From NCBI RefSeq assembly GCF_964355755.1, contig NC_092673.1:3849001-3913000 (forward strand): a DNA stretch of 64,000 nucleotides. The letters run 5' to 3'. Under the pieces are notes generated by a model that was not told the origin of the DNA, searched no databases, and worked only from the letters and a program-made list of their open reading frames with translations. Origin of the DNA: Antedon mediterranea. Lineage: Eukaryota; Echinodermata; Crinoidea; Comatulida; Antedonidae. The first letter of the stretch is position 1, and each line of letters starts with the position of its first letter. The translations under genes and the position numbers were made by a program. Positions 1-64,000 of the stretch are shown in pieces.

Positions 1-4
1 ATAC

Positions 5-3000
5 CGCGTAAAGTCTGTCATTTCCATCATAATCATACACATTTTCTTGGCTAGAATAATGATGTCATTGCCGCTGTCGTCCCATTTTGCCATTTCTTGA
101 TCCAACTTTGCCTTTTCAACTTTGAACTCTTCAACTTGTTCTTCGATCTTTTCTCTCTCTTCTTGTGGCAGCTGTCTCATTTGGCTCTAAAGATTAAAAG
201 CAAAAGAAAACTGTATAAAATTGTAGAAGTAGCTTCTTGGTTTAAATACATATATGGCTTAAATGCAACTAAAGCTCTGTCTACACTATCAAACTAGATT
301 GATATGGTAGTGATATGCTTAAATATGGTAGTGATATGACATCATTATGTCCATATATGGGCACATCACATCAAATTTGTGTCTTTGTTGTTTTTATTTA
401 CTGAATATATTCTCAAAAGCACTGATAACTTTGAAACGTATTACAAAGTCCACCAACAAATTATAACATTTGTCCTCAAAATTAAACATTAACTTACTCT
501 ACCAATATGGCCCTCTTCTAACTCCTCATCATTTGTTTGGTAGCTTGCTGAAATGATTAAAATATAATTATATATATTACAAAACAGAAATTGTATTTCT
601 ATATTATATTTATATAATTAATAATGTTGACAATGCCCTGATTAAGGGCTAGAGTTGCCCGAAAGCTCTGGACATTTATCTGCTTGTTTTACTTTATCGT
701 TTTGATTTAGCTTTTTGCCTATTTTATTTTGTATCTCCATTGAGATCCATCCACTGATACACACAGCATTGTCATTTTGTCAGTAATTTTCCTTTGGATA
801 TATAACTAATAATTTTATTATTTAATACTTACATTTACTCTTCGTGTCATAGTCCTCCTCTTCTTCCATTTCTGACTCATCAAATATGTCTTCTGGGTTC
901 TATAAACCAAATAAAATTCCATCAAAAATACTTTTTTTAGTTAGTTATAAACTACCAATAAACCTTTAATGCACTAAATCTTTCATTAAGTTTGGTTATT
1001 TAATTAGTTATTAGAATGGGGAATAGAGTAAACTTTTCATATACAGTCAACTCTCTTCATACCAGACACCTTTGGGTTGGGCAAATATGTCTGGTTTTCC
1101 AGAGAGTCTGGTATTCAGAATGTATTTAATGGTAAAAATGAATTTGGGACCTTTTGAACTTTGAGAAAAGTCTGGTTTGTAAGAGTTTCCAGAGAGTCCA
1201 GTATTGGGAGCGTTGACTGTACTAACAATTTGTAATAATTCTTCTTCTTTCATTAATTAGAATGTGTTATTTATTTATACTGGGCGACCTTAAGTTAGCT
1301 TTGTGTTTACTAGTACACTGGGGTAACCCCCTACTCGTCTCGAAAGATGTACTAGGTTCTTTAATGTGCACATGAGCTAGATGTGTACACTAGACCTCCG
1401 GTTTATAGTCCTAATCCGTGAAGACATGTTCTACCACCAGAACTATGGAGCGAGTGAACCTCGTCGATGTTATGGCTACGTAATTACGGTTCTACTTTTT
1501 TATCGCTCGGCTACTTAATTATATCCAGAATATTTTGTTAGATTTTAGGAGTAAACTAAATAAACAGAAGTTGATCATGACTAGACTTACTCTGTTCATG
1601 AGGACTGCTCTGCGAATATCACGGATGCCGTCATAAACCATTCGTGATGCATCAATGAATTCATTCTCATCAGGATCTTTCTGAGGATCTGCGCTCAACG
1701 CATCTACTGCTACTTCAACGCATTGTGCATAGACTGGGATTACTGTTGTAAAAAATAAAATTACCAAATTATTATGTGAAGGGATTGGCCTCTATTTCTC
1801 CTGAGAAAACTGTTTTGTAATACCGTGTCTCAATTAAAATCAGAATGTTAAGCTCTGTCTACACTATCAAACTTTATGTGACAAAAAAATGTGATGTGGC
1901 CATATATGAACATGAAATCAGTACCATATATTTAAACATATCACTATCATATTTGGACACATCAACATTTTTTTGTCACATAAAGTTTGATAGTGTAGAC
2001 AGAGCTTTAGAAGGGAAGATGAAACTTTCACAAGTTGTACATTAGAATTTTGAACTGCAACTAAAACACAATATATTTTCAATAACTCACCGTCTTCTCT
2101 CATAATATTGATAGCTTCTTTAACTTTCTCTGTGTACAAGCCAGCTTCATACATGCCCATCTCGATCTCAACAACATTACACACACGTGCGCAGCGCCCT
2201 CTGATGGCACCAGCGACACGATCTAGTGTTCCGACGTCACCTTCTTGAAGCGCAACAACACACTTGTTAACGTCTTCCAGAATATGTCCCTCTGAGAAAC
2301 AAAATATAAAGCATTAGGATAATAAATAGTAAAAATAACGTTAAACGGTTAAGCTCTGTCTGCATTATAAAAACTAGTCTGATGTGCCCAGATATAGTAG
2401 TGATATGACATCATACATACAACATATATCATCGCTACCATATATGGGCACATCACATTTTTTTTATCATACTAGTTTGATAGTGTAGACAGAGCTTTAG
2501 ACAACCAATAATAAACATTTTACCTGATACAGCCAGGAAATCATCAATAGTTGTGATGTCATCAACTGCTTCTGTTAACACCTTAACTTGAGATTCCCAC
2601 TGCTGTTTGAAAGCGTCCATGTTGCTGAGGGCAGCCTTGCTACGAGGGCGTGCCGCAAGGGTACGGGCCGCATTTATGACCTAACAAAATCAAATCGAAT
2701 TATGAATCTTCCAGAAACTCTAATATCTAGTTGAACGGAAACTCCAAACTACTGAGAGACTGGCATGGTATATGTTAACATTAAAATATGTTTCTTTCAA
2801 CATACCTGTGCACAAAGTGTTTCAATTTGGTAAGCTGCAAGTCGGACCATCTTTACACCTTCTTCATCATTTGACATAGAACAGGCAAGATTAGCAACCT
2901 GAAAAACAATTAAATAACAAATTAAATAATAACTCCAGTTATAGGGCCCCCACTTATGTGGTTGTGTTCATGTGTATTTTATAGTTTTTGTTAGGATAAT

Positions 3001-6000
3001 CTGTGTCAAACAAGCCTAACATGCACATTACTGTAATGCATCCTCTATCCATCCATTTTCCACAAGGACACTTCTTAACCTCTGTCTACACTATTAAACT
3101 AATTTGACAAAAAAAAGTATGATGTGCCCATATATGGACATGATGATGTCATATCACTACCATATTTAAGCACATCACTATCATATTTGGGCTCATCACA
3201 CTTTTTTTGTCAAATTATTTTTATAGTGTAGACAAAGCTTAAGCCATCAGAGACTATACTATTCAAATTTGTAATCCATTATTCTCTTTTGGCATTTCCA
3301 ATTGTATTCATTTACCTCCACAAGTTTGCCAGCATGTTCGGCAAACACGCCTGCGTATTCCTCGACTTCAACTTCGTTGCCGCTCTTAGCTGCCTCAATC
3401 AGGATCAAAAGAGGAATGCTAGTCTCCAAGAAGGAGTCAGAAACATGGTCAGACACAGCCTTACGCAACTGTAAAACAAAAGCAATTAAAATATAGAATT
3501 TCATGCCTCTACAATAGTATCTTAATATCGCACCTATAAGAAATTATATACAGTCAACTCTCCCAATTCCTTTGGGCTGGCCAAATGTGTCTGGTTTTCT
3601 GGAAAGTCTGGTATTCGGAATGTGTTTTTAATGGTAAAAATGAATTTGGGACTGTTTGGACATCAATAAAAGTCTGGTTTTGGGAGAGTTTCTGGTTTTC
3701 AGAGAGTCCGGTATTGGAGGAGTTGACTGTATAATGCCAAGATGTGGATATTTCATACCTGTCTTCGCAAATCCTTTGTCTTTGATGTCATGTGATCAAT
3801 AGCAGCATCCAATGGTTCAGATCTTCCATCTTTACCACTCTTGGCCTGTCAAGAAAAAGTAAATAAAAAGATCAATACTTCTTCTATCTAATTTGATTAA
3901 AATATGCTCATGTATAACTAAAAAAGAAGTAGGAAAATTCTCTAAAATTGTAACAGTTAACAAATAATAGATTACCGCATTCATATACTCAGACAACAGA
4001 TCTTGCAGAGCCTGTCTGACGGCGTTACATTCTTGAACGATGCGATCTTTACGATCATCACGAGTACACGAAGAATCAGCCATGAGGGCAGCACCACTGA
4101 TGATACTCTCCAGACGCTCCTCTAGTGATGGACGCGTGCGTATTTCGTTGTATTCTCCTGGATTCATCATGATTCTTCGCTGTAAATGAACAATTACTTC
4201 AACTATTTAATCATTTGCCTTTTATAAATTCAATATATGCAAAATTTAGTTTATTTTTTAAGTTATTTTTTAAAATGATCCATTAGGTATATGCCAACAG
4301 TTCCAGGCATAATTCAAGCTAAAAACTCTGTCTTCACTATAAAACTAGTTTGACAAAAAATGCTCAAATATGGTAGTGATATACCCATATATGGTAGTGA
4401 TATGCCATCATCATGTCCATATATGGGCACATCACATTTTTTTTGTTACATAAAGTTTGATAGTGTAGACAGAGCTTAAGTCAGTACAAAGACTTACATC
4501 CAGTTCATCAATAGCTGAAATAAGCTCCCCAGCTCCTTCTAGATTTGGATTTGGTGCGGACTCGCCTTGAGCCTGGCTCACGTTGGAAATGGTGTTCATA
4601 GCCTCTTCCATTTGTTTGATGATGTAATCACGGTTATCTTTGGCAGCAGCTAAGTCTGGATGTTGTAACCAGGCCTAGGAAGAAAAGAAAACATAACACA
4701 ATTAGAGTTTATAATACAGCTGTCAACATCATCACATAGACCATAAATCAACTACTGTATACTGTAGCAATTAATAATAATTATTTTTATTACGATCGTT
4801 GTGTGACCATACCTGTGATGCAGTCAAAAGCATAGGCCCACCACGTTTAAGGTCAGCTCGGGCAGCAGCCATCTCATCGCGTCTACGTGGATCTTTCAAG
4901 TCCTACAAAGGTAAAGATGTGATTCGTTACTTATTTTCTGTGTACTTATATATCTCCAGCATTCTCATAAAAAATAGATGAAGTTTGCCTTTACTGAATG
5001 TAAACGTTGTTGTCGTGTTTTACTCACATTTTGACGTCTTGCTATCATGTTGTTTGCGTGTACAAGATCTCGGCCAAGTTTCTGGTAATTATTGAATAAG
5101 TCTTCCATGTTATTTGATTGTTTCAATCTCATTAGATCATCTTCAACCTGAAACAAAACAATAATACAAATATGTATCTACTCCAGAAACATTTATTGAA
5201 AGAAAAACGATGTTTTCCATTGCTCCCTAAATTTCAAATCCTTTTATGTCAGATGTCCATACTATAACTTACATTCCTGAGAACTTTTAGAAGCAGGTGA
5301 ACATCGACCATGTCAGCGAGGATTAGAAGACGCGTCACAGCAGACAACAGCGTGCGGGCAGCACGTACCATCACGCTACGTTTGACAGATGAGCAGGGAT
5401 CCTCGGCGAAATCAGATGCAGCAGGACGCATAGCATCACCTATAGAAAATAAGTAACAAAGAAAGAAAAGTTTCATTTTTTTGGACTTTTTTTCTGTTGC
5501 CTTGGTCAATTTGTTTTGTACAGTATGCTTTTCCCTGGTGTATTTAAAAATAACACTTTTTTTACACTTTTGTGTTAAACAGCGCATAGAGACTATTTGT
5601 ATTTTGTGCTATACAAATTTAAAACCATTAATCACCTGCTTTTCGGACTTCATCTACTGCACTAAGCATCTCTTCCATAACTTCTGGGTTTTCATTGGCT
5701 ATCTCCTCCCCTTTTACAATGAAAGCCTCAGTAGCATGATTGACAGCTGCTACCAGCACTCGTGCTTTCTTCGATCGTCCTTTTTTCTTGTTCGATGGCT
5801 TTGTATTCACCAAAGTTGTTACCTAAGATAATAAAATAAGAGCACTCGGTAAATAAATAATATAAATTATAATAAATGCTTTACCATTCGTTAGTGATGT
5901 TAAAAACTAGGTTGCCCCTTCTCGATATATGCCTTCATCATTTTTTGTACTGTATGTTAATTATGTATGGCATGTAATTACTATTACAAATGTGTTTATT

Positions 6001-7087
6001 TTGTAGAAATTGTTTCAGAATTTTTTTTTTCATCTAAAATGTAGACCTATTTGGTATTTTTTGTACGCCGTGGTTAGGATTCCGGCACCGGAACTCAACT
6101 GCCCACCGTTAGGGAATCCGACACGCTATTGCGCATGCCCAGAGCGAAGTAATTATAGCTTGCACTAGTGCGCGCCACAGACCGCACACCACACCGCACC
6201 GAGAGTCGGAGTGTTAACTAGGGATTTACTGTAGCCTAGTTAGTCGTCGGGCGAGCGAGCGAAGGATGAAACTTGGCCTAGGCCATACATGAATTAATAA
6301 TTAAAATACGACTACGCCACGCATTAAAATAATTATTATGATATTTATTTAATCAGATATATTTAAGAATCAGTCTATCTAAGAATTGTAATTCTGTAAT
6401 ATTAGACAGAGGAAGTATTAAGTTCGGAACGGGAGAAAAACACAGGCCTGCCCTAGTGTCATAAAGCTTGCGTATTTTAAGAAATGTACGAAAGTGAATA
6501 GCGTAGTAGCGTTGCGACCCCGACTTCCCGAAAAAGTTCTGTTTTTTTCACATCCGCGCGGCGGCTGTCAACAAATAAATCAACTTGTATTGCATGTTAT
6601 CATGTTATGTACAGTATAATGCGTTATATGAAATCTATTATTTTGTACTTGAAAAATCATAAAACTAGTCATGTAATTATAATTATTCATAATTATATGA
6701 AGTTTATAATATATGAATGAAGCAAACACTTTTTAAATTATGAAACGAAATAAATAGGCCCACTAGTCACATCTAGCTGGTAGAGGCCTACTAGTATTAT
6801 TTTAGTAGGCATCTAGGCTAGTTCGCCGTGGCGCAGCTATTAAATGATCCATCACCGTTAGAGTGTGATGGAGTCGCCGATTACCCCGCTCTGGGCATGC
6901 GCAATAGCGTGTCGGATTCCCTAACGCTGGGCAGTTCAGTTCCGGTGCCGGAATCCTAACCACGGCGTTTTTTGTATTTACTTACTTGAATGACCAGTGG
7001 CTCCAATGTCTTTTCCACTGAGTAGGTACGTATCTCCAAGTTCTTAGGATCCCATTTAACGGTTAAAGTCCCCAATACCCCAGTCAT
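5..7087 (-). CDS. CTNNA: Alpha-catenin (16 coding exons, C-terminal end outside window)
   Basis: Adherens-junction protein that links cadherin-bound beta-catenin to actin; cytoplasmic face of the membrane. Coding exons in transcript order: 6986-7087, 5636-5822, 5273-5439, 5028-5147, 4813-4902, 4498-4674, 3976-4179, 3759-3845, 3316-3468, 2806-2898, 2524-2680, 2091-2291, 1591-1742, 833-899, 498-547, 5-186. All have AG/GT borders and join in frame to 729 codons plus 2 nt. Landmarks match vertebrate alpha-catenin: KWDPKNLEIRT near residue 11, NKKKGRSKKARVL, EDPCSSVKR, RPSLEERLESIISGAALMA, DHVSDSFLET, ENEFIDASRMVYDGIRDIRR, and KWDDSGNDIIILAKKMCMIM at the end. The N-terminal beta-catenin-binding region and the central M domain are complete. 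Vertebrate proteins are about 906 residues, so about 170 residues of the actin-binding domain lie beyond position 1. The ATG follows an acceptor (AG at 7092-7093), so the 5' UTR is split. Many introns hold MITEs; no coding exon is broken. Confidence 0.97.
273..375. mobile_element. PIF/Harbinger-like MITE, 3'-truncated copy
   Basis: Begins with the family terminus AGCTCTGTCTACACTATC after a TAA. Carries the internal GGTAGTGATATG repeats and the GGGCACATCACAT block, then loses similarity before the second inverted repeat. Confidence 0.7.
640..790 (-). repeat. Dispersed ~100-bp repeat (family E)
   Basis: Reverse-strand copy of a block also at 21580-21665, 52040-52140 and 59398-59515. The core reads GAGATACAAAATAAAATAAG followed by AAATCAAAACGATAAAGTAAA-type sequence. 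Probably the 3' part of a retroposon; family not recognised. Confidence 0.55.
1044..1219. mobile_element. pogo/Tigger-like MITE, copy 1
   Basis: About 176 bp, starting CAGTCAACTCTC and ending GTTGACTG, flanked by TA on both sides (1042-1043 and 1220-1221). Internal repeats of GTCTGGTTTTCC / GAGAGTC type. TA duplication and CAGT-type TIRs are typical of the Tc1/mariner/pogo superfamily. Lies in an alpha-catenin intron. Confidence 0.75.
1270..1518 (-). repeat. tRNA-derived SINE, family D
   Basis: Diverged reverse-strand copy of the family at 48284-48608 and 52626-52972. Shared blocks are the GTCTCGAAAGATGTACTAGG stretch, the ACATCTAGCTC-type segment (here inverted) and a decayed tRNA-like head near 1500. 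Intronic in alpha-catenin. Confidence 0.65.
1851..2006. mobile_element. PIF/Harbinger-like MITE, complete copy
   Basis: 156 bp. AGCTCTGTCTACACTATC on the left and its reverse complement on the right, flanked by TTA on both sides (1848-1850, 2007-2009). Nearly palindromic throughout. TWA 3-bp duplications are the hallmark of PIF/Harbinger; no transposase is encoded. Confidence 0.85.
2352..2496. mobile_element. PIF/Harbinger-like MITE, complete copy
   Basis: 145 bp, same termini (left end slightly mutated), TTA duplication at 2349-2351 and 2497-2499. Sits 27 bp above the alpha-catenin exon at 2524-2680, on the donor side, but does not touch it. Confidence 0.8.
3078..3239. mobile_element. PIF/Harbinger-like MITE, complete copy
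   Basis: 162 bp; termini ACCTCTGTCTACACTATT and a mutated inverse. Flanks are TTA on the left and TAA on the right, so one flank has changed or was remodelled. Confidence 0.75.
3551..3729. mobile_element. pogo/Tigger-like MITE, copy 2
   Basis: About 179 bp with the same CAGTCAACTC...GAGTTGACTG termini and TA flanks as the copy at 1044-1219. Lies in the intron between the alpha-catenin exons at 3316-3468 and 3759-3845. Confidence 0.75.
4323..4476. mobile_element. PIF/Harbinger-like MITE, complete copy
   Basis: 154 bp, TAA on both sides (4320-4322, 4477-4479). It ends 21 bp before the exon at 4498-4674. Confidence 0.8.
6066..6967. mobile_element. 902-bp non-autonomous DNA transposon with 81-bp TIRs and 9-bp TSD
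   Basis: The left end (6066-6146, starting CGCCGTGGTTAGGATTCCGG) is the reverse complement of 6887-6967 with about two mismatches in 81 bp. Both ends are flanked by the same 9 bases, TTTTTTGTA (6057-6065 and 6968-6976). A 9-bp target duplication with long TIRs suggests a Mutator/MULE-like element, but that class call is inference. The interior has no long ORF. Inserted in the first coding intron of alpha-catenin; locally more GC-rich than its surroundings. Confidence 0.85.
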
Positions 7088-7526
7088 TTTCCTACAAAAA
7101 TACAAATAATTATTATTATATTATTAAATGGTAAATTACTGTAGGCCTAGCCTAGTTGTACCTGTCTGTGCTGTAAGGTAACAATATCAATTATTGCAAT
7201 CAATATACCACCAATCTCAACAAATGGCTTTAATTGTATATAAAAAGATCCATTTATTATATAAAAACATGTAAACTAGGCTCCTAGTCTATATTGAATG
7301 GTGGGCGACCTAAATATTCTAGGCTAGAGGCCCTCTCCGGCCGACCAGGAGCGGCGGAATCAAACACCTTCCAGCAAGCCAGCCAGGCTAGGCCAGTCGT
7401 CGACAACATAATACATTTCACCATCTTGCCCTATATGATATAACACCTAAATGACAAAATTATACAATTATATTATTACTTTTAATGAATACGAATTTTC
7501 TACTTTAAAATATTTTAAAAACTCAC

Positions 7527-7640
7527 AAGATTATAACGTTTTGCTTCTTGAAAATAGGGAGTTTCTTCTTTACATTTACTTCCGGTTGTTTAACATTCAC
7601 CTCAAAATTCCGATCGGATTGGTAAGCGTTTGGTAATTAA
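7527..7640 (-). other. Putative 5' UTR exon of alpha-catenin
   Basis: The coding exon begins just inside an acceptor at 7092-7093, so an upstream noncoding exon is needed. Reading the minus strand, a consensus donor GTGAGT lies at 7526-7521. The exon would therefore end at 7527; its upstream limit is a guess. No transcript evidence is available here. Confidence 0.35.
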
Positions 7641-7950
7641 AACTAATCACATCCCTCCCCCTGTTTAGACTTTGCTAACATTTTAAATGTAAGTTAAAAT
7701 TAACTAATATATATATTAAAGAAATATACAAATTATTAAATATATCATATATTATTAAAAAATAAATCTGATATTTTATCTTTGTACTTATGAATCGTAA
7801 ACAAGTATATTTACATATCAATGGGGGATAGGCGTTATTAAATGTAAGAGCACATTGTTTTTAAATAAACAGGATATAGAGGGCGTGCTGTTTAATAATG
7901 TAAACAAAAAAAAAAACAAAAAAAACAAAGTCACATGTTGATGATGAGCA
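7641..7950. promoter_or_regulatory. Shared intergenic region between divergent alpha-catenin and mannosidase genes
   Basis: The two genes are transcribed away from each other and the start codons are 863 bp apart (7087 and 7951). The interval is AT-rich with A-runs and no obvious TATA box at a fixed place. A bidirectional promoter is inferred from the arrangement only. Confidence 0.4.
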
Positions 7951-10900
7951 ATGTTTGCAGCTCCCTGTTTTTTAAAAATGTCACAATGTTTTAAATTCAG
8001 TTTGTTTCTTGTTATAGTAAATATATGCAGTTTTGGTAATAATGCTCAAAAACCTGATGATGACAGAAAGATACAGGCATTTGTAATTCCACATAGTCAC
8101 ATGGACGTTGGCTGGGTTTATACAGTGGAGGTGAGCGATAAATGTTTATTATTATAAAAAAACAAAGATATTTTAATAACTTTCAATGGACATTTTTTAT
8201 TTTTCAGATACAGCTATGTAATATATACGTGCATCAATGTCGTCAACCCATTGTGCTGAATGTCCAAGAACCATGGTCCCCTTAAGATTTTAATCCGATT
8301 AACAAATACAATTTTTACAAAAGTGACAATATAAGATAATTCATAATGGCAACCACAAACAAATTACCATTGTTAGCAGAGTACTGTCCAATTGTTGATT
8401 ACATAAACCCATAGAACTTGAGGACTAATATCACTGACAAATTATTATATTTAATAAATGGCCTAGGACCAATTTTCTCTGTACATCTATTTTATTATTT
8501 ATTTATTTAATTTATTTTATTCATTTCGGCAATAAACATAAAATAATAATTAAAAAAAAAACAAAAAAAAAAAAAACATAGAAATATATATATATATATA
8601 TGAAAAACAAGACACGAGGCCGAGGAAAGACAAAAGCATTAAACAAAACGCTGTCACCGGTAATGTGTGTCTCTCCAACACATAAATAACAAATAACAAG
8701 AAAATATACTAATATAGTAGACATATCATTTCATTAAAAAATTTAAAAAGTTTCTCTCCGACATTTAAAATATAGCTTTAGAGATAATTTAAAATTAATA
8801 AAAGAACCATTAACAAAAATATCGCGAATCTCATCAATCTTCATCATTGTATAATTCACCATCTCTGGCTCTCAATTATTTAAGGTTTTTTCTAAGAATT
8901 TATTGAAAATATAAAATTTTAATTGAAAGGCTAGTATGAAGGCATATGCAGCAAATGTGTACACAACCGTCGTTGAAAATCTGATGAACCAGCCCGAGAA
9001 ACGCTTCATTGCTGTAGAACAAGAATTCTTCAGACTTTGGTGGAATAATGTTGCCAACAGTATACAAAAGGTAAAAAATAATATGCAATCAGAAAATGTT
9101 TCTTTATTAAATTTAATAACAAACATTTTATCCATATTTAATTACTTTTAATTATAATGGTAATACTTATTATTGTATCTACTGAAATTTGCTAGATTCT
9201 GATCCCAGCTAGCTACTAAAGCTCTGTCTACACTATCAAACTTTATGTGACAACAAAATGTGATGTGCCCATAATATAGAAACGATGATGTCATATCACT
9301 ACCATATTTGGGTATATTACTACCATATTTGGGAAAGTCTTTATTATTAAACAGTGATTGGGTTCGCTTTTGACAATCCTGGCTTTTTGTTACTTTTTGT
9401 ATTTTTATGTATTCTGTTGTTATTGTTATGAGCCGATATTGAATAAATGAAATCAGTAAATCAAATCAAACATTTGGGCACATCACACTTTTTTTGTCAA
9501 ACTAGTTTGATAGTGTATACATTAAGACTTACAAAATTTTTTTATTATTAGAGCAATGTTTATAAACTTATTGAAAACGGTCAGATGGAGTTCATTATTG
9601 GTGGTCAAGTAATGAATGATGAAGCCGTTACAGAATACAGCGCAAACATCCAGCAACTAACAGGTACGAAAACATGATATTTAAAGTTTAATCTGCCATT
9701 TGTCTTCTCAAAGAAAGATTTTTCTTTAGAAAACTTTAATAAGATTGTCTGCAGATGTTGAAAAACAAAACATTCTGCTATATAATTAAATTGTTTATAA
9801 AGTTTCACCATAAAAGGCGGTTTTAGGCGGATGACGATGGGTGGGTCAAGAATTGATGCATGTGGCTAAAAACATCTGATCAGTTTTTAATGTCAAATAA
9901 ATAATGACAAATTTTCTTTAATAGAAAGAATTTTGTGTTTGTTTAAATTTTTCATTTAAAGACATATATTTTTTATTTTGTAGAAGGTCATGCTTTTATC
10001 TATGAAACATTTGGAGTTCGACCTCAATTTTCTTGGCACGTTGACCCCTTTGGAGCAACTGCTGCCATGGCAACTCTGTTTTCATTGGCTGGTTTTAATG
10101 CACATCTCACATCCAGAATAGACTATGACAAAAAGGAGGAAATGATGAAAAACAAGGTAAGAATTTGAAGACTTCATTTTTTATGCATTATTTTGAAACT
10201 ATATAAAAATGTAAAAAATTACAAACAGGTTCATTGACATAAATATTATATAATAATATTAAAGTTATTGTGGCAAACAATTTATAATTTGGTAGAACAC
10301 ACTTTCTCAATCGAAGAAAAACCTGGAATGTCTTTATTAAGGAATGGTAGTGTGGTAGGGATGGGACTTAAAACCCTAATTGACATATTTATGCCTTAGG
10401 CATTTGTACTCACAACAAATTTCCATGGGCTACTGGATTATGAAATTGGGATTTGTGTGACAGAACACAATTCCCTCATCAGTCAAAACTGACTGACTTT
10501 TTTACTATAGGGTCTTCAATTTGTTTGGAAGAGTACTGCAAGTTCTTTTGGATCAAATGAAATATTCACACATGTGATGGACAATTACAGTTACTGTGTT
10601 CCATCAGAACTCCCTTTTTCAAACAGGTTTGTGAAAGACTACAGCTCCTTATCTCTTAAACCTACTGATATGTAAAATCAAGGCAATCTAACAACAGGAT
10701 TCTGAGCTCCGGAGATCAAAAGGTTTATCTGTGGCTGTGACAGGATCAGTTTCAAACCCCTGAAAATTATGTACAGTACAGCACAGTACTGTTGGTATTT
10801 GTCGCAACCAGACATAAGATGAAATGACTGTTACGAGTTCCTATCTTGGCAAGGCAAGCTCAATGTCCTGTTGTTAGATCGCCTTGGTAAAATATAGTAA

Positions 10901-13900
10901 AGATCTTTTCTACTGCATATCCTTAATCTTAATAATCATTTTATTTTTGCAGTATTAATTAGAAAAGCTCTTTTAATAAGATATTCAAATTAGCGGTTTT
11001 ATTTATCTTCCTATTCTTGACTCTTACTCTTAAAATATCACAAAACTTTGCTGTTTTTCTGTTCATTTATGAATGGGTTTCATCTAACTGCTTAAATTGA
11101 ATTGCCAAAAAAAAAAATAACCTAGTTTCATTGTAATATAAATTACAAAACAGTACAATTTATACCATAAAAAAACACTAATAACTACATATTTTTCTCT
11201 TTTGTTTATTATTTCTTTCCTTGTACATTTTATTTACAGAATGAAAATTAATATGAAGTCTATTTATTATACATTGCTCTAGAAGTTTGTCAAGTTATTA
11301 CTAACAATTAATCATTGTAATACTGTATCTTTGCTTTACTAAAGAATGGTGGTATGTTTGCTTTTAAATACATATTATTCATTATTCCAATTTTCCTTCA
11401 ACATATCAATAGTTTTACATATGCAAATTACAAATGTTAGGGTTACTTTAATACACCTGAGTGTGCTTATACAATACAGCAATTTAATCTGCTCATTCTT
11501 ACTAAAGCTAACTCTTCATTTTCTCTTTCAATTTTTTTCTGTAATATTATCTTCATATCAAACCACTGGGCCGTACGTAGCCAGTATGAGGCAGATGAGG
11601 CCCATATATGGACATGATGATGTCATATCACTACCATATTTGGGCTTATCACTTCCATTTTTGGGCATATAACATTTTTTGGCATCTAGTTTGATAGTGT
11701 AGAGCTTTAGGCTACTAAAAATATTGACTACACCATGATTTTAACATAAACTTGATGTTTTGATTCAAAGATCTGGATTCTTTTGGAATGGTGTGGCGCT
11801 GTTCCCTGATCCTCCAAAAGATGGCATCTATCCTAATATGAGTTTACCTGTGACTGATGAAAACCTGAAGGAATATGCAGACGTGATGATTGAAAACATC
11901 AAACAACGTGCGGCCTGGTTCAAAACGAATAACGTCCTATGGCCATGGGTATGGAATAATTATCTTTCTGATAAAAATGAATATAATAATAGGAGAAATA
12001 GTATGGTCTAACCCTTTGGATGTGATATTTAGCCATTGATACTTTTTTGTTGTTTTAAGCTCTGTCTACACTATCACATTGTATGTGAAAAAATAATATG
12101 ATGTGTCAATATGGACATGATGATGTCATATCACTTCTAAATTTGGGCATATAACTACCATATTTGGGTACATCACACTTTTTTTGTCAAACTAGTTTTA
12201 TAGTGTAGACAGGGCTTTAAATGTGTCAATGGATTAAATTTTTTATTATTATTTATTTTAATTTACTGGTTTTCCTACAAATAGATCATTATTACATTTA
12301 TAACCTAGGGTTGTGATAAACAGTTCTTCAATGCTACGATACAGTTTGAGAACATGGATAAACTCATGAAGTACATCCAAGCATCATCTGCGGACTATGG
12401 TGTGTCTGTCAGGTATGCTACCGTCGGTGAATATTTCAAGGCACTGCATGACGCCAATGAATCTTGGGATGTTAAGACGGAGGGCGACTTTATTCCTTAT
12501 TCTTCAGGTAGGTTATATTCGAGCAGTAGTATTAAGAATTTCCATTTTTTGTCAAACTAGTTTGAGAGTATAAACAGAGCTTTCAAAATATAATCTACAG
12601 AAATAAGGTTTTGCTCCGTAATACACATTACCTGTCAGGATATATCATTAAAATTAAGATTTACGTGTTTCATTAAAAACTTGTTATCGCCTCAAATTAA
12701 AATCTACAGCACCTCATGAAGCTTGGACAGGTTTCTATACTTCCAGAAGTTTTCTCAAGGGCTTGGCCAGACATAGCCAATCACTGTTACATGCAGGAGA
12801 AAGTATATTTTCACTGTATACGCATTTACCAAACTCAACTAAAACAATTGATATGACATATGCACTGAACAAGTTAAAGAAGCTTAGATGGTCATCGGCC
12901 GAGGTTCAACATCATGATGGAGTGACCGGAACAGAATCACCAATCGTGCGTGATATGTATGTATCGCATTTAACCTCATCGTCAAATGGTGTCAGAGATG
13001 CAATTGAACAAATGATCGAAGGATTGATTACTAAAGATGATAAGAAGAAAGTTGAGCTTAATTTTCATGGCCATAGAACTAAAGGTATTTGAATATTTGA
13101 AGATAATTCCTTTACAGTTCTTACTATAAACAGGTGAAACTCCATTTAGAATTGTTATTTATTTCATACGCATCCAACGGTGAGCACAGACTCGCCAATT
13201 ACAGGATGGATAAACTGTTTAATGGTTTATAATTTTTCCTGCTTATAAAGAATTGATAAACTATTTGATAATTTATTGTGCTTATAAACTAACTCTCATT
13301 TGAGGCTTAGGAAGTGGAGGTGAAAGAGTCGTGAGTTACAACCCTGGCACTAGGTCAAGAGTGAACACTCAAACTTGGAATTGGAAGGCAATCATGTTTA
13401 ATCATTACAGCATGTGATACATGTTGAGTAAGGTGGAATATAGGGAAGTAGTTACCTAGGGCAAAATGTAAATATGCTACATTATAAGGTATCAAAATGT
13501 ATGAAAAAAACAAGATATTGTTCTTCCAATCTTGTACCATACTCTTTGTCTCCGTGTTGTGTTAGTATCTGCACATCAATTGTATGTTCCAATCCATCTT
13601 AACTATTTTCTATTCATCATTACAAAATAAAAACATAAATGTATTGGCATTTTAAATAATATTTTTTATTAAACTGACAGATCCTGTTAATGGGGTCCTG
13701 AGGATCTCAACCAAACCAGTGCCTATCATAGTTTACAACCCACTTGGCTGGCCAATGAACAGGACCATCAGACTGAATGTTACTGGTAAGAACATCTGTA
13801 TCAAAGACGCAGATGGAAAAAGTGTTCCTGCTCAGGTATGAAGTTTTCTTTAGGTTTTAATGCTGTACATGGCTGCATTTAATCAATCATTTTAATCAAG

Positions 13901-16900
13901 ATGGTTTGAAGTTACTGTAAAGTTAAAATTAAGAAAGCAAAACATTTGGATACTGTACCGGTTACAATTAACTTTTTGAAAATTCATGTTTTACTAAAAT
14001 TTCCTTTTAATTTTACACTATTTATATGATTTTTCTTTTACAGGTTTTACCTTGTTTAAACAAGAGCGGCCCTTACCAGTTGTTTTTCTTCGCCAATTTA
14101 CCAGCATTGGGTTATAATACATACTTTATTCAAAGTGGTTACCAAGACAGCAACCATACCCATGATTCACAGATGACATCATCTACAGCGTATAATAATT
14201 TGAAGCAGACGACGAATTCAAAGCAGACGACAAACTCCAAAAGAAGAAATAAATATACAGAGAAAACTATGGCTATTAGTAATGACTGTTATGCGATAAC
14301 AGTGGATAATACAACCAACTATTTAGAATACATTAAACTAAAGTAAGAGTTTGTTATTGACATTTATTGATTGATTGATTAATTGATGGATGGATCAGAT
14401 TTAAGTAATTGACAATTGATTAATTATTACTTATGTTATTAAAGCTATATAGATATTTACACTTTTTTTTTTCAGACAATCTGGAAAACAAATAAAATTC
14501 CAGAACTTATTTATGGAATATGATGCTCATTCTGATGTTGCCAACGGACAGGTTTCAAACAACTATATCTTCCGACCAAAAGCAGATGCTCAGGTTGTAG
14601 GTCAAAAGGTCAAGTTGGATGTGGTTCGTGGGCCTCTAGTCCAGGAAATACGACAAAGTTTTTATGAGTAAGGTTTATTACATTTTAGAAATAATTAGTG
14701 AAATGCCTACCATTTTTTTTATAATTATTGGTTTGTTTTAGCCTTTTTCAGGACAAACCAAGATATGTTGTAACTTTCCGTCTCTATACATTACCTGGTT
14801 ACCATGACAATCTGATCTGTAACCGCATTGAAGTGGATTTGCAGGTGGGACCTCTGAAGATCAATAAAGAGCTTATTATAAGGTATTATTTAATATATCA
14901 TGAGCTAGGTTCACATTCAGAGTTGATCATGATCAACTTAAGATGTTTATTTGAACCTGCAGCAGAATTGATTCTAAACTTTATGTAGATATGTTCACAT
15001 ATATTGTTGATCATGATCTACTTAAGACGTTTATTTGAACCTGTAGCAGACTTGATTCTGAACTTTATCTAGATATGTTCACATTCATTGTTGATCATGA
15101 TCTACTTAAGACGTTTATTTGAACCTGTAGCAGACTTGATTCTGAACTTTATCTAGATATGTTCACATTCATTGTTGATCATGATCAACATACAACATTT
15201 TACTTGAACCAGCAACAGAATTTTTAACTTAATATATCGTTAGATAGGGTTCACATTCAGATTTACTTGCAATGGTTTATTTCAGCACTCATTTTAAACA
15301 TGATAAAGCATTATCCAAAACAAAAACATTAGTATTCATTGCCTCATTAGACTTAAATGGTACAGGATATTTACTAACACAATTTAGTGTGAAATTGTAG
15401 TCATTATAGTAAAATATTATTCACAATAGTTATAATAGTAAATACTTGAATGAACGAAACTTATAGTAGAGAAAAACTATTTGAGTATAATATAAAGAGC
15501 AGTACATGTACTGCAGTATGTTAACATATTCAAATTGTGATATTAGATTTTTTTTTTTTTTATTTTTTTTTTTTTAACCATATTTAATGAGGGTGATCCA
15601 TCCAGCTATTGCTGATCATTAGGGACCCTCAGAGGTTCACAAGACAAACATATACACAAGATGCTCTACATAAACAAAGTCTTATTACAAGTCTTTGGGA
15701 GTGGAGTAATTTGGTCCTTAGAAAAAATCCTGACGGGATGTGACGGGACTTGAACCCAGGACCCTTGGACTGGTAGACAAGCATCATAACCACCAAGCCA
15801 CAACTCCACTCAGATTGTTAGTACACAGTTAGTATAGGTTAGATTTTTAATTTTAATGATATTTGGTTCTAGATTTACAACAAGTGTACATAATTCTCGT
15901 ACCATCCATACGGATGAAAATGCGTATCAGATGATGGAAAGACGCCCTCGTGATAATGTCTCGGAACCAGTGGCTCAGGTATTCTAAATAATTATTATTT
16001 AGGACATTTCATGTACGCTTCTTGGTGCTAAAGTCTACATAGCAAATGTCCATTTTGACTATTTCCATTTCATCTGGAACAATCCTGTAAATTGCATGCC
16101 ATCTGAGGATCAGCATGTTAAATTATTTTTAGACATGCTCAGATGATCTGTTATTGCGAACAACAAATTATAATATAGCTTTATATATTTTAATTTATTA
16201 GTATTTTTCTCTTTTTTCAGAACTATTACCCCATGGTTTCCACTGCTTTTATTGAAGATATCAAATCAGATATTCGTTTCACTGCACTAGCAGAAAGAAC
16301 CCATGGTGTTGGTAGTATTTCTGATGGTAAAATGGAGGTATGTGGTGGTAGTGTACTGTATGAAGCTCTGTCTACACTATCAAACTTTTGTGATGTGCCA
16401 ATATATGGACATAATGATATCATATCACTACCCCATATTTAAGCATATCACTAACATATTTGGACACATCAAACTTTTTTTGCCAAACTAGTTTGATAGT
16501 GTAGACAGAGCTTTAATACGCCATTCACAGCTTTTTTAAACAGTAGTTCATTCAACCACAACTGTATCAATAATAATTATTATATTAACAAATGCTTCAG
16601 ATAATGTTACTTCGTCGACTTGTCAACAATGAATTTGAAGACCATAATTTCAACCTAACGCTGAATGATACCGTGATTGTCCGTCCTACACTTTGGCTTC
16701 TGCTTGCCAATAGTAGCCTCTCCAGTCTTTTGCAACATCAGGCCAGGCTGCAGTTAGAGAATCCCCCACTAGTGTTGGCTGCTGATTACAGGCAAGAAGA
16801 GCAATTGACTAGTTTGTTTCATTCTAGGAAAGGTATGTTAAAATATGTGCATTAACAAATTGGAAGTCGTTAAGGGCATTGTATTTGACACCCAATCATA

Positions 16901-18383
16901 TTGTGTGATTGTGTATTAAGCTCTGTCTACACTATCAAACTTTATGTGTGTAAGTGTGATGTGCCCAAATATGGTAGTGACATGCTTAAATATGGTAGTG
17001 ATATGACATCATCATGTTCATATATGGGCACATCACATTCTATTTATAGAATGAGCAACATTAATTAATTAATCACTTAAATATATAAATGAAAAATTGT
17101 TTTACACTTTTTTTTGTAGATGTAACAACTCATAGATTCATCAACAAATGGCGCCAGCTTTTTAATTCAAAGTTTTCCAGCATTACATGTGAGCTCCCAG
17201 CTAACGTACATTTGTTAACATTAAAGACACCAGGTTGGAATTATGATGATAACCATTCAAAACATGTGAATAATACTAAAATTAATGTGGAATTTGGAAA
17301 AGGTAGGTACAGGTAGTAGTTTTGAATGCTATATAGGCCTACTTTAATATTTATTATAATTTTATATATGTTTTCATTATGCAATTGGGACTGGACCGTT
17401 TTAGAGGTGTTTACCACCTGTTTGTCCCTTCATCCTTCACTAAATATGTTTTGTCTATGTTTTTTTGGTATGTGCATATTTAGTGAGAAGTTAAATAAAT
17501 AAACAAATTGGTATTTGTGAGATATAAAAAATAAAATGATAATAACCAAATTATTATAAATTATATTCTTCTCTCTGCTGTCTTTTACTGTTCCATCCAA
17601 GTACAGGCAACAAGTTAATTACTTTCTGAGATACACTTTAACTATAGGTGACACAATAGGATAGCATTGCATAACTGCTCACAATGTTATGCATTAGCAG
17701 AGAAGAGTGAAATCACTGTTCCCTGGCATTACAGATATGATAAAACCTTGATATGTAAAATTTCTTAAACCCATTGATTCTTTAATGAAGTCTGCAATCA
17801 TGTGATCTTCTTTTGCAGGAGAAAAAAGAAAAGAGCAGACGACGGAGAATTTCAAAAGGGTCATGGTACGATTTCATCATTTGTTTGCTGAAGGAAAACA
17901 TTCTTCAATGTCAAAACCAGTTAGCATAGATATACAAGTGAGTACCAATTATAAGCCTATCTTTGGGTTTTAAGCTCATCTTTAAGCTCATCTTTAAGCT
18001 CATCTTTAAGCTCATCTTTATTTGTTATTGTTATATTTCTAAATAATTTATATAATTTTGTTCGTAGAAACTGCTGGTAAAGTTTGGAAAGATATCGTCA
18101 ATTGATGAGCGTAGTTTAACTGGAATTTGGTCAAAAGGAGATTTAAAACGTTGGAAATGGAACACAAATACCAAAAATAACAAAAGCAATGAATTATGTA
18201 AGTAATTAATTCCATTTAAAATGTTATTAGTTTTGAGTAAATTTGCTTGAATTTTGTAAAAGTATATAACCTAATAAACAACATTTTATTTAATATTTAG
18301 ATCACCGTGGTGAAGAATTGAGAGGGACAGAATTCACAATATCTCCTCAAGACATCAGAACATTTTTTGTTAAATTCACATAA
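7951..18383 (+). CDS. MAN2B2: MAN2B2-type (epididymis-specific-like) lysosomal alpha-mannosidase, GH38, complete
   Basis: Glycoside hydrolase family 38 enzyme that removes alpha-linked mannose from N-glycan remnants in the lysosome or secretory path. Nineteen exons: 7951-8130, 8930-9070, 9552-9663, 9984-10156, 10511-10626, 11771-11948, 12309-12507, 12710-13084, 13681-13835, 14044-14342, 14476-14667, 14742-14882, 15873-15978, 16221-16337, 16601-16832, 17120-17302, 17819-17937, 18068-18197, 18301-18383. All join in frame to 1076 residues. Signal peptide in the first ~32 residues; the Met at 7978 is an alternative start. Zinc-site motif PHSHMDVGW (H50, D52), nucleophile in SWHVDPFGA (about D165), second metal/active-site motif [12 protein letters not shown] (about H435). 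Strings such as [30 protein letters not shown] and LTLNDT follow human MAN2B2, which is about 1009 residues. The extra length includes a Lys/Thr/Asn-rich insert in exon 10. Complete and apparently functional. Confidence 0.97.
9220..9522. mobile_element. PIF/Harbinger-like MITE split by a 137-bp insertion
   Basis: Left terminus after TAA (9217-9219), right terminus degraded near 9522. The MITE is interrupted at 9334-9470 by unrelated sequence that ends in a GAATAAATGAAATC...-type tail. The break is flanked by CATATTTGGG and ACATTTGGG, which look like a target duplication. Confidence 0.75.
9334..9470 (+). mobile_element. LINE 3'-tail-like insertion nested in a MITE
   Basis: 137 bp with CCTGGCTTTTTG and AATAAATGAAATCAGTAAATC near its end. 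A similar CCTGGCTTTG...GATTGAATAAAATAAATAAA segment occurs at 34060-34145. 5'-truncated non-LTR retroposon tail is the likeliest reading. Confidence 0.5.
11600..11706. mobile_element. PIF/Harbinger-like MITE, 5'-truncated copy
   Basis: Right half only: CCCATATATGGACATGATGA, the two ACCATATTTGGGC-type repeats and a damaged right terminus. Lies in the intron before the mannosidase exon at 11771. Confidence 0.7.
12058..12216. mobile_element. PIF/Harbinger-like MITE, complete copy
   Basis: 159 bp, TTA duplications at 12055-12057 and 12217-12219, standard termini. In the intron between mannosidase exons 6 and 7. Confidence 0.85.
12544..12581. mobile_element. PIF/Harbinger-like MITE, right-end remnant
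   Basis: Only TTTTTTGTCAAACTAGTTTG and the degraded terminus AAACAGAGCT remain, 37 bp after the donor of mannosidase exon 7. Confidence 0.55.
13157..13410 (-). repeat. tRNA-derived SINE, family B
   Basis: Minus-strand copy of the element at 33510-33675 and 26325-26532. Shares CATACGCATCCAACG, CGCCAATTACAGGATGGATA and the decayed box B region (GTGAACACTCAAACTTGGAA). In mannosidase intron 8. Confidence 0.65.
14909..15260. repeat. 84-bp tandem repeat array
   Basis: Four units start at 14909, 14993, 15077 and 15161, with a partial fifth at 15249. Each begins GTTCACATTCA and contains the palindromic GATCATGATC and a TTTGAACCTG block. The first unit begins 27 bp after the donor of mannosidase exon 12. 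Intronic. Confidence 0.8.
15549..15812 (-). repeat. tRNA-derived SINE, family A
   Basis: Poly(T) at the left is the reverse-strand poly(A) tail. Reading the minus strand from the right end gives a tRNA-like head with box A (TGGCTTGGTGGTTATGATGC) and box B (GGGTTCAAGTCC). Same family as 25785-25990 and 53233-53502. In mannosidase intron 12. Confidence 0.75.
16364..16512. mobile_element. PIF/Harbinger-like MITE, complete copy
   Basis: 149 bp with intact termini; flanks TGA and TTA, probably one mutated duplication. It starts 26 bp after the donor of mannosidase exon 14. Confidence 0.8.
16919..17043. mobile_element. PIF/Harbinger-like MITE, 3'-truncated copy
   Basis: Left terminus intact after TTA (16916-16918); similarity ends after GGGCACATCACATTCT. 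In the intron before mannosidase exon 16. Confidence 0.7.
17971..18020 (+). repeat. 12-bp tandem repeat
   Basis: Four copies of AGCTCATCTTTA in the short intron between mannosidase exons 17 and 18. Confidence 0.8.
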
Positions 18384-18425
18384 ACAAGCAATTATAAGTA
18401 AAAGCAAATTAAAGACATTATAGTA

Positions 18426-18575
18426 CAGTCAACACCTTTGGGCCGGCCAAATAAGTCTGGTTTTCCGGAAAGTCTGGTATTCGGAATGTGTTTTTAATGG
18501 TAAAAATAAATAAATAAGTCTGGTATTGGGAGAGTTTCTGGTTTTCAGAGAGTCCGGTATTGAGAGAGTTGACTG
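18426..18575. mobile_element. pogo/Tigger-like MITE, copy 3, just downstream of the mannosidase stop
   Basis: About 150 bp, CAGTCAACAC...GAGTTGACTG with TA flanks; shorter than the other two copies through internal loss. It starts 43 bp after the mannosidase stop codon. It contains AATAAA at 18505-18510, a possible poly(A) signal, although an ATTAAA at 18408-18413 is closer to the stop. Confidence 0.7.
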
Positions 18576-18689
18576 TATTCAAATAATGAAGAGGGGGAGA
18601 ATTAAAAGCCTGGTTGTTCCAAGCCTCAGAGCCTCGTCGAATAGAGCAATCAATCTTTCACTGGATGAAAATAGTGTTCCCATCCAACA

Positions 18690-18905
18690 AACAAAAATGG
18701 CTGAGCAGTTAAGGCAGGGGCGCTGTTTACCGTACCTAAAGAGCCAACAATATCAGCATGGGTTCAAGGCCGACTTGCTCCTAGTTCTGGTGGAGCAAGT
18801 CTTCTCGGACTATAGGTCCAGTGTACACAGTTTGCCCTTGTAAACCCAGTTCATCATTCGAGACGAATAACCTCTGGTTCACAAAATAGCCCCTGTATCA
18901 GGAAT
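18690..18905 (+). repeat. tRNA-derived SINE, family D, diverged copy
   Basis: Head GGCTGAGCAGTTAAGGCAGG resembles tRNA box A and GGGTTCAAGGC resembles box B. Body shares GTTCTGGTGG..AGTCTTCTCGGA, TAGGTCCAGTGTACACA and TTCGAGACGA with the copies at 48284 and 52626. Confidence 0.65.
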
Positions 18906-19743
18906 CCGCCGCACTCATCTTGAATAAAATTACTACTAGGCCATTCAAATTGGCTGTGGAGTAGAGCAGCACAATAAGGATTGGTTTTAACCAGTCTAGT
19001 GAATTGCATTAGCACCCTCAATTCTTAAAAATGGGAAAAATAATGTATGGATCATAATACAAAATCAACCAATCAAAAGGCAAGGATAGTCTGAGGTTTG
19101 TTTTATAATAGGCTCTATTTGATGAGTATGCAGCTAGTATGGATATTATTCACACCTGTAGTAAGACCATTTCAAAGGTCATTTAAAACACAAGATGACA
19201 CGTTTTAAAATGTGTATCAGTAACATTTATTTGAACACACCCTTTATGAGGTAATTAGTGTCATCAAACATAATTAATCTAATATGTTGAATTTACAAAT
19301 GAGTAAACACTGTAACATATGGTATGGTAGTCTCTATGACTTGACAACAGTCTACAAAATTACTTTTTATTATGGTAAAATACTTTTTTAGTTGTACAGT
19401 ATTTTATTTTTATTGTTAAAGTGATACGTGTTTTCACATTGTTATGTTTAATTCTCTTCCCCTATGACATTCAAACAACATCATAACAAAATCTTCTGGG
19501 AGGAGTTGATAGCCACACTGACTTCTCTATTCTGTTGAGATAAATTATTAATAACAAGTCAATATGATATTTTGTATGTTTTGAATTTTTGTATAATTTG
19601 AACATCGGTAAATCACAAACAAATATTCCCAAACATGTTTGTTTTGTCCATTTTGGTTAGGATTCCACCATACTTTATTTGGAGTAGACCGGCCAAGACA
19701 AAGTATTGGATAAGTGTTTTTATAAATATCCCTTACCTTTTGT

Positions 19744-22700
19744 TTACATAACAACATCACCATCCAGTTCCTCTACTGCAAAATATGATTTATGGTTGAA
19801 TATTAACTTATTGAAGATTAAGAATTGTATTTAGAAGTTAATTGAAATTTGTCAAATTACTTATACAAATATATAAAATACCAAATTACTGATAGCCACA
19901 TAGTAAATTATGCATAGTAGTGTAACACTCGTTTTGCTGAGACAAGGCTTATACATAATACAGTATTAACAATGTCATAATTCATCTTTTAAGTAACAAG
20001 TCTATCAATAAAACCTTGGCTGTTGGCTGTGTTCGTCTAAAGTTTGTGTTCGTCTAAAGTTTGCATCATAAAAAAACATTCAATTACAATAACATTTGTT
20101 TTTTTGATGTTTTTCCTCTCCATGTAGTCTGGGATAAATATTTTGGCAGATATGGCGTTTCATACGTATACTACTTGATTTTGTATTTTCAGACAAAAAT
20201 CGCGGTCGAAATAAAAACAAATAAATTTAAAAAAAAGATAATACAGACTTGGGGCAAGTCTACTCTCCATGTTGCTCTACATTTACTTACATGTTCGTTT
20301 AAGTAACTGTCCACCTCCGTCACCATCAGACCCAAACGAGTACATCCATGAATCTGATCCAATGTCTAAATTGAACAGAAACTAATTCAAAAATGTATAG
20401 ACATGGTGATGTCATATCACTACCATATTTGGGCACATCACACCTTTTTTGTCAAACTTGTTTGATAGTGAATTAAAATATAATTATTTTATGATCTCCC
20501 TCTTTCGTGAAAACAAGATATTATGAATACTAGACTACTTTTTCAATTCAATTCACTTTTAAATGATAATATAGGCCTAATAAATAAGAAATAACATAGA
20601 CAAAAAACAATAAATCTGGGGGAAAGGAAGAAGGCAAGATCCCAGAAAGATGCAGGATCTTGAGTCGGCCTGCCTGGGACACAAAACAAAGGGACAAAGT
20701 AAAGCGGGACTCGGAACAGGACAAATCAACAGAAAGCAACAATGACCAGTCCCCAATGACCAAAACCATGATGATCACCCATATACCCCCTCCACCCTTC
20801 AAACCCTCCCCATTTTTAGGCTAGCCCCATTATTCTATATTCACACTTTTACAATACTTACTATCTTCTTCTGGGCCAGCTGATTAAAACGAGATACACA
20901 AAGATAAGTTTTAATGTTTTTATTTGTTTTTAAGCAAGAAATTTCAAAATGTGCTGTGCTGTGCTTTTATACTTAGCATGCTTGTAAACTTAGTGTTATT
21001 TTTTTATTATAATCGGGTGTTTTTATTAAAATATAAAAGATAAATAGACGAAAGTAATTCATTGATCAATAAATCTAAAAAAAGGTGGAAAATATGAATA
21101 TATTGGCAATGTGTTATTACTATGAAAAAACAACAAATAGGTATATAATATTGTGCTCTCATTCATCATTCTGATCTGTACTTTTTTCTTTTTTTTTTGC
21201 TTAATATATGGTATAGGCCTAACTAATTATTGTTAACATTTTTAAAGTGCAAAATATGAATATATTAACAAGGTGTTATTACTATAAAAAAAAATAGGTA
21301 AGATAATATTCTGCTCTTATTCTTCTTCCCTGTCCCGTAAGTCAAGTTAAGTATAAAAAAATTCCAAGAGGCTTTATTTATTAAACCATTTGTTTTATCC
21401 TATTGAATAGAGTTTGAAAACTTAACTTAACTTTTACGTAAGCAAACCATTGACTTAAAACAAAGCAATCTGAACTCTGGTAGAATAATTAATGACAAAT
21501 AAATAGGTTTTGTAAAATATCTGAAAATGTACTATATGAATCGAATATATTATTGCTCCTATCTTCCAAAGGCAAATTACTGAAAATTACAATGCAGGCT
21601 GGACCTCAATAGAGATACAAAATAAAATAAGCAAAAGGCTAAATCAAAACGATAAAGTAAATATACTTATACACTTGTAAATATGCAAACATAAATGTGT
21701 GATTCGAATGAAAGCGTGCTGTTAAAGATATAGGATTCTTCTGAAGAAGACATATGTAACAAGTTATGTTGAATTGTGTGCTGTAAGCTCGTTAAAAACA
21801 TTTTATAAATGTGTTAATTAGAGAAATCGAATAAATGATGGTATTAAATAAGAGTAATGTTATCATTGTCGTGTCATATCGTCGCACTAGTCAATGGAAA
21901 GTCTCTAATGCGTATCAAACAACTTTGCGTCAGGAATTTTAGTAATTGGTAAGATGTTTGCCCTACTCTGACTTATACATTGAGAACACTTTGAATTTGA
22001 GGGAGACTCAGTTTTAGGTGACCGATATTTTGTCCTGCAGAAAGGATTTAAATTATTAAACCATCTCATCTGATAATATTCTGTACTACTAGTACTACAA
22101 TACAAATACAATAATATCATTTTAACTTACATGATCCGTCCGTGTTTCCTTGTTGCAACAAAATTAATAACATTTTATTAACCATGGTGAAAAGAAAATA
22201 GTAGTAGGCCTATGTTTGATCAAGTTAGATTCTTTAAATTTAAAATACTTTTATAACTATAGATTGGTGTCGATTTATAAGATTGTGGGCAAATTGTCGA
22301 AATAAAATAACTGATGTCGTTTTCAAATACTACATAATAATTACTATTACTACTATTACATAACATAGGCCTAATCTATTTTAAAAATAAGCATAAATAA
22401 CAATGAGCAATGTAAAAAAGGAATACGCTCCTAATTCCAGCGTACGTAATTAAGCTCTGTCTACAACTAACTGTATGTGTACAAAAATGTGATATGCCCA
22501 TATATGGACATGATGATGTCATATTATTACCATATTTGGGCATATCACTACCATATTTGGGCACATCACTCTGTTTTGTCAAACTGGTTCGATAGTGTAG
22601 ACAGAGCTTTAGAAAAAGAGATTAATAACTTTCTCTTAACTTCAATCAAGCAAAATCAAGGGAGAGATTTGATCACGTCGAATAATGTGATTGTTGCTTT

Positions 22701-24054
22701 CAGACTCCTCAGATAATAGGTCGAGTTCACACATGCAGAAAAAATGTTGTCTCCGGTTTAGAGAGCTATGTCACCATATGTTTGAGGAGAATGTTCGATC
22801 ATTTTCTTTTTTACTAAAGTTAATGGATTCGTTGTCATTATAATAACCATCATTGTCTTTTTGTACATCAAACAACAACTATTAAAAGTACAACTAACTG
22901 GTTGCGTTCTCATGTGTGATTGATGTGTGAAGATTATATAGAAGTACATGAATTAATGATGCAATCCTGATAAGAACGAAATGAGAACAAAATGTTCGCT
23001 AGTGTGTAAATTTACTATGTTTCCGAATTTCAATTCGATTATCTGTTTTTGTTCAAACTTTATGAAAATTGTCCACGCGCACCTTTTGTTGGATATTGTC
23101 GAACTTTGTTAGTGAAACAGGAGAATTACGTTTTTTTCGTCCGAATTTCAATGGAATATAGGCCTGTATCAAGCATATTGTTGTATATAAAACTTTAGTT
23201 ACCAATAACGTCGTCTTTAAAAATTTGACTATTTGTTCATTTTGTCGCCTCCAAATTTAGAATTTTGCACTTATAGGAATGTATCGGTACATATAGACCT
23301 ACATCTAAAGTTTGGTAATGTCTATTTCGTTCGTACACCACTACGGTTCAAATTGGAAATTTGTAGGCCCCTTTAATTGTACAAGATACATATAGGCCTA
23401 AACTTAAAAATACAAGTATTTAGTTGCTTTATGTAGCCTACATACCTTCACCAATAGAAGCAGAATTCGTTAGTATGAATGCATTTAATAAACACACCGT
23501 AAACAATAGAGCAAGTGCCTTATTCATAATTGCTATAGAAAAGAAGAAGAACATACGGTATACAAAATAGGCTACAATTACACATCAATACAATATAAAT
23601 AATAGATAGTTACACTAATGATAAATGCATTGCGCACATAAGCCCTTTCCTATAATTCTGCCCTTTTCCAATTACATTGGCCTCCAAGATTCAATTAATG
23701 TTGTGTTTCGTTGGTAAAAATATGAAATAAAATACAAAATCGTGGCCAACTTAAAACCATCATCCTAATTATAGGATCCAGATATTGAAAATCCTAAGGA
23801 ATGCTAAGCGTCAATTACCGGTACATGTCACTCCACGGTGAGGTAGTAACACTTATAAAACAAAGTTCGCCAACTATTTTAAAAAAACAGGCCTAATGTC
23901 CGAATGTGATCAACAGAGTTATGAGTCACTAACTCTCTAAAAATAAAAATTATTTTCCAATGTTCCGGTAACTTACCAAATAAGATGTATCGTTGCTGCC
24001 GTAGAATTAAAGTCGTATTGTAAAATAAAGTCCATTTCAAATACAGCTTTTATA
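19744..24054 (-). CDS. Small secreted protein / putative peptide precursor assembled from microexons
   Basis: Not recognised by name. Reading the minus strand: TATA box TATAAAAG (24054-24047), 5' UTR exon ~24025-23977 ending at donor GTAAGT, acceptor after a long pyrimidine tract at 23533-23534, then coding exons 23446-23527, 22131-22148 (18 nt), 20862-20879 (18 nt), 20291-20365 (75 nt) and 19744-19775 with stop TAA. AATAAA follows at 19679-19674. All junctions are phase 1, giving 74 residues. Residues 1-24 form a signal peptide (MNKALALLFTVCLLNAFILT...). The mature part is acidic and Gly/Ser/Asp-rich (EGNTDGS, SGPEED, NIGSDSWMYSFGSDGDGGG). A dibasic KR follows QLL, then TLEELDGDVVM at the C terminus. 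A precursor cleaved at KR is possible, but the residue before KR is Leu, so no amidated peptide is predicted. A donor-like GTAAGG follows the stop, so a 3' UTR intron may exist. Each internal exon could be skipped without a frameshift. Confidence 0.55.
20397..20470. mobile_element. PIF/Harbinger-like MITE, partial copy
   Basis: Central and right-internal part only (GACATGGTGATGTCATATCA, ACCATATTTGGGCACATCAC, TTTGATAGTG). Lies 32 bp upstream, in transcript sense, of the 75-nt exon at 20291-20365. Confidence 0.65.
21580..21665 (+). repeat. Dispersed ~100-bp repeat (family E)
   Basis: Same block as 59398-59515: GGACCTCAATAGAGATACAA, then AAATAAAATAAGC and AAATCAAAACGATAAAGTAA. Intronic in the small secreted-protein gene. 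Confidence 0.55.
22453..22608. mobile_element. PIF/Harbinger-like MITE, complete copy
   Basis: 156 bp, TTA duplication at 22450-22452 and 22609-22611. Between exons of the small secreted-protein gene. Confidence 0.85.
24047..24054 (-). promoter_or_regulatory. TATA box of the small secreted-protein gene
   Basis: TATAAAAG on the minus strand, about 70 bp before a strong GTAAGT donor at 23976-23971. The spacing leaves a ~50-nt noncoding first exon if transcription starts about 28 bp downstream. Confidence 0.5.
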
Positions 24055-24370
24055 TGTATGTGTAAGAGCGGCAAGACGCTCCATTACTTTTGTTATTACT
24101 ACTACTTAATACCCATGCATAATCATCAAGTCATTAATGCAAAGTTTATGATTGCTTCGTTGTGTATGTATATTCATGTGTAATTATATAGAAAATTGTC
24201 ATTTCATGGGTCATTTAACTTAAGCCTATTTTCGCCCCGATATACTTTAGTAAAAACATCATGTAGGTCAAATCAAACACTCTCCCGAAATTTATAATAG
24301 TTCTTTATTGTGTAAAATGCTAACATTCAGTTCCTGATGTATCGATGATGCTGGTATTATAGACCTAATT

Positions 24371-24476
24371 TGGACATAATGATGTCATATCACTACCATA
24401 TTTGGGCATATCACTACCATATTTGGGCACATGACACTTTTTTGTCAAACTATAGTTTGATAGTGTAGTCAGAGCT
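24371..24476. mobile_element. PIF/Harbinger-like MITE, 5'-truncated copy
   Basis: Starts at the GGACATAATGATGTCATATC block and runs to an intact right end followed by TAA. Upstream of the TATA box of the small secreted-protein gene. Confidence 0.7.
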
Positions 24477-25373
24477 TAAAAACGGTACGGTAGCTATTAG
24501 CAATAGACAATATCATTAAGACATGGTACTACTATCCTTTAGTTTCTTTTATCCATATCTCAGAACATCTGGCGGCAGTCTTTCTAAACCTCATTCACAC
24601 TGATACCGAAATCCGACGAAAACTTAGGTTACGGTTCAGGCGTTTACTCGAACGTTTTAAAATCCGAAATGTGATCTTTTCTTGAAAACTGCATCAATTT
24701 TCACGATTTATTCGGCCATGCCACCGGGAGTGTGAACAGCTTTACATCCAGTATTGGTAATCATTTATATAGGGCAGCACCATGATCACCGTCAAACCTC
24801 ATTTATGTAATTCCTCAACATGATGCTAAATAGTATGATGGGTTCTTCAATTTGTATTTATTCCTTTCACATCAAAATGCACTTTATAATTAACATCTTC
24901 GATGTTTCGTTGTTTTATGATAATTGCATTTTTAATAACAGTAGGTTTTATGTGGTAAACACACAACTAATGATGTATAAAATTGTACGAACATCACACA
25001 CTAATCGTACCATTGCCTATTGGGACACTTTACAGACACCTATGTTCATAAACAAGTTTGAGGTTGGCGTAGGAATCACATCAAAATGACCAATGTGGTA
25101 CCGGTATGTCTGGATCAATCCGTTTACGAAGATCCTACTTAAAATTCCTCCGCACGTAATGCATACTTCCCGATTGTTTTGGGTGCGGAATTAAAAACTG
25201 AAATAAAAAAGAATATTAATTATGCGTTGAATTTAATTAAAATGTAGTATATGCCTAATTATTGTATTTTTCCAATATATGTATCGTAATTTAATTTAAT
25301 GTATTGTTTCTTTTGTACTCCGTCGTAATTACGTTCTTTGTGATGCAAGCAGTGTTACGTGGGTCATAACTTA

Positions 25374-25552
25374 AGCGTGGTTCCCACTAGCGACGCAACA
25401 CAAGGACGTAACGCAACGCAAGTGAATTGACCAATCACAAGCGATGGCTTATTCGCTTGTGATTGCTAACTGTATATAACTTCGCTTGTCATTGGTTAAA
25501 ACGCTTGCGTTGCGTTTACGTCCTTGCGTTACGTTCTAGTGGGAACCAAGCT
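25374..25552. mobile_element. Second PIF/Harbinger-like MITE family, 179 bp
   Basis: Termini AGC(G/T)TGGTTCCCACTAG in inverted orientation, flanked by TTA at 25371-25373 and 25553-25555. The arms extend ~65 bp with ACGTAACGCAACGCAAG and CCAATCACAAGCGA matching their inverse. Single copy in the window. Confidence 0.75.
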
Positions 25553-25784
25553 TTAATTTGCATTTACGGTCTATTATGTAAATTACTACCGGCAGGACGT
25601 GTGGCACAGCGTCAAGTTCAAAGCGACATTTATCTACTTCAAGAAAAGAAATAAGAATGCTTGTGGAAGAATTGATATTTAAACAGACAGATAAAAAATA
25701 AAAAATTATCATAGGTAAGCAGTCCGTCTTTTGGTAAACATATTGAAGTTTACAATAGAAAGGCAAATTTCAGGAATATAAAAT

Positions 25785-25990
25785 TGTTGTTTTTTTGTTT
25801 TTAGGGAAATTGGTGGCGACCTTGTTCACAAGACAAACATACACAGAAGATGCTTCTTGTCTTATTAGGCCTACAAGTCTTTGGGAGTGGAGTTGTAATC
25901 TGTCGTTAGAACAAATCCTGACATGTGACGGGACTTGAACCAAGGACCCTTGGAGTGGTAGCCAAGCATCATAACCTCCACTTGGAGCAG
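25785..25990 (-). repeat. tRNA-derived SINE, family A
   Basis: Reverse-strand copy: CACAAGACAAACATACACAG, CAAGTCTTTGGGAGTGGAGT and an inverted box B (GGGACTTGAACC) as in 15549-15812. Box A region partly lost. Confidence 0.7.
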
Positions 25991-26324
25991 CATTGTGGGT
26001 AATAGTGGCTGGATGATGATGAATAAATACGCAAAAAGAAATAAACGGAAACTGGTAGAGATACCGTCTTTAATATTTAATAATCATATTATTATCAAAT
26101 AATATTCACACGATCAAGCTTCTAAAATATGTTCTTTCTAGTCAACCATGTGATTCCAAAAAAGGAAACACTTAAGGTTGACAGAATGTCTCCACATTTC
26201 GCTACAATTCTTCTCTGCAAACCTAATTTTACTGAAGAGTTTTAATCGCCATGCAAACCTTTAAACAATGCACACTTTATATCATGCAAACAAAATTAGA
26301 GGTAGGTAAATATTGCGGTTATAT

Positions 26325-26532
26325 ATTTTTTTATTTAATACGCATCCAACAGCGAGTAGCTCGTCAATTACAGGATGGATAAACTATTTTATAATGTATC
26401 ATGCTTAAAAATTATGTCTCATTTGAGGGAGTGGAGTTGAAAGAGTTGTGAGTTGTTGGTGCTAGGTCAAGATTGAACCCTGGACCTTGGGATTGGAAGG
26501 CAAGCACATTAACCACCAAGCTACAGCTCCAA
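26325..26532 (-). repeat. tRNA-derived SINE, family B
   Basis: Reverse-strand copy with ATACGCATCCAACAG, TCGTCAATTACAGGATGGAT and a complete inverted tRNA-like head (ATTGAACCCTGGACCTTGGG, CATTAACCACCAAGCTACAG). Lies just 3' of the NAT8-like stop codon at 26560 and may form part of its 3' UTR. Confidence 0.75.
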
Positions 26533-26559
26533 TATCATTTGTTCTGTTGTAAGAAAAAT

Positions 26560-27222
26560 CTAGAATGTCAAAGTTAGCCTATAAATTGTAAAAATGTTAC
26601 TTGAATGAAACGCTTCTTCCTTGAAGCCATACTTCTTGTACAGTTGTCTGGCTTCATAATTCAATTCAGTTGTCGTTAACGCAACGTGTTTAAACCTGTA
26701 TTTCTTGCTGAACGCCAGTGCGATTTCCAAAAGCTTCTTGCCGACACCCAGACCTTTAGCTTTCTTCTTCACATGAAATCGCTTCAACTCCGCAACAAGC
26801 GGCTTTGACTTCATTTCGGTTATGCACACAGACCCAATAATTTCTCCTTTGTAGACTGCTAATTTATAACAACATCTCATATTTTCTAAGTGTTCTTTTA
26901 ATCCTTGTCTATCCTTTTTTGTCTCATCTTTTATAAAGTTGTTAGAAAGACGAATCAGTGTCAAATATAACATAAAGCAATAAAAAGAAAATGCTCCAAG
27001 CGTATATATTGTCGATCGACTTCCAGCAAAAACAGCACAACAAAAAACAAATGCAGGCATCAGAAATTTTAATGTTTTCAATAAATACACAACCGCTCTG
27101 AATGAAACAAAAACAGATTTTTCGCCTTCAACAAAAAGCACATTGGCTTTTTCAAAATCGTTTTCCTCCATGTCTCGTATCTCTAACTCTTTCTCATCCA
27201 TTTTGAAATACCAAGACCACAT
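26560..27222 (-). CDS. NAT8-like GNAT-family N-acetyltransferase, membrane-anchored
   Basis: 220 residues in one exon. GNAT enzymes move an acetyl group from acetyl-CoA to an amine; vertebrate NAT8/NAT8-like proteins sit in the ER membrane. A hydrophobic stretch at about residues 43-91 (YLLKTLKFLMPAFVFCCAVF and the following segment) matches the membrane anchor of that family. The acetyl-CoA loop is seen as ELKRFHVKKKAKGLGVGKKL (about 147-166, R/Q-x-x-G-x-G/A type). The C-terminal ARQLYKKYGFK (about 193-203) is the usual family ending. Met1 (27222) or Met8 (MDEKELEIRDM) could be the start; Met8 has the stronger context (A at -3, G at +4). An acceptor (AG at 27280-27281) lies upstream, so a noncoding exon is likely. 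The exact substrate cannot be read from sequence. Confidence 0.85.
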   Translation of the reverse strand: MWSWYFKMDEKELEIRDMEENDFEKANVLFVEGEKSVFVSFRAVVYLLKTLKFLMPAFVFCCAVFAGSRSTIYTLGAFSFYCFMLYLTLIRLSNNFIKDETKKDRQGLKEHLENMRCCYKLAVYKGEIIGSVCITEMKSKPLVAELKRFHVKKKAKGLGVGKKLLEIALAFSKKYRFKHVALTTTELNYEARQLYKKYGFKEEAFHSSNIFTIYRLTLTF

Positions 27223-28394
27223 TTTGTCAGATTCTTTTCAGTCCGGTTTGACCAAGTTATCCCTACCAACGTTTCGTACCTAAAAATAAAATATGATTAA
27301 AAAAATATTGAATTAATCAATCAATACTTTTTTTTATGAATAAAATTTTAGATGAACAAATACAATTTGTTAGCCGGTCCCTCCATCCTAAGCATGTGAC
27401 CAACCATGGACCAACCTTACAATTAGGCCTAAGCCAAGCCAATAATGGATGGAGTCAAAGAACTAGGCCTAGGCCTAGTAGGGAGGGTTTGTGGAGAAGC
27501 ACCCCCCCACCCCGGCCTACCCATCCTAACATACAATGCGTACGGTAGTCCTAGTCTAGGCCTAAAAAATAATATCAATTTCATAAATGTTAAAACAAAT
27601 GACCTAAGTTGAGAGTTTATAATTACAATAATTTATTATATTTTAGTAATTTTTTTTAACCTGAAAAGTGACTTTCTTCAACAAAACATGAATGAGTTTT
27701 TTGTTTCTTGTGTTGAAGTTATTGTGTAGTACGCCCTCAATATTTTAAAAACGCCCTCTATTTTATTCTGGACCCATCATATCAGAGAGAAAAAAACGGC
27801 ATGCTAGGTAGGTTTAGTATAAGAAAAACAGTATTACAACACAAGTTTCAGTATACTTAGGAGATATTTTACATTTATAATAATATTAATTATATTCGAT
27901 TATAGATTATAATTTCTTTATAATTTGAATTGATTCTTCTCTGATGATCTTCCCAGTAGGTCGATCCACCTTTTTTTAGAAGCTTGAGAGGGCGTATCTA
28001 TCAAATCAGTAATCGCGAAACCATTCGAGTGTGTTACTTGCTCCAGTGATGGTACGGTAAAGTTTATTAGTAGGATGTTTGACACCTACAGTATCGCTCG
28101 GAATGTTGTAGCTGACGTAGATCTTGGATTGTTTTGAGGAGTTTTCTTCCACCATGGTTTGTATGTTGTGTAACACCTAACAGTATTATCATTTTTAAAC
28201 GTTGAATCTTTATTCAGTTGATTTATTTCTGCGATCTCTTCGTATGGTTTGTTGACAAACAGCGCGGCGGCTTCGATCAACTCTGCTGAGCCGAGTAGGC
28301 TGCTTCAAATGAACTTCAAGTGTGTGTGTGTGACAGGGTGATCAACACACATACATCCGCTTCTTTTTTTAGGCTGCTTTGTGCTATTTTAACT
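27223..28394. promoter_or_regulatory. Divergent intergenic region, NAT8-like (-) and novel secreted protein (+)
   Basis: The genes face away from each other over ~1.2 kb. The interval holds an acceptor for the NAT8-like 5' UTR (27279-27281), a patch of AGGCCTA-type repeats at 27425-27565 and CGCCCTC-type motifs near 27730-27765. Promoter function is inferred from position. Confidence 0.4.
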
Positions 28395-31300
28395 ATGGTT
28401 TATGTATTTCAAATCTGGGCTTCTTGCCTAAGGACGGTAGTAGTACTTCTAACAATTTCTGCTGTCGGATCATATCCACATGAAAATTATAACCGTTTTC
28501 TTAATAAACGGGCAAACCCCAATGCCAGAATGCAACCTCGAAGGGATCTTGGGGGAATGATGCCAAATGCAAAAGGGGATGTTCGGAAAGTCATGCCTCC
28601 AATGGGAAATGGGGAGCAAATGGGCGCTGGTGCTAAAGGACATAAAAAACCACAAGGACATGCACCTCCGAAACAACCCAAAGTTCAGTATGAGAAAGTT
28701 ATGTATCGCGAAGAATTTGATGTTTCATATAGGTGGACAGAAAACAATAGAGTACATTTTACTTGTCCTAGAGGAAGTTATATATCAAAACTTTCATATA
28801 ATTTTGGCACAGGAAGCTCTCCTGTTAAGCCACTAGGGCTTGGGCCAAGTTTATCAGACATATTAACTCTTAAAGACAAGCTTCAATTCGGCCTAAAAGA
28901 AGATAAGTCATATATAACATTCCTACGACATACATCTGGTAAAAGTATAGATTCAAATTCAGAGTTGCTAAAAAACATTGATGGACTTCAGAAAAGTTTG
29001 TTAACAAGAACTGGTTGTGATCCGATAATGTTTTGTCTTGGGCATCAAACTTGTCTTTTTAAGCTTACCGTAGATATATGTGCAAACGATCCAGCACCAG
29101 GGAAAAGGAAAGCGTTAAATATTAAAGTGACGTGTTCTAAAGACAGTACTCTTGTGAACTACGCAAAAGATACAAAAGAATTTGAAGTTTTACGTAAAAA
29201 GGCAGACGAGGTTATGTATATTGTGTATGACCAAAATGCCTCTTGGGAGACAACCAGTGTTTTAGAATTTATAATTTCGAGCGAAGAGGAAATTTTTCAG
29301 AGTGAATGCCCAAGTCCGAAGGAAGCCATTGATTTTGGGTAAGGAAAAGATCTTTTTATATGTTTATGTACAGGTATAATAACAATTTTACAAGGTATAG
29401 TATAGTATATACTGTAGTAAATGAAATACACTTTCCCTTGATTGATTCAGATTTAAATAAAAGGAAGGATTTTTTCCTTGATTGTTTTTCAGAATTTGAA
29501 ATTTGACGGTATTTTACTGTATTTAAAACAATAGTTAATAACCATTTAATGTATCATTATCAAAGATTATAGTGATTTGTATATCTATCATCATCCTATT
29601 TTAACCCTCTGGTAAAACTGTAGCACAGGATAATCAGTTAGTCAGCCAGATCTATTTTTAGAATGAATAGGATGTATTCTGTCTGTTATAACCATTTATT
29701 TTGCCAGTGTACCTAGTACCAACTACGTAATACTATGTGACTACACAGTTTGAAGATTTGCATACACTATAGTGAATTTATTGGAATATCACATGTCAAC
29801 AATGGGAAGTGTGACGCTATAAATAAAAGACATGTGTGTGCTGTGTACAAAAAAAAAAACCTACAATAGGTGTGAACAAGCCCTTGTTGTTAGTGTTTAT
29901 TACAGTTTACCAGGTACCATAAAGTATTTAAGTAAAGTACGGGTAGTGCATTTAGTAAATAACTTTCAATATAGACAGTATGAACAGGATAGTATTATTA
30001 TGATCTTCTGCTGTATACTAGTAGTGACTCAATAGACAGTATGAACAGGACCTTAGTGTTTTATAGTGTATAGTAGCCTACTGTACTGTACATATAGTAT
30101 TAACTATTATTATGATCTTCTGCTGTATACTAGTAGTGTCTCAATAGACTGTATGAACAGGACCTTAGTGTTTTATAGTGTATAGTACTGTACTGTATAT
30201 AGTATTATTATGATCTTCTGCTGTATACTAGTAGTGACTCAATAGACTGTATGAACAGGACCTTAGTGTTTTATAGTGTACAGTACAATATAGTATTATT
30301 ACAATCCCCTGCTACAGTATATACAGTAGTTAGTAGATATTAGTTACAGTAAATTGTGTGATAAGGAGTAATTATCATTGTTATAGTACTCTATAATGTA
30401 TTATGTACACCACACCTCTATAATGGTACAGTCAATAATGTAACAATAGGTTTAAAAATACAATATTTGTTTAGTTCGTAGTTGGTAGGTAGTTATTCTC
30501 AGCTGGTGTTTAATGATCAACATGCTAGCTATTGAATATACTCTACATAGTCAATAAAATATTTAATAATTATAACCAAAATTGTTTTGAGCTACAGTAG
30601 CTTACTGAAAAGTTTGTAATTTTAGGTGTGTATGACTGATGACTATATTTTAAAATGAAATTATTCCATTAATAATAAATTTTATAAAAAATTTGTGTTC
30701 ACATATTATAGTAACTATATCGTGATAAATACCACAGGATTAATTATAAAATAATTTCATCATGGAATTAACTTTGATGGATTACATTATTGAGACTCAA
30801 GTACAGTTAACGTTAATATACTGTAGTTAATATGCCTACTATTAGTACTACAGTACTTAAAAGGTTTTCATATTGCCTATGCATATTAACTAGGTTGAAG
30901 ATTGAAACTGTAGGTGAATTTGAATATAAATAATAAAGAATATTTTAAGGTTAATTGTCTCTCTATTTTCTAAGTTTAAACTGAATATTTAGCTACTGTA
31001 GGGTACCATGCATGATATTATTTTCTCTATTTAATAATAACAGAATAATGTTAAAGTCAATACATTAGTACTAATAATTGGGCTGTTCACATGTTTCTCA
31101 TTTAAAGACGGGCAGCCACAAAATTATTATCAAGAAAGAACAGCTCATTAAAACTTTGAATAAATTAAGCACTCAGAAACTGAGCGAAATACTTGACAGA
31201 ATGCAGAGAACATATTAAAGATTATTCAAGATTTTAATAAGCTTAACTGCAATTGTAATTGTAATTTTCCTAAATCAATAGGCATGGTCTGATACTGTAG

Positions 31301-34300
31301 ACTATTCATATTTGCACAATTTCCTGATAACAAAGCAATGTAATACTATGAAATTGTTACCATACAGTAAAACTGTCAACAGCCAAAATGATTGATTGAC
31401 TGAGACCAAAACATACTGTACATTACTAATATGAAAACTTGTTACCATTACAGTAAATCTGTCAACAAAAAATGATTGATCGAAAAAATCATATTGTACA
31501 GTACAGTATGCCTACAGTATTTTGATTTAAATCTAAATTGATCTAAACTGCAGTATTGAATGAAATTGAAAGTTTTGGATACTGTACAGGAAAGAATAAT
31601 AATTAATAAATTGAAATATGTTATCTACATTTTTTAAAATTTGTTTTTAGATGTTTTTTTTTACAGTACCGTACCTATCTTGATTATCTAAACTGCAGTA
31701 TTGAATGAAATTGACAGTTTTGGATACTTTTGTTCCAGGAAAGAATGATAATGAATCAATTGAAATACGTTATTTTACGTGTTTTTTTTTATTTGTTTTA
31801 GATGGTATTTTTTAGTAGTATCAGTATTGTATCACTATCACTATTTTGCACATCAATTATAGAATATTAAAGTACAGTTGTATTGGGAATCATTACACAT
31901 CAGACTTTAGTATCATTTCTCTGTAGGCATCCCTATCATGTAAACATGTTGTTAATGAAACTCGGACGCTCTCTACTTAAAGAAGTGCTTTAGCTTCCAG
32001 ATAATGCATCGTTCTTAATAGGTATCATAATCATTAAAACAAATACTGTTTTAGTGTTTGTTATATCTCATTTGCTTTCCTGTCCTCATTTCTAATGTTG
32101 TGCATGATCCAGTTTTCGCTTCTTTGTTTTTAATTTTCATTCTTTGTTAATCTTGCTGGCTTTATCTCATGTTTTCGTTCATAAAACAAATTCTATTTTT
32201 AATTTTAATATTAATTGTTCAGTTGTTTCTTGTGTTCTTTGTTTTTAATTTTCATTCTTTGTTAATCTTGCTGGTTTCATCTCATGTTTTCGTTTTTAAA
32301 ACACATTCTTTTTTAAATTTTAATTGTTAAGTTTCTTCTTGTGTTTTTTGTTTTTAATTTTCATTCTTTGTTTAATCTCATGCTACGTTTATAAAACGCA
32401 TTATATTTTAAAATGTATTATTAATTGTTTAGTTTCTTTGTGTGTTTGGATTCTTAATGTTATTATATTCAGTTACATTAGTTGTTGTTTGTTGTTAACG
32501 TTTTCCGTCTTCCGACATTACGCTTTCCACAATTTGTTTCCATTTTTTTCTGTTTATGGCAGGATGGTTTGTTATTGTGTTAGTGTCAACTTGTCCTTGT
32601 AAGTCTTTCTTTATTTGATTCATCCAGTTATTTCTTGGTCTTCCTACGGGTCGTTTTACTTTCCTGTTAGTTTCCTTCATTGTTTGATTGGGGTATCATC
32701 CGGTAATCTATAGACATCGTTTTGTGTTCTAGCGACGACTTCAGCTTGTTATATGCCATAGCTGCTAGTGATTTTCTTCTTTTAATGTCTTTTTCTGTGT
32801 CCAAGTTACTACCGAGGTATTTGCATTCTTCCCATTTACTATCGGTGTTTCTTCCTATTAGGTATTCTTCTGTTTTACAGTACTTTCGTTTATCTTTAGA
32901 TTGAATTCTGCTAATTTCTCTGTTACATTAAAGGTATTAATATTGTACTGTAGTTAATATTGTACTGTAGTTTTAAAAAAAATATTAATGATCTGTTTTA
33001 TAAATAATTTAGTAGATTTATTACACAAAGTAAACAATCAATTATGCGAATGATATTCATTAATTATTCATAAAATAACAGCTTTAAAAAAAAATGCAAT
33101 ACTGAACTATGTAAAATCAGATGAATTATTAATGATAATATTATGATAATGTACAGTAGATTCTTATTGTAATAATTATACATACTTTAGCCAGACTGAT
33201 TTTAATTACCATTGATTGTATTAAATTTAAATACTGATCATGGTACATTTATACCTACAGTACAGTACGCCTACTGTAACCATGGTCCATGCTGTAATCT
33301 AAAGTAAAAATACCTTTTATAGTACATCTGGATAAACTGGTATTGTTCTTATGTTGGTACTACTATTTTAGGCCTGTTCATATTCGTGAAAGAATAGCAC
33401 ATGACTTCATGAGAAGAGAACATTTTAGTGGGGTTATCCCCTAATCACTTTATGCCCAGTTACAGCAGAAATTTGTCCAGGTATTTAATAGATGATTCAA
33501 GTCTAAAATTAGTAGTGGAGCTGTAGCTTGGTTGTTAACATGCTTGCCTTCATATCCCAAGGTCCAAGGTTCAATCCTCAAATGAGACTTAAAGTATGAT
33601 CAATTACAGTATAACATAGTTTTTATATCCTGTAATTGGCGAGTAACTCACATTTGGATGCGTATGAAAAAAAGAAAATTGTTTAGTTTATTTCGTGCCT
33701 GCTTACCTGGATAAACTGACAATATAGCCCTCTCTCCCCGAAATAAGGATACAATTACGAAAAGAGAAAATCTGTTATGCACACCTATCTTTAATCTAGA
33801 AGCAAGCTTGAATTTTTAAATACAAACCCTGTCTACAATATCTCTAGTAACTTATACTCTTTCATATTTTATTTTATTTATTTTGATATCATCCATCATC
33901 AAACAAACACAGAAGAACAAACAAAGGAATTCAATTATTAGCCCTTTAAATCCACAAAAATGGAATATACATCCTGAGGGGTACCTTCAAATAAAAATTT
34001 ACGCCTTCAGACAAAGATAAAATTGATAATGTCAGGACCAATCAAGATGCTTTAAACAGTCCTGGCTTTGTTTGTATCAAACCTGTTTAGTGGCGGTAAT
34101 TATCGCTGTTGGTTTCGATTGAATAAAATAAATAAAAATAAATAAATAAATAGATACAAAACCAAAATGCACAATGGTTCATAAACAATCTATTCCTGAG
34201 GTACTCACCTTGTCTGCCTTGTTGGATAGTGAAAAATTAGCATGAAGTTTAAAAAAAAAAAGTTTATGAAATGCCAAACTGGTAAATTGCAAAGAAAAGA

Positions 34301-37300
34301 TTATTTAGAATGTTCGCAGTAGTTCAGGTTTGCGTGTGATTGAGTTGTTCAATTAACAACCCCCACACAAATCCGCTTTGTCTGAACTTGATTGAGGAGA
34401 GGTTTGTGTATCTGGTTCTATATGAGCTATGTGTTAGTACTCTAGACGCAAGTAATTCATTCGAGAATTAGCAATTATTATCCGATTGAATTTTGCGCGT
34501 GTGTCTGTAAATAATAGTTAAATGCAATATATATATATTAAAGTTATTGTCCCCCAAAAACATGAAAAATGAAGTTTAATTAAATCAGACTTTAAATATG
34601 CCTTTTCGGAGTTTTAATAAAGTTAATCACTTCTGTAGTAAAAAAAAATATAAAAAATAATTATTTCACAAGACAAAAGAAACCGTTAATTTTAACCAAA
34701 ATACATTGTCTGACAATGACAGACAATTTAGGTATATTTTGGGAATTTTTTTTTCCATCCAGTTTTTGGTCAAAATGAATACAGTACATCCTATGTGACA
34801 TTAAAATGGCATATTCAACAACAAAAAAATTACTTTGTTGACAATAGGCCTATATCTTTAAATTTAAATAAATTATGCAGTATAATACAGTAAATGTCAT
34901 TTTTTCAATGAACTTCATATTAAATTGAATTATCAATATTGTTTTCAAATGATATTTTATTGTACTCACATTTTAAAAAGGTTTTAAGAAATTAAATGTA
35001 GACTTCAAATAATTAATTAATGAAAACTTGAAGGTTCTGACTCGAAAGACAGTAATGGCATTTGAAAAGGCTGTAACTGTTTTAATAGTCAATGTAAAAA
35101 AAAATTATTAACGGATTAATAATATAAAATTTCAATCAAGGTCAATATATGACGGTAAAAAATGTCATGAAAATTTGCTATAAACTAAACATTACAAACG
35201 CTGTCCTAAGTAATACATATTTTATTTCATATACCTTCTTTCATGTGATCATATTTCACACATGCTGCTGTATTGTAGCCTTCGCCCAGGGCAAAAACAA
35301 ATTAGTGACATTCGTCGTCATCAACTACCTATATTATAACCCTTACTCCTACTACTACGGTATTACTATGCATATTAATATGAAATGTTTCATATCAAGT
35401 CAGACTTGACATTCCCTATCGCCTTTCCTTCAGTTTTACTCTTCTTTTTCCTAGAATTTTGCATTTTCAAAAGTACAGTTATTTATAGATTTTTTAATAG
35501 TTAAATAATTTCTGTGTATTTGAAACAGATACAGTACTGTATATTTAAATATAGGGATTCAATTTTAGAGGAGATAGTAATGATTTTATAATGATAATAC
35601 TGTGTGATGGGTTTTTAAAAAGAATGACAGAGCCAATTAATTATATTGTTTAGAAAAAAAGCAAAATTCATAGTGACACTCATAATGCAAAAATAATTTT
35701 TTTTAAAAGCAGACTTTAAAGCTCAAACTTTATGTCACTACCATATTTGGACACATCACAATTTTTTTGTTAAACTAGTTTGATACAGATAGTATAGACA
35801 GAGCTTTAATATAGGTATGATTTATTTAATTGCTTAGTTTTTGAACAATATAGTGATGCAGGTCAATGCTAAAACAATGATACAAATTGTATACTAATCT
35901 ATAATTAAGAAGGTATGTGAAGTATTTGCACATGAATGCATTATACCTAATGAGTACCTAGTTTAAAAGCATGAATAAATCATTGATTTTTGTCTAGCAT
36001 TTGCAATTCTGATATTTGTGATTTCACTTGTATCACAACATATTGTTATTAGTATACAGATACGGATTGTTATTTTTCTTGTTAAAAAAAGTAAAACAAT
36101 TTGTAATAATTTGACTAATTTACTTTCATATTATTAATTAAAAAAAAACAATAAAAAAAAAAACTACTGTTTACAGGTACTGTTAAAATTGAAACATTGA
36201 AATATTATTTTACTGAAAATGAATTAACTGTTTTTGTATTGAAAGATATAGTACTAAAAATTGACTGACCTTTTTGTTGCCCAATTTTTTCAGTATAGTA
36301 AATAAAGAAAAAAAATCTGGTTATAGTCAAGTCATGTTTTACCAAAAGTAATTGCAAAATTGCAATTTCCATTTAAAAAAAAGTTTCCTATTTTTGGATA
36401 ACAGAAAGAAAAGAATGGATCACGTTAACATTAGTATGCATCAGTAAACTATATTTTCATATGTTTTTTTAAAGTTTCAATTTAATTTTATGAGACACTG
36501 CAATTAAAAAATTGTATATGATTTTATCCAAAAATGTATTTACTGTAGTTAAATAATTGTAGTGGTCCCAACAAATTAATGATACTGATACTAATAGTGC
36601 CATAATAACTTTCACCTTCTGTTTTTCAAGGGTGTGTACAGTATTGTACAGTACATCCTGATGCAATACAGTACTTTTAACCTGTTAGTTTATCATGTTA
36701 AATATCTATACATACAATACCAGAATTCATATCAAGTGCTACCAATTTAATTTGTAATAATTCACAATTAAAGTGTTTGTAAAATAACTTTAATTTGACA
36801 TGGTATTAGTGTGAAGTACATTGTTATAATCCTTTTCAGTGCATCAGACATATTTCATTGCATCTTAGGTTGTTATATGGTTTGAATTATTAGTCAGAGA
36901 GTAGAATATTATACAAATAATGAATGTTTATGAGTGCAATGGTACAAATAATGGCACGAGGTGAATGATGAAAGGTTATATCAACGAGGCAAAGCCGAGT
37001 TTTATTTATTTATTACGGTATATATAAAATTACAAAAACAATAGCACATAGCTAATAACGTTTGTATTACAATAAAAAATATTGAAATGAAATCTATAAA
37101 AACTACAATAATAAATTCGGAATATACAATTACAAAATTTCACAATTATTCACTAAAATTTAAAATATTAAGAATCTTAAAATATATACACAATTTTGGA
37201 AAATACAATTGCACTTTTATTTAAAAAAAAACGAAAAATTTGCATTATAATATACTAAAGTAAAACCTATCTGCACTGTTCTTTATTTGATTATTATTAT

Positions 37301-40300
37301 TATTATTATTATCTTTTAGTATAGGTGGCAACATTGCACAATTATTCACTAAAATATTCACAACATTAAAAATCTACAAAAATATATTAAATTTCGGAAA
37401 ATAAAAGTTTACAGTGTATATTAATATTAAACGTTGTCTGCAGTGCTCTTCATTTGATTATTTTAGGCGGTAATATTGCACAATCATTTATTATATATTT
37501 TTTTAATTTCATTTTTCACAGGAGGAATTTAATTTGTTTATAATATAGGGAATCGTTGAATTTTTATATCGGTTAGTTTTTATTTTAGGTAATGTAAATC
37601 TATTGGGGTTACGTAATCTAGATATATTAGGTCTTTCAGCAGGCAGCATATTACGATGTCTCTCTGACTTAAGGATACCTTCTCCAAATTTTAATGTTAA
37701 TTTTTCTCTACGTTCAGCAAGGCTGGTAATTTTGAGTTGAGTAAGGGCCGTATCATAGCTCTCATAGTCCTGGCCAAGTATAATTTTGCATGCTCGCTTT
37801 TGCAACCTCTCAATTTCATTGGTCTGTTGTTTTGTAATGCTAGAATGCCAAACAACACATGCATACTCAGTCAGCGGCCGAATATAGAGTTGATAAATAC
37901 TTAACATGTCACCAATAGGTGCACTATATCCTCTCAATGCATAAAGAAGAAACATTCTTCTACTTGCTCTAGAGATAATACTTTTGATTTGGATATCCCA
38001 ACCTAAATTGTCTTGTAGCTCAAGACCTAATAATTTCATACTATGTACAGTATCAATTTTTTCACCACTTATAGTAAATTGGGGGTAGTTTATTTGGGAT
38101 TTCATAAAATTTATATTAATAACATGGCACTTCGAAGGCTTGGGTAGCATGTCATTTTGTTTACACCAACAACTCAAGGAATCTAAATGGGATTGAAGTT
38201 CTGATGATGTACTATTATTTTTTATATTAATTATTTCTCCCAGTGTTAGATCATCCACAAATTTCCAACGATTATCAGTGGTGTTACCCGCATCATTCAC
38301 CATAACAGTAAATATGCTGGGTCCCAGTTTGGTACCCTGGGGGACCCCACACGTTATAGTTCTTAGTCCAGAACAATGTCCCTTAAATTTCACACACTGG
38401 GTGCGATTCATCAGAAAACTGCTAATCGTTGGAATTATCGACGGTCTAACACCAGATTCTATCATCTTTGAAATAGCAACATTATGGTTTATCCTATCAA
38501 ACGCAGTTGTGAAATCAACTGTACATAATGTGGCGTAGGTCCCTGGCACATCAATATTGGATATAACCGTATTCAACATATCTACTAAGTAGTGTGTTGT
38601 ACTAGTTCCTCTCACGTTACCATACTGTTTACAATCCAATACTGGTTCGAAATCCGTTTTTAACCATCCCGCTAGGAATGATTCAAATACTCTACCCAAT
38701 ATTTTAGTTAGTGAAATAGGTCGTAATTGGCCAACCATTGTTGGTTTTTTAACTTTAGGTACTGGTACAATTGATGCGGTCTTCCACACAGTTGGAAACA
38801 CCCCTTCGTTTAGACAGGTATTAAAGATTAAAAACAGGGGTTGTGCTATTTCAAAAGAAAACAGCTTAATGAGTTTCACCGGAATATCATCTGGGTGGCC
38901 AGATTTATTGGAGTTTAATTTGTTTAAACTCTTCCAAATTTCTCCATGGTATATTTTGGGGGGTGGTTTTGTAGGCAAGTACGAGGGAAGTGTTTCCAAT
39001 CTGAGTGGTGGAAGCTGGCAACATACTCTTGAGAAATGTTCATTAATTTGTTCAGCCTGTTCTTCAACAGATTCACCATAATTATTTAATTTAACATTGT
39101 CTGACTTCTTGTTATATCCTGTGATGTTTTTAATTGTTTTATTCCATTTACCGGGTTGTGCATTTTTTAGTCCTTCTATATTATCCTTATAATGTTTCTC
39201 TTTAGCTTTGTTAATTTCATACTTTACTTTGTTTCTTAGGCTTCGCCATAAATTTATATTATTAGATCTATATGCCTTTTGTCGCTCATCAATCAATTTA
39301 TGTATGCGATAGTTCATCCACGGCTTTTCATTATTTCGTCGTCGAATTACTTTTTGCGGAAAATGTTCTTCGTATTTTTGTTTTAGTATATTTTCAAGGA
39401 TTTCTGCCATTCTCTCTCCTGATTCTGCCAAATACACCTCCTCCCATGATTCCTGAGTTATCCATTGGCCCATCGATCGAATACAAGATTCTCTGAATGG
39501 CCTTGTGATCAAGGCTTTTGAGGTAGGCTTTTGATATAACCTTTCATCATTCACCAAGTGCCATTATTTGTACCATTACACGAATACAAAACATTCATTA
39601 TTTGTTTTATATAACATCTAGACGTTTTTTTTTCGTACACAAAAATGTTTCAAAAAGTACTATTTAACGATCGTTGAATAGTGCGTACTATTGCACGCCA
39701 TGTGACCCACATTCGTCCAATCAAATGACAGGAATTTATATAGGTGTTATATAATATAAAATAGAACCTCTTTTAAGGGGACATCTTTGGGACCACAAAA
39801 TGACCATTTGATAGCGGTTTCCTCTAAAAAGGTGTTGCGGGGGCCCCCGGCCCCCGGCCCCCCGCTGGATACGCCACTGGCCCCTGAGGGGTTGGCTGTA
39901 TAGTGTTAAAATATTCATTGCCCTTCATTTTGTTTCTCTGTGGTACTGTCCCTTTAATTATAAGGGTATCCTCTAAATAGGGATTGGCTAAAGTGTTACT
40001 AAGACATTGCCCTTTATTTGTTTCAATGGTAACTGTCTATTTAATAATAAAGGTATCCTCTAAATAGAGGTTGGCTAAAGTGTTACTAAGACATTGCTCT
40101 TTATTTGTTTCAATGGTAACTGTCTATTTAATAATAAAGGTATCCTCTAAATAGGGGTTGGCTAAAGTGTTACTAAGGCATTGCCCTTCATTTGTTTCAA
40201 TGGTAACTGTCTATTTAATAATAAAGTATCCTCTAAATAGGGGTTGGCTAAAGTGTTACTACGACAATGCCCTTTATTTGTTTCAATGGTAACTGTCTAT

Positions 40301-43300
40301 TTAATAATAAAGGTATCCTCTAAATAGGGGTTGGCTAAAGTGTTACTAAGACATTGCTCTTTATTTGTTTCAATGGTAACTGTCTATTTAATAATAAAGG
40401 TATCCTCTAAATAGGGTTGGCTAAAGTGTTACTAAGGCATTGCCCTTCATTTGTTTCAATGGAATTAAATAATAAAGGAATTTAATAAAGGTATCCAAGG
40501 AAGGTAAATAAAAGGTATCCAAGGAGGAATTCTACTCCACAGTGTTTACTTGAGTTGGAATGAGCAATTTGTTTCTTCGTAATTATCAGTTAGTGACTTT
40601 ATTCTTTAATGTAATTCAAATTTTCAACCAAAGAAGAGATATACAGACATGAGAATCAAGTTGATCGATACTATAAACTAATTCGTGCTTGTCTATTTAT
40701 GTAAAGTACCATACAACAATGAAACTATTTGATTTGTTTACACATTTTGTATCCTATTCAATTTTTCACTGTAGGGTATATTGTCAATAAAATTATAATT
40801 ACAATAAAGATTTAATATACAATTTTTGAATCATATGATTATCATGAGTATTAAATGTAATACTATAGAGAATAAACCCTCAGATTACAATTCAAATTAG
40901 ATTTGTCATCAAAATGTACAACTAGTCTGTATTAAGCTCTTTCTAAATATTAAATTTTATGTGACAAAAAATGCCCATGGACACAATGATGTCATATCAC
41001 TACCATATTTGGGCACATCATACATTTTTTGTCAAACTAGTTTGAAAGTGTAGACAACTTAAAGCCCCATTCCCTACGTTTTTTAGATCTAATTTAAGAT
41101 CACAAACTATATTTAATGTAAAAATAATACTATATGGTCCTATTGCGATAACTTTTTTCGTCTTTAAACGGTTAAAAATGTGAAAAATAAGTCGATTCTA
41201 ATAATTATAGCGGCCCGCTATAAATCCCAAAATGCATTGCGCGCGGATTGATATTTTTGTTTTTCACCTGTAATTCGCCCACTTTTCGATCGATCGTGAA
41301 GCCAAAACAAATGGAAGACTCCTAACTTTTCAGCGAAAATACCGGGTTTTCCCCAATTTGTATCAACGGAGTCTGGCAAAAATAGAAAGACAATTAATGC
41401 AGCAACTATACAACGTCAGGCTAGGTATATAGCTCGCGTACGATGTTCGTACGTTACCGATGTTTACCAGCTAGGCCTACAAAACTAAGCCTAGCTAGGC
41501 TAGGCCTAAGACCCTCCACGAGAGGTCGATCGCCGCGAGCTACTTAGGTAGTGCATTGTTTCTCACTTTTTATCATAATTTACCATAAAACGTACATTTA
41601 AGACAAGGAATGACATGGTTTAATGTTTTTAAAGTGATATATATGTATTATTTTCAAAAAAACGTCCAAAATTGCAGGGAAGGGGTCTTTAATACTGATA
41701 GATACTGTAAATGTATAAATATTATTAATTTCAAAATTGCTAACTTTTTTAGTACTTTCATATCTATTTTATTTTTGTTTAATGTGATCTATTTTTAGCG
41801 TAGCAATACCTGGATAAACCAGATATCTGTGTACCAGTACAAACACATATGAGGTGTTTTGCATTTTTCCTACTTGAAATTAGTAAATTATCTGGTATTG
41901 ATTTCATTGACCATTACTGCTGCTGGGTGTTATAAAGTTTCTTTCAATTCATGCAATTTGATTTTATTAATATTTATTATTTACACAATAAAATGTGAAC
42001 CATAGTATACGCCAATGTTATTTGCAAATTACAGCTTGTGTCTACTTTGTGCCTAGCTTGTTGTGTTTTTTTTTGTAGTCATTAGTTTAAGCTCTGTCTA
42101 CACTATCAAACTTTATGTGACAAAAGAATGTGATGTGCCCAAATATCACTACCATATTTTTAGAGGAACACACCTATTTGGTGACAGTGTCGTACTGTAT
42201 GCTGATATTAAACTTTCCTCACAGCTTTGTTGGGAATGACTCTTTTAACAGCCATCGGCCATGTAATAACATAATGTGAGAATATAATGACCCAAGTGAC
42301 AGTAGCAGGGAAAAATTTCATTTTAAAATTTTGTTTAGCAATTATTGCTAATCAAACTGATTTTTTAGTCGAGAAACATAGTTTTGTATTGTCTTTTTTG
42401 CTACACAATTTTAGAAATGTGTAGCAATAAGGTTGTTTTGTATAGCTTTTTGCTACTGTATGCTACACTGGCGAAATTATTCCCTGAGTAGTATGACAAC
42501 ATTTTTAAAATTGTATTTTCTTGTTGGTAAAATGACTTCTAACAAAGTTGGCCATCTACGTCATGTGATACATCATCGTCGCAAGGTCACGATAGCACAT
42601 TTCTCTACCCACGTATTGATCGCATGAAAGAATGATTACCTATAGTATCAAGGCGCAATTACATACCTGTCCAATCTCATTTGTTCTTATCTGAAATGAA
42701 TTCATCACAAATATATTTTGTATTAGTTACTGCACAATCAAGAATTTAAAAATGCATTTATACTATAATATTTGAGGGAAAAATTAAGTTAGTTGATCAA
42801 TTAATTCTCCTCAGATTTTTTGCTGTGATTGAATAGAATATTTATTTTTTAAATTTTAACGAAAATATTTTTGGTAACAGTAACACTGTAGAAATGTATC
42901 GTTATGTGTTAATGTTAATATTATACAGTAAGGCAAAGTTAAGGTGAGTCCCGTGTTAATTCTGAACGTAGGGGAATGAGCTGTTAGGAGCTCATTGTAC
43001 TACGCCCCGACATTATGTGGTAGGGTGGCCAGTTCCTTTCTACGCCGCCTTTTTTCTCCCTAGTATTTTCAACCAGGTACTCTTTTGCAGCTGAGTGGAC
43101 TGGGAGTTGTCGGGAATTGAACCCGGGTCTATCTGTATGACAGTCAAGTGTCCTAACCACTCGGCTATCCAAGAACTCCAGTACTAGTAATAAATGACAT
43201 AATTACGGTAAACAAATGTTAAGTAATGACAAATACTGTATTATAGTCTTTGGTAAAAAATTTTGAGTAAAAGCATGGAGAAACTAACTTATTTCTCCAT

Positions 43301-46300
43301 GATAAATGTAAAGGTGGGATCTTTTGCATTTCCTGTAGGAAGTTGTTGATTAACAATTGTATTCCTTATCCGGGTTCACACATGTGGAAGAATTTCAATG
43401 TCCATGATAAACAAACTAATAAGGGATTGGTGTTTTTTGTTTGTAATAAATAGTGCGCCCTCTGTCGCTCTCTGAATTTCGCCAAGTATCCCTCGGTTTA
43501 TACTGTTTTCTAATTTTGGAATAATTCAAATTACAAATGTACTATCACAAAGTATATTTTAGCAAAACAACAGCTACAGTACGCAATTTAAATCCATAGT
43601 ACTAGTACTAGTAGGTATAGTAGGAATATAACATAGGGCCCGTTCGGACGGGACTGAAACTACCGTGTACTTCCAACTGTGAGGTCGCGTGTGGCAATTA
43701 ACTTACGCCTCTGGCTATAAAAAATTAGAAAACCATCTGGACGAAAAATCCACCAACTTTACTGGTTATTTCAATCCCATTCCAATTACACGCTGCCTCG
43801 GGGTATAATTAATCAAGCGTTAACGGGGTCATGTCAAATCGCGACCTCAAATAAGCTTTCTGATTGTTTAACAATTATTGTTTAAAATGTTCTTTTTCGT
43901 TAATGCGAATGTATATCTATTGTTTTGTAAAATTATATATAAATAATCAACTCGTTGGTTTTTTCCGGTGACCTGTAGTACTAGTAGGTATAGTAGGAAT
44001 ATAACATACAGTACAGTACTGACCAAAAAACAGGGCTGAATCCAGGGGTAGCTGGGAAAATGATCATAATAAAGCTTCAACTCTCAATATTAGTCTCCTC
44101 TTTTCGTAACAAAGTATATTACAATGTCTTAATCTTGGAATCATTCATTTTATCTGCCTCGACAATGATAATATTATTTATAAAGTTGAAATAACATTTA
44201 TGTTTTTGTACAAGATTTATGGTAGTAGAGTTATATAATTAATACCATCACCATTTCATTCCTTCTGAATTGTGATCTGATCTCACAAATAAGAATTAAT
44301 TATAGGAAAATAATTTTTCACAACATATACTAGTATTGTAATGCTTTATTTTAAAATTTAAAATGTATTTGCACTAATTGTTGTTGTGTTAATTATAAGG
44401 AAACAATTTTGCAAATAGAAAGTCAATTTTTAATTTTTACAATAACATTTTATTAATTTATATCCCTGGCCTTTGTGTTTGAAAATCTTCATCTACAAAG
44501 CAGAAGATAATATTTTACTGTTTGTTTTACCAGTAACAATTTTATGTATTGAAATTGTTAAGAGTAGAAACACATTGTGCAGGTTCTTTGAATTTAAAGT
44601 AGTGTTAAAAATATCAGGGTATTGTATTGTACTATGTTAATATTGTAATATTTTCAAGGTTAACAAGTAAATGTAAAATGTCACTTTTGAACTTGCATCA
44701 CAAGGCTTATTGGCGATTAGGTAGTGCAAGTTAAACATATTACATTAATACAGACCAGCTAGTGTTTAAACTCCTTTGGGAATAGATAGGAACATTAAAG
44801 TAAACACATGATTTACAGACTGACTTGGTGTTTAATTTTTTTATTTATTCGACATCATGTCCTGTGACCCCAAAAGTAACAGAGTCACCATAACATGAAA
44901 AGTCTGAGGCCCCAGAAGAACTTAACTACATAAAAAACAAAGTGTTAACTCTTCAATCTTGAAAATAGGTACTGTACTGTAGGTTAAATTCAGCATTACT
45001 AATACTATATGTACAAAGTAATAGTCTATTTACTCTCTCATGTCTCGAAAAGAAATGATGATGGTGGTTTGTGGTGAGGCTCCCACTTGAGGGCATAGTT
45101 CATGGACTATACCATTTGTGGAGAGGGGTGTTCAATTAAAATTTCTACTTTTCGAGGTATATCTCGCTCTTCGAGGAGAAAGGCTATTGTCTGTTTATCC
45201 AGGTAAGCTAGCACTCATAGACTACCAACACCACTGTTGGTTTGTGTAATATATGATGCACATCTACTGTACTCCACCCCTTCATTTGAACATGGAATTG
45301 GATCAAGTTTGGGCCATAGCATACTAGCCTAACATTGAGGTTTTAGCCTGAATAATTTTGTTAGAAAAGTAAACTAAATTTTGAGGAGGACTACTGTATT
45401 GTTGATTATACAGTATTTGATATAACCACCTTTCTAAAGAAACGTGTTAGTCTGTGGAAAATGTTCACTAAAGAAACAGGAAAAGGAAATAAGAGGAAGT
45501 TGTCACCTTTTAGGTCAAAAACTCGCAAAAGTAAAGCTTTATAAATATATTACCGCCGTCAGTTGAAATTCATTAATAACGGTGATGTATCTAGGATTAT
45601 TTTGATTATGGGGTACCCAGGGTCTAAAAATGGTAGCGCAGAACTGAACCTAATGTCCTATTTCTTTCACTGTAAATTTTAAAATGTTTAGATACTATTA
45701 GCGTTTGCATCCTTTTCAATGTTATTATAAATTTTGTCTATTATTTAGGTATATCGATTTTAAACGCAAAATGCACTAGGGATGTTGTGTTTTCCTTCTA
45801 ATAAAATTTTATCGTTATTTTTTAATGTAATATTATTTGCTCAATATAGAGTTGTACAATGTTTCTTCACTAATTGGGGTTTTTATGATTTTGTTTGTTA
45901 CAATGGCATTTTCATTTATGTCTAATATGTATTATAATAATCATACGCTGCATGAAATATTCGAACAATATATGAATTCTACTTTTAAATGCTATATAAA
46001 TAGCTGAATTAGAAGGATAATTTATAAATGTATATGAATAATGTTCATTTCATTAAAACCATACGTGTATAGTAACATGTATTTCTCAACAAAATTAAAA
46101 CAGAATGTTTTGAATATCTTTAATTAAGTCATGACATATTGGTTGTTTAAAAAAAATTAAAATATTGTACAGTATTTCAGTCAGTAGACTTCAACCCCCG
46201 ATAAATTGATATCTTTTTCTGGATAATCACCTTTAATTAAGCTTAAGGTATTACTGTAAAACAGCAGAGAATATTGTTTATTTTCTCAAGTTTTGACACT

Positions 46301-49300
46301 AGAAAAATTGCTTGTCTGACCAAATCACACAGCCATTAATAAAGCAGAAATGAACTATTAAAACAGATAGAATTTCAATACAACCTTTATAGTTGACTAC
46401 AATATGAACTTTTGCACTTTGTTGTTACTATGATATAATCTACAAGTTTTAAGCACTGTCTACACTATCATTATCAAACTAGTTTAACAAAAAAAGTGTG
46501 ATGTGCCCAAATATAGTAGTGATATGCCCAAATATGGTAGTGATATGACATCATCATATCCATATATGGGCACATCACATTTTTTGTCACATAAAGTTTG
46601 ATAGTGTAGACAGAGATTTAACTAATTCATAATCACTTAAAATGCTTTTATTTTAACTCTAAATTTACCGTGGGTTTTATTTTACAGTAGATAGGTAATT
46701 TATCTCAAGTTAGGCACAGATCCAGGTACATTCTCTCTGCCGATAAATGTATAATTTTCATATTCTTTACCATGATATAGTACAATCAAATTTCGATCAC
46801 CTACTGTATATGAGCAATTTATTCAGTTTTAATACAATTCATCCAATTATGTTGTCCTAATTACTGCAGGTACCCTAGTCACAAGCTTCAAGCTGTTCCA
46901 ATATACAATTATCTATTTTGTCATAAATCTTAAGGTTCGAATACATCATATTTTTAGAATGAAATCGGGTCAATTTAACACTACAGTGTATTAGTATTAT
47001 AAATATGGAAATTAGAATTTTATATACAGTAGTTGATAAGTATAGTATGATTTATTGATGAGTGCTATATAATGTTTTGATTTGATGATACATACATAAC
47101 AGTACTATATATTACACAATCTGCTTTATTAGAAATATTCCATCATGTTTGAAATTTAATCAGCAGAAATGTCAATTATTATTTAAATTTACTGATTAGT
47201 ACCTAATTATACTCCTGGGATAACAATGATATGTAAATTGTATACATGGCTCAAATGATGTCAATATCGAACGGCATTTTATTGTTAGATTTCCACGATT
47301 TATACCAAATCATCGTAGTATTTCTGCCAAATATGGATTTGTTACTTCTAAAGATGTGTGGAATAAAAGGAAGATTTAAATTTATTGTTGCTCTTTTTTA
47401 AATAATTTGTTTTCATAAATTTTCTCCTTTTCTAGATATTCTGGTTGGTGCAAGGCAAGTGCCCCAAGTCAGCTGACAATGGCAAATGATGTATGGGACA
47501 TTATTGGACGGTTAGTTGATTAAATGTTGTTTTCATATACTTTTAGTTGGTTATTCTAGCAAGGTGCAAGCATTCATAAACCAACCACTCTAAAAATGAT
47601 ATAACATGATACTAGAATAAGATTTTCATGTAAAGCTCTGTCTACACTATCAAACTGATGGTGTAGTCGGTGATAAGCCCATATTTGGGCATATTACTAC
47701 CATATTTGGAAACATCACAAACTAGTTTGATAGTGTAGACAGAGCTTAAGACAGTAGATTGTGCCGTTTTGAAGTGTTCTTGGCAAAATGATGCAAGTTC
47801 ATATTAGAGTCAGATGAGCATGCAAGAAGGTACAGGATTGTGATTCTAGACTGAGATTGCATGCAAGATTCAGACATAGTACAGTGTACAGTATATCGAA
47901 AAATGTTGAGTTTTTTTGTTTTCGTCATCTGATTTCTGGGTTTTCGTCTTTAATTTGCATTCTATTTTAACATTAAACACTACAGTGTAATGATATTTAA
48001 ACTTAATTTTGTTTTGATTATAAATAGCTAGGCTTACCATCCAGCTGATGATTGATGTGGTTTCTGGTTATGTTAACATTGAATGCTTCCGGAAGAAGTT
48101 ACTATAATGTATCAAAAGTAATCCCTCATATAGCTACTGATAATATCCTGCATACTTCTAAGGTTGAAATCTTAAAAACAAGTTTGTTTTTCCTACAGCT
48201 TGTTCAGCAACACAATAGCAGCATAAAAACCAAAACATCAAGCCATTCTCAACCTAATATTGTACTTCCTTTTTGAATCACATGTGAGTGAGTGGCCGAG
48301 CGGTTAAGACAGTGGAACCGTAATTACGTAGCCATAAAATCGGCAGGGGTTCGAGGCTCACTCACTCCATGGTTCTGGTGGTAAAACGAGTCTTCTCGGA
48401 TAAGGACTATAAACCGTAGGTCCAGTATACACATCTAGCTCATGTGCACTTTAAAGAACCTAGTACATCTTTCGAGACGAGTAGGGGGTTACCCCGGTGT
48501 ATTAGTACATCACAGCCACTGATCACCAACTGGGCCCTCTGGGAGACCAGTCTTTGACTGAAGAGGTTACCCAGTATAAATATAAATTTCAATTTAAATT
48601 CAATTCAATAGTGTAAACCTAACTTTAGTGTTTATTAACCATGCAAACCTTTAAACAATATAATGAGCAGTTTTAAGTAAATTTTAAAAAATCACCAGTG
48701 TTTTTAGAATAAAACTATTGTTGTTACATAACAACAATGGAATAATCTTTCACCAGATATTCGCAGCTCTATGAATTCATTAACTTTGCAATCGTTTAAA
48801 AATTTGATCGAACTGTATTTTTCTCTTGCTTCTTGTGATATTGTAGTCTTTAAAAACGTTTTCATAATTTTCCATTTTTATTGTTTATATTTGTAATTTG
48901 TAAGTGTATAACTGGACTTCAAGGAAGAAAAATGTACAAATATTGAATGAATATTCAGAATAAAGAAAGATTTCTATCTACAGTATCTATCTATAATCAC
49001 TGCAGTGACTGTAGAATTCTGTATAAGTCTGTTTCTTGGAAAGGTAATTATTATAAGATATTAATGGAACACCAAAGATTGGTTATATCGTGTTAATGTA
49101 CAGTACACTCCATTATTGATGATAATGGATATTTAATAAACTTCCTTTTTGTGTACTATATTGATTATATTGTTTCTGCAGGCCCATGTGTGTACTTTAG
49201 TTTTGTATTCTTCACTGTGTACAGGTACATCTTTAATTCGTGCATACTGCGTCATTACCAACGATCTACTTAATTTATCTCCCAAAAGAAATCAACACCG

Positions 49301-52300
49301 TTTGATGCTTGTATGTTTGTGTAAGGGTCATGTCTTTGAATGCAATCAGAGCGTTGGGAAAATGAAGATTGTATAGTGTGATGACAATGTTAAAAGTATT
49401 CCATGTTGAATCACTTTGTTAGCAATGCCTGCATTTAAAAATAGCTTTTTTTTATTCAGTATTAATAACTCATCTCCAGTCGTACATAGGCAATATGCAA
49501 TTATACTTCCGTTAATAAATCACAACGTCCTTTATTAGATACTGAAATTAAAAATAAACTGAGTACAAGAGTAATATGCTGTAATGCTAAGCTCAACCTG
49601 TGTACATTTTAAAGGACTGAACACACTTGTACCACTCAACACTTTCCATGTATTTTCGCATTCGCTTCAGAGGAAATCCTGCACTGTACAGTAATCCTTT
49701 AATATTTATTGGATTCGTGAATTTCCTTGGATTTTAATCTCTAAACTAATATAATTTTGCTAATTAATATGCCAGTGTTTTAATATAAAATGTTTGTTTA
49801 TTTGAGCTGGTGGTTAGACAACCTGCAAAGCTGTATAAAAACATCAATACACCACAAAATTCAATGCGCTTTTTTTTAATTCATTTTCGTCAGTAAACCG
49901 TTAAAAAAGAATTACTAAATTGACTCGTTATTTACCAACTTGCGTTGCTTTGAAATTAGGCACATTTTCCGACAACAGCCAAAATGCGCCGTGATCACGT
50001 ACGGTATCTTTATTAAAGTGGACTGTCCTCTTAATGCAATCAATTTTCGATTGCGCGGTGAATCATAGAGAACCATCAACATTTCCTAGCCTTGCAGTAA
50101 TGGTGTGTACATACAACCAATTTGATTACATTCTTGAGTGCAATCGTGATGTTTAAATATGTTTTGAAGCTTGCTTTCTTGATATCTTTTCCATACTGTA
50201 CATAATATTGATTTTTTTTTCATCAAACATACATTGAATTATGGTCAAAATTTAATTTAACTATAAATTTAATATCAGACATTCTATCAATATTTCATGA
50301 AAATCTGAGCCCAATACTGGAAAATGTTTGTGTTATATCAAGACATATATTGATTTTTTTTTCAAACATACAGTACATTTATCATTGGATTATAGTCAAA
50401 TATCAAATTTTCATTTAACTATAATTTAATATATCAAACATTTCATGAATATCTGAGCCCAATATTTGAAAATGTGTCCGTTTTCCTATCGCTTTATGTT
50501 CTACCGAGACATTGTAATAAACTTTGATGTTGTTTTGTTCTGTAAAATACATAAAAATTTAGTAGTAGGAGTGGAGTGGTTTACAAATATATCCAAAAGC
50601 TAAAGTTTTCGTACATATTGAGGATCTTCCTTTCTTTGATACGATATGAAATGATTATTGTTTAATGATGAACATAACAATTTGAAGTGTTTTTAATTTG
50701 TCCACGTAGCTCGTCTTTTTAGAAACACAAAACTTGTGAGATTTTCGTCAGTATCCACCCTCTATCAGTTTCTGTGAATAACATTTCATGCATCATAAAT
50801 AATATGTACAGTATAGAAATACATAAAGCATCTTTCTGTATAATAAACAGAGAATTTCATTCTGCTTCACAACAAAAACTAAATCATTAGTTGACAGTTT
50901 ATGAAAATTGTTTTCTTTTCTAATTTCTTCTTACAGAGTTAGTCAACCAGAATGCAGAGTAGAATTGAAAGATACCTACTGTGCGTTCCACATGAATGGC
51001 ACTGGTGGTTGCATACCTCCGGCTTTTACCAAGAAATCACTAGTAAGTATAGTACACCTGTAAAGTCTTAATGTTGAATCTTTAAAGCTGAGGTACAGGC
51101 ATGAATTTTGAATATAATATCTGGTTAATTGTACATAAATCAAATATTTGTAACAGAAATCAAGACGAAAAACATGAATTTCCCTTAATATGGTCAAATA
51201 CAAAATTTGGAAAAATTCTGCTATAAAAACCAGGAAGACTTTTTTTCAGTAGTTAGGTAGTTGAACCTAATGTAATAACATGTCTGGTGACTCCCTAGAA
51301 GGTGAAAAAAGATGGCGGATATACGGTGGATAATTTTTCCTATAGCATGAAAATAAAAATCTGAAGTTGAATAAAAATACCAGAAATGTAAAATTCAAGT
51401 TATATTACCTATAGTCATCTGATAACATTTTTTACCAAACCGTTTATTTTTTTATAGCTTTTTAAAATTCCTCTCTATTTACAAAATTTGTGTACAAAAG
51501 AATAGAGATTTTACTGTGTAATTTGAACTATCCCACCACTGATAAGAAAGTGCTTATTTTCAACAAGCTCGTGTAACAAAAATAAAATCTCAAAAATTAT
51601 GAAACATAGGGGAAACTATAGATCGATAATTATTGGAATGTATGATCAATAGAAATTTTTTGCCCGCACCTGGCCTTTAAAGTCTTCTAAACCTGGTACT
51701 ACTGTATATAATATAAATCGTAACAATTTTAGTGGACTGTGTTTTTTACGTGACTAGCTTACCTGGATGAACCAACATAGGCCTTTTCCCCTTCAAGGGG
51801 AGAACATAACGGAAAAGTAACAATTTATTCCTGAACTCCCCTCCAAGACTGGTATCGCCCATAACAATTTTAGTATTCCAGTTATAACTGAATCTTAGAT
51901 GTAAACAGAACAACCTTGCATGACCATGAGCCTAAAGAGTAAAACCTGAATTAATTTAGTACTATTCTATACTACGGTACTGAATACAAATTATCTGTAT
52001 AATTGTATTAAATTTAAATCAAAAGGCAATAAATTAGTAAAAAAAATTACAATGCTGTGGGTATCACTATCAGTGGCTTGATCTAAATGGAGATACAAAT
52101 AAAATAAGGAAAAACCTAAATAAAACGATAAAAATTGATTTTAACATATAAATACCCGAAACAATTCTTAAAAATGCGTTGATTTATTAAATTAAAAACA
52201 AAAACGAGACACAATTTTAATTGAATATGATTCAAATATCATTGAAGATTTGTCATGGTGTAATTTAATGTCATGCTTCAGTAGTTTATGATACTTAATT

Positions 52301-54149
52301 TGATTAGTAAGTAGTGGTTAGATTTGATTCACCTTCCTTCCACCACTGTATGTCTTTATTTCTCCGCAATTTGGATCATGAATTGATTGGCCAATTTCTT
52401 TACTCCACCATCAAGGCTGCTGGGAAATATAAAAACATTATACTAGTTTAAACAGTTACTAATCAAACAGTAGCTACATTTTTTGCTGTGATAATGCACT
52501 GTATCTTTTTTCAATGTAGGAGTTTATTTTGGCATTCACTAGAAGTATGCAATAACCAGGATTATCCAAAAATTGATTTACATTCCCTAAAAAGTGATTG
52601 AACTAACTAGTTATTACATAACATAGAGTGAGTGAGTGGCCGAGCGGTTAAGACAGTGGAACCGTAATCACGTAGCCATAACATCGGCAGGGGTTCGAGG
52701 CTCACTCACTCCATGGTTCTGGTGGTAGAATGAGTCTTCTCGGATAAGGACTATAAACCGTAGGTCCAGTGTACACATCTAGCTCGTGTGCACTTTAAAG
52801 AACCTAGTACATCTTTCGAGATGAGTAGGGGGTTACTCCGGCGTACTAGTACATCACAGCCACTGATCACCGACTGGGCCCTCTGGGAGACCAGCCTTTG
52901 ACTGAAGAGGTTACCCAGTATAAACAGGGAGTTGACTCCCTGGTATAAATATATATTTCAATCAATCAATATTCAGTAGCTACAGTATAATATTTGATAT
53001 ATATGTAATCTCTAAAAAGTGATTGCACAAAACTAGTTGTAGTTATTACATAACATATGCAGTAACTGCAGTAACTGCAGTAGAATGTTTGACATGGTCT
53101 CTCTAAAGTCAAACACAACTTCCGTGGATTAATTTTTAATACCTGATGTACTGAATATATAATAGGTTGATGATATCTATACGGATCATTTCATGTAATT
53201 ATCCAGATCAGTAAAGATATTGAAATTACAATTAGTGAAGTTGTGGCTTGGTGGTTATGATGCTTGGCTACCAATCCAAGGGTCCTGGGTTCAAGTCCTG
53301 TAATATGTCAGGATTATTTTTTTCTAATGACAAATTACAACTTCACTCCCAAAGACTTGTAATAAGACTGTGTCTGTGTAGAGCATCTTGTGTTTAATAT
53401 GTTTGTCTTGTGAACAGGATTGCCACCTTTAAGAAGGATAGTGAATAAATTTGCTTTTGGTTATCCTTGGCAATTTTCCTAAATATAAAAAAAAAAAACA
53501 AAAACACAACAGACCTACAGTAGTTTAAAAACGGACATATAGGATGTAACAACTTTTGTTGGTTGGTCGATGGACCTATACATTTATAGGTTCATGGTTG
53601 GTGCATAGAGGATTATTTGTCCTCCATGGCTGGTGTCATTAAGGTGGGTGTGACAGGATGCGCTTGCACCCTTCCTGTCCGAATCCTGTTATTATCTATT
53701 ATAAATTGATTGCCAGAATATAAAACAGGTTGCAAAAGGATACAAACGGCTTACAAGATTTACTGATTAGATTTAACTTGCATTCAATGAACTAAAGCTC
53801 TGTCTACACTATGAAACTAGATTGACAAAAAAATGTGTGATGTGCCCAAATATGGTAGTAATATACTTAAATATAGTAGTGATATGACATCATCATGTCC
53901 ATATATGGGCACATCACATTTTGTTGTGACCTAAAGTTTGATAGTGTAGACAGGGTTTAAAATGATAAACCTTAATTGGAATTTTTGGTTTAAATCTTTA
54001 ACACGATTTCACCATCTTATTTGATTGTCATCAGTTAAAACTTGTTCTCTTCTAGGATGGACGTCGTTTGGCACCAGGTCAAATTCAGTTCAGTTACAAA
54101 GCTCTTCCTGAGATGGGTACTAGGCCAGATCTTACAGAATTCAAAAAAG
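28395..54149 (+). CDS. Novel secreted protein with SUEL/lectin-like cysteine pattern (4 exons seen, continues right)
   Basis: Not recognised by name. Exons 28395-29338, 47436-47510, 50937-51042 and 54056-54149 join in frame through GT-AG introns (406 codons plus 1 nt). The first intron is 18 kb; the 3' end lies beyond the window. I chose ATG 28395 (A at -3, G at +4) over the in-frame ATG at 28320 because it puts a signal peptide first (residues 1-26, ending SAVGS). Residues 40-97 are Gly/Pro/Met/Lys-rich. Residues 118-247 start VHFTCPRGSYISKL and end CDPIMFCLGHQTC...NDPAPGKRKALNIKVTC. That resembles the C-x-G-x-x-x-C...DPC-x-G-x-x-K-x-L-x-V-x-Y-x-C layout of SUEL/rhamnose-binding lectin domains; the match is by eye and weak. 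Later exons add SGWCKASAPSQL, ECRVELKDTYCAFHMNGTGG and QIQFSYKAL. Extracellular role likely, function unknown. Confidence 0.6.
29339..32094 (+). other. Intron 1 of the novel secreted gene, first part: AT-rich, tandem duplications
   Basis: No coding segment seen. Many short ACAGTAC/TACTGTA motifs. Holds a tandem array at 29930-30320 and a ~150-bp duplication at about 31520-31665 and 31680-31815 (shared block CTGCAGTATTGAATGAAATT, then GGAAAGAAT). Confidence 0.6.
29930..30320 (+). repeat. ~100-bp tandem repeat array
   Basis: Three to four imperfect units containing TATTATGATCTTCTGCTGTA, TACTAGTAGTG and GTATGAACAGGACCTTAGTG. Unit length varies between about 97 and 112 bp. Confidence 0.7.
32100..32430 (+). 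repeat. ~110-bp tandem repeat, three units
   Basis: Each unit carries TTTGTTTTTAATTTTCATTC, TTGTTAATCTTGCTGG (lost in unit 3), ATCTCATG and a TAAAACACATT-type end. Confidence 0.65.
32495..32945 (-). pseudogene. Degraded LINE reverse-transcriptase C-terminal fragment
   Basis: Reading the minus strand in three frames gives EKLAEFNLKIN, then SKWEECKYLGSNLDTEKDIK (the usual KYLGS segment after the RT palm), then KRPVGRPRNNWMNQIKKDLQ (a common non-LTR retrotransposon C-terminal motif). Stops and frameshifts separate the pieces. Non-functional remnant; no relation to the ORF at 37509-39557 is visible. Confidence 0.7.
33510..33675 (+). repeat. tRNA-derived SINE, family B
   Basis: Head GGAGCTGTAGCTTGGTTGTT (box A region) and GGTCCAAGGTTCAATCC (box B), tail CCTGTAATTGGCGAGTAACTC and GGATGCGTATG followed by A-rich sequence. 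Confidence 0.75.
33688..33770 (+). mobile_element. Foldback MITE (CTTACCTGGATAAACCGACA family), left-end fragment
   Basis: TTTATTTCGTGCCTGCTTAC followed by CTGGATAAACTGACA. Same left end as 58462 and 63886; no right arm found. Confidence 0.55.
34040..34150 (+). repeat. LINE/retroposon 3' tail
   Basis: CAGTCCTGGCTTTG...GATTGAATAAAATAAATAAA-type ending, similar to the piece nested in the MITE at 9334-9470. Confidence 0.4.
34151..36905 (+). other. Intron 1, middle part: AT-rich, no gene seen
   Basis: No exon or RNA gene recognised. One damaged MITE at 35719-35805; otherwise simple A- or T-rich sequence. Confidence 0.5.
35719..35805. mobile_element. PIF/Harbinger-like MITE, internally deleted
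   Basis: Damaged left terminus, one ACCATATTTGGACACATCAC block, and a right terminus with a small insertion before ATAGACAGAGCT. Confidence 0.6.
36906..36985. repeat. Left arm of inverted repeat flanking the RT ORF
   Basis: Contains ACAAATAATGAATGTTT, ATGGTACAAATAATGGCAC and GGTGAATGATGAAAGGTTAT. The reverse complement lies at 39537-39615, with runs of 19 and 25 identical bases. Confidence 0.85.
37509..39557 (-). CDS. Non-LTR (LINE-type) reverse transcriptase ORF, intact, no endonuclease
   Basis: 682 residues without a stop. It starts in the linker typical between endonuclease and RT in LINE ORF2 proteins (SWEEVYL, KPWMNYRIHKLIDERQKAY, residues 37-96). RT motifs follow in order: LRPISLTKILGRVFE (278-292), TVDFTTAFDRINH with catalytic D348 (346-358), CGVPQGTKLGPSIF (403-416), WKFVDDLTLG with D435/D436 (431-440, FVDD in place of FADD/YADD), MKLLGLELQDNLGWD (507-521). 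The C-terminal thumb contains EYACVVWHSS and IERLQKRACKIILG. No apurinic endonuclease domain precedes it. The first nine residues lie inside the right arm of an inverted repeat. It sits antisense in the 18-kb intron of the novel secreted gene. CR1/Jockey-like group is a guess. Looks recent because it is intact. Confidence 0.88.
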   Translation of the reverse strand: MVNDERLYQKPTSKALITRPFRESCIRSMGQWITQESWEEVYLAESGERMAEILENILKQKYEEHFPQKVIRRRNNEKPWMNYRIHKLIDERQKAYRSNNINLWRSLRNKVKYEINKAKEKHYKDNIEGLKNAQPGKWNKTIKNITGYNKKSDNVKLNNYGESVEEQAEQINEHFSRVCCQLPPLRLETLPSYLPTKPPPKIYHGEIWKSLNKLNSNKSGHPDDIPVKLIKLFSFEIAQPLFLIFNTCLNEGVFPTVWKTASIVPVPKVKKPTMVGQLRPISLTKILGRVFESFLAGWLKTDFEPVLDCKQYGNVRGTSTTHYLVDMLNTVISNIDVPGTYATLCTVDFTTAFDRINHNVAISKMIESGVRPSIIPTISSFLMNRTQCVKFKGHCSGLRTITCGVPQGTKLGPSIFTVMVNDAGNTTDNRWKFVDDLTLGEIINIKNNSTSSELQSHLDSLSCWCKQNDMLPKPSKCHVININFMKSQINYPQFTISGEKIDTVHSMKLLGLELQDNLGWDIQIKSIISRASRRMFLLYALRGYSAPIGDMLSIYQLYIRPLTEYACVVWHSSITKQQTNEIERLQKRACKIILGQDYESYDTALTQLKITSLAERREKLTLKFGEGILKSERHRNMLPAERPNISRLRNPNRFTLPKIKTNRYKNSTIPYIINKLNSSCEK
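39537..39615. repeat. Right arm of inverted repeat flanking the RT ORF
   Basis: Reverse complement of 36906-36985 with a few differences and a 4-bp gap. Includes the codons for VNDERLYQ at the RT N terminus. Confidence 0.85.
39605..39760. mobile_element. Short inverted-repeat element next to the RT unit
   Basis: TTTTATATAACATCT on the left is mirrored by AGGTGTTATATAATATAAAA on the right. The middle (ACTATTGCACGCCATGTGAC, CCAATCAAATGACAGGAATT) is repeated at 62715-62800. Confidence 0.5.
39758..39902. mobile_element. Degraded composite MITE (CAGTGGCGTATCCAG and GTTGGCTG ends)
   Basis: Starts GAACCTCTTTTAAGGGGACA after TA and ends AGGGGTTGGCTG before TA. Includes a G/C homopolymer block and GGATACGCCACTGG, a sequence often seen at DNA-transposon ends. 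Class not resolved. Confidence 0.4.
39967..40485 (+). repeat. 87-bp tandem repeat array
   Basis: Six units start at 39967, 40054, 40141, 40227, 40314 and 40401. Each runs TATCCTCTAAATAGGGGTTG, then GCTAAAGTGTTACTA, GCCCTTTATTTGTTTCAATG and GTAACTGTCTATTTAATAAT. The last unit is shortened. Confidence 0.85.
40935..41059. mobile_element. PIF/Harbinger-like MITE, diverged copy
   Basis: Left terminus AGCTCTTTCTAAATATTA after TTA; right terminus AGTGTAGACAACT, directly touching the TTAA element at 41063. Confidence 0.65.
41063..41688. mobile_element. 626-bp non-autonomous element with TTAA target duplication
   Basis: TTAA at 41059-41062 and 41689-41692. Left end AGCCCCATTCCCTACGTTTT matches the reverse complement of the right end (AGACCCCTTCCCTGCA, then GGACGTTTTTTTG) imperfectly. 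TTAA targeting is shared by piggyBac and Kolobok; the superfamily is not settled. No long ORF. More GC-rich than its surroundings, with AGGCCTAG and CGATCG motifs. Confidence 0.65.
42090..42160. mobile_element. PIF/Harbinger-like MITE, left half
   Basis: Intact AGCTCTGTCTACACTATC after TTA and GTGATGTGCCCAAATATCAC; right half missing. Confidence 0.7.
42934..43180 (-). repeat. tRNA-derived SINE, family C
   Basis: Minus strand from the right end: TTGGATAGCCGAGTGGTTAG (box A type), then GACCCGGGTTCAATTCCCGA (box B type), then a body unlike families A, B and D. Single copy in the window. Confidence 0.7.
43604..44008 (+). repeat. 32-bp direct repeats bracketing 341 bp
   Basis: 43604-43635 and 43977-44008 are identical (AGTACTAGTAGGTATAGTAG then GAATATAACATA). 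The sequence between begins GGGCCCGTTCGGACGGGACT, a transposon-end-like motif, but no inverted partner was found. Confidence 0.6.
45021..45250. mobile_element. Foldback MITE (CTTACCTGGATAAACCGACA family), near-full copy
   Basis: Begins TAGTCTATTTACTCTCTCAT and ends GTCTGTTTATCCAGGTAAGC, then CACTCATAGACTACC and GGTTTGTGTAAT. Related in layout to 61545-61795. Confidence 0.65.
46452..46617. mobile_element. PIF/Harbinger-like MITE, complete copy
   Basis: 166 bp, TTA duplications at 46449-46451 and 46618-46620. Carries the extra GATATGCCCAAATATGGTAG repeat. Confidence 0.85.
47634..47746. mobile_element. PIF/Harbinger-like MITE, short copy
   Basis: 113 bp, TAA duplications at 47631-47633 and 47747-47749. 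Lies 123 bp after exon 2 of the novel secreted gene. Confidence 0.8.
48284..48608 (+). repeat. tRNA-derived SINE, family D
   Basis: tRNA-Leu/Ser-like head GAGTGGCCGAGCGGTTAAGA with box B GGGGTTCGAGGCTC. Body with CCATGGTTCTGGTGG, AGTCTTCTCGGATAAGGACT and GACGAGTAGGGGGTTACCCC, tail TATAAATATAAATTTCAATT. Confidence 0.85.
50165..50480 (+). repeat. ~170-bp tandem duplication
   Basis: Two copies sharing ATATTGATTTTTTTTTCA, TTTAACTATAA, TTCATGAA and ATCTGAGCCCAATA. Intronic. Confidence 0.55.
51735..51870 (+). mobile_element. Foldback MITE (CTTACCTGGATAAACCGACA family), diverged fragment
   Basis: ACGTGACTAGCTTACCTGGA followed by TGAACCAACA, then CCCCTTCAAGGGGAGAA. Confidence 0.5.
52040..52140 (+). 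repeat. Dispersed ~100-bp repeat (family E)
   Basis: CTAAATGGAGATACAAATAA and CTAAATAAAACGATAAAAAT, a diverged copy of 59398-59515. Confidence 0.5.
52626..52972 (+). repeat. tRNA-derived SINE, family D
   Basis: Nearly identical to 48284-48608, with a longer tail that repeats ACTCCCTGGTATAAATATA. Box A and box B intact. Confidence 0.85.
53233..53502 (+). repeat. tRNA-derived SINE, family A
   Basis: Plus-strand copy with head GTTGTGGCTTGGTGGTTATG, box B GGGTTCAAGTCC, body CTCCCAAAGACTTGTAATAA and a poly(A) tail near 53490. Confidence 0.8.
53796..53957. mobile_element. PIF/Harbinger-like MITE, complete copy
   Basis: 162 bp, TAA duplications at 53793-53795 and 53958-53960. About 100 bp upstream of the exon at 54056-54149. 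Confidence 0.85.
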
Positions 54150-57100
54150 GTAATTCATATAATCTTCAAGAAACATACTTTTATACAATTTTACTTTCCT
54201 GAAGTCATATTAAGCACCGATTAGGTGAGATTGTTTGTGTGTTTATAGACTGAAAACAAAGAACAAAGGATGAGAACATTTTAAATCTTTCCTTTAATTG
54301 GTCTAAATATTTTTGTGATTTTCCTTTTAACATATATTTTCTTATTTCTATTCTTACAAACCAAAATATCCAGTTACTTTCTCTGTTTATTCAAAGGTCA
54401 TATGATGATGCACTAAATTAATGTATTAGCATATCTTATAGGAAACTTCTAATTAATATGCTGCCTTATGGCCTAAAATGATAATATTAACTGTTTATAA
54501 TTAAGATCAAATGGTTTAGAAGAAGGGGTTATCAATTTTATTTAAGCATGATTATTAAAATATGACCTAATACCCAAAAAATAGCATAGAACACAACTTA
54601 TTGTCTATCAAACAAAAACTTACTCTTACTCTATGGATTTGAACCAAAGACTTTGGCATTGTTGGGATTGGTAAGTGATCATACAACCACCAAGCTACAG
54701 TTTCAATACTACTGTAGTATTTAGAGAGACACCGTTATTTTTTTTCGGTTGATATCGTTTTACGAGTGACAGTCGTGATGATGTTAAGGTCTCTGAAAGC
54801 AAATAAATGCTTTGGATGGTTCATTACAGGGTGATTAGCTCTAAGTAGCATAACAAATCAAGCTCACTCTAAGATCAGCTTCACTTTATAATGTAAACCG
54901 CATGTCGTTAGTAAACCAGGCCATTACACATGAAGCCATCATGAAATATATGCTGGTGTTTAGAATGTGATTGATAAATGTTATTTTGAAAGAATATCAT
55001 TGTTTGATCTTGTACTGTAAATAGTATTTTTCAAAACTTCTTTGCTTTGAGTTTTGCCAATATCCTAGTGGTATAAGTTTATTTATTTGTCCCTGTGGTG
55101 TCCTGCTAGAACTCCATTGCCTTTTTATTTTCTATAAATATTATCTACAGTATATTGATTCATAATTAATATTACTTGTTTATATAGTAAGGTTTATGTC
55201 ATGAAGGAATAATTTCTCCATGGTTAAACCAAAGCAATTTAACAACAACAGGACACTGAGCTTGCCTTGCCAAGATAAGAACTTGATCAAAATCAGTCCT
55301 TTGAACTTATGTCTGGCTGCGATAAATACCAACAGTAATATGTACTGTGGCGTGGTTTCTGTTAAGGGGCGTTGAACTGGTCGTGTCGCTGCCACAGATA
55401 AGCCCTTTGATCTCCGGAGTTAAAATTCTTATTATTGAAGATTCATTTTCACTACTAAAACTTTCACTACTTTGAAACGATGTTTATTGTTCATGTTCTC
55501 CTATGATGCCCTGTAAGAACTCTTGAAAACAGTTCTCTATTTTTCACATCAATACACAACTTGTATCCTATATTATTGAATATTAGAACATGTATTTCTT
55601 TATAATTTAGTAGGCCCTTGACAAAAATTAGTATTTCATGTGGTTTTCTAGGTTGCCTTCCTTGAATTTTAAAATTTGGAATCAATTATAATATTGAACA
55701 TCGGAACTGTATTTATTTACAGTAGTAGACGCTTGTATTAATATTAATATAATATTAACAATATTACAGTTATTGTGTAGTTTCTCTAGGCTGCTTTCCT
55801 TGAATTTTTATTATAAATTATTGAACATTGTAAACTGAATTTCTTTTTACATTAGTACAGTAGACTCTTGACAAACATTCTAGGTGTTTTTTTTTTAGGT
55901 TGCCTTCTTAAAATTTCAATTAATGTTTCATTTTCATTCTCTCTTATTAATTAAAGTCCCATTTGTTTGCTACCATGATTTGGTCGGTCAAGAACCTTTT
56001 CTTTTATTCCATCAATAGTCTGACCCCATCTCATCATGATTGGCACCGGTATATAACATCTTAATCACATGTTATTGTTTCATAAAAATAAGAAAAAACC
56101 CCTTCTGAAGACACTACCTAAACAGGAGGCTTTCCAACTTTAATCTTTAAGCAAAGCTACGACAAACGAGAAAATATAATTAATAGCTTAATAACTTGCC
56201 ATCTAATTATACACCTCACTGACTCCGAAGCAAATCAATCATTGATATAATTTTTTTTTAAAGGTGAAATATTTTATTCATATCGACCTATATGTAAGCT
56301 ACTGATTAATGTTTACTTTAGTGCAAATCTATGACAGATAATATGATTATCTAAATTAATCGATTTTGAGTCAGAATTGAGGCAGTGTATTTAAAGTACC
56401 GAACCGAAGCGTTCGGCTTGAAGAGCGTTTTCTCACGAGAATGCTTTTTTCTTCACTGACAGGAAAGCTTGGTTTCCTGTCTAGGCTCTAAATGTTACAG
56501 TATAGTTTGACTGCTACAACCATACAATGGTAGATTGGATGGGAGTTTTAAGTGTTTCTCTCATGAGCTTCAGAAATAAAATCATAGGCTTAAACAGCTT
56601 AGAACATTGTTTTAATCAACCTAAAAAGACGTATCATTTTAACCTATTGCATCTTTCATTATAACATGAATTTCTTTCATTTTAATGTTCCATTTGTTTC
56701 ATCAAAGTTTCATTTTACAGTTCAGAGGGATTTCTTCAGTGTTATAAATAAATCTTAAAACAAAGTTAAAAAAGAAACTATTATGCTGTAGATTTATAAA
56801 TGATATTGATAATTGATATTGTTTATCATACAGTATTACAAAAGTGAAATATATTAACAAATGGAAGTGTAGCATGGTAACATGGTTCTAATTTTAGGAT
56901 TCTGGGTTCACTCATTATGATATGCTTTACCATCTTCACACTAGAGTAGCTCATGATGTTTTTTTTCCCCTTTTGTGGAAAATAAACCACTGATTGTCAA
57001 ATACTGTAAAAAATGAATGCAAAAAAGGTGGTTACTGTATAAAAAGTTTTTTTAAAATAAAGCAATACACTAACAGTAATTATTATAAGCAAAATGTACA

Positions 57101-58461
57101 GTAGCTCTAGGTTTCCATTTTGTTTTTACTTTTTTAATTTTGACGTTGAAAATGTGGCAAGTATTATTCACAAACCATCTCACTATTTTGTATTGAGGTT
57201 CTCCCAAGTGAAGATTTGTCCATATAAGAAAAATCTATTTATGACAGTGTATAGATTTTAACCAACTTAGATTTGACTAATTGAGGAGTGGGTCATATGA
57301 AGTTCAAATATCATTACTACTAATATTTGTATAGATCAATATTAATAAATAAGTAAATAATTCTAAGATAAATGATAGCTTTATGAATACATACATGGCC
57401 TTCTTTGTACTATAGATAGAAATAACTAACAATCCAAGAAATGTGTGTACTTGCCTCTCTACCTGTCTCCACCACACTACATACGGTATATCATTTTTAT
57501 TATGCCTAATGACTTATTTTAAAATTCACATTTGTTCAAATTTTATATTCTTTTAACCTTCTTATAATAACTTTGCTATATAAATCAAAATAATATCTGG
57601 CAATAAATTCTACAGTGTCTGAGATTTTCAATGAGTCTGGTACTGAGGAGAGAGTTTTGGCTAACTAAACTGTATTTTTTGTGTTAATACTAGATATATT
57701 GAGATATTGGCTGTTTCTGTCTGATTAAGAGTACAAGGCTAAACCTGAAAAGAATCCTATTTAAACATCGTGTATTTTTTTTGATATTCAAAAATAGTAA
57801 CTAGGATAAAATTATGTCAACAGAGTTGAATTATTCTTGCACAATAATACTTTTAAAAGATAAAATGAAACATATGTTCTAAAAGCTAATATAAGACAGA
57901 ATTTTAATATGTATCAGTTATTTGAATCGAAAGCATCTATGTGCTGTACATTATTGACTGTAATAATATCATTTCTATTTTCATGTGTGCAAACGTCGAA
58001 TCATGTTGCATACATTTCAATCAATATAGTCTTCTAAGAATCCATTTACGTTAAATGGAGAATGGTTAGAATATATTTTATAATGCAGAATCCATCTATC
58101 ATCTTCAACCATCATTTTATAACTTTCTGCATCTTTGCTTTCTCATTTGTACAAATCTCTACCTTAGGCTTGCTTGCACTAAGATGTTTTGATATTAACT
58201 GTGTTGTGTGCCAATTATATTTTGAGGTTCACGGTATTAATAGTTAGTCTATTAATGTGTGTCTCATTTACAATGATAATTGTACGATTATTAATCGTAC
58301 ATTAGGGAGTTGGGTCTTGCAAGGTCACCTATTTCTACCTCATCTGGTCATTGCATTAATTAAGAAAAATTATGCAATGAGAATTGTGAAGATTTGTTTG
58401 GACATAAACATCTTGCCATAGGCCTACATCATTGATAATTTACTAAACAATTTACAGTATG
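54150..58461 (+). other. Intron 4 of the novel secreted gene, first part: no gene seen
   Basis: AT-rich with no recognisable exon. A decayed family-B SINE head lies at about 54625-54715 (minus), and short repeated phrases (GGTTGCCTTCCTTGAATTTT and relatives) recur at 55650-55910. The next exon of the gene was not found before the window ends. Confidence 0.5.
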
Positions 58462-58580
58462 GTTCACTAGTCTATTTCGTGCCTAGCTTACCTAGATAAA
58501 CCGACACTTGCTCTATCTCTCCGACGAGTAGTACTGTTGAGCACCCTTATCAAATAATAGTATACTACTGATTGATGGAT
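58462..58580 (+). mobile_element. Foldback MITE (CTTACCTGGATAAACCGACA family), left-end fragment
   Basis: TAGTCTATTTCGTGCCTAGC and TTACCTAGATAAACCGACA, followed by unrelated sequence. Confidence 0.55.
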
Positions 58581-59219
58581 GTTTCAGATAATTCTTATTA
58601 CTGTAGATATTATTTGATATTCTTAAATACTTGTATTTGTAGGTTAATTGGGCATTTTCAGTATGGTCTATTGAGATGCTTGTGTTTTTGTCTAGATTAA
58701 ATTAAATTAAAACATTTAAAAACCCCAGCCTATATATTAAATACAGTTACTGCTTAGTATTTTTTTAAATAAATCTATACAACATACATTTCCATGAATT
58801 AACTTATAAAAAGATGTGGTATTGATAACAAAAAAGTAGAAATTTAGCCTATGGGAAGTTTTGTGGTAGTGGGCCCAGCAGGTTGTTTATTTTGTCTTCT
58901 GACCGTAAGGTCATAAAATATGAATATACCGATCCGATTTCTTTTTGTTTTTCTGTACTATTACTTGAATATAATTTTTACCATCAATCCTGTTTCTTGT
59001 TTTCCTACTGTATGTATTCAGATTTTGTAAATAAATGTCTATTGAACCATACTAAATGATGTCAAGAGTGTATTACAAATGTATAACCCAACCTTGAGTC
59101 ATTAACCCTACTTCCATGCATCATTTCCATGGATTCATACTACAGTAACCCAATCCATATTTTTTCTTTATTTATACTCACCATATAAACCGTTTATTAC
59201 TGTACCCGAGTCAGTAATA

Positions 59220-59290
59220 ATGTATCATATGGTTTAGGACATCTGCATATCAAGCAGAAGGTTCCGGGTTCGAATCTTGTTTAGGACAAC
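59220..59290 (+). pseudogene. tRNA-like pseudogene or SINE head
   Basis: TATGGTTTAGGAC (box A type), a 5-bp anticodon stem TCTGC/GCAGA around loop ATATCAA, then CCGGGTTCGAATC (box B type). The T stem pairs poorly and the acceptor stem is not visible, so a working tRNA is unlikely. Confidence 0.35.
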
Positions 59291-59397
59291 TCATTCTCAC
59301 AGATTTCCTTTATCGTTTCAAATGAATTAAATTTCAGTTCACTGGGCGGTTTAGAATTAATGTGCCTGTTGTGTTTATATTATTAATAATTATAAAT

Positions 59398-59515
59398 CGA
59401 AAGGCAAATTACTGAAAGAAATGCTGTGAGTATTGGTGGCTGGATCTCAATGGAGGATACAAAATAAAATAAGCAGAAAGCTAAATCAAAACGATAAAGT
59501 AAAACGGCTAGAAAA
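59398..59515 (+). repeat. Dispersed ~100-bp repeat (family E)
   Basis: Best copy: GTGGCTGGATCTCAATGGAG, ATACAAAATAAAATAAGCAG, AAATCAAAACGATAAAGTAA. Confidence 0.6.
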
Positions 59516-59828
59516 ATTAGCATCAACACTATTAACCCTTTATAATTATAATATATTTTGTATATTTTTAAATACACTTGTCATATAGTACTTGGCATTC
59601 ATCATCATGTCCTATTAAATGTTGGCTAGAAGCATTGTACTTTGAGTGTGTAATCTTTGGTGACTAATAAAATACAGGAAGAGCATCATAGTTTGTCACT
59701 CGGATTATAGAGGGCAATGTTTATAGACTATTTGGAAAAATAATATTGAATGACCAAAATTATTGATTCTGTGAACTCATCTTTTATCACCAGTAATTGA
59801 GTTTATGTAACCAGTAGAGACTATTTAA

Positions 59829-60405
59829 AATCAGATCTCTTGTCTGTGAGGCTATTTTAAGTCTGATCTCTTTCTGTGAGGCTATTGTAAGTCTGATCTC
59901 TTGTCTGTGAGGTTATTGTAAGTCTGATCTCTTTCTGTGAGGCTATTGTAAGTCTGATCTCTTGTCTGTGAGGCTATTTTAAGTCTGATCTCTTTCTGTG
60001 AGGCTATTGTAAGTCTGATCTCTTGTCTGTGAGGCTATTTAAAATCTGATCTCTTGTCTGTGAGGCTTTTTATGTCTGATCTCTTGTCTGTGAGGCTATT
60101 TTATGTCTGATCTCTGTCTGTTAGTGTGAGGCTTTTTTTATGTCTGATCTCTTTTATCTATGAGGCTATTTTAAGTCTGATCTCTGTCTGTGAGGCTATT
60201 TTTAAATCTGATATCTGTCTGAGGCTATTTTAAGTTCGATCTCTGTCTGTGAGGCTATTTTATGTCTGATCTCTGTTCGTGAGGCTATTTTATATCTGAT
60301 CTCTATCTGTAAGGCTATTTTAAGTCTGATCTCTTGTCTGTGAGTGTGAGGCTATTTTAAGTATGATCTCTGTCTGTGAGGCTATTTAAATTATCTCTTG
60401 TCACT
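59829..60405 (+). repeat. ~31-bp tandem array
   Basis: About 18 units of GTCTGATCTCTTGTCTGTGA plus GGCTATTTTAA, with variable TTGTCTG/TTCTG spacing. Confidence 0.9.
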
Positions 60406-61208
60406 GAGTTGTCATGAAACATAATATGAATTTAAAATTAAATTTATTTTGAAATATTCAACATAAAAATACATCTTTTATTATTAAAAATCATTAAATT
60501 ATACAGGCTATATTATTATGAAGTAACAATAGAATCATGTATGCCGTAACTATCAGATTATATTTTCCATAGAGTGTGTCTTGATTATTTATTCTATAAT
60601 TATATTTTGACTGTAAATTGATATACTACCTGGACTCATCTGTATGCATGATTAATTTTACTGAACTACAGAGTGATTTTCCATTGACATATTTTCTTAT
60701 CTACTGAAATCAAAGTAATTTTATCATCAATGCATGCATCAAAATAAAATGAAGGATGATGGAAAAGATAAAGATGATAGAAGTCAAAATAATGATGATT
60801 CATGTATGGGTGCTAGGAGGATGAAGATGATAAGGAAGTCAGTGAGAATCTTATCTTAATATTTATAAAGGATATTGGTTTTTGGAGATATCAAATACAT
60901 GATGACATGAAATGATGATCAATTAGACAAAATTTATTTTCCATTAGGGGTAATAATGATATCATTGACGATGAATGCTTATGTGTTGCTAATCATGTTT
61001 ATTAATGTAGTCTTAATGAGTTCAGTCTCAAGCGCAAATTATAGATGATTTTAAGATCGTATTAATGGATGTTGTTAAGATGATAATAATGGCTATAGTA
61101 TAACTGATACAATTATGATAATGTAATATTAACGACATTTTATACTGTATACACACTATTAGGACTCCTTGGATTTTGGAATACGGTAAAGAAAAAAATT
61201 ACTGCTTC

Positions 61209-61418
61209 GTATCTATGCGTAGCCTTTCGTAGCCTACGCGTAGGTATCTATGCGTAGCCTTTCGTAGCCTACGCGTAGGTATCTATGCGTAGCCTTTCGT
61301 AGCCTACGCGTAGGTATCTATGCGTAGCCTTTCGTAGCCTACGCGTAGGTATCTATGCGTAGCCTTTCGTAGCCTACGTGTAGGTATCTATGCGTAGCCT
61401 TTCGTAGCCTACGCGTAG
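61209..61418 (+). repeat. 35-bp tandem array, six near-identical units
   Basis: Units start at 61209, 61244, 61279, 61314, 61349 and 61384. Each reads GTATCTATGCGTAGCCTTTC then GTAGCCTACGCGTAG; only one base (in the fifth unit) differs. CTACGCGTAG is a perfect palindrome. Confidence 0.95.
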
Positions 61419-61544
61419 GTAGATCGTAGGTCAGCCCAAGAATTGGATAATGTGCTTATTGTAGCTTTTAAACCTAATGATTCTTCTTTGTATTGTTGAT
61501 AACATGACAAAATCAATTTATCATTTATTTATGGGACATAACTA

Positions 61545-61795
61545 CTTTAGTCTATATCGTCCCTAGCTTACCTGTATAAACCGACAATAAAAGAAAATGA
61601 TGACGGTGGTACGTTGCTACGTTCCCACATGAGGGCGTGGTTGCGGACTGGTCCATTATAATACAGGGGTGTTTTATGAACCTTTCACTTTCGTATCTAA
61701 AGCCCTCCCTCTGGAGAGCACGGGTTATTGTCGGTTTATACAGGTACTGTAAGCTAGCACTCATAGACTACTAATACCACTAACTGGTTTGTGTA
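61545..61795. mobile_element. Foldback MITE (CTTACCTGGATAAACCGACA family), full-length
   Basis: Left end TAGTCTATATCGTCCCTAGC, TTACCTGTATAAACCGACA; right arm TGTCGGTTTATACAGGTA, then AGCTAGCACTCATAGACTAC and GGTTTGTGTAAT. The arms are inverse copies. Confidence 0.75.
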
Positions 61796-62714
61796 ATTAA
61801 TTAATTAATTAATACTTCTACTGTATACTAAGGTTCCATTCTTATTGAGTCTGCGAGGTACTGTACTGTAGTATAAGACCAAAATTTTTGGTTTACATGG
61901 CAGAAAAGCTAAATTTCTAAATTTATTAAATAGCATTGTGTAATACGTTAAATCATAAAAAAGCAGTAAATAATACAAAAATTATTTTGACATTTAAAAT
62001 GGATTTTAACAAATATGGTTTTCATATTTTAGTAAGCCTTCCATAAACCATTTTTACATCATTGTTATTTATTATTTTTATAACTGAGAGTACTTTGATA
62101 TTTGCGTGGATATATATCAGTATACTGCAGATGATCTAGTTGTTGCAATTAATGCTAAAGACCAGGTCTTTTGGGATTTTGCACAAATAATATTTTTATA
62201 TTTATTATCCAACATCAAAGGAAAACATTTTGAAAGAAAATGACAATGCCGTCACTGTGGGATGATATTTGACGATATAGATTTTTTTATATGAATTAAC
62301 ATTGTCAATGTTATTCTCCTATATACTTAGTATACTGTATCTATCAGGTTCAGTGTTTGAATGATTAAAGCAGGGGTTCTGTAATCTAATAGAATTGGGG
62401 TGGGGTCAAACTAGTCCATTATCAAGCCTGGGCATTTAAAGAACCCATCATATCTTTCATGAGGATTCACGAGTTTATCCAGGTATTCATTCATCCCCTC
62501 ATTGTTACAGGAGTTATATGGTGCATACTGTTCTAGTTTGGTCCCTTTATTGTTTCCATAAATAGTATTTTTTTAATAAATCATACTTTTAAATCATACA
62601 GCTCAATCTTGTAGAGCTAGTGATGTAGATGAATATGTACAATAGCTTTTTCTAAACTTACTAATGCACGGTGTTGTTAGTATTATCAGGAACTATAACT
62701 ACATGTAGCTTCAC

Positions 62715-62800
62715 TATCTGATTACGATCATTAATAGTGCATACTATTGCACGCCATGTGACCCATAATCATCCAATCAAATGACAAGAATTTATTATAT
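62715..62800 (+). repeat. Second copy of the ACTATTGCACGCCATGTGAC repeat
   Basis: Matches 39645-39740 over about 80 bp, including CCAATCAAATGACAAGAATT. Confidence 0.6.
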
Positions 62801-63182
62801 TATATATTTTCCAATAACCAATGCTATGCATGTTCATGAAATATCCTTATGCTATACTATAAGTATTCATGAATTCTTACAAAATCATGATTTATTATGA
62901 GATATAATTAGGAATAAATTGGTTGAATACTTAAGAATAACATATGATGTCATAAGTCGAAAGTTATACATCAATTTGATTATTACTATTTATCTGTTAA
63001 AGGCGGCATACTCACATGTCCCCATTGACTAATAATGTTGTCGGCAAACTGGTTAAAACATTTAATTACACATGATTTAATTTATTTGTGACTGTTTACA
63101 TAGATTTATCAGTACGGTGAATTTGATGTCTTATTATTACATAGTAGGTTAGGTGAATGTCGTTAATACGACCATTTACACG

Positions 63183-63624
63183 CATCATCATCGTCATTCT
63201 CATGAAATCATCATGTCATAATCATCACATTTATTCTCATTAAATCATCATGTCATAATTATCACATTTATTCTCATGAAATCATCATGTCATAACGTCA
63301 CATTTATTCTTATGAAATCATCACGTCATAATCATCACATTTATGCTCATGAAATCATCATGTCATAATCATCACATTTATGCTCATGAAATCATCATTT
63401 CATAGTCTATAACGTGACTAGCTTACCTGGATGAACCGACACGGCCGATCCATCCAGGTAAGCTATCATTCATAGACTACCAACACCACTATTGGTTTGT
63501 GTAATCATCACATTTATTATCATGAAATCATCATGTCATAATCATCACATTTATTATCATGAAATCATCATGTCATAATCATCACATTTATTATCATGAA
63601 ATCATCATGTCATAATCATCACAT
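63183..63624 (+). repeat. ~40-bp tandem array, split by a MITE
   Basis: Units of ATCATCACATTTATTCTCAT plus GAAATCATCATGTCATA, interrupted at 63409-63505 by a foldback MITE. Units after the break carry TTATTATCATG, units before mostly TTATTCTCATG or TTATGCTCATG. Confidence 0.85.
63409..63505. mobile_element. Foldback MITE inserted in a tandem array, minimal copy
   Basis: TAGTCTATAACGTGACTAGC, TTACCTGGATGAACCGACA, a very short loop, CCATCCAGGTAAGCTATC, then ATTCATAGACTACC and TTGGTTTGTGTAAT. Confidence 0.75.
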
Positions 63625-63789
63625 AATGAGGATGAGTGCCATAATGAGGATGAGTGCCATAATGAGGATGAGTGCCATTAATGAGGATGAGTGCCATAAT
63701 GAGGATGAGTGCCATAATGAGGATGAATGCCATAATGAGGATGAGTGCCATAATGAGGATGAGTGCCATAATGAGGATGAGTGCCATAA
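63625..63789 (+). repeat. 18-bp tandem array
   Basis: Nine units of ATAATGAGGATGAGTGCC with one single-base insertion. It is open in two frames, but only because the unit is a multiple of three. Confidence 0.9.
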
Positions 63790-63885
63790 TGATGAATCTA
63801 CAACATAATGTTCATCAATTCAAAGTGATGCAAAAAGATTTACTTTAAAAAAAAAGATACGAAATTCACTTTCACATGAACGATT

Positions 63886-64000
63886 AGTTTATTTCGTGCC
63901 CAGCTTACCTGGATAAACCGACATTTGCCTATTCGCTCCGAGAAGAGAACTACAACTCGAATATATAAACAATTTTTTAACACCCCTGTCAGATAATGGT
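63886..64000 (+). mobile_element. Foldback MITE (CTTACCTGGATAAACCGACA family), cut by window edge
   Basis: Left end TTTATTTCGTGCCCAGCTTA, CCTGGATAAACCGACA, then CGAGAAGAG; the right arm would lie outside. Confidence 0.6.

Follow-up and report, generated by a model that had tools for sequence, protein, structure and literature searches.

On the minus strand of the 64,000-nt stretch of Antedon mediterranea DNA analyzed here (the window), the start of a gene encoding a signal peptide is well supported near 24.05 kb, and a small secreted-peptide gene probably begins at this locus. A previous sequence-only reading had proposed that five coding pieces, two of them 18-nt microexons, are spliced here into one short frame. 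When the sequence was re-read, the coordinates and the translation of all five pieces matched that proposal letter for letter. The internal borders are AG/GT, all four coding junctions are phase 1, and the product has 74 residues with a single KR and a net charge of -9 after the signal segment. What the sequence itself shows is the reading frame, the splice borders and how rare such a signal-peptide exon is. Of the proposed interpretation, the gene start stands; the exact joining of the exons, and above all the use of both microexons, is putative, and the full exon model is a plausible hypothesis rather than a demonstrated gene structure.

On balance we lean toward a TATA-driven minus-strand gene between about 24.05 and 19.7 kb that encodes a small secretory precursor, with the microexons optional. 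Transcription would proceed from the TATA box, and a non-coding exon 1 would be followed by the signal-peptide exon, a 75-nt exon with the KR site and a short exon with the stop codon. One or both 18-nt exons would serve as optional in-frame cassettes of six codons each, for a precursor of 62-74 residues. Once the signal peptide is removed (its cleavage place is assumed), a cut at KR would release two peptides. The first, 27-39 residues long and strongly acidic, would have no cysteine and no amidation; the second would be the 11 residues of the C terminus, TLEELDGDVVM, also acidic. We infer transcription, exon use and processing from the features described below, and the same holds for any neural or signalling role.

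Gene start and signal-peptide exon

The TATA box, TATAAAAG, occupies 24047..24054 on the minus strand, its sequence starting at 24054, and is followed after 70 nt by the donor TTG/GTAAGT (4.6 bits). This donor would close non-coding exon 1 (23977..24022, minus), for which the transcription start, and with it the 5' end, is a guess from the position of the TATA box. Sixteen pieces of 10 kb, read on both strands (320 kb-strand), served as background. There, TATAAAWR with a donor of at least 3 bits 55-160 nt further on occurs at 0.05 per kb, a rate at which about 0.03 such pairs are expected in the 600 nt upstream. Exon 2 (23446..23532, minus) has an acceptor of 6.0 bits, an ATG at 23527 and the donor AAG/GTATGT (5.2 bits); its coding piece, 23527-23446, is 82 nt long and supplies a 27-codon signal-peptide segment. 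We screened for exons of this kind by requiring an acceptor of at least 4 bits no more than 60 nt upstream, an ATG, a 9-residue hydropathy window with a mean of at least 2.4 and a donor scoring 2 bits or more. Exon 23532-23446 was the sole case in the window (128 kb-strand); the single case in the 320 kb-strand of background had lower values for all three scores. The top 9-residue window covers residues 5-13 of the product, with a mean of 2.87; the signal peptide is judged by hydropathy only. The rarity of the signal-peptide exon, together with the promoter-donor pair, is the firm part of the finding.

The 3' border of exon 2 has a competitor in an alternative donor at 23498 (4.1 bits). In sampled chains the posterior of donor 23446 ranged from 0.17 to 0.94 over eight settings, and among the rival chains is one that joins donor 23498 to a phase-0 exon at 23163-23083.

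The candidate gene lies in an 8-kb gap, convergent with the gene on one side and in line with that on the other. The convergent neighbour runs from about 8 kb on the plus strand (its frame stops near 18.2 kb, and the chain of our script ran to 18.8 kb), and we take it to be a lysosomal alpha-mannosidase-like gene; another, at about 0.5-7.1 kb on the minus strand, we take to be alpha-catenin-like, from its reading frames and the script gene finder. Across the gap is a GNAT acetyltransferase gene identified by Pfam (26563-27237, minus). An RNA gene was also considered and set aside, as no Rfam family reached its gathering score in 17000-26500.

Downstream exons, 3' end and product

Downstream of the two putative microexons (22148-22131 and 20879-20862) the model continues with the 75-nt exon (20365-20291, minus), which is phase 1-1 and carries the KR site, and with a terminal coding piece of 32 nt (19775-19744, minus) that ends in TAA. 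The chain was scored with a home-made dynamic-programming gene finder in which the signal-peptide exon was fixed, the splice matrices were generic, untrained metazoan values, and codon usage came from 1,406 codons of other genes of the window. Three settings of intron cost were used, (6,5), (4,3) and (3,2) bits per intron. At the strict cost of (6,5) the optimum is a chain without either microexon, at (4,3) it contains 20879-20862 alone and skips 22148-22131, and at (3,2) it is exactly the five-piece chain proposed earlier.

In the same order of costs, 13%, 1.3% and 1.2% of a set of 600 Markov sequences of first order reached the chain score, as did 30%, 6% and 5% of a set of 300 of third order. 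Among genome segments, the fractions were 34%, 18% and 16% for the 160 that had been reversed and 32%, 14% and 15% for the 94 taken as non-genic; null segments overlap, and the fractions are not independent. A set of 200 Markov sequences reached the strict-cost score in 6.5% of cases. Under looser definitions of non-genic, which kept 125 and 136 segments, the score was reached by 30-52% over all costs and, at the lenient costs (4,3) and (3,2), by 30-31% of the 125 and 36-37% of the 136; at strict cost the looser sets, with the full set of 160 counted among them, gave 48-59%. When all 160 segments were used, genes included, the fractions were 59%, 46% and 46%. Because these null fractions are high, the score alone is not decisive, and the strict-cost best chain, from which both microexons are dropped, is unremarkable. 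The claim that the signals exceed chance thus holds for the signal-peptide exon and only in part for the rest. The exact five-exon chain had a sampled posterior of at most 5% in each of the eight settings, because many similar chains compete; the 75-nt exon was sampled at 0.21-0.89 and the terminal piece as given at 0.04-0.29.

Weak acceptors had been seen as the particular fault of the two microexons. This is correct for the first (-0.5 bits), but the second has the best of the four downstream acceptors (2.5 bits), and those of the 75-nt exon (1.3 bits) and the terminal exon (0.8 bits) are weak as well. Set against the 31 acceptors predicted for the two neighbouring genes, all four fall among the lowest 11, and 12 of the 14 catenin acceptors score higher than any of them; some of the 31 predictions, chiefly those in the mannosidase chain, may be wrong. 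Five of 14 donors in the predicted catenin gene also do without G at -1 before GTAAGT. Seven candidate internal exons in 17.0-24.1 kb have a summed splice score of at least 6, a bar below which both microexons fall.

The strongest argument for coding function of the downstream exons comes, in our view, from the composition of the product. After the signal segment, 57% of the residues are D, E, G or S, a value matched by none of the null best chains in seven of eight runs and by a fraction of 0.005 in the eighth; the acidic fraction was matched by 0-8% of null chains and the net charge by 0-2%. This test was chosen after the product was known, although the chain is still the program's own optimum at (3,2). 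The sole dibasic site, KR at residues 62-63, is a less selective feature: KR, RR or KK is present in 19-47% of null chains. These results bear on the possibility that the entire model arises by chance from splice-like signals in AT-rich intergenic DNA. The 4.1 kb beyond the signal-peptide exon do score like non-genic DNA (6.1 versus a median of 9.1 for 160 background segments at the strict cost), but the signal-peptide exon and promoter-donor arrangement are rare and the product composition also argues against chance, and we judge such an origin unlikely.

A secreted-protein gene might instead start as described and continue through other exons, beyond 19.7 kb or in another frame, in which case the 74-residue product would not exist. 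We regard this as somewhat unlikely. Both phase 0 and phase 1 are open in the 75-nt exon, and the low sampling frequency of the five-exon chain points the same way, as does a strong donor past the stop codon. This donor, AAG/GTAAGG (7.3 bits), is separated from the stop by 7 nt (19737..19743, minus) and is the strongest of those scored along the model; a 3'UTR exon may therefore follow the exon that contains the stop. On the other hand, composition favours the phase-1 reading, and the exon on which the main longer alternative depends, 19023-18854, overlaps a high-copy repeat at 18902-18695 and was rejected. Exon 20673-20557 was rejected likewise, as it lies inside the repeat at 20746-20579. 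A 125-residue extended chain gave a single Pfam match, PF25184, far under the cut-off (E 0.021, 16.3 bits against 40).

Other high-copy repeats within the introns are at 20262-20133 and 22615-22452, with a further repeat copy at 20395-20478; none of the repeats found overlaps an exon of the model. The sequence-only reading was silent on these intron repeats and had overlooked the donor past the stop. The AATAAA at 19674..19679 (minus) is one of six AATAAA or ATTAAA motifs in about 450 nt. Entry into the terminal exon at 19772 instead of 19775 would place a TAG at the junction, since the 75-nt exon ends in T.

Pfam and NCBIfam contain no match for the 74-residue product, in agreement with the earlier statement that no family was recognized. 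In the PDB there was no convincing relative; three NEQ131 sequences at E 0.022 we took as chance. The genome (354 Mb: contigs C1-C11 of 22-41 Mb each and C12 of 0.57 Mb) yielded no paralogue or retrocopy in a search that scored best candidates only and might miss distant copies: the product, the 75-nt exon and the joined 237-nt cDNA match their own locus only. The 18-nt exons are too short to search alone, and a 101-base stretch around the first of them also matches only its own locus. Six fragments of the product were looked for in the literature searched and none was found in print. A comparison by eye with the peptides spelled out in section 36 of a crinoid neuropeptide survey (PMC9793003) showed no match to the product; its absence from that section says little, because the survey's 75-residue minimum, applied to two of its three species, would exclude a 74-residue translation. 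The genome does encode the 17-residue GLFPTGGMDPLGASYFT, exactly the sequence that the same survey gives for the PCNP4 peptide of Antedon mediterranea; this points to a crinoid, probably Antedon, and bears out the earlier reading's reference to echinoderms. Our best reading is of a lineage-restricted acidic secreted precursor, which is perhaps neuropeptide-like.

The two 18-nt candidates

Putative microexon 1 (22148-22131, minus) would encode G-N-T-D-G-S across its junctions; its acceptor has a UGC at -9 and its donor is CAT/GTAAGT (4.9 bits). Putative microexon 2 (20879-20862, minus) would encode S-G-P-E-E-D, and its donor, ATA/GTAAGT, scores 1.9 bits. With our cut-offs, the 3.1-kb interval that contains them yields no other symmetric phase-1 candidate of 9-51 nt apart from a 9-nt variant nested in the second. 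With a combined score of at least 7, 0.5 symmetric phase-1 microexons are expected by chance in this intron versus the two found, an excess with P of about 0.09 by a Poisson estimate.

The signal-peptide, 75-nt and terminal exons might be real while, at one or both of the 18-nt sites, the long intron contains only a chance AG...GTAAGT pair, so that the product has 62 or 68 residues. We give this a little less than even credence; it overlaps our preferred explanation, which leaves the microexons open. The skipping of both by the strict-cost optimum and of 22148-22131 by the intermediate one speaks for it, as do the sampled posteriors, which over the eight settings ranged from 0.02 to 0.54 for 22148-22131 and from 0.19 to 0.94 for 20879-20862. 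Symmetric exons impose no frame constraint, and the number of candidates expected by chance, given above, is not negligible. Very short exons are common in null best chains: 7-35% include one or more of up to 18 nt, and 1-20% include two of up to 27 nt, whatever their symmetry. Two symmetric exons of at most 18 nt, by contrast, occur in only 0-1.2% of null best chains, and the AG-free zones of both candidates are long, at 59 and 72 nt; both points argue against chance. A zone of at least 60 nt is found at 7.8% of null sites, and one of at least 59 nt at 4 of the 31 acceptors predicted in neighbouring genes. Overall, the 75-nt exon and microexon 20879-20862 are plausible, and the case for microexon 22148-22131 is weak.

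Control of both microexons by an SRRM3/4-type factor is possible. The genome contains an SRRM_C (eMIC) match above the Pfam cut-off, adjoined by RS-rich reading frames. A UGC near the 3' splice site is present in one of the two microexons, against a chance rate of 18%, and at -20 to -4 in 2 of the 31 predicted neighbouring acceptors. The AG-free zones, the UGC and the weak 3' splice site are only suggestive as eMIC marks. One further reading, which seems to us very unlikely, is that the locus encodes a secreted peptide specific to crinoids and that two 18-nt cassettes of the SRRM3/4 type lengthen its acidic N-terminal part in neurons. If this were true, microexon splicing would tune a mature peptide and not a synaptic or cytoskeletal protein.

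Comparison with known precursors and microexons

Should transcripts confirm the gene, similar genes may have been missed routinely. In the crinoid survey, translations had to reach 75 residues for two of the three species, according to the part of it used here (PMC9793003), and precursors built from tiny exons, with no amidation sites, can drop below such a cut-off, as does the 74-residue product here. If the microexons are real, microexon splicing would enter the sequence of a secreted peptide.

The marks described for eMIC-dependent microexons in the relevant part of PMC8797185 are a weak 3' splice site, a long AG-free zone, a nearby UGC and longer pyrimidine tracts, with short flanking introns in flies. 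Microexon 1 shares the weak 3' splice site, both candidates share the AG-free zone and one of the two the UGC. Unlike eMIC microexons, however, the candidate acceptors are without long pyrimidine tracts, and the flanking introns, at 0.5-1.3 kb, are not short like those in flies. A secreted peptide precursor would, in our judgement, be an unusual host gene for an eMIC microexon.

The terms microexon and neuropeptide precursor co-occurred, among the literature matches listed, for schistosomes only. In schistosome MEGs, which from the part of PMC4350168 used here appear restricted to platyhelminths, the coding region consists mostly of very small symmetric exons. The candidate resembles them in its signal peptide, its predicted secretion and its very small symmetric in-frame cassettes. 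It differs in that only 36 of its 225 nt lie in 18-nt exons, which places it outside the MEG definition.

There are also parallels with the precursors of the crinoid survey, as far as the part of PMC9793003 used here describes them: like these, the candidate is small and has an N-terminal signal peptide and a dibasic site, but there is no amidation glycine before its KR. SALMFamide genes have an intron before the start codon and a phase 0 intron after the signal-peptide exon (PMC9793003, same part). The predicted gene has introns at both of these places, the second of them in phase 1.

Repeats and duplications in the window

A 130-nt repeat lies at window positions 20133-20262. Its copies, among the 40 candidates scored, are 95-98% identical and occur on 10 of the 11 large contigs of the genome; these copies mark it as a short element that was active recently. 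Two further high-copy repeats are located at 18432-18577 and 18695-18902. The sequence around the former has CAGTCAA at its start and TTGACTG at its end; by eye, this pair resembles a DNA transposon's inverted ends. Within a predicted intron of the mannosidase-like gene there is a perfect 84-bp tandem duplication (15003-15170), followed from 15171 by a third copy of the unit with 83% identity over its first 30 nt.

Other open frames and a candidate splicing regulator

The minus-strand frame at 37509-39563 (684 residues) contains a reverse transcriptase domain and is probably a LINE-type element. A plus-strand frame of 347 residues at 28299-29342 has, by eye, a hydrophobic stretch close to its first ATG, and its only match, to SUEL-lectin, is below threshold (E 0.15); it is possibly another orphan secreted protein. 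Elsewhere in the genome, at about 2.91 Mb on contig C3 (locus L020), a Pfam match to SRRM_C (eMIC) narrowly passes the cut-off (E 0.0025), and RS-rich frames lie close to it. A microexon splicing regulator thus seems to be present.

PCNP4 and a possible pedal peptide/orcokinin precursor

A crinoid neuropeptide survey (PMC9793003) presents AmedPCNP4 as one single peptide without relatives, and reports no precursor of the pedal peptide/orcokinin (PP/OK) type for A. mediterranea. The PCNP4 peptide, GLFPTGGMDPLGASYFT, matches exactly inside a minus-strand open frame of 463 residues (L018:343-1734; contig C3, about 158-159 kb), which also contains 16 copies of (A/S/G)FPGSGGMDTLGxxYFxGKR. Since these repeats carry the PP/OK features described in the survey (a Phe near the N-terminus, an Asp-Pro/Thr-Leu core, and an aromatic residue near the C-terminus), PCNP4 may represent one piece of the PP/OK precursor so far missing for Antedon.
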